31,442 bases of DNA from a virus. Positions 1 to 31,442 of the stretch are shown one piece after another (the stretch's first letter is position 1; every line of letters begins with the position of its first letter). The DNA is taken from positions 1-31,442 of the IMG/VR virus record IMGVR_UViG_3300047457_000368; one strand, written 5' to 3'. The position numbers were made by a program, and so were the translations under genes. The notes under the pieces are model-generated. The model did no database searches and was not told where the DNA came from. It saw only the letters and a list, made by a program, of their open reading frames with translations.

Positions 1-127
1 TTTATGAGATTGGTTGACTCAGGTGTGATTGTCAGAGGTTGGCTTTTTACCTTTTGTATTCCAGCATAGACATCTTTCTCTGCTGGCTTGGCATTAAACC
101 CTGCTCTGATTAGTTCCTCAATTGTCT
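1..127. repeat. Terminal direct repeat, left copy (circular closure)
   Basis: These 127 bases recur without a mismatch at 31316-31442. The repeat lies inside the large terminase reading frame, and joining the two ends restores that frame exactly. It therefore marks a closed circular or circularly permuted genome of 31,315 bp. The length of 127 equals a common largest k-mer of de Bruijn assemblers, so it is more likely an assembly overlap than a physical phage end. Confidence 0.95.
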
Positions 128-1010
128 TAGGCTCTGCTGCATCACAAAATATCTCATCGGACCTTTTTATGTCTAACCCTTTTAACCTTTCAATAAGGTC
201 ATTAGTGGTTAGTTTCGTCTCATATAACATTTCGTGTGCAAAGGTTTGGTTGTCTTTAAACCCTACTTTGATTAGTGCAGTTGGTACTGAATAGCCAAAG
301 TCCAAACCATAAACAATTTCAGAATCATCTCTAAAAGGTCCCTGTTTCCAATGTGTGTAGATAATCTCTTGGCTTTTTCCTCTTTCACCTAACCCAAACA
401 CCTTCCACATATTCTCATCAGCATCCCTTAGGCTTTCAATCTCTTGAACTTGCTCTTTTGGGAGGAATGGGTTGTTTTTGTAGGTAGAGTGGATTAACTT
501 ATTGCCAGGCTTATCTGCAACATCATACACCCAAGAGGCCTCATCAACAGGGTTAAAGTCCGTAAAGATAGTCTGTTTCGTTCTTAGGGCTAATTGCTGA
601 TAGATTGAAAAAGGGAAAAGGTTGGCCTCATTCATAAATAAAATATCCCTTCCTGGACCCCTAACCTTGCCTAAATCTTCAGCCCCAAAAAACTCTAAAT
701 AACTCCCATTTGGATAGTGGTAAACATTGTCAGTCTTATTAAATGCTTCATCTGTGTAGATACCAGCATCCTCTAAGATTTGTAAGATGTCCCTCCTTGC
801 TCCTCTTTTTAAGTGAGGTAAGGATGGACCAACCACCGAAATCGTTACTTTTTCCTTGTGCGGTATGTAAAGAGCTAATAGCTGTGATATGGAATAAGTT
901 TTACCTGACCTTGTTGATCCCTGATTGGCAATCACTCGGTAGGTTTTGGCTTGATAAGCCTCCAAATTCCATTCAAAGACCTTAGTATATCTAACCGTTA
1001 CTTCCTTCAT
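1..1010 (-). CDS. terL: Terminase large subunit, N-terminal 336 residues (split by contig end)
   Basis: Packaging motor: an ATPase that pumps DNA into the prohead and a nuclease that cuts the concatemer. The frame opens with ATG at 1008-1010 and runs off base 1; it continues at 31315 and ends at 31162, giving 387 aa when the circle is closed. Visible motifs: Walker A GSTRSGKT (about residues 31-38), a Walker B-like strand RDILFMNEAN (121-130), DFNP (151-154), and the start of the RNase H-like nuclease, LDFGYSVP, with Asp237, then Asp290 in FCDAAEP. The start overlaps the small terminase gene by 20 bp, as expected for a coupled pair. Family assignment is secure. The cutting mode (pac or cos) cannot be told from this. 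Confidence 0.96.
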   Translation of the reverse strand, partial: MKEVTVRYTKVFEWNLEAYQAKTYRVIANQGSTRSGKTYSISQLLALYIPHKEKVTISVVGPSLPHLKRGARRDILQILEDAGIYTDEAFNKTDNVYHYPNGSYLEFFGAEDLGKVRGPGRDILFMNEANLFPFSIYQQLALRTKQTIFTDFNPVDEASWVYDVADKPGNKLIHSTYKNNPFLPKEQVQEIESLRDADENMWKVFGLGERGKSQEIIYTHWKQGPFRDDSEIVYGLDFGYSVPTALIKVGFKDNQTFAHEMLYETKLTTNDLIERLKGLDIKRSDEIFCDAAEPKTIEELIRAGFNAKPAEKDVYAGIQKVKSQPLTITPESTNLI

Positions 1011-1344
1011 TGGCTGGCTTAAATGTAATATTTATGCCACCCTCAACCTTAATATCTTGTTCTGCTTTTTCTTTTTGACCTAATCTTTGCTTACCTAACC
1101 AGATTAGCATTGCTCGGTCCTTATCTTTTATTGCTGCTTCATATTGGACCTTCCTTAGAATACTATCTCCAGAGGCTTGCTTTTCTTGCTTAAATGCCAC
1201 AAAATCCTTCTCCAAATCTGACTTACATCGTTGATATAGAGTGTTTTCGTGAACTCCAAGCTGTGCTGCTATTTCAACACCTGAGCAACCTGCTTCCAGG
1301 TATTCTGCTACTAGGTTCCAATCTATTGGGCTGAGTGATGACAT
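991..1344 (-). CDS. terS: Terminase small subunit
   Basis: DNA-recognition partner of the large terminase; it marks the packaging site and loads the motor. The 117-aa product has an N-terminal helix-turn-helix (about residues 19-42, GVEIAAQLGVHENTLYQRC), then a charged helical segment that could form the oligomer core, and a short C-terminal tail. Size and architecture fit small terminases of HK97-type siphoviruses. It is the first gene of the late block, 47 bp below an intrinsic terminator and about 100 bp below a consensus promoter, and its end overlaps the large terminase start. Identification rests on the HTH, the size and the position rather than on a diagnostic motif. Confidence 0.85.
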   Translation of the reverse strand: MSSLSPIDWNLVAEYLEAGCSGVEIAAQLGVHENTLYQRCKSDLEKDFVAFKQEKQASGDSILRKVQYEAAIKDKDRAMLIWLGKQRLGQKEKAEQDIKVEGGINITFKPANEGSNG

Positions 1345-1380
1345 TTATCTTTTAGCCGAGTTATGGCTTTTATAAGTAAT

Positions 1381-1418
1381 ATAAATAAAAACCCTTAGCC
1401 AAATAAATGACTAAGGGC
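1381..1418 (-). terminator. Intrinsic terminator in the late-operon leader
   Basis: On the minus strand a GCCCTTAG / CTAAGGGT stem (1411-1418 with 1391-1398; seven Watson-Crick pairs plus one G-T) closes a 12-nt loop and is followed by the T-rich tract TTTTATTTAT. It lies about 28 nt below the predicted start of the late transcript and 37 nt before terS, so it can act as a leader attenuator as well as ending the cargo transcript. Confidence 0.8.
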
Positions 1419-1450
1419 TGTATCTAATTCTTAACTTTACTAATCACCCC

Positions 1451-1482
1451 CAAATATAATCAATTTTAGTCATATTAGCAAA
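1451..1482 (-). promoter_or_regulatory. Late-operon promoter (Bacteroidota type)
   Basis: Read on the minus strand this is TTTG (1482-1479), a 20-nt spacer, and TATATTTG (1458-1451). That matches the TTTG / TAnnTTTG consensus of the Bacteroidota primary sigma factor, which uses spacers of about 19-21. It sits wholly between the KdsC-like gene (stop at 1492) and terS, and transcription would begin near 1445. It would drive terS-terL and the head and tail genes. Confidence 0.82.
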
Positions 1483-1491
1483 TATACTTAT

Positions 1492-1923
1492 TCACAACTT
1501 AGGGTTCCACTCAGTAAGTATTCTTACCATCTCTAACATTACCCCTTGACCACCTTTACTCTCTAATATGTGCATCCCATCTAACTCCTTTATCTCTTTA
1601 GATGCATCTGATGGGCAAAAGCAGTATTTGGCTCTTTGTAGCATTGGTATGTCCCAAGCTGAGTCTCCTATTGCAATTTGATAATCAAAAGGTATAGACT
1701 CTTTGTTTCTAATGTTATGAATCTCTGCACCGGACCTTTTTAGGTAATACTCTGATCCTGGCCAAGAGGAAGCTGTGACTATATGAACTTGAAAGCCCAT
1801 TGCTAATAGTTCCTTGATTGCACCTAAGTCTTTGTTATTAAAGGACTTAATAATTTCACCTTGATGGTTTACCCATATTTTGCCATCAGTTAAAACTCCA
1901 TCAACATCTACACAGATTCTCAT
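1492..1923 (-). CDS. KdsC-like HAD phosphatase
   Basis: A 143-aa enzyme of the haloacid dehalogenase family, C0/C1.. cap-less KdsC subgroup, whose cellular members release phosphate from KDO-8-phosphate or nonulosonate-9-phosphate before sugar activation. Motif I is DVDGVLTDG (Asp6 nucleophile, Asp8 general acid), motif II is IVTASS around Thr50, Lys74 fits motif III, and GDSAWD (86-91) is the metal-binding motif IV. The GGQG segment near residue 123 matches the conserved C-terminal loop of the KdsC type. It is the last gene of the leftward cargo block, 3 bp after the methyltransferase. The substrate cannot be set from sequence; no cytidylyltransferase or synthase partner is present, so it may act in a host pathway or on another sugar phosphate. 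Confidence 0.85.
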   Translation of the reverse strand: MRICVDVDGVLTDGKIWVNHQGEIIKSFNNKDLGAIKELLAMGFQVHIVTASSWPGSEYYLKRSGAEIHNIRNKESIPFDYQIAIGDSAWDIPMLQRAKYCFCPSDASKEIKELDGMHILESKGGQGVMLEMVRILTEWNPKL

Positions 1924-1926
1924 AAT

Positions 1927-2547
1927 TTATTTTTTTACTATCCAATAAAACCATTGCTTATTACCTATGTCTATTTTCTTATACATATGTGCTGTAAAAA
2001 GTGTGGCTAATTCTCCTACTTTACCTTTAATTCTTAATATGCCTGATTCTGTTAGGTCTAAGTTAAACTGATGGAAACCCTGCCAATTTTCGTGTTCTGC
2101 TTCATTACAAAAACCTTGCACAATTAAATAGCCTCCAGGTTTAACAGCATCTATTAACCTATCTAAGGCATCACCAGGGTTTTGGCAATGATCTAAGGCA
2201 TTTGAGATATGTACTATATCAAACTGATTAGAGTAGTTTAAATGCTCAGCAGGGATAGGTAATGGTGGGAGTAATTTATGCCTTTCATAATCAAAAATAA
2301 GCCTATAAAGGTCTCCTAATGGGTCACAGGCAGTCACATTTACTAAACCATTTAGCAAAGAGCAAACTCCTGAGCCTACATCCAAAACTGAGTCATTTTT
2401 TACCGATAGGATAAAATCTGCTACCTCTTGATTAAGTTCTGGTGTTTTTACTTTCTTAACCCAACCATTAAGAAATCTGTCTGTCTTTACAAATTGTTGC
2501 CAAAAGGCTAATTCGTGGTAAATACCGTGCAGTTCTAGTGTAGTCAT
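1927..2547 (-). CDS. Class I SAM-dependent methyltransferase
   Basis: A 206-aa protein of the Methyltransf_11 type. Motif I is VLDVGSG (54-60), the acidic residue ending strand 2 is Asp75 (TACDP), and the following core reads FDIVHISNALDH (109-120) and AVKPGGYLIV (134-143). In glycan clusters such enzymes often methylate a terminal sugar. The C-terminal half lacks the catalytic motifs of DNA methylases, so DNA modification is unlikely. It overlaps the preceding 71-aa gene by 4 bp (ATGA) and is followed after 3 bp by the KdsC-like phosphatase, which supports one transcript. The acceptor is unknown. Confidence 0.85.
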   Translation of the reverse strand: MTTLELHGIYHELAFWQQFVKTDRFLNGWVKKVKTPELNQEVADFILSVKNDSVLDVGSGVCSLLNGLVNVTACDPLGDLYRLIFDYERHKLLPPLPIPAEHLNYSNQFDIVHISNALDHCQNPGDALDRLIDAVKPGGYLIVQGFCNEAEHENWQGFHQFNLDLTESGILRIKGKVGELATLFTAHMYKKIDIGNKQWFYWIVKK

Positions 2548-2759
2548 TTATTATAGGTTTGGTTGTAATATTGTTCTGCCATTATTAAAGATGGGGTAAT
2601 CACTTTTGATTCTTCTCCTATCATATATCCTTGTGAATAAGCATTTATCATCTGCTCTTTCTCCATTGCTTTGGCTTGTTCAACTAATTTTAAATAATCA
2701 CCTAAAGACCTCATATCAATCTTTGATAATTCTTGTACTAACCATTCTACTGCTGTCAT
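2544..2759 (-). CDS. Small protein, family A (71 aa)
   Basis: The frame is open further upstream, but the start at 2759 is preferred: it follows the same A-rich leader (2757-2773) seen before two other genes here, and it overlaps the stop of the 113-aa gene. The product is helical and charged, with TAVEWLVQEL near the N-terminus and EQAKAMEKEQMINAYSQG in the middle. The 96-aa product at 3336-3626 shares this plan (TEWFLEQL, then RARQREKQNIFTTYIDAF), so the two look like distant paralogues. Similar small proteins are common in Bacteroidota phages; no function is known to me. Confidence 0.7.
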   Translation of the reverse strand: MTAVEWLVQELSKIDMRSLGDYLKLVEQAKAMEKEQMINAYSQGYMIGEESKVITPSLIMAEQYYNQTYNK

Positions 2760-2773
2760 ATTATTTGTTTTTA
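2757..2773 (-). promoter_or_regulatory. A-rich translation leader, copy 1
   Basis: Minus-strand TAAAAACAAATAATATG, identical over 17 nt to the copies at 3100-3116 and 3624-3640. It ends in the ATG of the 71-aa gene. It replaces a Shine-Dalgarno site, in line with A-rich initiation in Bacteroidota. Confidence 0.75.
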
Positions 2774-3102
2774 GTGTTAGGGGAAAATGTGTCAGGACTT
2801 TCCTGTACAATCTCATAAGTTGCTTCAAAAATATCTTTATCAACAAGCCATCTTTCACCTTTTACTCCAACACACAGATATTCTCTACCAAAACCGTGAC
2901 TTAAATGCTTTTTATTTTCTAATGTAGATACATAGGGGATTTTGATTTTGTGTTCACCAATAAGACCAGAAGTATGTATACAACCATCCTCATCAATATC
3001 TTCATCATTGTAATACCTAATCATAAATCCATCTTCATCCCCCTCTTCAAATAGTTTAGCTTTTACTGTTGCTGTTTTTCTATAGGTTTTAAATGCTGTC
3101 AT
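2761..3102 (-). CDS. Hypothetical protein, 113 aa, PGDYG-like C-terminus
   Basis: An acidic N-terminal half (GDEDGF, DEDIDEDG) is followed by YLCVGVKGERWLVDKDIFEATYE-like text, which resembles the C-terminal core of the small PGDYG family of unknown function (a G-x-x-G-E-x-W-P/L-V segment followed by IFExxYE). The start ATG follows the identical A-rich leader, itself only 17 nt below a strong hairpin (3119-3141). The last codons and stop overlap the leader of the next gene. No catalytic role can be proposed. Confidence 0.7.
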   Translation of the reverse strand: MTAFKTYRKTATVKAKLFEEGDEDGFMIRYYNDEDIDEDGCIHTSGLIGEHKIKIPYVSTLENKKHLSHGFGREYLCVGVKGERWLVDKDIFEATYEIVQESPDTFSPNTKNK

Positions 3103-3116
3103 ATTATTTGTTTTTA
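3100..3116 (-). promoter_or_regulatory. A-rich translation leader, copy 2
   Basis: Same 17 nt as copies 1 and 3, ending in the ATG of the 113-aa gene. With copy 1 the identity continues into the coding start (ACAGCA), 23 nt in all. Confidence 0.75.
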
Positions 3117-3118
3117 AA

Positions 3119-3141
3119 GGGAAGCTGTGTCACAGCTTCCC
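3119..3141 (-). other. Perfect 11-bp inverted repeat before the 113-aa gene
   Basis: GGGAAGCTGTG and CACAGCTTCCC flank a single base (3130). It can form a hairpin with a ~5-nt loop in RNA or serve as a dyad operator in DNA. On the minus strand it is followed by only three T residues, so a classic intrinsic terminator is doubtful. It lies between the stop of the 47-aa gene (3150) and the start at 3102. Confidence 0.75.
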
Positions 3142-3149
3142 GTTTAGAA

Positions 3150-3293
3150 TTAAGCTTTTAAATAATCTTGACATTCACGAACTACTACAAACTCTTTTCT
3201 TTCCTTTTCGAGAGCCATTTCTAATTCATAAATGCGACCTGCAATAATCTCTAATTGCTTGTCAAGCTTGGTGATTAATACTTCTTTTTCCAT
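3150..3293 (-). CDS. Small coiled-coil protein, 47 aa
   Basis: ATG at 3291-3293 to TAA at 3150-3152. The product is almost entirely one charged helix (MEKEVLITKLDKQLEIIAGR..., then ELEMALEKERKEF), consistent with a short coiled coil. The leader is TAATATG with A-rich sequence upstream, close to the leader shared by its neighbours. Function unknown; the clean reading frame, the matching leader and the spacing between flanking genes argue that it is real. Confidence 0.65.
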   Translation of the reverse strand: MEKEVLITKLDKQLEIIAGRIYELEMALEKERKEFVVVRECQDYLKA

Positions 3294-3335
3294 ATTATTT
3301 ATTTGGTTACCTATACACCATAAGGTTTTAATAGT

Positions 3336-3626
3336 TTATTTATTTAAACTTTGAAACAATTGAGATATTTCCTTTATTTGATTTTTAATATCTTCACTTA
3401 ATTCAAGATTTGAATTTGTTTGTAGTCCGTATATCTTTTTGCAATACTCAAAAGGTTCATATTTTTCATTATACCTACAAGCACTAAAAGCATCTATATA
3501 AGTAGTGAATATGTTCTGTTTTTCTCTCTGTCTAGCTCTTTTAAAAAGTTCATCTACTTTGGATTCTTCTACTTGTAGGTAGGGTTTGAGTTGTTCTAAA
3601 AACCATTCAGTTGCTAATTTTCTCAT
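3336..3626 (-). CDS. Small protein, family A (96 aa)
   Basis: The open frame extends to 3689, but 3626 is chosen because it sits directly behind the identical A-rich leader and because the upstream extension crosses two hairpins. N-terminal ATEWFLEQLKPYL and the central RARQREKQNIFTTYIDAFSACRY parallel the 71-aa product at 2544-2759; the C-terminal third (SEDIKNQIKEISQLFQSL) is an added helix. First small gene after the inverted-repeat region 3637-3774. No known function. Confidence 0.68.
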   Translation of the reverse strand: MRKLATEWFLEQLKPYLQVEESKVDELFKRARQREKQNIFTTYIDAFSACRYNEKYEPFEYCKKIYGLQTNSNLELSEDIKNQIKEISQLFQSLNK

Positions 3627-3640
3627 ATTATTTGTTTTTA
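3624..3640 (-). promoter_or_regulatory. A-rich translation leader, copy 3
   Basis: Same 17 nt, ending in the ATG of the 96-aa gene. Its upstream end overlaps the first hairpin of the inverted-repeat cluster. Close variants precede the 47-aa gene (3291-3306) and the GT2-like gene (4465-4480). Confidence 0.75.
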
Positions 3641-3774
3641 CGTTTTCGTAAATGTTCAAGTTTCGTGAACATAACAAAAATGTGCACAATAAACTAAATT
3701 AAGTTAGTGTGCATATTTCGGTTTATTTCCGAATTTGGCTTTGTTTTGTCACCGATTTTGGCAAATTAGTGACA
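3637..3774 (-). promoter_or_regulatory. Cluster of five inverted repeats in a 208-bp noncoding gap
   Basis: Between the GT2-like gene (stop 3835) and the 96-aa gene (start 3626) lie, in order: TTTACG/CGTAAA (3637-3642, 3647-3652); TGTTCA/TGAACA (3653-3658, 3666-3671); TGCACA with inner ACTAA against TTAGT and TGTGCA (3683-3713); TTCGG/CCGAA (3717-3721, 3729-3733); TGTCAC/GTGACA (3747-3752, 3769-3774). None is followed by a T-run on the minus strand, and I see no good TTTG/TAnnTTTG promoter. A structured leader, operator array or RNA-processing region are all possible. Confidence 0.55.
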
Positions 3775-3834
3775 TTAGTTTGGAATAATGCAAAAATTTG
3801 TACTTACAGTATTAATTTTGATTATATTTTAAAC

Positions 3835-4467
3835 TCATCTAGGCCATAGTTTAGTTTGCCAATCTTTGCCGTATTTCTCTAACATATGCTTTTGACTGAT
3901 AGGTGTCCAATAGTTTCTTAACTGACTCCTTATTGCTCTTATTGGATGCCCTTCTTTATTTCTTAAATATGTGTGGCCAATTTGTGTGCCATAATGAACA
4001 CCTACTTTATATCCTTTTTCTCTAACCCTATGACACCAATCAAGGTCCATATAATAGTAAGCAAGCATTTCATCTAATGGGTTGTCACTAAATACCTCAG
4101 CATTAACCATTGGGGCTGTCCATTCTACAAATGGTGTTTCTTTAGTTCCTTGAAAGTCTTTAATTGGCCATTGAAACCTATGGTCAGAGGATGACATTGA
4201 TGGATGTAAAGCTGCCCATTCACCTTTAGCCATTTCGTGTGCTAACTTATGCGGAACCTCAGGATCAAAGGTTATGTTACTAACAAACCACAGATAATCT
4301 GCTTTCCATAGAGGGTCCATAAGGATTGAATTGTAGGCTCTTGACATATTACCTACTCCATCCCTACTTACTACTTCAAATGGTAGGTCTGTATCTTCCA
4401 CACACTTGACTGTCTGTTGAAAGTCAGGTTCGTAGTATTCTAAAAGGACAATTAAGACTCTTGACAT
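3835..4467 (-). CDS. GT2-like (GT-A fold) glycosyltransferase
   Basis: A 210-aa putative family 2 glycosyltransferase that would transfer a sugar from a nucleotide-sugar to a glycan in the cytoplasm. The GT-A plan is visible: VLIVLLEYYEP at the N-terminus, NMSRAYN near residue 40 (like the GNxGxAxN motif), a strand YLWFVSNITFDPE where the DxD usually lies, and MDLDWCHRVREKGYKVGVHYG (140-160), the family's E/D-D-D catalytic-base region, followed by GHTYLRN. The usual DxD at the third position is replaced by VSNITF, so metal use may differ. Its ATG overlaps the GT4-like gene by 16 bp. Confidence 0.78.
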   Translation of the reverse strand: MSRVLIVLLEYYEPDFQQTVKCVEDTDLPFEVVSRDGVGNMSRAYNSILMDPLWKADYLWFVSNITFDPEVPHKLAHEMAKGEWAALHPSMSSSDHRFQWPIKDFQGTKETPFVEWTAPMVNAEVFSDNPLDEMLAYYYMDLDWCHRVREKGYKVGVHYGTQIGHTYLRNKEGHPIRAIRSQLRNYWTPISQKHMLEKYGKDWQTKLWPR

Positions 4468-5423
4468 ATTATTTGATTAATTTTTTGCATCCAATAATCC
4501 CAGGTGTGTGTCTTTACATATTCTCTGATTGCATTTGCCCTCTGATCTAATTGGTCACGATGAGTTAAAGCAAACATTGTGGCATCATACAGTTTATCCA
4601 CCGAATACCCTACTTTGAATGAATTAGTCTCATTTAAATCATCATCACCCTCAGTTATGGCTCTTATTGTTACTGTTCCCTTTGTTCCAGCCTCTAAGGG
4701 AGCTGTGGACCTTGCATCATATTTAGTAGCTTTTATTAATAATGTTGCTTCTTCATAAAGCCTATTCATTGTAGTTAAATCTGGCTTTACTATAAACTCA
4801 TCAAATATCTTATCACTAGGCTCTTTTAATCCAAAACCTTTAATAATATAGCCTCTTTCTTTTAGAATCTTTGCCACCTGGACAGCAATCCTTTCTATGT
4901 CCTTAGTGTAATTAGTAGGCTCAGGTGATTCTAGTAAGATTGTTTTATAATCTTTAGCTTTATATGATATTGGAAAGTCATTTAAGTTAATTCCATTGCC
5001 AACATAATGAATAGGTCTAGTTCTATGGAACTGGTTTTGTAAGACTCTAATATTCCATTGACTTATTGATATGATTGGGTAATGTGTTTTATATAATGCT
5101 ATAGCATTGTTGAAAAACTTGGCATTAGTTGGGTTAAATAAATGCTCCAACATTTGCAGAAATACAAATTTTTTGGAAATATCTTTATCTAAAAGGTAAG
5201 CACCGTGAGGACTTGTTACTATTAAAACATCTGATTTGTTTATTAAATTAGTTGTGTTTACAATCTTACATTTTATCTCTTGCAAAGTACACCTTAATGC
5301 ACCAGCTTGATTATATAAGACAACCCTATGCCCAAAATCTTGTAAACGGTTTGCCCATTCGTTAATTACTCTAATCCCACCGTGTGGTGAGTTAATGTTT
5401 GGACTTTGGATAAATATTCTCAT
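4452..5423 (-). CDS. GT4-like (GT-B fold) glycosyltransferase
   Basis: A 323-aa putative glycosyltransferase. The N-terminus (MRIFIQSPNINSPHGGIRVI, then EWANRLQDFGHRVVLY) has the glycine-rich acceptor loop and first helix of GT-B enzymes. The mid-protein YVGNGINLNDFP matches the inter-domain region of GT4. The C-terminal domain has a donor-site-like TAPLEAGTKGT (around residue 244), standing for the E-x7-E region. Length is a little short for the family (350-400). It overlaps the 44-aa membrane-protein gene upstream and the GT2-like gene downstream. Donor and acceptor are unknown. Confidence 0.78.
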   Translation of the reverse strand: MRIFIQSPNINSPHGGIRVINEWANRLQDFGHRVVLYNQAGALRCTLQEIKCKIVNTTNLINKSDVLIVTSPHGAYLLDKDISKKFVFLQMLEHLFNPTNAKFFNNAIALYKTHYPIISISQWNIRVLQNQFHRTRPIHYVGNGINLNDFPISYKAKDYKTILLESPEPTNYTKDIERIAVQVAKILKERGYIIKGFGLKEPSDKIFDEFIVKPDLTTMNRLYEEATLLIKATKYDARSTAPLEAGTKGTVTIRAITEGDDDLNETNSFKVGYSVDKLYDATMFALTHRDQLDQRANAIREYVKTHTWDYWMQKINQIICQES

Positions 5424-5526
5424 AAATGTCTTTGATAAAGTATATAATACAAACTAGAGCATATAAAGTGTAAGCTAATGTGCCATAGATTAGATAATGC
5501 TTTATATTCCAAATTAATTTTCCCAT
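5392..5526 (-). CDS. Small membrane protein, 44 aa
   Basis: ATG at 5524-5526 to TAA at 5392-5394. A single hydrophobic segment, roughly residues 12-31 (LIYGTLAYTLYALVCIIYFI), sits between short charged ends. The start overlaps the last codons of the Stealth-like gene and the end overlaps the GT4-like start by 32 bp, a spacing typical of coupled genes in this block. It could anchor the glycosyltransferases at the membrane; that is inference from position only. Confidence 0.55.
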   Translation of the reverse strand: MGKLIWNIKHYLIYGTLAYTLYALVCIIYFIKDIYENIYPKSKH

Positions 5527-6203
5527 TGTGATTTGTTTGGATATAATTGATTAATAAAAACCTTAAAGTCATTATTTACTGCATAAGACCCTATGCTAAA
5601 AAATAGCTTATTATAGGTTTTGCCTATCCATTCATTGACTGAATAAAATCTGTTAATCTTTAAGTCCTCCATTCTCTCAAAGGGACCATCTTCCATTTTA
5701 GTATAAGCTGACTTTATTACAAACTCCTGTTTCCAAGGCAAGTGTATCAACTTAGCAAATCTGTGCTTGTTGTAAATAATAGGAGTATGAATGTCTGTAT
5801 AGTAGTTATTTTTACCAGGGAGATTGTTAGTGTTTGTAATGGCTTTTTTATATAAGCCAGTAGCTTTGTGAGCATAATAGTGGCAATCTTGGTCATACCA
5901 AAACTTAAAGTCTTTTGTATGTAATGGCTTCAGCAAAAAATGGTCATCATTCCAAAATATAAAGTCATCTGAGTCAATCCACTCTGATCCAGTAACTATC
6001 TTTTGAAATATGCTAAAGTTTTTGCGACCAGGCACATCATCAAAAGCAATATGGTGGACATTGCGGACCCATTTAGGCTTTTCACCTACTAAGACTACCT
6101 TTCCATCAAAACCCTCTAAATAAGCCTCTATTGACCTCAGAGCATATTTCAGCTCATTGTCCATCCATCGGCTGCCTGTCCCCAAGGCTATTACTATATC
6201 CAT
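5514..6203 (-). CDS. Stealth-like sugar/phosphosugar transferase
   Basis: A 229-aa protein whose N-terminal half follows the plan of Stealth and related capsule transferases: ELKYALRSIEAYL (17-29), KVVLVGEKPKWV (35-46), then the acidic motif FIFWNDDHFLLKPL (81-94), equivalent to the conserved F-NDD-F-L-P of that group. Stealth proteins move hexose-1-phosphate onto capsular polysaccharide, but the similarity here is partial and a plain glycosyltransferase is equally possible. Its start overlaps the regulator-like gene at 6154-6363 by 50 bp. It is the first enzyme of the leftward cargo block. Confidence 0.65.
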   Translation of the reverse strand: MDIVIALGTGSRWMDNELKYALRSIEAYLEGFDGKVVLVGEKPKWVRNVHHIAFDDVPGRKNFSIFQKIVTGSEWIDSDDFIFWNDDHFLLKPLHTKDFKFWYDQDCHYYAHKATGLYKKAITNTNNLPGKNNYYTDIHTPIIYNKHRFAKLIHLPWKQEFVIKSAYTKMEDGPFERMEDLKINRFYSVNEWIGKTYNKLFFSIGSYAVNNDFKVFINQLYPNKSQWEN

Positions 6204-6363
6204 TTGGCCTTAATTTGCTTAATATGTGCTGTTTTACTGCATTTGTGAGACTACCAAACTCATTGATTATCATCTCTTTCTGCTCTAATGTAAGGTAAGC
6301 GGCTACCATATGCACTTTAAGATGTGCAGGCTTAGGCTTCCTTCCTGTTCTCTTATTTTCCAT
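6154..6363 (-). CDS. Small basic protein, RHH-like putative regulator (69 aa)
   Basis: The N-terminus is strongly basic (MENKRTGRKPKPAHLK) and leads into VHMVAAYLTLEQKEMI and GSLTNAVKQHILSKL, a strand plus two helices that fit a ribbon-helix-helix fold. Such proteins are usually autoregulators or relaxosome accessory factors. It is the first gene of the leftward block and faces the rightward early promoter across a ~100-bp divergent gap, a good place for an early/cargo switch. No operator was identified. The call rests on fold-like pattern and position. Confidence 0.6.
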   Translation of the reverse strand: MENKRTGRKPKPAHLKVHMVAAYLTLEQKEMIINEFGSLTNAVKQHILSKLRPNGYSNSLGDRQPMDGQ

Positions 6364-6367
6364 ACTG

Positions 6368-6397
6368 CAAACATAAGCCTAAAATAAATATTACAAA
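6368..6397 (-). promoter_or_regulatory. Possible leftward cargo promoter
   Basis: Minus-strand TTTG (6397-6394), an 18-nt spacer, then TATGTTTG (6375-6368), a fair match to the Bacteroidota consensus with a slightly short spacer. It ends only 4 bp before the ATG at 6363, so the transcript would be nearly leaderless if both calls hold. Confidence 0.5.
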
Positions 6398-6424
6398 AAT
6401 ATTTTTTTATTTGTGTATAAGTCC

Positions 6425-6432
6425 TATATTTG
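6425..6432 (+). promoter_or_regulatory. Early rightward promoter, -7 element
   Basis: TATATTTG, an exact TAnnTTTG -7 element, 36 bp upstream of the first rightward start codon (6468). The matching upstream region is T-rich but has no exact TTTG at 19-21 bp (a TTTG lies only 11 bp away), so strength is uncertain. Confidence 0.6.
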
Positions 6433-6467
6433 TGTGGTAAACGATTAACAAACCAAACGATTTAACA

Positions 6468-6551
6468 ATGAAACCACAGATTAAACTCTTGATTGTACTC
6501 TTAGCAGTTGCCTACATTGTAGGCCTTTTACAAGATCAATTTTGTGCTTAA
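6468..6551 (+). CDS. Membrane peptide, 27 aa
   Basis: ATG at 6468 to TAA at 6549-6551, giving MKPQIKLLIVLLAVAYIVGL and a short tail LQDQFCA. It is a lysine start followed by one hydrophobic helix, the first rightward open frame after the early promoter, with an A-rich leader. It could be a small toxin, exclusion or membrane-targeting peptide; nothing in the sequence decides this. Confidence 0.5.
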   Translation: MKPQIKLLIVLLAVAYIVGLLQDQFCA

Positions 6552-6569
6552 CTTTTAAAACTAATCAAA

Positions 6570-6800
6570 ATGAAAATTGAGTTCTTTTCCGATTCCGACA
6601 GAGCATCCATCATCTCTAAACATCTTGATGTTCCTGTAGTTATTACTAACTCAGACAAAGGATGCAAAATCTCTTTTGAGATTGACCCTAACAACATCAA
6701 CATTGTAGCAATGACTCTATTCCATTGTGGATGTGAGTATGCTATCAATGAAGCTATCAAAGCATTTCCTAAGTCTTATCAACCCTCAGAATTTAAGTAG
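6570..6800 (+). CDS. Hypothetical early protein, 76 aa
   Basis: Starts at ATG 6570 after an A-rich leader (CTAATCAAA), 18 bp past the membrane peptide. Mixed alpha/beta text with FSDSDRASIISKHL, a GCKISFEIDP strand and CGCEYAINEAIKAF near the end, including three cysteines but no clear zinc pattern. Good codon structure and operon position support it as real; I recognise no family. Confidence 0.75.
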   Translation: MKIEFFSDSDRASIISKHLDVPVVITNSDKGCKISFEIDPNNINIVAMTLFHCGCEYAINEAIKAFPKSYQPSEFK

Positions 6801-6829
6801 GTTTTTTTTCTCATATGGCAAGCAATCAA

Positions 6830-6859
6830 CCCCCTTGTTTCTACTTGGGGGGCATTTTT
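6830..6859 (+). terminator. Intrinsic terminator-like hairpin between early genes
   Basis: CCCCC (6830-6834) pairs with GGGGG within 6847-6852 around a 12-nt loop that can add a GT/AC pair, followed by CATTTTT. It lies between the 76-aa gene and the recombination gene, so it would act as an attenuator within the early block. Confidence 0.6.
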
Positions 6860-6871
6860 AAAAACACCACT

Positions 6872-6967
6872 ATGAAAACAACATATCCACCCAACCCACC
6901 TAAAGATTTCAATGAATGGATTAAATATATTTATTCATTAATAAACACCACACAATGTCAGAGTTAA
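6872..6967 (+). CDS. Possible small protein, 31 aa
   Basis: ATG at 6872 to TAA at 6965-6967, overlapping the start of the 225-aa gene by 13 bp. The product, rich in prolines at the start (TTYPPNPPKDFNEW) with a short helix after it, is preceded by an A-rich leader just past the hairpin. It may be a leader peptide that couples translation to the next gene. Evidence is spacing and composition only. Confidence 0.4.
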   Translation: MKTTYPPNPPKDFNEWIKYIYSLINTTQCQS

Positions 6968-7632
6968 TTCAGTACGATTTAAGTAAGCCTGCACAAACTT
7001 TGCAGCTTGCTGCCGAATTGCAACGGTTCGTAAAAGAGCAAAAGTTAACAGTTAACATCAAAGGAAAAAGCTACCCACTTGTGGAGTCTTGGCAGTTTGC
7101 AGGCTCACAGTTAGGTCTTATCCCTATTATTCAATCGGTCCAAAACATATCCTCTGACTCTGAGGTTAAATACTCAGCCACAGTAGAAGTTATTAGGATT
7201 GCTGATGGATCAGTAGTTAGTAGAGGTTTTGCCATTTGCTCAAATAAAGAGGTCAACAAAAGAACTTGGGATGAGTATGCTATTTGTTCAATGGCTCAGA
7301 CAAGAGCTACCGGTAAAGCCTTTAGGAACATTCTTAGTTGGTTAATGAAAGCTGCAGGGTTTGAGGCTACCCCAGCAGAGGAAATGGACTTTAGTAAGGA
7401 GCCTGATGGTCCTACAGAGGATGAAAGAAAGATATTAAGAGACCTTGTGTTTAGTTCCACATTAGATGATGCAGATAAAGAAATTGCCCTTACTACTATT
7501 GAGACTTGTACTGACTATAAAAGGTATCAAGCTATTCAATATAGATTAGAGGCTGTGCAGAAACCTCTTGACCAAATGGTTAACCCTTCACAAAAAGACA
7601 TTTCCAAACACATCAAAAAGACAGTAAAATGA
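6955..7632 (+). CDS. Recombination/annealing-type protein (ssDNA-binding-like)
   Basis: A 225-aa early protein. The central segment EYAICSMAQTRATGKAFR (107-124) followed by AAGFEATPAEEM (133-144) is a signature I know from a broad phage and archaeal family placed near single-strand annealing or ssDNA-binding recombination proteins (Erf/Rad52-like in some annotations). Before it a beta-rich region (VKYSATVEVIRIADGSVVSRGFAIC) fits that fold; the C-terminal third is helical and basic (KDISKHIKKTVK). It stands ahead of the SSB-tailed and NinG genes, as a recombination gene would. The next gene overlaps by 4 bp. Exact activity is not proven by any catalytic motif. Confidence 0.62.
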   Translation: MSELIQYDLSKPAQTLQLAAELQRFVKEQKLTVNIKGKSYPLVESWQFAGSQLGLIPIIQSVQNISSDSEVKYSATVEVIRIADGSVVSRGFAICSNKEVNKRTWDEYAICSMAQTRATGKAFRNILSWLMKAAGFEATPAEEMDFSKEPDGPTEDERKILRDLVFSSTLDDADKEIALTTIETCTDYKRYQAIQYRLEAVQKPLDQMVNPSQKDISKHIKKTVK

Positions 7633-8102
7633 AAGTACCAACTACAAGCCTTTTAAGTTTCTTTGACATTGATAAAGAAAGCAGAAAAGCATTTGCAGAA
7701 AGCCTTATATTGGGTTTAAAAGAGGGATTATCTGATCCTTTAAAAATACATTATCAAATTAAATGTATTGAGGACTTTGTTAAAACCTTAACATCAGATG
7801 CTGAATACAAAACATTGCTTTTAGATGAGGCTTCTAAATATGGGAAAAGTTTTGAGCATTTAAATGCAAGGTTTGAGGTTAAGGAAATGGGTGTTAAATA
7901 TGATTACTCAGTTTGTAATGATCCTACCTACAACAAACTAAAAGCCCAATTAACAGTAATAGAGGATGAGTTAAAGGCAAGGGAAAAATATTTAAAGGCT
8001 ATCCCTCCCCAGGGTGTTCAGACCTTATTAGAGGATGAGGTAGTTACCTTATATCCACCAGCAAAGAGTTCAACCACATCAATCACAGTAAATTTAAAGT
8101 AA
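7629..8102 (+). CDS. Hypothetical early protein, 157 aa, helical
   Basis: Starts in an ATGA overlap with the recombination gene. The product is mostly helical; KLKAQLTVIEDELKAREKYLKAI (about 105-127) should form a coiled coil, and it is preceded by KYDYSVCNDPTY, a phrase I associate with early-region proteins of Bacteroidota phages that travel with recombination genes. A helper of the annealing protein, like the coiled-coil partners of other phage recombinases, is plausible but unproven. Confidence 0.72.
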   Translation: MKVPTTSLLSFFDIDKESRKAFAESLILGLKEGLSDPLKIHYQIKCIEDFVKTLTSDAEYKTLLLDEASKYGKSFEHLNARFEVKEMGVKYDYSVCNDPTYNKLKAQLTVIEDELKAREKYLKAIPPQGVQTLLEDEVVTLYPPAKSSTTSITVNLK

Positions 8103-8103
8103 A

Positions 8104-8364
8104 ATGACAAAATTCCCACAAGGTGTTCGGGTATTTGCACCTAAAGAAAATGCCCCTTCTTTTGTTAAAGGCCAACTAATAATTAACCCTAAAGAGTTAT
8201 TTGAGTGGCTAAAAGCTAATCCTGAGGTTATGACTGACTATAAGGATCAGAAACAATTAAAGTTAGCCATAACAGAAAGAAAAGATGGAAAAGGCTGGAA
8301 TACTATTGTGGACACCTACAAACCTAAAGATGACAACAACGGACTTGGAGACCTCCCTTTCTAA
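8104..8364 (+). CDS. Small protein with SSB-like acidic C-terminal tip (86 aa)
   Basis: The protein ends KDDNNGLGDLPF, an acidic stretch closing in L-P-F, which mimics the DDDIPF tip that bacterial SSB uses to recruit RecO, PriA, RecQ and others. The body has beta-strand text (VRVFAPKE, QLIINPKELFEWLK, QLKLAITERKDGKGWNTIVD) and lacks a full OB-fold length (~110 aa). It may be a compact ssDNA-binding protein or a decoy for SSB partners. It sits between recombination genes; the next start is 1 bp after its stop. Confidence 0.6.
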   Translation: MTKFPQGVRVFAPKENAPSFVKGQLIINPKELFEWLKANPEVMTDYKDQKQLKLAITERKDGKGWNTIVDTYKPKDDNNGLGDLPF

Positions 8365-8365
8365 A

Positions 8366-8701
8366 ATGCAAGCCTATTTAGAGATTCCTGTTGGACTTGA
8401 ACCACAGGACTTATTAGATAGGATTGAGTATTTAAACATCTTAATTGCTAAATCAGGTCAGCTACTTGCTCAGGCTAAGTTTATCCAAGATGACATAGTT
8501 AATAAAGGACTCTTACAAGCTATGGAACAAGAGTTGGATAGGAAACTATCACCAAGTTTAATCAATAAGTTTGTAGGTAGTGGAGCTAAAAATATCAACT
8601 ATTTAGTCAATTGGGCAGACAGAATTAATGCCTCTGCTACTCACCAATTAGATGGAATCAGGACCATAATATCTTACAAGAAAGCAGAATTAAATCTATG
8701 A
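8366..8701 (+). CDS. Hypothetical early protein, 111 aa
   Basis: The frame is open upstream to 8285, but ATG 8366, one base after the SSB-tailed gene's stop and behind TAAA, fits the block's coupling pattern; 8330 is an alternative that overlaps. The product is helical (DLLDRIEYLNILIAKSGQLLAQAKFIQDD, then MEQELDRKLSPSLINKFV). Its stop overlaps the NinG start as ATGA. Unknown function; likely part of the replication/recombination set by position. Confidence 0.7.
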   Translation: MQAYLEIPVGLEPQDLLDRIEYLNILIAKSGQLLAQAKFIQDDIVNKGLLQAMEQELDRKLSPSLINKFVGSGAKNINYLVNWADRINASATHQLDGIRTIISYKKAELNL

Positions 8702-9114
8702 GCAAGAGTCTAACCTTACCGAAACTATTGGCTAAAGCTCAAAAGGTCTTTAATGCCTGGATAAGAGAAAGAGACTCTAAAGAAGGATATTTTACTTGCA
8801 TCTCTTGTTTTAGGACTCTACCTGTGGATCAAATGAATGCTGGCCACTATGTGCCGGTAAAGGGAGGCTCTGCTTTAAGATTTAATGAATACAATGTCAA
8901 TGGAGAATGTATAAGATGCAATGGCTTTGATGAGTTCCACTTAATTGGTTATAGAAAAAACTTAATAAAGAAAATAGGCATTAAGAAAGTTGAGCAGTTA
9001 GAGAAAATGAGAAATGATATCCATAAGTGGGATAGGGCTGACCTAAATCATATCATTAAAACTTACTCATTAAATTCTAAAACTAATGGAACTAATCACC
9101 ACCTACCGTTTTAA
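8698..9114 (+). CDS. ninG: NinG-like recombination nuclease
   Basis: A 138-aa member of the lambda NinG (Rap) group, structure-specific nucleases that act on branched recombination intermediates. Visible: two zinc-binding pairs, C34-x2-C37 (CISC) and C71-x2-C74 (CIRC), with the intervening MNAGHYVPVKGGSALRF (His50) and NVNGEC, all diagnostic of the family, followed by FHLIGYRKNLIKKIG. The length is shorter than lambda NinG (204 aa) because the N-terminal basic region is reduced. It overlaps its neighbours on both sides (4 bp before, 29 bp after). Confidence 0.88.
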   Translation: MSKSLTLPKLLAKAQKVFNAWIRERDSKEGYFTCISCFRTLPVDQMNAGHYVPVKGGSALRFNEYNVNGECIRCNGFDEFHLIGYRKNLIKKIGIKKVEQLEKMRNDIHKWDRADLNHIIKTYSLNSKTNGTNHHLPF

Positions 9115-9307
9115 ATGGGGCAATCAGTATATAGGGATTGTCTCTAAGAAAGACCCTATCATTAGGACTACTCTATTCCCACAGCACGCCATACACCATT
9201 TAGAGGAGGACTTTGAATGGGTATGCGATAAGTTAGAAAGGCACGGATTTGACTACACATTTGAAAAATTAACCCACCTCTACTCACCACTAAAAAATGA
9301 AAGATGA
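9086..9307 (+). CDS. Hypothetical early protein, 73 aa
   Basis: Starts inside the NinG gene's last codons and ends in an ATGA overlap with the HTH gene. The protein has a beta hairpin-like start (TTYRFKWGNQYIGIVSKKD) and a helix-rich middle with histidines (FPQHAIHHLEEDFEWVCDKLERHGF). No recognised domain. The long overlap raises some doubt about the exact start, but the frame and coupling look genuine. Confidence 0.65.
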   Translation: MELITTYRFKWGNQYIGIVSKKDPIIRTTLFPQHAIHHLEEDFEWVCDKLERHGFDYTFEKLTHLYSPLKNER

Positions 9308-9498
9308 CACAGACACAAAAGATTTATGAATACCTAAAGACAGGTAAAAGACTTACAGCCATTGAAGCTCTTAAAATGTTTGGTTGTTTTAGATTAGCCG
9401 CCAGGATAGCTGATTTAAGGAATCAAGGTCATACTATTTGGACTGATTATGTTACAGTAAAAAACAAAACTTTTGCAGCTTATAAACTTAGTAAATGA
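9304..9498 (+). CDS. Winged helix-turn-helix-type protein, 64 aa
   Basis: The text TQTQKIYEYLKTGKRLTA-IEALKMFGCFRLAARIADLR-NQGHTIWTDY matches the small helix-turn-helix domain (HTH_39 type) found in many phage early regions: helix 1, the turn at LTAIEALKMFGC, a recognition helix FRLAARIADLRNQG, then a two-strand wing. It probably binds DNA as an early regulator or replication accessory factor. Overlaps both neighbours by 4 bp. Confidence 0.8.
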   Translation: MTQTQKIYEYLKTGKRLTAIEALKMFGCFRLAARIADLRNQGHTIWTDYVTVKNKTFAAYKLSK

Positions 9499-9908
9499 AT
9501 ACAGTAGAAAAGGCACAGGAATTAATTAGTAAAGTGTGTGAGCATTATCAGATATCAAAAGGACTTTATGATAGAAGGGAAAAGCGGCCTGTAAGAATGA
9601 CTAAAATGGTTATAGATGAGAAAAAGGTTAAGGTTGATATTAGCTGTTTAAGGATGGCATTGGCTTACTATATTCTACTATATACCGACATTCCCCAGGC
9701 AATAATTGGTCCTTTAGTTGGTTATGCCGATCATACCACAGTAAGTTATGCTAAAAGAAAGGTTAGGGCTTTTTTTGATACTGATGATGAGATTTTTTTA
9801 TCTTATTGGAATACAGTAGATAAGATTGCTAACTCTTTGAGTTTCAAAACAGATATGCAAAGAGTGATGGATGCTTACTTTATTAGGATGACTACTATTC
9901 CACATTAG
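9495..9908 (+). CDS. Stand-alone DnaA domain IV-like DNA-binding protein
   Basis: The segment LVGYADHTTVSYAKRKV (74-90) is the DnaA signature of origin-box recognition (G-x-x-D-H-T-T-V-x-x-A-x-x-K), and the preceding IPQAIIGPL is its usual helix. DnaA's AAA+ ATPase domain is absent: the 137-aa product has only ~65 residues before the signature. It may bind DnaA boxes, either to place the phage origin under host DnaA control or to compete with host DnaA. It is the last gene before the 456-bp noncoding region, so that region is the natural candidate target. Confidence 0.82.
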   Translation: MNTVEKAQELISKVCEHYQISKGLYDRREKRPVRMTKMVIDEKKVKVDISCLRMALAYYILLYTDIPQAIIGPLVGYADHTTVSYAKRKVRAFFDTDDEIFLSYWNTVDKIANSLSFKTDMQRVMDAYFIRMTTIPH

Positions 9909-9921
9909 ACACATAAAAAAG

Positions 9922-9953
9922 TTTGGAAATGTAAAATAAATTCCTTATATTTG
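9922..9953 (+). promoter_or_regulatory. Strong Bacteroidota-type promoter for a noncoding transcript
   Basis: TTTG (9922-9925), a 20-nt spacer, TATATTTG (9946-9953). This is an exact match to the consensus, with a start predicted near 9958-9960, right at the first base of the structured RNA below. It begins 13 bp after the DnaA-like gene stops and no start codon follows for 400 bp. Confidence 0.82.
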
Positions 9954-9957
9954 TAAT

Positions 9958-10052
9958 GACAAAGAGAGAGCCATCGTTTGATGCTTTGTTTAGAAAGATA
10001 TACTAACCTGTAGGGGTGCGGCTGCTCTCGCCAATCCTCTGCAGGTTTTTTA
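9958..10052 (+). ncRNA. Putative ~95-nt structured RNA ending in an intrinsic terminator
   Basis: From the promoter to the T-run there is no usable reading frame, but dense pairing. P1 is ACAAAG (9959-9964) with CTTTGT (9984-9989). P2 is CATC-GTTT-GATG (9972-9983), stacked on P1 with a 7-nt 5' bulge AGAGAGC (9965-9971). P3 is the terminator stem AACCTGTAGGGG (10005-10016) with CCTCTGCAGGTT (10036-10047). The bulge sequence GAGAGC (9966-9971) is a perfect complement of GCTCTC (10024-10029) in the P3 loop, so a pseudoknot is possible. I do not recognise it as a known riboswitch or regulatory RNA family. Short length, own promoter and own terminator suggest a trans-acting RNA. Confidence 0.72.
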
Positions 10053-10056
10053 TTTT
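10005..10056 (+). terminator. Intrinsic terminator of the small RNA
   Basis: A 12-bp stem with two G-T wobbles (10005-10016 with 10036-10047), a 19-nt loop that can add GCG/CGC, and the tract TTTTTTATTTT (10046-10056). Confidence 0.82.
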
Positions 10057-10364
10057 AGGTTTTTGCCCAAGTTTTACCCTGTCTGTGAGGGCAGACAAAT
10101 AATAACTTGACAGCTCATTTGGATATGTTACGCACAAAGTGAGAGCAATGTCCTACTCCTGACAACTCTTGACGGTGAAGTTCAATGACTTGCGTGATAA
10201 CCTGCCCACGGATGCAGAGGAAAAAATGGGTGCTGTGTGAAAGAGAAACCCTAAAAGGTTGAAAAAAAAGTTTTTTATATTTCTCTTTAATCTAATGAAT
10301 ATTTGGTTAAAATTCTCAACCAAAGACTTCACCGGATATAGAGGAGCTATGCAAAGTATAAACT
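10057..10364 (+). other. Noncoding 308-bp stretch with multiple stem-loops
   Basis: No open frame of useful length: all three forward frames are broken by frequent TGA and TAA. It holds nested complementary pairs: CAAGTT (10068-10073) with AACTTG (10104-10109) around GTCTG/CAGAC (10081-10085, 10092-10096); GACA-GC-TCA-TTTG (10109-10121) with CAAA-TGA-GC-TGTC (10135-10152, small bulges); ACG and AAGT with ACTT and CGT (10172-10195); TTTGGTT/AACCAAA (10302-10308, 10318-10324) just before the next gene. Its base composition is richer in G+C than nearby genes. It could be a long leader, a second RNA, or the replication origin. Confidence 0.55.
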
Positions 10365-10892
10365 ATGAAAAGTATTGAAATGAGATCAGCAGACTTTAAG
10401 AGACAGTTAGAACCTTTCTCTTTTAGTCCTCAGATGAAACAAGAGTTCTATGATTATTGGTCAGAACCCAATAAGAGTAACACCAAGATGAGATATGAAC
10501 AAGAAAAGACTTGGGACCTTGCCAGAAGGCTTAACAGATGGGCTATGAACAATAAAGACAGACACAACCTACAAAAGACAGAGACAGGCTATAGAGAAAC
10601 TAAACTAATTAAAGAGCCTACTACAGAGTTAGAAAAGTTAGACCACCTTTTAAAGCAGTATCAGTCTAAATTTGACTCAGTACCATTTATGGATATGGGT
10701 AAATGGTATGACTTTATGAAGTCTAATAACCTACTCAGAATCTTTACTAAAGAGGATATCAAGATACTAAGAGATGCTTATGGAGAGGATAATTATAAGT
10801 GTAGGTGTGGGTGTGTAATGCTAACCTTTGATTTTATGACTAATATAGGCAAAGACTTTACTTGGTTAAATCAAATGCAAATCAGATGTTAA
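10365..10892 (+). CDS. Replication-protein C-terminal-domain-like, 175 aa
   Basis: The segment SPQMKQEFYDYWSEPN...KMRYEQEKTWDLARRLNRWA (about 21-59) is a domain that usually lies at the C-terminal end of larger primase or replisome-organiser proteins of Bacteroidota phages and mobile elements. Here it stands near the N-terminus of a 175-aa protein with no primase or DnaD-type domain before it. The rest has LEKLDHLLKQYQSKF, a helical middle, and a CRCGC cluster near residue 146-150. It follows the structured noncoding region. A solitary replication accessory factor is the best reading, with moderate certainty. Confidence 0.6.
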   Translation: MKSIEMRSADFKRQLEPFSFSPQMKQEFYDYWSEPNKSNTKMRYEQEKTWDLARRLNRWAMNNKDRHNLQKTETGYRETKLIKEPTTELEKLDHLLKQYQSKFDSVPFMDMGKWYDFMKSNNLLRIFTKEDIKILRDAYGEDNYKCRCGCVMLTFDFMTNIGKDFTWLNQMQIRC

Positions 10893-10969
10893 TAGTAGCT
10901 TTTATTGGAGGAGCAGTTTGGGGATATGTTATTTGTTATGTAAAACAATGGTTAGATGACAAAGAGTAG
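10886..10969 (+). CDS. Membrane peptide, 27 aa
   Basis: ATG at 10886 overlaps the previous stop and TAG ends at 10969, overlapping the next start by 14 bp. The product is a single hydrophobic helix, LIVAFIGGAVWGYVICYV, with a charged tail KQWLDDKE. The tight overlap on both sides makes a real gene likely. Role unknown. Confidence 0.5.
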   Translation: MLIVAFIGGAVWGYVICYVKQWLDDKE

Positions 10970-11240
10970 AGCCTTATATTATGAGGTCATTAGCTTACAC
11001 ATAAGGATAGCCAAAGAGTCTTATGACAACTTCTGTCTAATTCTTAAAATGAGCCTATATAATTACCCTATAAAGGAGTCTTTGCAAGTAATCTATAATG
11101 ACTATCTACCAATAGAAACCTTGCCTAAAGAGGAAAAGAAAGCCTTTTGGGATGAGGTTAATAAACTCTTTCCTAATAAGAGTAAGGAGGATAAAATTCA
11201 GCTCTGTAAGAATATGTATGTAATGGGTAACTTATTTTAG
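10956..11240 (+). CDS. Hypothetical protein, 94 aa, end of the rightward block
   Basis: A helical, charged product (RALYYEVISLHIRIAKESYDNF at the start, LPKEEKKAFWDEVNKLFP later) with no domain I can name. It is the last rightward gene, and its stop overlaps the convergent leftward gene's stop by 9 bp, with no hairpin between them to separate the two transcripts. Confidence 0.68.
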   Translation: MTKSRALYYEVISLHIRIAKESYDNFCLILKMSLYNYPIKESLQVIYNDYLPIETLPKEEKKAFWDEVNKLFPNKSKEDKIQLCKNMYVMGNLF

Positions 11241-11492
11241 TTCTACTAACCTAAACCCCATCTGCCACAAGAACCGAGCAGTTTTAGATGATTCCTTTCT
11301 GACCTTAGTCTCAGACCAATCAGGATGCTTTAAGTGAAAATGCTCGTGTAATAAGTAGAGTAAGTATCTATAACCCGAAAGGGATGGATCAATGCTAATC
11401 TTATTCTGAGTAGTCCAGGCAAGGCCCCAAGCCTGCTCCCTTCCTAACTTTCTATGTTCAACCTTGTGAGGATTTGTTATTTTCGGAGGCAT
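11232..11492 (-). CDS. Small HExxH protein, putative metallopeptidase (86 aa)
   Basis: The sequence YLLYLLHEHFHLKHPDW (44-60) contains HEHFH at 49-53, the zinc-binding HExxH pattern on a hydrophobic helix, as in SprT- and ImmA-like peptidases. A conserved-looking basic C-terminal helix follows (TKVRKESSKTARFLWQMGF). Short size means the third zinc ligand, if any, would be Glu62/Glu67 or an Asp. It is the last gene of the leftward late block. Proteins of this shape are frequent in phages without a tested role. Confidence 0.6.
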   Translation of the reverse strand: MPPKITNPHKVEHRKLGREQAWGLAWTTQNKISIDPSLSGYRYLLYLLHEHFHLKHPDWSETKVRKESSKTARFLWQMGFRLVELK

Positions 11493-11718
11493 ATAGATTG
11501 GCTTCGTATATTTCCCAAAGTGCTTGATAGGTGATTTTAAGAGCCATCAGCCTTATCTGTCTAACCATCTCAGCCTGATTAGACTCCATTATGATAGGGT
11601 CCAAATCCTCTATAACCCCCATAGCTTGTAAGGCGGCTTGTATATCTTCGTGAGGACTCAGTTGGAAGCTATCTAATAGTCCGTCTTGATCCTCGGCAAT
11701 CCCTTTTTCTTGGTCCAT
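11458..11718 (-). CDS. Hypothetical protein, 86 aa
   Basis: An acidic N-terminal third (DQEKGIAEDQDGLLD) and a helical rest (MVRQIRLMALKITYQALWEIYEANLY). It overlaps the HExxH gene by 35 bp and the gene before it by 46 bp. I recognise no family. The long overlaps make the exact starts less certain than the frames. Confidence 0.6.
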   Translation of the reverse strand: MDQEKGIAEDQDGLLDSFQLSPHEDIQAALQAMGVIEDLDPIIMESNQAEMVRQIRLMALKITYQALWEIYEANLYASENNKSSQG

Positions 11719-11885
11719 TCTCTTACATCTTTTTCCACCTCTTGTCTTGATTCAGCTCTATATACTTCACAAAGTGGCTCTAATATGTTTAATCTTTCTA
11801 TGACAGGCAATTCCTTTAGTAACTCTACTAACTTCTTTTTCACGATGGGTGTATTTTTATGACTCATAAGATTTGACCTTTCCAA
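11673..11885 (-). CDS. Hypothetical protein, 70 aa
   Basis: A charged helical product (VKKKLVELLKELPVIERLNILEPLCEVY, then ESRQEVEKDVREWTKKKG). ATG 11867 (residue 7) is an alternative start that reduces the overlap with the phosphoesterase gene from 22 to 4 bp (ATGA-like) and is more likely by the block's habit. Unknown function. Confidence 0.6.
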   Translation of the reverse strand: MERSNLMSHKNTPIVKKKLVELLKELPVIERLNILEPLCEVYRAESRQEVEKDVREWTKKKGLPRIKTDY

Positions 11886-12838
11886 ATTCTTTTATTACGG
11901 ACCTCAAATTCTTTGGAACCGTGTAAATCTACCATACAGAATCCGTGATTCCAAGAATTTATAGGCATATATTGAGGATGCAGTTCTGATAGGCATCCTA
12001 CAGACCAAGTTGTTACTATCTTACCCTCTATATTCTGTTCTGTGTGTTCTGATGACCTGTGATGGTGACCACAGATAGTGTTAGCCTTAGCCCTTAAATA
12101 AAGTCCTCTTGCTATGTTTACCGGACTTATAATAGAGGAGGCAAATTCGTGACCGTGAACTATATTTAGGTCATTGGCCTTTATTATCCTTTTGTCGGTA
12201 ATAAATTTAATACCTGTGACTCTTTTCTTTATTAGATTTTCTAATTCAAAGTCTTCAACACCATTTAGCTCACCTAACTTCTGCCATAGGTAATGTTGGT
12301 ATCTTTCATCGTGGTTACCAAACTTAAAGTAAATCTGACAGTCTAAAGTCTTTTGGATGACTTCTATAACCTGGCAACCTATAGAAAGTTCAGTAGCAAA
12401 GTCTTTCTTTCGTGGGTCTTTTAGGAATCTACTGAGACCGTGAAAGTCAAAAAGGTCACCTCCTAATATAACAGCATCAGGTTTCTCTTTCTTAGCGAAG
12501 TCTAAAGTAGCAGTCAAAGCCCCTATGGAATGATAAGGGCAATGGATATCAAATAAGCATAGAATCCTCTTAGCTTTAACTATGTAAGGCTCATAGGTTG
12601 ACTCATCTGATTCAGGGAGTTTGTAAGGATTAAGAGGTCTTGGTCCTTGACTATGGCTTTTTTTTATTCCACTACTACTATTGCCATTTTGACCTTGAAT
12701 GGTCCTAATAGTTGTACGGATAGCCTCTACTGAAGGGAACAGTTGTTTGTTCTCTGCATAGATTATCCTTGCTAATTTTAAATTAGGAAAGTCAGGATAC
12801 TTGTCTCGGTATGCCCTGACAACAGATACTTTGGTCAT
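11864..12838 (-). CDS. Calcineurin-like metallophosphoesterase with N-terminal HTH-like region
   Basis: A 324-aa dimetal phosphoesterase. All metal-ligand motifs are present in order: D97-I-H99 (FDIHCPYH), GGDLFD (126-131), GNHDE (174-178), VHGH (227-230) and GHHH (257-260). Residues 1-50 look like an HTH (PNLKLARIIYAEN, then SVEAIRTTIRTI) joined by a Ser/Gly-rich linker to the catalytic domain, an arrangement I know from phage phosphoesterases. Substrates may be nucleic acid ends, cyclic nucleotides or phosphoproteins; nothing here decides. It lies in the tail of the late block after the lysis genes. Confidence 0.85.
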   Translation of the reverse strand: MTKVSVVRAYRDKYPDFPNLKLARIIYAENKQLFPSVEAIRTTIRTIQGQNGNSSSGIKKSHSQGPRPLNPYKLPESDESTYEPYIVKAKRILCLFDIHCPYHSIGALTATLDFAKKEKPDAVILGGDLFDFHGLSRFLKDPRKKDFATELSIGCQVIEVIQKTLDCQIYFKFGNHDERYQHYLWQKLGELNGVEDFELENLIKKRVTGIKFITDKRIIKANDLNIVHGHEFASSIISPVNIARGLYLRAKANTICGHHHRSSEHTEQNIEGKIVTTWSVGCLSELHPQYMPINSWNHGFCMVDLHGSKEFEVRNKRIWKGQIL

Positions 12839-12847
12839 AGTTAGCTT

Positions 12848-12982
12848 TTAATGAGCTTTCTTAATCTCAAAGCCAGCGACCTTAACCTTTAGTGAGTCCT
12901 TTACTACTTTACCATCCGTGTAAACTTTTTGCACGGTGCAGGCTGATAAATTGCACAATAAAATTAAAAGTAAAAGTCTCAT
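12848..12982 (-). CDS. Small lipoprotein, 44 aa (lysis region)
   Basis: ATG at 12980-12982 to TAA at 12848-12850. MRLLLLILLCNLSACTVQK has a lipobox L-S-A-C with Cys15, so the mature peptide would be ~30 residues, basic and anchored to a membrane. It starts 8 bp after the lysozyme stop. The position invites comparison with o-spanin (Rz1-like) or exclusion lipoproteins; it lacks the proline-rich body of Rz1, so the role is open. Confidence 0.65.
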   Translation of the reverse strand: MRLLLLILLCNLSACTVQKVYTDGKVVKDSLKVKVAGFEIKKAH

Positions 12983-12989
12983 AAAAAAA

Positions 12990-13421
12990 TTATTTTAAGT
13001 ATAGATTATATTCTGCTTGTCTGCGATTGGTAAGGCCTTTGATTTCCTTACCTCCTGCTTTGTTCCATCTTAGGAACTGCTTAGCAACTTCCTCTTTAGA
13101 AGCTCCAGCATTTAACAGTCTTAAAAGGGTTGATCTCTTAAAAGCCCCAAAGCCTATGTTGTAGGTTAATGATGTTAAAGCTGTCCATTGGTTGTCATTT
13201 AAGGGAACTGTGATGACTTTTCTCATTTTAGCTTGAAGATTGTCAACCTCAATCTTTAACCACCTTTCTGCTGTTTCTAAGGATATCTCATCCCCTTCTT
13301 TTATGGGATTGCCTGTGTCAAGGTTAAAAATGTTCCCAAAACCCACAGTCCAAATCCCTACCGAATCTTTATAAGCCTTTAGTTTTAACCCTTCAAATTG
13401 TTGTATGGTGTCAAGTGCCAT
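12990..13421 (-). CDS. Endolysin, GH24 (T4-type) lysozyme
   Basis: A 143-aa muramidase that cuts the MurNAc-GlcNAc bond of peptidoglycan. The E-8aa-D-5aa-T triad is visible: Glu10 (QFEGLKLKAYKD), Asp19 and Thr25 (IWTVGFGN). Further family marks are LNDNQWTALTSLTYNIGFGAFKRSTLL (94-120) and GLTNRRQAEYNLYL at the end. There is no signal peptide or SAR helix, so a holin is needed. It overlaps the spanin-like gene by 37 bp; that overlap and the adjacent holin-like genes make a compact lysis cassette. Confidence 0.95.
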   Translation of the reverse strand: MALDTIQQFEGLKLKAYKDSVGIWTVGFGNIFNLDTGNPIKEGDEISLETAERWLKIEVDNLQAKMRKVITVPLNDNQWTALTSLTYNIGFGAFKRSTLLRLLNAGASKEEVAKQFLRWNKAGGKEIKGLTNRRQAEYNLYLK

Positions 13422-13933
13422 CTGATTAACTTAATTACAGGTTTTCTAATGGTAAACCCTAATATGCCACAAAGGACTAAAATAAGCCAATTTAAGCGAC
13501 TTTTTGCCTTAGCCTTATAATCTGCCAACTCAGAGATTAAAGTGCCTCTATTAGCCTCTAATTGGCTCACACGGACACTTAAAGCCTCTACCTTAGCCCT
13601 ATCCTCTACCTTAATAACCTTAGTAAGTGTTTTTGTCTTAATAATCTCTAATGGTTTATACTCAATTTGATAAAGCGTGTCATTGACTCTTAGGGTATCA
13701 AAAATATACTCCCCACTTAAAAAAGTGTCTATTTTGACTAAGGTGTCTTTGATGTAAGTAGTATCTTTAATTGGAAACCTCTCAGAACAGATAGCAGGAA
13801 GCCGCCCAGCACTTGCCAAGCGAGCCTCTGCCTTAGATAGCTGCTTACCAGGATTGCAGCCAATGGTCACAAAAAGCAATAAAATGGTGACAAAATTTAA
13901 TAAAATTCGGTCAGTATGATGACAAAATCTCAT
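13385..13933 (-). CDS. Spanin-like membrane lipoprotein, 182 aa
   Basis: The N-terminus has a hydrophobic segment LLNFVTILLLFVTIGC ending in a lipobox-like TIGC (Cys26). A beta-rich periplasmic-looking stretch (DTTYIKDTLVKIDTFL...IFDTLRVNDTLYQI) and a coiled coil (VEALSVRVSQLEANRGTLISELADYKAKA) follow, and a second membrane helix LNWLILVLCGILGFTI lies near residue 148-163. Lipid anchor, coiled coil and inner-membrane helix in one chain suggest a unimolecular spanin that links both membranes in lysis. Neighbouring lysozyme and holin-like genes support this. Fold is inferred from pattern. Confidence 0.6.
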   Translation of the reverse strand: MRFCHHTDRILLNFVTILLLFVTIGCNPGKQLSKAEARLASAGRLPAICSERFPIKDTTYIKDTLVKIDTFLSGEYIFDTLRVNDTLYQIEYKPLEIIKTKTLTKVIKVEDRAKVEALSVRVSQLEANRGTLISELADYKAKAKSRLNWLILVLCGILGFTIRKPVIKLIRWHLTPYNNLKG

Positions 13934-13942
13934 AAAATTTAG

Positions 13943-14167
13943 TCAGTCCTTTTTAAGGATTTCCCCTTGACTATTAGTCAAAAGATTCTTTAACAGATAA
14001 GAAAGTCCTGCTGTAAGTCCTACAATGCCAGCACTCTTAAATTCAGTTAAGGTTGGTAAAACCCCTGAGTCTAAAGTAGTGACAATCCCTGTAAGGGCAG
14101 CACTAAGGAAAGCGACAATAAAACCTTTTAGAAGGTCTTGGCTGTTTAAGTTCAAAAAGTTACTCAT
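13943..14167 (-). CDS. Holin-like protein with two membrane segments (74 aa)
   Basis: Two hydrophobic stretches, about residues 13-31 (LKGFIVAFLSAALTGIVTT) and 45-61 (SAGIVGLTAGLSYLLKN), separated by a short loop and ended by a charged tail ILKKD. Size, topology and position next to the lysozyme match class II holins. Starts in an overlap with the next gene upstream (ATGA-like). Confidence 0.68.
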   Translation of the reverse strand: MSNFLNLNSQDLLKGFIVAFLSAALTGIVTTLDSGVLPTLTEFKSAGIVGLTAGLSYLLKNLLTNSQGEILKKD

Positions 14168-14382
14168 TTGTCCTGTTTATTTGATAATTGAATAGACAAG
14201 TCTGTTAGTTGGGCAGATATTTGATCCAACTTCTTAAACAAAATGTCATCTTTGCTTTCAGCAGTTTTAACTCTGACATCTAATTCAGCAAGTTTTACCT
14301 GCACATCTACCCATAGTTTAATGATAGCACCAGCACTTAAAATGGCGTGGCCTATGATAAACATTATCCAACTCTGTGTCAT
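14164..14382 (-). CDS. Membrane-anchored coiled-coil protein, XhlA/holin-like (72 aa)
   Basis: One N-terminal hydrophobic helix (IMFIIGHAILSAGAIIKLWV) followed by a long heptad-like helix (VKLAELDVRVKTAESKDDILFKKLDQISAQLTDL). This shape recalls XhlA-type proteins that assist holins, with orientation reversed. It overlaps both neighbours by 4 bp inside the lysis cassette. Confidence 0.6.
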   Translation of the reverse strand: MTQSWIMFIIGHAILSAGAIIKLWVDVQVKLAELDVRVKTAESKDDILFKKLDQISAQLTDLSIQLSNKQDK

Positions 14383-14573
14383 TTTTTGTTTTGTTCTTGT
14401 ACTTGTTGAGCAATTTTAGCCCTAATACCTTCAGTTGCCTTAGCTGGTAACTCACCCAATGCAGAAAATACAACTTGTGTTTCCTCTGCTGTTAGGGTTA
14501 GAGTATAAGTTTTAGGCTCTTGTGTTGTAAAGGACAAAAGACCGATTGCTGCAATTAATAGTAGTTTTTTCAT
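14379..14573 (-). CDS. Small secreted protein, 64 aa
   Basis: A clear signal peptide (MKKLLLIAAIGLLSFTTQEP) precedes a short mature part with TYTLTLTAEETQVVFSALGELPAKATEG, which resembles small helical proteins repeatedly seen beside fibre genes in Bacteroidota phages. Role unknown. The gene lies between the DUF7936-like virion protein and the lysis cassette. Confidence 0.68.
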   Translation of the reverse strand: MKKLLLIAAIGLLSFTTQEPKTYTLTLTAEETQVVFSALGELPAKATEGIRAKIAQQVQEQNKK

Positions 14574-14580
14574 ATGTTGT

Positions 14581-14916
14581 TTAATTTGTTGACCAGGGTA
14601 ATGGAGGTGTCACAATAGGAGGATTCTTTTGGTTAGCTATTTGTGTTGCTAAGTTAGCTTGCATTGCAGGGACATCCAAAAGATTTATAAGCCATCCTTC
14701 TACTTGTGCTTGTGTCAACTCATTGTAAGGAGTGAAGTTAGCAGGATCAGGATTAGGACAGTTTGTAGAACTGTACACTTCAGCGAAGTAGGTCTTATCA
14801 CCATCTGTTTCATTAGCTTGATATCGCCAATGGATAGTATAAACTACATCTGTGAGGTCACCCTCTTTTGCTTTGCATTCAAGTTGGGAGATAACCCAAT
14901 TGTAAGTAATTGCCAT
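14581..14916 (-). CDS. DUF7936-like virion-associated protein, 111 aa
   Basis: The opening AITYNWVISQLECKAKEGDLTDVVYTIHWRY is a phrase found in a phage protein family (DUF7936) widespread near tail-fibre genes of aquatic phages. The middle carries TYFAEVYSSTNCPNPDP and a helix QAQVEGWLINLLDVPAM; the end is proline-rich. It is likely a fibre accessory or capping protein. Its start directly follows the fibre stop, behind an A-rich leader. Confidence 0.75.
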   Translation of the reverse strand: MAITYNWVISQLECKAKEGDLTDVVYTIHWRYQANETDGDKTYFAEVYSSTNCPNPDPANFTPYNELTQAQVEGWLINLLDVPAMQANLATQIANQKNPPIVTPPLPWSTN

Positions 14917-14917
14917 T

Positions 14918-17900
14918 TTATTTGTTTTTTATTAATTGTTTAAGTTCTTCTATTTCTTTTTTAAGATTGTCTATTTCAACATCTTTAGTTGTTTTTACAG
15001 GGATAGGTTTGTTATAAGTCTTATAACTTGCTGATGGACCACTTGAAGGTAAGGCTGCTGGATCAGGCTCAGGCTCAGGAAGGTAAGCTGTTAGTAGGTA
15101 ATAAACAACCCCATCAATCTCTACTTTTACTGCTGTTGTATTAGCACCACCTACAGAAACTCCTGCTTCTCCCAACTTCCAAGGCTTTGCCGTTCCACCA
15201 GAAGGTGCTGCGGTTTTGATTGAGCCAGCAAATTCTGCATTTTGTGCTGATGTTAATGTTAATGCTTTTGTTGAATTTGTAAAAAATTCCATTGGATAAT
15301 TTCCTGTACTATATAATACTGTTGCATAAGCAGTCGCACCAAATGCACTGCTTGTGCTACTTTCTCTACCAATGTAAGTAGTTCCGCCTGAATTAGTATT
15401 TTGAAACCATATAGAACCTGTTACAGCATTTCCTGTTTGTATAACTGCATTTACATCAGCAATAGTTAGTTTTCCATTAATATACCCATTTCCATTCACT
15501 TGCAGTTTGTAATCCCCTGCATCACTTGTGGTGTTTATTAAGAATTCCCCTGAAGTATTAAATCTTGCCCATTCTGTTCCACCAAACATATTTGAAAAAG
15601 CTAATGGAGCAGCACTACCTAAAGAAAACGCAGTACCAGATTGAATGTAATTTGTTCCAGAATTATTTAATATGCGAAAAGCAGTTCCAGCATCTTGAAC
15701 ACCTAATGTTGTTCCACTACTTGAATATAAATGTAATAAGTATGAAGGACTTGAAGTACCTATACCTACGTTGCCACCTGAAGAAATATAAAGCCTATCC
15801 GAAAATGTAGTTCCAGTTTGTGTAGTAGATTGTCTGATTGAAAAGTCACCAAAAGCAACAACATCGTTTCTTAATTGCCATCTCCTTGAGGAGGCATCTG
15901 AAGCATTTTCAAAGTTTATACCACCTAAATTATTAGTAATATTTCCTATTGTAAATTGACCATAACCATTAGTTGTTCCCAAAGCTAAATATCCGCCACT
16001 ACTTATTCTCATAGCCTCCGCTCCTGCACTCCAAAATGACATAAAATCACTCGTATGGCTATAACGAATTACACCACGATTATCAGCATCTGGGTCAGAG
16101 AAAAAGATGTCAGCCGTATTGTTATTTGCTGCACGTATGTTTAATACTGTTTGACCAGTAGTTTGAACATCTAATCTGTATGCTGGACTTGAAGTGCCAA
16201 TTCCAACCGAGCCACCTGATGTGATAGTAAATCTCTCTTGTCCAGCAACACCATCATAAATTCTAAATCTTCCATTTGCTCCTAATCCTTGTAATAGCCA
16301 TTCGTATGGAGAAGTACCACTTGCATTTTTAAGCATAATATCTGATGCTCCACTTGCTCCAGTAGATGTTATTCTTGCTCTTGTATCTCCACTACCGTTA
16401 TAGATTTCTAATTTACTGTTAGGGGAAGTTATACCAATACCAAGATTTCCCGAAGCATCCAAGGTCATAGCTTGTGTAAAGGATATGGCATTACCTGCTG
16501 TGCCACTTGCGGCTATATTCCACCTATGCTGACCATTAACTTGTAGGTATTGTGAAGCAAACCCAGTAGCAGTATATTTCCATCCCGAATTGTTATATCC
16601 ACCTTGTGTAAGATATAATTCAGAAGTTGAGAAAGAAGCAAGATTTCCAGCTGATTCATCAAATGATTTAAAGGTACTTCCCCACGCAGAAGGGGCTACT
16701 GAAAGTCCTAAATTACCAGAGGCATCTAAACGCATTGCCTCTGCGCCATCAATTCTAAAACGCATTGAGGTACTTGCACCAGTGTTGCCCTCATCTGCCA
16801 TTAATTGTAAAGTACCAGCCGTATTGGATTGTATTTGTGAATAAGGCCCACTTGTACTTGTTATTCTAAATATAGGATTTGCCTCTCCACTTATTTCAAG
16901 TTTTGTGTTAGGGGAAGAAGTACCAATACCCAAGCCAGTAGAGGTAAGACGCATTTGCTCGGTGTTATTAGTACCGAATGTAATTGCTGCATTATAAAAA
17001 TTAGTTAAAGAAACTATATCTGTTGAACTATTTATTGATATATTAAAACCATTTGAATTTGCCGCTAAAGCCTTTTGTCTATAATCTCCGATAAGTTCCA
17101 GTTTTGCCGCAGCCGCAGGAGCAATAGTTCCAATACCTACTGATGTACCATTATCAAAGATTTGACTATTTCCTATTGCACTAGAACTTGTAAACTTGGG
17201 GATATAGTTGGTAGTACCTGTGCCTGATATACCATTGGCTAAGGTATCTGCTATGCTAAGAGTTCCCGAAGCATTAATTCTTAAAGCCTTTGTGCCTACG
17301 CCTGTGGGAAGTCCTGACATTCTTACCCCTCTCTTAAATCTTGCACCATTCTCTACAGTTAACATTGAGTCAGTAGCCGCACCCGATCCAATACCTACAT
17401 TTCCATTGTTTAAGATAGAAACCCTTGTAGCTGAGTTAGTTATTAAGTTCATCTCAGAGTTTACAAAAGTACCAATCTGCATAGCAGATGAACTTGAATT
17501 GACTACACTTTGTATAGTGGAGCCATTATTGGCATAGAATTTAAATGTACCTACATTACTTGAATTGCCTAAAATACTTAAAGCCCCATCTGAAGCAGTC
17601 TCAGCCACCATTAATCTTGTTTGAGGAGATGTTGTAGAAACACCTATTCTTCCACTACTTTGAAAAATCTGAGAAGTATCTATTGTATTAGTTCCTGTAG
17701 CCTTAGTCAAATAACCACTTACCAAACTACCACCAATCTTATTGTTAAAGGTTGACCAATCAGTTGTACTTAAAGCACCTCTATTAGTCGCTGAGGCTGT
17801 AGGTAAGTTAAAAGTATGGGTTGCAGTAGACGAATTAATATTAAAGTCTGTTCCTGAGGTCCCTGTTACTAAATACTGAGCAGGAGCAGTTAACCCATTT

Positions 17901-18802
17901 ATCGCACCAATACCTGTAGTAAAAGTTGTATGTACCTCACCCACATAACCATTCTGTGTGTATAAAGTAACAGTCTTACCATTTGTATTTGAGATATAAA
18001 ATTGAATGACTATCCGATCTGTAATAGCCAAAGTTGTTGTAGGAATAGTAACAGACCAACTATATAAATTAGGGGTAGCCCCTTCAGTAATTTGCTCAAT
18101 AGGTGAAGTAGCAATAGTTGTAATCGTAGAACCATCCCACTTTTCTACTTCAACCCAAATCTCAGCGTGGTTTGCACCACCTCCTGTCTCACTGAGCCAA
18201 GCATCTACACTCCAAACACCAGCAGGAATCTCTAAAAGTCCGGGTTTACCGGGATCAGTAATAAAGTTGGCAATATTACCTGTAGTTGACCTTGTGAAGT
18301 TAGCAGCAGCCCCTGTGTTGGCAGTATCACCTAATTCATACATCTGTAAGCCACCAATAGTACCCATATCAACACCACCATTGAAGTAGTAAACCTTACC
18401 ACCTCCTCCACCACCTGGTGAACCTGTACTATCGTTAAAAGCCCAAGTGTGAACTCCACCTTTTACATAAAAGATAGAATCTGAGCCACTTTTCTTATAT
18501 ACCTGAGTGACATACTTATTAGTCGTATCTGAGGGGTTTATAGAACCTCTTAGCTTAATCCATTGAGTACCTGTGTAAGTGTAAACACTTGAATCAGAGG
18601 TGTTATAAAACAAACCTCCACTATTGGTGGACCCTCCTGTTCTTAATGAAGGTGTTGAACCTTTAGGAATGTGAAAGGTAGAGTCAAACATACCAGCAAT
18701 CCACCGATAGCGGCCATTGATGTTTGTATAGTTACTCGGTGCTTGTGCAAAGGCTGTCTGCCCAATTACAAGCAAAAAAACTAATTTAAGGATTTGTTTC
18801 AT
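14918..18802 (-). CDS. Tail fibre/receptor-binding protein with GIGTSSP repeats and a signal peptide
   Basis: A 1294-aa elongated fibre. It begins with a canonical Sec signal (MKQILKLVFLLVIGQTAFAQ, cut after AFA), then NGRYRWIAGMFDSTFHIPKG, common to Bacteroidota phage fibres. From about residue 370 on there are at least eight units built on S/A-x-G-N/S-V/L-G-I-G-T-x-S-P, each followed by 60-110 variable residues, a pattern of trimeric beta-rich fibres. The C-terminal end has EPEPEPDPAALP, a linker, and a 20-residue coiled coil (EIDNLKKEIEELKQLI). I see no S74 chaperone peptidase. It probably binds the host surface. The signal peptide is odd for a virion protein. Confidence 0.86.
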   Translation of the reverse strand: MKQILKLVFLLVIGQTAFAQAPSNYTNINGRYRWIAGMFDSTFHIPKGSTPSLRTGGSTNSGGLFYNTSDSSVYTYTGTQWIKLRGSINPSDTTNKYVTQVYKKSGSDSIFYVKGGVHTWAFNDSTGSPGGGGGGKVYYFNGGVDMGTIGGLQMYELGDTANTGAAANFTRSTTGNIANFITDPGKPGLLEIPAGVWSVDAWLSETGGGANHAEIWVEVEKWDGSTITTIATSPIEQITEGATPNLYSWSVTIPTTTLAITDRIVIQFYISNTNGKTVTLYTQNGYVGEVHTTFTTGIGAINGLTAPAQYLVTGTSGTDFNINSSTATHTFNLPTASATNRGALSTTDWSTFNNKIGGSLVSGYLTKATGTNTIDTSQIFQSSGRIGVSTTSPQTRLMVAETASDGALSILGNSSNVGTFKFYANNGSTIQSVVNSSSSAMQIGTFVNSEMNLITNSATRVSILNNGNVGIGSGAATDSMLTVENGARFKRGVRMSGLPTGVGTKALRINASGTLSIADTLANGISGTGTTNYIPKFTSSSAIGNSQIFDNGTSVGIGTIAPAAAAKLELIGDYRQKALAANSNGFNISINSSTDIVSLTNFYNAAITFGTNNTEQMRLTSTGLGIGTSSPNTKLEISGEANPIFRITSTSGPYSQIQSNTAGTLQLMADEGNTGASTSMRFRIDGAEAMRLDASGNLGLSVAPSAWGSTFKSFDESAGNLASFSTSELYLTQGGYNNSGWKYTATGFASQYLQVNGQHRWNIAASGTAGNAISFTQAMTLDASGNLGIGITSPNSKLEIYNGSGDTRARITSTGASGASDIMLKNASGTSPYEWLLQGLGANGRFRIYDGVAGQERFTITSGGSVGIGTSSPAYRLDVQTTGQTVLNIRAANNNTADIFFSDPDADNRGVIRYSHTSDFMSFWSAGAEAMRISSGGYLALGTTNGYGQFTIGNITNNLGGINFENASDASSRRWQLRNDVVAFGDFSIRQSTTQTGTTFSDRLYISSGGNVGIGTSSPSYLLHLYSSSGTTLGVQDAGTAFRILNNSGTNYIQSGTAFSLGSAAPLAFSNMFGGTEWARFNTSGEFLINTTSDAGDYKLQVNGNGYINGKLTIADVNAVIQTGNAVTGSIWFQNTNSGGTTYIGRESSTSSAFGATAYATVLYSTGNYPMEFFTNSTKALTLTSAQNAEFAGSIKTAAPSGGTAKPWKLGEAGVSVGGANTTAVKVEIDGVVYYLLTAYLPEPEPDPAALPSSGPSASYKTYNKPIPVKTTKDVEIDNLKKEIEELKQLIKNK

Positions 18803-19037
18803 ATACTATATTAACTGATTCATTAGGGTTAAAAGGAATATCACTACTAAAAAATATAACTCCATAAGCAGGCTGATGTAATACTTGCCTACTTGTAATG
18901 GCTAAATCATTATTACTAACTAAAATATCATAGGTCACACCTTCTCTTGCCACCATTAAAACTTTAGTGTAGGCAAAAGCCGCATCTGTAATCTCATTAA
19001 GAGTCGGACTCGGATAAAATGTTTTTTCTACTGTCAT
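18786..19037 (-). CDS. Small tail protein, paralogue of the C-terminal module of the next gene (83 aa)
   Basis: The frame is open to 19058 but the start at 19037 overlaps the upstream stop as TAATG and is preferred. The chain shares REGVTYD, then GVIFFSSDIPFNPNESV, with the last ~80 residues of the 235-aa tail protein (REGTVYD, GRITFDSNIPFNPGETV). It therefore looks like a free-standing duplicate of that domain. It overlaps the fibre gene by 17 bp. Likely at the tail tip near the fibre. Confidence 0.7.
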   Translation of the reverse strand: MTVEKTFYPSPTLNEITDAAFAYTKVLMVAREGVTYDILVSNNDLAITSRQVLHQPAYGVIFFSSDIPFNPNESVNIVYETNP

Positions 19038-19744
19038 TAGTCTTTCCACATTGCCCAAACTGTCTCGCCTGGGTTAAAAGGTATATTTGAATCAAATGTA
19101 ATCCTACCCAATGCACTATTAAATAATGCAGTCCGATTTGATGGACTTCCCGTGGTTATAGGATCATAAACTGTTCCCTCCCTACTGATAGCAAGTATTG
19201 TCTTGCCTTGTAAGGTCTTGCCATAAAATGACAATCCTGACACATAGTTCTGTCCGGCAGTAGCACTCCAAAAGTCAGAGTCAACATTCTCATCTGCTGT
19301 TGGACTTGATGGACTTGCATCCATAACAAAAGCCCCTGTGCCTATGATATTAACCGTACATTGTACGAAACTCTGAACATCCCCACTAATAGGTAAGTTC
19401 TGTATCAAAGCCTCTCCTTCTATTGTTCTAACATCACCATCTAAGTTAGTAAACTCAAACTGCCACTCTTGGACAGCCCTTGCTACTGATTGTTGCATTA
19501 AGTAGAAAGGTGAATATCTGTCTCCATCATTGTTAGTTACCAAAACTCCTGATGCAGAACCAGACCATTCAGTTCTTCTTATTCTCCTTTTAGTAAATAA
19601 CCCATCATTTACTGAGGTTCTATTGATAATCTCATTAGTCATCTCAAAAGAGCAAGACTTAGCACAAAATACAGGGTAAAATGTGCCACTCACCTTTATA
19701 GAGGCAATCATATTGGAACCTCTTACTACTTTAGGGTCATTCAT
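19037..19744 (-). CDS. Tail tube-like distal tail protein with C-terminal extra module (235 aa)
   Basis: The first ~150 residues are beta-rich (SGTFYPVFCAKSCSFEMTNEIINRTS..., WSGSASGVLVTNN, WQFEFTNLDGDVRTIEGEALIQNLP, FVQCTVNIIGTG) in the order of siphovirus tail-tube proteins: an opening hairpin, a long loop and a closing sheet. It lies below the tape measure and tail-tip genes, so it may be a second tube-like ring or a hub part, not the main tube (24475-24900). The last ~80 residues form the module duplicated in the next gene. Confidence 0.65.
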   Translation of the reverse strand: MNDPKVVRGSNMIASIKVSGTFYPVFCAKSCSFEMTNEIINRTSVNDGLFTKRRIRRTEWSGSASGVLVTNNDGDRYSPFYLMQQSVARAVQEWQFEFTNLDGDVRTIEGEALIQNLPISGDVQSFVQCTVNIIGTGAFVMDASPSSPTADENVDSDFWSATAGQNYVSGLSFYGKTLQGKTILAISREGTVYDPITTGSPSNRTALFNSALGRITFDSNIPFNPGETVWAMWKD

Positions 19745-22110
19745 CGCTGAATATATTTAAAAGAGTGACCATCATAAGACTTAGGTATTGAACCATCCCC
19801 TACCTCAATCATATAAATATTCCACTCACAGTTGTCAGTATCTTGCTCATAATGTAAGCATTTAAACTGCTTATTATAAGTTGCTGGATGTGTGTCTTGC
19901 TGTCTATACATATGCATAAGGTCAGGCAAATCAGGAAGTCCTAAGTTGTCTGTCTTATCTGTGTCTAAACCATCTACTGAAGCCTCAAAAGCACTAAATA
20001 CTCTGTTAAATTGATTCCACACAGCTTGATTCTGATGCTGACCATAAGGTATCTGATCCTCTTGGGGCGCACCACCACCAGGCCAATCTATAGAATCATA
20101 AAAGTTCTCAGTTAGTAAATATCTATAAGATTCAATGGTTGTACTTGCATCTACTTCAAATATTGTAGGCTCTGCTAACTCTAAGACTGTTTTATTAGTC
20201 ACAAAGGAGTAGTTAGTAGCTACAATCCTAAAAGTACCGTTATTGCTTGTGGTGTTAGTGATTCTTATATAGTCATCCACATTAAAGATAGGTGTCAAAA
20301 AGCCATCTAAAGTTACACCATTTCCTGTTTCAAAACCAGCATTTCCTGTATATAAAACATCCCCTAAAAGCCTCCTTAACATTGACCCCTTCATCTCAAT
20401 TCTTGGAGCATCAGACATATAAACTGACTCCTCTCTCTTTGCTAAGGTGTCTATATCCTGCTCAGAGGTGTGTTGCTGACCTGTATATTTTTGATAAGAC
20501 CCATTGACTCTTGGAGTGATGTCTATAGTCAAATTAGAGAAAAATAGAGGGGCAAAAATATTGGAGTTGACACAAAGCCTTACCCAAATTTTACCATCAG
20601 CAGGAGCCTCTATTTCGCTACTCATTGAGGTGTACTTAGGTAGCTCATCCTCAGGGTCCAAAGCACTATCTAAGGTAGTCCTCCACATTTGCGTGAAAGG
20701 ATTGTCAGATATTGAAGCAGTTAATGGTTTTGGCTTACTTACCCATTGATTAATGATACTTGCTGGGTTAGTATTGTCAAATTGCCAAGTGTAATAAGCT
20801 GTGTCAGACTCTAACCAGATATGAACAGGGTTGACAATGTTCAAGTTCACATCTTGCCCAATATCTACAGAAACGCTTAACCTATCCCCTTTTTGGACAT
20901 AGAATGGAGTAGATTTAACATAATGAATAAAGTCATCACCGGCTACATCTTCGTGTTCAACCACCATATAGCGGTCTTTCTCATAGCCATATTCAAACTC
21001 CTTGATTATCTCACCTCTTGCCCCTGCTTGCTTGTAAAGGTCTAACCATATCCCACTTGTGCCATCACCAGCCCTTGCCAAAGTCCAGCCTTGTGGGTTA
21101 TAGATTCCTGTGCTTGTGGGTAGTGTAGGATCAGGCTCAGTTGTAGCAGTTCCCCTTTCAAAGTCTATATTTTGGACAATCTCTGAAGGATAATTGTAGT
21201 CAAACTTATGAATGACAGACTTATAAGGTCTTTGTAGTGATAGCCTTGCATCATCATTCATAAAGGCCATAGTGTAATACTGACTATCAGCACCAATGTC
21301 CTTAGCATAAAGCTCAGTTATGTAATCTACAGGCTCACCATCAGAATCAAAGCGGCAAATCCTAAACTGAGCATAGTTAGCCTCATCTATAGACTTAATA
21401 AACCATTTATTCTTTTGTTGGCTTAACTCACAAAACTCCCCTAATATCTTTTGTAAAGCACTATAAGAGTTCTCCAATTCACCTAAGTCTGCCTCAAATG
21501 TCTGAGCATCTAAAAAGACCGTATTGTAAAAATGATAGTCAGGATAGTCATAAATAGCAGATACCTCTAATAGATTCATCTGCACCCAAATATCTAAGTT
21601 TAAGCCTGTCTTTTGTAATGCCCAAGCAATGTATTTTATTAAAGGATGTGGACCTTGTAAGTACCTACCCTCATTGTCACTTAATGGAACACTTTGTAAA
21701 AAAGCAATCCCATCTGTTGCAGTTAGTTGTAAGACATTAGGATCAGGTTGGAATGTCTGACCTAAATCAGACAAAGAAAGCCATCCTGTATAGATAATAT
21801 CTGACTCACTATTTACTGCAACCTCTATTTTATATTGTGTATCACCACCTCCAGCAAAAGTCATAGCATTTACAATATCATCAGTAAATACCCTTATTGT
21901 GCAACTTTTACTTTTTATGGTTGTAAACTTATCTTCTGAGTTATCTACTGTCTGTAAGACAATAGGAGCATCAGCCATCTCTAATGCAACCTCTGAGCCA
22001 TCATCCTCTGTGATGTCAGTAATAGTAACAAAAAAGGTCTGCTCATTCGGACTATTGTCCGTGTAATCAACCTGAGTATTGACAAAACTTCCTTTGTAGT
22101 AATTAGCCAT
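19741..22110 (-). CDS. Tail tip/hub protein, 789 aa
   Basis: A large beta-rich protein directly after the tape measure, where distal tail and hub (Dit/Tal-like) proteins lie. The N-terminal part has VALEMADAPIVLQTVDN, then IKSKSCTIRVFTDD and IIYTGWLSLSDLGQTF, text seen in tail-tip proteins of Bacteroidota phages, followed by LQLTATDGIAFLQ, a typical baseplate phrase. A central region around residues 320-540 looks like a carbohydrate-binding-type sheet (DRLSVSVDIGQDVNLNIVNPVHIW). No peptidase or lysozyme motif is visible. It ends by overlapping the tube-like gene by 4 bp. Confidence 0.72.
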   Translation of the reverse strand: MANYYKGSFVNTQVDYTDNSPNEQTFFVTITDITEDDGSEVALEMADAPIVLQTVDNSEDKFTTIKSKSCTIRVFTDDIVNAMTFAGGGDTQYKIEVAVNSESDIIYTGWLSLSDLGQTFQPDPNVLQLTATDGIAFLQSVPLSDNEGRYLQGPHPLIKYIAWALQKTGLNLDIWVQMNLLEVSAIYDYPDYHFYNTVFLDAQTFEADLGELENSYSALQKILGEFCELSQQKNKWFIKSIDEANYAQFRICRFDSDGEPVDYITELYAKDIGADSQYYTMAFMNDDARLSLQRPYKSVIHKFDYNYPSEIVQNIDFERGTATTEPDPTLPTSTGIYNPQGWTLARAGDGTSGIWLDLYKQAGARGEIIKEFEYGYEKDRYMVVEHEDVAGDDFIHYVKSTPFYVQKGDRLSVSVDIGQDVNLNIVNPVHIWLESDTAYYTWQFDNTNPASIINQWVSKPKPLTASISDNPFTQMWRTTLDSALDPEDELPKYTSMSSEIEAPADGKIWVRLCVNSNIFAPLFFSNLTIDITPRVNGSYQKYTGQQHTSEQDIDTLAKREESVYMSDAPRIEMKGSMLRRLLGDVLYTGNAGFETGNGVTLDGFLTPIFNVDDYIRITNTTSNNGTFRIVATNYSFVTNKTVLELAEPTIFEVDASTTIESYRYLLTENFYDSIDWPGGGAPQEDQIPYGQHQNQAVWNQFNRVFSAFEASVDGLDTDKTDNLGLPDLPDLMHMYRQQDTHPATYNKQFKCLHYEQDTDNCEWNIYMIEVGDGSIPKSYDGHSFKYIQR

Positions 22111-23818
22111 TAACTCTTAATTGACTTCTTTGTGTTCTTGCGTAAGCTAAAATTATGTCTTGACCTCTAAGTATAGAACCTCTGCCGCTATCACCCATTC
22201 TACCACTCATAAATGATCCTACTGAGTTATTAGGTACAATTCCCCCACTAACAGATGGAACGAACAACTCAGGACCTCTTTCACCAACTAAGTATGGTGT
22301 TCCCCCACTTACCGGACCTCCTAATGCCCTTCCTGGCAAAGTAATACCCGACAATAACTTAAAACTTGTACTAAAAGGTGTTCCTGTAATTAAGGACACC
22401 AATCCAGCAATTGCAGCAGTCTGTATTAAGGCTTGCACTAATTGTTGTATGCCTTGTGCAAGTCCATCAAAGAAACCACCAATTGCATCCCCACCCTTTT
22501 CTATTGAACTAAATAAACTATCAAAAGCAGGTGCAAAAGTACCTCCAACAAGTGATGACACTTGATTGAACTTTTGAAAAGCTGCATCTAATTGCTCATT
22601 TAATTGATTAAGGATATCAGGGTTTTGGATAATAGCTTGTAGGTTGATTGGTGGTATCTGTAACCCTAAAGCCTCAAACTGCGCCCTTATCTGTCCTAAC
22701 TGTCTGCTTTTATCTATATCATAAAAGTCAAACTGCACATTCTTTAAAGGAACTACAACCTCTTGCTCAATGGGTGGTATCTCAATTTCATTGTCACCTA
22801 TTGTTGTTATGGTTGGTAAAGATAACTTGACTTTCTGAGGCTCTACTTTTGCCTCTTTTACAGGTATCTTAATATCATCAACTAAGGCTGCCTCTTTACC
22901 TGCAATAGCATCAAGGATTCTCTGTCTTTCCCTTAATTGTGCTGATAATTGTGTGTTAAGATTTAACTGAGCCTGTTGCTCTTTAGTTAAGAGTTTAGTG
23001 GTTTGTAAGCGACCATCTAAACCTCTTTGCAATCCTAAGTCAATAACCTCAGTAGTTGCACCGGCTTTCTCTAATTTAAGTATCTCTGTACTTATAGCCT
23101 CTAACTCCTTAGTAAGTGCTGCTACCTCTGATCTTGCTACAAGGCTTGCTGTATATTTTCTGTAAGCAATTGTTAAATTATCAACTAATCCAGCCTCATT
23201 TTTTAAGTCCCCAAAATATTGAGGATTGATTTGTTTGAGTTTGTTTAGGATTGTCTCTTTCTGCCCTCTTGTTGTATTCTCTGATTTTAAGAGAATAATC
23301 AACTTATCTACCTCTGCTCTTTCTTGTCCTATGTTTTCTACAATAGCTTGCTGTGCCTCAGCTACCTTCTTGCTTTGCTCTGCTAATTCCTTAGCCGCAC
23401 TTCCCGAACTAAATAATCTATCCCCAAAAGCAATTAGGAGTGATGTTGTTGTAGAGATGGCTAAAGCTATACCAGCAGGACCAGCTAACTGACCAATTAA
23501 AGCCTTAAAAGCCCCACCTGTGGAGCCTGTAGTTGCTTTTAACTGATTAAAGGAAGTTACTAAAGGATCAATGTTGTTGGCAATACCAATAAGCCCAAAT
23601 GGAGCATCTTGTACTACTCGGCTAAAGTTGGTAAGTGTTGAAGTAGCTTGTCCGGTAGCAGTTGGTAATGTCCTAATCTTTGCGGCTGCCTTGTCAACTG
23701 AATTACCTAACCCTACTAAGTCTTTCTCAGTCTGATTAAGTTCTGCTTGAACTTGATTAAGCCCTTGAACCGCACTACTGACATTTGCCCCTATCTGTAT
23801 CTGTAAGCCTTCAGCCAT
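22103..23818 (-). CDS. Tape measure protein, 571 aa
   Basis: It sets tail length and passes into the host membrane on infection. Features: N-terminal helical heptads (VSSAVQGLNQVQAELNQTEKDLVGLGNSVDKAA), hydrophobic stretches (AGPAGIALAISTTTSLLIAFGDRL; LIQTAAIAGLVSLITGTPF), and the C-terminal GGPVSGGTPYLVGERGPELFVP, a hallmark of tape measures. At 571 aa it is short, which predicts a tail of about 85 nm by the usual ~0.15 nm per residue. It follows the tail assembly chaperones, as expected, overlapping by 8 bp. Confidence 0.9.
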   Translation of the reverse strand: MAEGLQIQIGANVSSAVQGLNQVQAELNQTEKDLVGLGNSVDKAAAKIRTLPTATGQATSTLTNFSRVVQDAPFGLIGIANNIDPLVTSFNQLKATTGSTGGAFKALIGQLAGPAGIALAISTTTSLLIAFGDRLFSSGSAAKELAEQSKKVAEAQQAIVENIGQERAEVDKLIILLKSENTTRGQKETILNKLKQINPQYFGDLKNEAGLVDNLTIAYRKYTASLVARSEVAALTKELEAISTEILKLEKAGATTEVIDLGLQRGLDGRLQTTKLLTKEQQAQLNLNTQLSAQLRERQRILDAIAGKEAALVDDIKIPVKEAKVEPQKVKLSLPTITTIGDNEIEIPPIEQEVVVPLKNVQFDFYDIDKSRQLGQIRAQFEALGLQIPPINLQAIIQNPDILNQLNEQLDAAFQKFNQVSSLVGGTFAPAFDSLFSSIEKGGDAIGGFFDGLAQGIQQLVQALIQTAAIAGLVSLITGTPFSTSFKLLSGITLPGRALGGPVSGGTPYLVGERGPELFVPSVSGGIVPNNSVGSFMSGRMGDSGRGSILRGQDIILAYARTQRSQLRVNG

Positions 23819-24113
23819 TCTTTTTTATTCTTTTAAGGGCTTCCTTCTCCCTCTTAGCTTTCAATAAGGACCTTATTTGCTCTTGGTTTAGCTCTGACTT
23901 TTCTTCAAGCTGCCAACTATCCATCACAAATCTTGCCCCATTTCCTTTGCCTATAAATGCCTCACAAATCAAGGCAGTCTGAAACCTTAACAAATATGAA
24001 TCATTCTTTATCTTCTCAATATACCCTTTTCGTAAAAGTATATACTCATCTGCCTCTAAGTCATAAAACTGATGCGGAAGTAGGCCTATCTGTCCAAATG
24101 CTTCCGACCTCAT
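23811..24113 (-). CDS. Tail assembly chaperone, T-like part (probable frameshift product)
   Basis: Counterpart of lambda T. The ATG at 24113 is internal to the conserved segment LTWDEMRSEAFGQIGLLPHQF; the first residues of that segment are encoded upstream of the ATG in the same frame, which stays open back to 24170. The real product is thus probably made by -1 frameshifting from the 108-aa gene above (fusion of ~219 aa). The remaining chain is helical and ends KAKREKEALKRIKKNG. Chaperones of this kind wrap the tape measure during tail assembly and are absent from the virion. Confidence 0.8.
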   Translation of the reverse strand: MRSEAFGQIGLLPHQFYDLEADEYILLRKGYIEKIKNDSYLLRFQTALICEAFIGKGNGARFVMDSWQLEEKSELNQEQIRSLLKAKREKEALKRIKKNG

Positions 24114-24142
24114 CTCATCCCAGGTCAGGCTTTTGCCTGGGC

Positions 24143-24469
24143 TTACTTTTCCCCCTGCTCTTTCGGTTTGTTAACCTCTACAAACTTATTGATTAACTCT
24201 GCTGCCTCATTCTCATCCATACTACCTACCCAATCTTGCACCTGTTCAATGGTTACAAATTCTGAGTTGTAAGTTACTTTGTTATGGCAGTTAATACCAC
24301 CATAGACAAGGCCGCAAATAAAGTCAAATTGCTTGTTAGGTTTACTAAGCAGCTCAGACATTAGTAATGGATCGGAAGAAGTGGCCTCCCCATAAAACTT
24401 GGAAAACCACATCTTGCCTACATCCAATATTCTGTCCTGACCGCCTATGCTGTGTGTGATTGTTTTCAT
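24143..24469 (-). CDS. Tail assembly chaperone, G-like protein (108 aa)
   Basis: Counterpart of lambda G. Contains GKMWFSKFYGEA, then FDFICGLVYGGINCHN and VQDWVGSMDENEAAELINKFVE, in the style of the small acidic chaperone that precedes the tape measure. The gene ends in a GGGGGAAAAGTAA stretch, and a conserved downstream segment lies in the -1 frame. It lies right after the tail tube gene, the standard order. Confidence 0.82.
   Translation of the reverse strand: MKTITHSIGGQDRILDVGKMWFSKFYGEATSSDPLLMSELLSKPNKQFDFICGLVYGGINCHNKVTYNSEFVTIEQVQDWVGSMDENEAAELINKFVEVNKPKEQGEK
24146..24155 (-). other. Candidate -1 ribosomal frameshift site
   Basis: Minus-strand GGGGGAAAAG directly before the TAA of the G-like gene. 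The zero frame reads CAG GGG GAA AAG TAA and the -1 frame reads GGG GGA AAA GTA. The -1 frame is open from 24170 to 23811, so slippage anywhere in this run joins the two chaperone frames. Lambda uses GGGAAAG at the same point in its G/GT pair; the codon phase here differs, so the exact slip codon is uncertain. Confidence 0.65.
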
Positions 24470-24474
24470 AGTGA

Positions 24475-24900
24475 TTAGCTTGCAGGTTCAGTATCAATGT
24501 CTCCCTCAATCTCAATAGTCATAGTGAACTTAGCAGTCTGACCGCTTGTGTTCTGCTGACCTAATGCACTAATCCAGCCATAACCACCGTGATAGATAGT
24601 TTCTGCTGAATCAGTCAAATGCCAATACTTCTTAGTGTTGTTGGCATACAAAGTTTGAAAATCATTGTAGGAAGCCTCATTTGCATCAGGAACGGTATCA
24701 ACAACTGCATTCAATGTGAATCGGTTGTTTTGAGGTCCTAATACTTTTAAAGTTCCACAGTTAGTCTCATCACTAACCACATTGCGGCTGCCATCAAATG
24801 ATCCCTCACTTTGGCAAACAGCCGACTTTTTTGCACTACTCGGAGTGTCTGAATATTCAATGAACATCACACTTCCTGAGATTGTTGTAGCATCTGCCAT
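24475..24900 (-). CDS. Major tail tube protein, 141 aa
   Basis: Building block of the stacked hexameric tail tube. A beta-rich chain (TTISGSVMFIEYSDTP, AVCQSEGSFDGSRNVVSDETNCG, FTLNAVVDTVPD, AKFTMTIEIEGDI) with the opening and closing strands of tube proteins. Codon use is closer to highly expressed genes than its neighbours. It lies between the tail terminator and the chaperones. Its leader is A-rich with ACAAA right before the ATG. Confidence 0.82.
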   Translation of the reverse strand: MADATTISGSVMFIEYSDTPSSAKKSAVCQSEGSFDGSRNVVSDETNCGTLKVLGPQNNRFTLNAVVDTVPDANEASYNDFQTLYANNTKKYWHLTDSAETIYHGGYGWISALGQQNTSGQTAKFTMTIEIEGDIDTEPAS

Positions 24901-24911
24901 TTGTTTTGTAT

Positions 24912-25337
24912 TTAATTTTGATTTATAATGTGTTCGTATCTCTTTACTACCCTAAACACCTTTACAGCCCCATCATCCTCATAAAGCTCTGACTCTGATT
25001 GTACAGTTAGCTGAGTGATTTGAAAGTCTGTTAAGGTTATGCCATAGGAGTTAGGACTAAGCATTACTAAGTCATCTATCTCTTGGGCTATATCATATGC
25101 AGTCTTACTATTTGCGATTGTAGGGAATTGGGTAAATATCTCTACCACAAGTATAGCAGACCTAAAGAAAGCCGAATTATTTAATTCTCTGTCTGTTGAA
25201 CCTTCAGCTCTTAATAAGACAAAGTTGCCTGTTTCTGTAATGGGTACAGCATCCTTATAAACATTGACCGATAGCTGACCATTTAAGGTCTGATACCACT
25301 CAGTCTTGATTTGATATAGTGCATTTTTATATGCCAT
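24912..25337 (-). CDS. Tail terminator/completion protein, 141 aa
   Basis: Corresponds to gp17/gpU-like proteins that cap the tail and join it to the head. Alternating sheets and helices (ALYQIKTEWYQTLNGQLSVNVYKDAVP, FRSAILVVEIFTQFPTIANSKTAYDIAQEIDDLVML, VKVFRVVKRYEHII) match that family. Length and gene order (after HK97 gp10-like, before tube) agree. Confidence 0.75.
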   Translation of the reverse strand: MAYKNALYQIKTEWYQTLNGQLSVNVYKDAVPITETGNFVLLRAEGSTDRELNNSAFFRSAILVVEIFTQFPTIANSKTAYDIAQEIDDLVMLSPNSYGITLTDFQITQLTVQSESELYEDDGAVKVFRVVKRYEHIINQN

Positions 25338-25908
25338 CTAATACCCTTGTTACATTTTGCACCAAGTTATTCCTAACCGGTGTGATTTGTTTAAAAAAGA
25401 ATGGCTTAGGACTTATTCCATTCTTATAAATACTTCTTGCAATTAAGAAAGCCACTCTATCAACCTCTTTGCCTGTAGCTATTCGCTTTCTCTTTACCCA
25501 GCCTCTTATTGCATCTATCAATCTTAAAGTTCCACTACCTTTAGCACCTTTGTACTGACTTGCAAACTCCTCAGTCCCAGGATAGGGGTTAAACTTACTC
25601 TTTGTTCCAAATTCAATAAATGGAGCATAAAAGACATTAGCACTAACCGTATATTGTAAGTCAGCTTTTTTGTTGTAAGTAATAGACCTTAATAAAGTTC
25701 CCCTATCACCACCCTGACTTGCTAAGTCCTTTTTTGCCAATCCTACAAAGTTCATAGCTGCTGCCTCTAACTCTGCATCCACAAGAGTTTGAGTTTCTTT
25801 GGTAGCATTTTGGATTCTTGCCTTTAGCTGATCCAATCCTATGACATTTGCTTTAATCAAGCTCAAATATTGAAAATGCGGATATCTCCCAATTAAACCT
25901 TTTCTCAT
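25327..25908 (-). CDS. HK97 gp10-like head-tail connector protein
   Basis: A 193-aa protein whose core, FIEFGTKSKFNPYPG (residues ~97-111) after YTVSANVFYAP, is the HK97 gp10 signature, with a basic helix around VKRKRIATGKEVDRVAFLIARSIYKNGISPKPFF before the end. ATG 25908 implies a 56-bp overlap with the upstream gene; a TTG at 25860 that overlaps the upstream stop is a reasonable alternative start (177 aa) because the family usually begins near VIGLDQLKARI. Confidence 0.85.
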   Translation of the reverse strand: MRKGLIGRYPHFQYLSLIKANVIGLDQLKARIQNATKETQTLVDAELEAAAMNFVGLAKKDLASQGGDRGTLLRSITYNKKADLQYTVSANVFYAPFIEFGTKSKFNPYPGTEEFASQYKGAKGSGTLRLIDAIRGWVKRKRIATGKEVDRVAFLIARSIYKNGISPKPFFFKQITPVRNNLVQNVTRVLDGI

Positions 25909-26185
25909 CTACTCTTTTGGCATTGCTTATAGCATAAGTCTGCCCAAAGTATTCAATCTTGTACTCAGGAGTAATATTGTAGTTTCTAAAGTTAATCTTA
26001 AAAACCTTACTATCCCCTAAGTTAGTTTTTCCCTCAGCTTGTGACCTACCACCACCATCATCTGTCACCTCAGCCCACATTTTGTAGGTAGTGGCCACAG
26101 TTTCAGTTGCATCACCATTAGCATCTATTGTAGTGGTGTACTTTAACAACTTGATTGGTTTGGTAGTTCCTATCATCCTATCCAA
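25853..26185 (-). CDS. Head closure/adaptor protein, 110 aa
   Basis: SPP1 gp16-like closure protein. Strands PIKLLKYTTTIDANGDATETV, YKMWAEVTDDGGGRS, KINFRNYNITPEYKIEYFGQTYAISNAKRVDEKRFNWEISA fit that small beta-barrel family (head-tail joining protein), in which R-x-x-x-I/L and Y-x-I are common. ATG 26176 (residue 4) is an equally good start that reduces overlap with the gp6-like gene from 13 to 4 bp. Confidence 0.75.
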   Translation of the reverse strand: MDRMIGTTKPIKLLKYTTTIDANGDATETVATTYKMWAEVTDDGGGRSQAEGKTNLGDSKVFKINFRNYNITPEYKIEYFGQTYAISNAKRVDEKRFNWEISAFSIFELD

Positions 26186-26739
26186 TTTGTGGTCTTGTAC
26201 TTAGAAGCCAAAGCCATTGCCTCTTTACTAATCCAATCTACATTCTCATCACCTCTGTTGATATATCTATAAGCCACCTCTTTGTACATAGCATCCTTTA
26301 GACCTTTAGGTAGGACTGTGTAACCAGCCTCATACTTCATAGTCATATTAGCCAGCTTAGGGTCTTTTAAGATTCTACCATTGAAAGAGATATCAAAGTC
26401 ATCTGTGCTGATTGAGTCACCCTCATCATCCTTTAAGTAAATGATTGTATTTACAGGACCAAAAGGGATATCAAAACCACCACAAAGATTTGTCAGTTCT
26501 ATTTCCCAAGTCTTAGGGATAAAACTCAGACCTGTGTACTCCTCCAATCTTTCTCTTGCTGAAGTAATTAGGTGTTCAATAATAACATCATCATCATCAA
26601 ACTCAGAGGATATTGACTCAGAATTGTCAATAAAACCCTCTAATCTGAGATAATTCTTAACCTCTTGAACAGTCAAGGGTTCTGTAATCCCTGACTCCTC
26701 AGTCTGGTCCTCCCAATCAATCAGTAAGTTGTACAACAT
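26173..26739 (-). CDS. Head-tail connector, HK97 gp6-like
   Basis: A 188-aa protein with the family's opening LTVQEVKNYLRLEGF (about 22-36), then DDVIIEHLITSARERLEEYTGLSFIPKTWE (50-78), the classic helix pair of gp6/gp15 connectors, followed by a beta middle and a C-terminal helix LKDAMYKEVAYRYINRG. The gene starts just after the intrinsic terminator that follows the capsid gene, so its transcript depends on readthrough. Confidence 0.88.
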   Translation of the reverse strand: MLYNLLIDWEDQTEESGITEPLTVQEVKNYLRLEGFIDNSESISSEFDDDDVIIEHLITSARERLEEYTGLSFIPKTWEIELTNLCGGFDIPFGPVNTIIYLKDDEGDSISTDDFDISFNGRILKDPKLANMTMKYEAGYTVLPKGLKDAMYKEVAYRYINRGDENVDWISKEAMALASKYKTTNWIG

Positions 26740-26750
26740 AAGATATATTT

Positions 26751-26777
26751 AAAAAAAGGGCCGGCCGAAACCGACCC
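26751..26777 (-). terminator. Intrinsic terminator after the capsid gene
   Basis: Minus strand GGGTCGG (26777-26771) and CCGGCCC (26764-26758) form a 7-bp stem with one T-G pair and a 6-nt loop, followed by seven T (26757-26751). It is a textbook intrinsic terminator inside the late operon. Confidence 0.88.
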
Positions 26778-26801
26778 CTATCACCACATCAACCACAGCA
26801 A

Positions 26802-27941
26802 TTAGAATGATCCGTAGATAATGGCATCTGTTCTCATAATGTTGATGTCCTCAAAACACTCAACACGAGCAGTTACCAAGTTCTTCTGGAAGTTGTCGCT
26901 ATCCTCATAAGAGAACTCAACACGCAATCCTTCAGTCTCTACACGCTCTAAGTAGTTAGCATCAATGATCAAGGCTTTGTCATTAGTAACCCAAGAAGCA
27001 CCGATTACAGGTACACCTGCGATACGAACATTACCATTAGCATCAATTACGAATCCACCAGGTACAGAGTAGTCTGTAGGTTTAGTCTTTAACAAGTCAG
27101 CCCATTGTGCATAGCTTACTAAGGCAAAAGAAGCCTCAAAGTTTGCATCCAATTGGTTTGCAATCCAGTCAACCAACTGCTCAGCATCTACAGATGCAGA
27201 AGTAGTAGTAGAACCTGTTGCAGCAGAGCTAACAGCAGAGAAGAATGTAGCATTCTCTTTCTTGTAGAAGTCACGGAGCAACATACGCTGCAAAGTGTTC
27301 TGTAAGAAAGGAAGTTGGAACATCATTTGCTTAGAGAAACGAGCGAAACCAGCAATGTAGTCAGATACTACTTTAACCTCTGTAAGGTCGTAGTCAATCT
27401 GAGACTTAGGATTACCTTCAGTTTGGATACCGATAGAACCTTCAGTACCTGTCTCACGATAGGTTACATAAAGACCAGTTGGGCTTACAGCAGTTGGGAT
27501 AAGGTCACGCATATTGATTTTCTGTGCAGGAACCAATCCTTGACGCTGGTTGTAAGTAGCAACACCATCACCAGACAAGTTGTTGCTAAGAGTCATTGTA
27601 CCTACAGCTTTGAGGTCAATAGTCAACTTAGCATTTTTGTTCTTTTGGAACTCTTTGATTTCAGCTTGCTTAGCTTCAAAAGCCTCAGCCACTTGCTCAG
27701 CAAAAGCATCACCGAAAGACTTGTTTTTGTTGTTTACAGTCTTAGCAGCTTTCTCAGCAATTAGTTGGTCAAGAGCAGCTTGATTTTTCTTAGCAGCCTC
27801 ATCCATAGTTACTACAGCAGCCTTTACTTCAGCCACTTCATTTTTTACATCTGCAATTACAGCCTCATTAGCTGCTTTCATTTTTTCAACGATCTCAGTA
27901 GCAGATTTTACTGAGGCCTCAATTGATTTTAGTTCTTCCAC
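26802..27941 (-). CDS. Major capsid protein, HK97 fold
   Basis: A 379-aa capsid subunit. Residues 1-65 are a coiled coil (SIEASVKSATEIVEKMKAANEAVIADVKNEV), the delta domain that acts as internal scaffold and is normally removed by the prohead protease. A linker to about residue 110 is rich in Lys and Asn. The mature shell domain follows, with NMRDLIPTAVSPTGLYVTYRE, AGFARFSKQMMFQLPFLQNTLQRMLLRDFY and VPVIGASWV typical of the HK97 family. Codons are more uniform than in neighbouring genes, as for highly expressed genes. A strong terminator follows. Confidence 0.93.
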   Translation of the reverse strand: MEELKSIEASVKSATEIVEKMKAANEAVIADVKNEVAEVKAAVVTMDEAAKKNQAALDQLIAEKAAKTVNNKNKSFGDAFAEQVAEAFEAKQAEIKEFQKNKNAKLTIDLKAVGTMTLSNNLSGDGVATYNQRQGLVPAQKINMRDLIPTAVSPTGLYVTYRETGTEGSIGIQTEGNPKSQIDYDLTEVKVVSDYIAGFARFSKQMMFQLPFLQNTLQRMLLRDFYKKENATFFSAVSSAATGSTTTSASVDAEQLVDWIANQLDANFEASFALVSYAQWADLLKTKPTDYSVPGGFVIDANGNVRIAGVPVIGASWVTNDKALIIDANYLERVETEGLRVEFSYEDSDNFQKNLVTARVECFEDINIMRTDAIIYGSF

Positions 27942-27944
27942 TTT

Positions 27945-28733
27945 TTAGGAATTTAGTTTGTAAATAAAATTGTTAATTGTATGCTTCAAATCACTTACAT
28001 CAATAACCGGCTCCTTAGTTTCTACAACTGCTTCTGCGGGTTGCTCTACAATAGGAGTGGCCTCAGTAGATAAGAGTGACTTAATTGCCTCATTTACTTG
28101 TGCAAAGCGAATCTCAATAAATTCAAAAGCCTCATCAGTAAATCTACCATCTTTAAGACTCTTGATTAACATATTTAGCTCTTTGCTTAGCTTTTCGTGT
28201 TGATCTGTGATTTCCTCTTTAGTTAGGCCTTTGCCTACTGTTAGAGTTGGGGTGTTAGGATTTGCTCCCCATAATACAGCAGAACCTTCAAACAAAAGGA
28301 TTTCCTTGATTAGGTTGTACTCCTCTGCTTGTCCTTTCTGTTGTGCTTCAGCTTTGATAGTTCTAAAACCTACAGAGTGCTGGTTGATATGACCTGACTT
28401 GTAAAACTCTAAAACATCATTTCCCCAAGTTGTATTAGGTACATCAGTAATTCCTACTAAGTAGTCACCTTCTACATATAACTCAGAGAATTTGCCAATG
28501 GCTGACTTTAGGCTTGGGTTGTGGTCTGTTAAGTGCCAAATTAAATTAGCACCTTTAGGACCTCTTTCTGCCATAGTCTTATTGTAAGCACCGTGGTCAA
28601 TGACATCATTGTCATAGTCCTTAGAACCCATCTGACTAATGGCCACCTTTACTTTTCTTGAAGTTTCTGATACATCTCTTACTGAGTCTGCTATCAGTTT
28701 CTGTTCAAAATATCTTTTCATAGTTTCTATCAT
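27945..28733 (-). CDS. Prohead protease, S78 (HK97 gp4-like)
   Basis: A 262-aa serine protease that cleaves the capsid delta domain and the protease itself inside the prohead. Catalytic pattern: His67 or His71 in LIWHLTDHNPS, Ser120 in GHINQHSVGF, and the acidic partner near LFEGSAVLWGANP (147-159), which also closes the active site in this family. The C-terminal 90 residues are helical, probably the self-cleaved scaffolding segment. ATG 28733 begins MIETMKR; the second ATG (28721) is an alternative. Confidence 0.9.
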   Translation of the reverse strand: MIETMKRYFEQKLIADSVRDVSETSRKVKVAISQMGSKDYDNDVIDHGAYNKTMAERGPKGANLIWHLTDHNPSLKSAIGKFSELYVEGDYLVGITDVPNTTWGNDVLEFYKSGHINQHSVGFRTIKAEAQQKGQAEEYNLIKEILLFEGSAVLWGANPNTPTLTVGKGLTKEEITDQHEKLSKELNMLIKSLKDGRFTDEAFEFIEIRFAQVNEAIKSLLSTEATPIVEQPAEAVVETKEPVIDVSDLKHTINNFIYKLNS

Positions 28734-28805
28734 TTGGGGAGGGTTAGGTCTGGTTCTTATTTCATTGTTGCAGTATTGGCTTACGCCACCTAATCACCTC
28801 CCAAA
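28733..28805 (-). other. Inverted repeat spanning the MuF-protease gap
   Basis: TTTGGGGAGG (28733-28742) is matched by CCTCCCAAA (28797-28805), nine of ten positions, so the RNA of the 72-bp gap could fold into a closed loop whose stem reaches the ATG of the protease gene. It has no terminator T-run. The gap holds no reading frame of note. Confidence 0.45.
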
Positions 28806-29615
28806 TTATGTTCTGATTAGTTGTCCTCTGCTGTCTCTTTTAGGTACTACTATATAACTACACCGGCAATTGATAACCATTGCTGCTGAACCACCAGGAG
28901 CTAACGGATATTCAATCTGCTCACCACTTCTTGGATCAGTAAAGTCATCACCAAAGTCAACTACTTGTCCATCCATATGGTAGTGGTCTTTAGGTTGCTC
29001 AGGCTTAAATCCTCTTGTCCGTGAGTCTCTAAAGGCAATCCACTCTTTTACCATTTCGTAATTGAACCCTGATGCTGCTGCCTTTACACCTGTGTTGGCT
29101 GCTCTACCTATCTCAGTTCTGATAATTCTTTCAGCTTGCATAGCAGTAAACCCTGATGTCTCAAACAACTTAATTATCTCATCTACAGTCAACTCTTTTG
29201 AAATAGCTGATTGTAAGACTAAAATCAAGTGGTTTCTTAAAGTCTCAGAGGTTTTGACTACAGCATACTGAAGTAAGGTCTTTTGCAGCTCATCTTGTAT
29301 GAACTTAATCCAAGCCTCATCTCTACCTATTCCCTTTTGGGCAATCTCCCTTCTAATTTGTTTATAGGTTTCATTGGCATAGTAAACACCTACTTTTTTA
29401 TAGATGTCTGCTATTGGTTTATTTAAGTCATCACTCCATAACTTAGTACGAAGTTCCACAAGTGCTTGCCTTGCTCCTTTCCTCTTTATAGTACCTATCA
29501 AAGAACTTACAACCTTATCTAATGACCTTTTTACCTTAGGGAAGAATTGGCTGCCAAATTTCCTGTTGGTCCTGTGGTACTTCTTTGCCCATTCTATCCT
29601 TTCGTTGTTGGTCAT
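28806..29615 (-). CDS. Phage Mu F/SPP1 gp7-like head morphogenesis protein
   Basis: A 269-aa minor head protein. The conserved C-terminal domain is plain: ERIIRTEIGRAANTG (about 160-174), WIAFRDSRTRGF (191-202), HYHMDGQVVDFGDDF (212-226), YPLAPGGSAAMVINCRC (236-252), the MuF pattern with its H-x-D/M-D-G-Q and N-C-R-C. The N-terminal half is helical and should bind the portal. It lies between the portal and protease genes, as usual. Confidence 0.9.
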   Translation of the reverse strand: MTNNERIEWAKKYHRTNRKFGSQFFPKVKRSLDKVVSSLIGTIKRKGARQALVELRTKLWSDDLNKPIADIYKKVGVYYANETYKQIRREIAQKGIGRDEAWIKFIQDELQKTLLQYAVVKTSETLRNHLILVLQSAISKELTVDEIIKLFETSGFTAMQAERIIRTEIGRAANTGVKAAASGFNYEMVKEWIAFRDSRTRGFKPEQPKDHYHMDGQVVDFGDDFTDPRSGEQIEYPLAPGGSAAMVINCRCSYIVVPKRDSRGQLIRT

Positions 29616-29727
29616 TTAACCTATCTCTTAAAGCCTGTCTTTTGGCTTCCATTTTTGCTTTATATATTGCACAGCACCTTTCCTTTTTTGTTATTGGATA
29701 GGTCTGTTTTATAATATCCTCAATCAT
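29536..29727 (-). CDS. Small basic protein between portal and MuF (63 aa)
   Basis: Starts at 29727 in an 8-bp overlap with the portal stop and overlaps the MuF start by 80 bp in another frame. The product is basic and helical (IIKQTYPITKKERCCAIYKAKMEAKRQALRDRLNDQQRKDRMG) with a Pro-rich tail. The overlap with MuF is longer than others here, so the gene could be a chance frame, but its coupled start fills an otherwise 104-bp gap between portal and MuF. Unknown function. Confidence 0.5.
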   Translation of the reverse strand: MIEDIIKQTYPITKKERCCAIYKAKMEAKRQALRDRLNDQQRKDRMGKEVPQDQQEIWQPILP

Positions 29728-31168
29728 CTATTTCCTCACTATCAGGACTTTCATCCTCCATTTCCTCCTCTTGCACATCATACTCACTCAAAGGCATACC
29801 ATCCTGAGTAGTAATCCACGGCTCATCAAATAGAGGATTGTCTATTCTTTCAAGACCTAAGTGCATTCTCTGTTCATTAGGACTCAAAGCTCTCAGCTGG
29901 TTTATCCAGGTTGATTTTTCTTTAACATCCTCCTGTAGTTCAGTAAATACAGTATGATCAAAGTCAACATAAACATTCTGCCCTTTGAAACCCCAATCTG
30001 TCTGTAGCTTTCTATTGAAGTGGTTACGGAATGAAACCAACTGAGGGATTGCACAGCGTGCTGTAAGGGCTTTTTCAGCCTCTCTGACATTGTTATAAGT
30101 AGAAGTATCAGAATCTCCCATAAGTTGACTTGGAACGCCATAAACAGCCCCAAATCTCTTTAAATCCCACTTCTCAGACTCAATGATTGATAAGTCAACA
30201 GGGCTAAGTCCTACAGACTGCCATCCTAACTTATAACCACTAACTCCTATTCTACCCCAATTGTCTGATCCTACCCACTCCCCTTTGCCTACAAGTTTCT
30301 GCTTAACTGCTTCTACTTGCTTTCTTGTATCCATTGCATCCACACCAGCACTTAGCACTCTTGGGTCATCCATATAAAGGACACCCTTGACACCTTGATT
30401 TTCTAACATTGCGGCTGATGCCTTGATAGCTGAGTTAGACCGGCTTAACCTTCTAAGAGCAGACTTTAAAGGACTCATTCCATAAAGGTGTGCCCCATTG
30501 ATATCCCAATCATAATTTTGGTACTTATCGTGCAAAACCTGACTCTTAGGGAAGTAAGCATCAGCAAGGTTGGTCATTACAAATGCTTCCTCAACTATTG
30601 GGAATTGGTTAGTGGTTGCTATTATGCTAATCTCTTGATAAGGGAGATTGTGTAATTGGAAAGGTTTACCAGCATTAGCACCTAAGTCTAATGTCTGCGC
30701 CCATACGGTGCGACCTCCTGTGATTAGTTTCCATCCGCTTGAATTGGCTACTAAATCTTGAAAAGTCTCATAGTCATTAGGGTACTTTAAAAGCTCAGAT
30801 AGTCTGTCAACATAAATAGGCTCTAAGGCTTTCTTTCTATATTGGACTGCTTTTTTAAAGTCTTGTGTGCTAATATCCTTCTTTCTCATCAACCCCTGGT
30901 AAAACTTAAAGGCTGCCTCATCAACAACCTTGTAAGCTGCCCACTCAGGGAGTTTTACCTTATCTGTAATTAAAGTGACTGCTGTGTAAATAATATCATT
31001 GACCTGATATCCATCTGTGATATAGTTCTTTCTGTTGTCGGCAATACCTACATAAGTGCCACCCATCATTGTGTAAGAAGCAAAAGGCTGCCCTACATTC
31101 ATTAAGGGTAAAGCCTTACCTCTTAACACATTCCACGCATCTTGTAATTTGCCCATTTTATTTACCAC
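29720..31168 (-). CDS. Portal protein, HK97 type
   Basis: Dodecameric ring through which DNA enters and leaves the head. The 482-aa chain has ALPLMNVGQPFASY and NDIIYTAVTLITDKVKLPEW (family start), GWKLITGGRTVWAQ and LHNLPYQEISII in the wing, SPLKSALRRLSRSNSAIKASAAMLENQGVKGVLYMDDP (230-268), LGWQSVGLSPVDLSIIE (316-332) and FGAVYGVPSQLMGDSDTSTYNNV (340-362), all HK97-type marks, and an acidic tail (EEEMEDESPDSEEIDD). Frame starts with GTG 31168; ATG 31156, 5 bp after the terminase stop, is an equally plausible start (478 aa). Confidence 0.94.
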   Translation of the reverse strand: MVNKMGKLQDAWNVLRGKALPLMNVGQPFASYTMMGGTYVGIADNRKNYITDGYQVNDIIYTAVTLITDKVKLPEWAAYKVVDEAAFKFYQGLMRKKDISTQDFKKAVQYRKKALEPIYVDRLSELLKYPNDYETFQDLVANSSGWKLITGGRTVWAQTLDLGANAGKPFQLHNLPYQEISIIATTNQFPIVEEAFVMTNLADAYFPKSQVLHDKYQNYDWDINGAHLYGMSPLKSALRRLSRSNSAIKASAAMLENQGVKGVLYMDDPRVLSAGVDAMDTRKQVEAVKQKLVGKGEWVGSDNWGRIGVSGYKLGWQSVGLSPVDLSIIESEKWDLKRFGAVYGVPSQLMGDSDTSTYNNVREAEKALTARCAIPQLVSFRNHFNRKLQTDWGFKGQNVYVDFDHTVFTELQEDVKEKSTWINQLRALSPNEQRMHLGLERIDNPLFDEPWITTQDGMPLSEYDVQEEEMEDESPDSEEIDD

Positions 31169-31442
31169 GCCAAGACTTCAAATCTTGGCTTGTTTAGTTT
31201 TGTGAATATTGCATACCGCATAGCATCGCAACCGTGATCCCACATTTTTACCGGACTTTCATCAGGATGCACTTTGCCATCCTTATCTGTTTTCCATTTG
31301 TAGGACCTAATCTCTTTTATGAGATTGGTTGACTCAGGTGTGATTGTCAGAGGTTGGCTTTTTACCTTTTGTATTCCAGCATAGACATCTTTCTCTGCTG
31401 GCTTGGCATTAAACCCTGCTCTGATTAGTTCCTCAATTGTCT
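31162..31442 (-). CDS. terL: Terminase large subunit, C-terminal part (split by contig end)
   Basis: Same gene as the N-terminal piece at 1-1010; bases 31316-31442 are the repeated overlap. The unique part here encodes the last ~51 residues, including MWDHGCDAMRYA, whose Asp363 is the usual third metal-binding acid of the terminase nuclease. It ends with TAA at 31162-31164. The portal reading frame starts at or just after this stop (GTG 31168 or ATG 31156), so the two genes are translationally coupled. Confidence 0.96.
   Translation of the reverse strand, partial: TIEELIRAGFNAKPAEKDVYAGIQKVKSQPLTITPESTNLIKEIRSYKWKTDKDGKVHPDESPVKMWDHGCDAMRYAIFTKLNKPRFEVLAW
31316..31442. repeat. Terminal direct repeat, right copy
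   Basis: Exact second copy of bases 1-127. It holds part of the large terminase gene and should be counted once in the genome. Confidence 0.95.

Follow-up and report, generated by a model that had tools for sequence, protein, structure and literature searches.

Organization of the locus

The stretch of DNA analyzed here, hereafter the window, is a virus contig of 31,442 bases in which the genes for an HK97-type head, the portal and the tail lie on the minus strand and are opposed by a short plus-strand block with a NinG-like gene. A noncoding stretch of 456 bases, with a 137-aa gene on one side and a 175-aa gene on the other, holds a small structured RNA, designated here RNA1, followed by a second one, RNA2 (Table 1). 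The order promoter, RNA1, RNA2 and gene is constant among the relatives. The DnaA-like gene is located directly 5' of RNA1 in the relatives in which the upstream flank was read. The gene on its 5' side is exchanged among phages (L019, L008, L012, L014, L016, L048, L050 and L057); in many of them it starts with MTHGSLFSGIGGFDLA..., resembling a C5 cytosine methyltransferase, and it is missing from the window.

On the other side of the RNAs, the gene at 10365 has a homologue in L006 that forms the C-terminal part of a protein with a Lin1244_N domain, and the presence of this N-terminal domain in the L006 relative makes a replication context for the RNA1 locus plausible. No toxin family was matched by the nearest gene downstream of RNA1.

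Table 1. Coordinates of the genes and RNA features at the RNA1 locus of the window.
Feature	Position	Strand	Basis
DnaA domain-IV-like HTH small protein, 137 aa	9495..9908	+	PF08299, E 5.7e-7, slightly below the cut-off
Promoter, flavobacterial/Bacteroidota sigma-A type	9922..9953	+	Pattern match and alignment of 19 related phages
RNA1, ~95-nt structured RNA	9958..10052	+	Covariance models R1/R2; start predicted at G9958, 3' end within the U tract
P1 hairpin domain	9958..9990	+	Folding and conservation; P1b also by covariation
Hypervariable helix, 5' strand GAGAGC	9966..9971	+	102/102 cells Watson-Crick with 10024-10029, 17 sequences
Terminator hairpin	10005..10051	+	Covariation of P2 and P3; wobbles 17/17
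Hypervariable helix, 3' strand GCTCTC, within the terminator loop	10024..10029	+	Complementarity to 9966-9971
RNA2 (type A), ~230 nt, second structured RNA	10058..10288	+	Covariation; no Rfam match
175-aa protein gene	10365..10892	+	N-terminal part matches C-terminal part of Lin1244-type phage proteins

Architecture of RNA1

A preliminary description of this region, made from the window alone, had proposed a compact transcript with its own promoter, paired stems and a terminator but no protein frame, and all of these are present. The promoter consists of a -33 element TTTG (9922-9925), 20 nt and the -7 box TATATTTG (9946-9953). Its pattern count in one genome, three found vs 1.6 expected, is weak evidence alone; the promoter is kept in 18 of the 19 related phages, and the remaining one has a single mismatch. 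In flavobacterial promoters the box lies at -12 to -5 relative to the start (PMC9723704), which places the predicted start of RNA1 at G9958, a purine that is paired within P1. No open reading frame of at least 60 aa was found inside RNA1. A promoter and an intrinsic terminator of its own thus enclose a structured non-coding stretch, as expected of an independent small RNA gene.

The 5' domain is built on P1 (GACAAAG 9958-9964 with CTTTGTT 9984-9990), a helix of 7 bp that opens at the first base of the transcript, and on P1b (CATC 9972-9975 with GATG 9980-9983), which closes a GTTT loop. Between them lies the bulge AGAGAGC, in which a one-base spacer separates P1 from the hexamer GAGAGC. The 7-nt bulge described before does exist; the strand that pairs is 6 nt long, and the seventh base is a spacer present in two phages only. 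A linker joins the P1 domain to the terminator hairpin, where P2 (10005-10016 with 10036-10047) is followed by a 3x3 internal loop and by P3 (GGC 10020-10022 with GCC 10030-10032), closing a 7-nt loop composed of U and GCTCTC. Directly 3' of the terminator stem is TTTTTTATTTT, with the U tract at 10046-10051.

The region is more stable than its shuffles (z -4.0 for 9960-10056 and z -3.2 for 9958-10052). The MFE structure of the window itself lacks the P1/bulge arrangement, which is seen by comparison. Ten homologues, when folded, mostly adopt the RNA1 arrangement without the pseudoknot; for the window and some others, the MFE structure places the hexamer in a competing stem at the 5' end.

Distribution of RNA1

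Relatives were sought with the downstream protein, then with two RNA patterns and then by a wider protein profile search. RNA1 was found in 18 further phage contigs which, after removal of overlapping contigs and together with the window, provide 17 distinct RNA sequences. Most of the relatives were reached via the neighbouring protein and so without use of the RNA sequence. A covariance model built on five sequences detected RNA1 in every scanned locus from the wider profile search, and the models R1 and R2 found one RNA1 copy per related record tested. All RNA1-bearing relatives represent one phage lineage, so the invariant frame of RNA1 partly reflects shared descent.

Four more distant protein relatives, namely L006, MT839942, phage 11b and Riemerella phage CRP5, had no RNA1 that could be found at the corresponding locus, and a similarity search of named phages gave no match. 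Within the phylum of G001, 396 genomes were searched with the profile of the 10365 gene and with R2, neither of which had a match, the latter being a weak negative with 10 of ~2000 candidates per genome scored. Pattern scanning of bacterial genomes gave three chance matches that lack the structure, and further viral pattern matches were also chance. The preliminary description had matched the RNA to no known family; indeed, Rfam 15 gave nothing for the window at the gathering score and eukaryotic chance matches only at a relaxed threshold, and the homologous regions of L013 and L059 likewise had no family at the gathering threshold. A literature search, conducted outside subscription journals, retrieved no description of this RNA nor of any phage small RNA in a Bacteroidota-type phage setting.

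Covariation of the RNA1 helices

In the alignment of the 17 distinct sequences (A9), 99.5% of the 423 cells of P1b, P2, P3 and the pseudoknot are paired, and when the partner is slid by 1-3 columns pairing falls to 36-46%. Twelve pairs have both sides changed, and the covariation score is 0.51 vs 0.15 for shuffles and at most 0.09 for slid partners. The complementarity between GAGAGC and GCTCTC, noted previously in the window, proved to be general: all 102 cells of the bulge-loop helix are paired across the 17 sequences, all of them Watson-Crick with no G-U, 47 cells are changed on both sides, and both-sided changes occur in five of the six pairs (score 1.15 vs 0.25 for shuffles and at most 0.15 for slid partners). 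The shuffle comparison is anticonservative given the kinship of the sequences; neither the slid control nor the observation that whole hexamers are replaced depends on kinship.

The covariance analysis suggested in the preliminary description therefore upheld P1b, P2, P3 and the pseudoknot, all of which covary, and was uninformative for P1; there the core CAAAG/CTTTG is invariant and is supported by conservation and folding. Loss of pairing in relatives, which had been named as the outcome that would speak against the structure, was clearly not observed. Two wobbles in P2, U10011-G10041 and G10014-U10038, are invariant in all 17 sequences, and the pairs beside and between them change; such a pattern is typical of a recognised feature. 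These comparative data are the decisive evidence, and on this basis RNA1 is confirmed as a real structured RNA. The view that the pairing arose by chance around an ordinary terminator had nothing in its favour beyond a single genome; it is refuted by the paired fraction and the slid controls given above, and its probability is negligible.

Hypervariability of the hexamer

Two properties of the locus go beyond the preliminary description, namely the hypervariability of the hexamer and the second structured RNA directly downstream. At least ten hexamer alleles occur (GAGAGC, GGCTAC, ACTCGC, GATCGC, AATCGC, TAGGAC, GTCAGC, GTTCGC, CTGGAC and AGAGAC), and the loop strand tracks each of them exactly. 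In L059 and L060 the adjacent gene is 96.3% identical and the hexamer differs at five of its six positions. In general, the mean hexamer difference is about 0.56-0.71 whatever the distance between the phages, as compared to 0.04-0.15 for the RNA frame and 0.09-0.47 for third codon positions; it is saturated (~0.57 or more) even in comparisons with 9% divergence at the third codon positions of the next gene and 4% in the frame. Slow compensatory drift along the phylogeny does not produce such a pattern. Seven hexamers recur in different backgrounds, and ~0.26 repeats would be expected in 17 random draws from 512. L050 and L062 agree in the hexamer, in P1b and in the greater part of the linker but differ in the upstream sequence and in the type of RNA2, a pattern which suggests that RNA cassettes are exchanged.

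Across the aligned columns of ten near-complete genomes, no additional site follows the hexamer; only the two strands of the helix match fully, and the two 5-mer matches outside them involve alleles that are one base apart. The stacking energies of the hexamers fall at -11.7 +/- 0.7 kcal/mol, a narrow range in comparison with free hexamers (sd 0.69 vs 2.06, P 0.0004), also when similar alleles are collapsed (P 0.0008) or an AT-rich composition is assumed (P 0.0005); with GC content matched the constancy is suggestive only (P 0.058), and the test was chosen after the data had been seen, on alleles that are not independent. The pairing of the hexamer thus looks self-directed, with roughly constant strength. 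The helix may form within one molecule or as a loop-bulge kissing interaction between copies, and the covariation fits both equally.

RNA2 and its replacements

RNA2 begins 6 nt past the U tract of RNA1. Type A, the one in the window, is homologous in L003, L012, L014, L048, L055, L056 and L062, and in the eight sequences 429 of 429 cells are paired, 14 pairs being changed on both sides (slid controls 30-47%). Wobble pairs stand on the plus strand only, which identifies the plus strand as the functional RNA. Assignment to group I introns or to another known RNA had no Rfam support. In other phages an unrelated type B (L005 2644-3000, L013 11769-12107 and L047 335-693) or type C (L009 3563-3898, L050 and L057-L061) replaces RNA2 between RNA1 and the 10365-like gene, each type being conserved within itself.

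Type C is ~96% identical between phages, as if recently spread. A DUF559-like nuclease gene is inserted right 3' of it in L059-L061 (about 2627-3000), and in the phages without this gene a short piece of its start (ATGTCTT...) persists in frame, which suggests a mobile nuclease attached to the type C RNA element.

Possible roles of RNA1

Our preferred reading, held tentatively and with slightly less than even confidence, is that RNA1 represents a new family of phage noncoding RNA, a free structured RNA that acts in trans and whose variable helix pairs with itself. RNA1 would be released as a stable molecule with its 5' end sealed by P1 and its 3' end by the terminator, and its fold may then be bound by a phage or host protein, with RNA1 being either a ligand or a decoy. 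Such a protein would read the invariant parts, namely P1, the pair of G-U wobbles in P2 and the internal loop with G/AA. The bulge-loop helix would be a self-pairing clamp, intramolecular or between copies, in which the strength and not the sequence is tuned. Turnover of the hexamer most likely results from exchange of the ~95-nt RNA cassette among phages, perhaps aided by an advantage of rare types when infections are mixed.

A further, doubtful possibility is that the hexamer is a molecular address by which copies of RNA1 from a single phage identify one another, either in oligomers formed by loop-bulge kissing or in incompatibility during mixed infection, with rare hexamers being favoured. 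If this is true, rare hexamers would be spared interference by the RNA of relatives that co-infect, and many alleles of constant strength and free sequence would circulate.

The main rival explanation, to which we give a smaller though substantial weight, is a conditional terminator acting in cis. RNA1 would then be a leader, and on bypass of its terminator transcription would run on through RNA2 to the 10365 gene; capture of the terminator loop by the bulge during transcription would set the speed at which the hairpin closes, and a protein or small molecule would shift the balance. The variable helix does include the terminator loop itself, its tuned strength suits a kinetic switch, and RNA2 is a plus-strand RNA placed right after the U tract in a locus of constant order. 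No conserved promoter of its own was seen for RNA2, which keeps this explanation under consideration, as read-through from RNA1 may matter. However, the terminator looks strong in all relatives, a conserved antiterminator helix of substance seems doubtful, those found being short, wobble-rich and implied by the invariant frame, and transcription of RNA2 may be supplied by the upstream operon.

It is unlikely that RNA1 is a replication-control RNA which regulates or primes an origin in 9909-10364, with the hexamers as incompatibility types comparable to the loops of plasmid control RNAs. RNA1 is flanked by a DnaA domain-IV-like gene on one side and a Lin1244-related gene on the other, a position in line with such a role, and the allele-like turnover fits negative frequency dependence, whereas DnaA boxes are not enriched, clear iterons are absent, and neither an antisense nor a third partner site was found in the aligned parts of the ten near-complete genomes. 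In addition, the allele set is no more orthogonal than random, and the DnaA-like protein does not follow the hexamer: those of L056 and L062 are near identical and the hexamers are different.

Base pairing with a host or phage mRNA, as in many small RNAs, is very improbable. The promoter, the terminator and the size of RNA1 are typical of such RNAs, but the linker, which is the sole clearly unpaired part, varies (mean 0.3-0.5 differences per site) and no conserved seed is present. The antisense action on mRNA considered in the preliminary description gains no help: RNA1 has no single-stranded stretch that is both long and conserved, and the aligned parts of the ten near-complete phage genomes contain no further site that co-varies with the hexamer.

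The locus adds a well-supported RNA family absent from Rfam to an environmental Bacteroidota-type phage lineage. The family is unusual in that the letters of a helix turn over faster than the neighbouring codons and the pairing stays perfect. With RNA2 beside it, exchangeable among three unrelated types, the locus qualifies as a candidate RNA island within a putative phage replication region.

Comparison with known RNA systems

The pR'-6S RNA-tR' unit of lambdoid phages and the put leaders of HK022 are short promoter-proximal phage RNAs that end in a terminator and lie downstream of a ninG-like gene. RNA1 resembles them in all these respects; unlike in those phages, it is followed by two early-strand genes and the late genes are on the opposite strand, no Q gene was found, and there is no sequence relation. 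The RNA of type III toxin-antitoxin systems (ToxI), encoded by phages and plasmids, has a pseudoknot followed by a terminator, comparable to the bulge-loop pairing and terminator of RNA1. In contrast to ToxI, whose tandem repeats precede a ToxN-like endoribonuclease gene, RNA1 is a single copy with no tandem repeats, and no toxin-like gene was identified next to it.

In the plasmid copy-control RNAs (ColE1 RNAI/II, R1 CopA/CopT and IncB) the loops vary as blocks and the frame is fixed, and RNA1 similarly has a block-variable loop in a constant frame. Copy-control RNAs pair with an antisense partner, whereas RNA1 carries both strands and no other partner was found in the aligned parts of the ten genomes.

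In ROOL, GOLLD and OLE, structured RNAs of phages or bacteria, covarying pairs between loop and junction were first read as intramolecular tertiary contacts and turned out to be intermolecular (PMC12286853). RNA1 differs from these RNAs in length, ~95 nt as against several hundred, and has no Rfam match.

The prohead RNA of phi29 contains two separated loops that are mutually complementary and whose sequences differ between relatives. RNA1 differs from it in size (95 nt vs about 174/120), in having two hairpins with a terminator instead of a three-way junction and in showing no sequence or Rfam match, and the phage that carries RNA1 is not phi29-like and has an HK97-type head. What the two RNAs share is that they are phage-encoded and structured and have loop complementarity.
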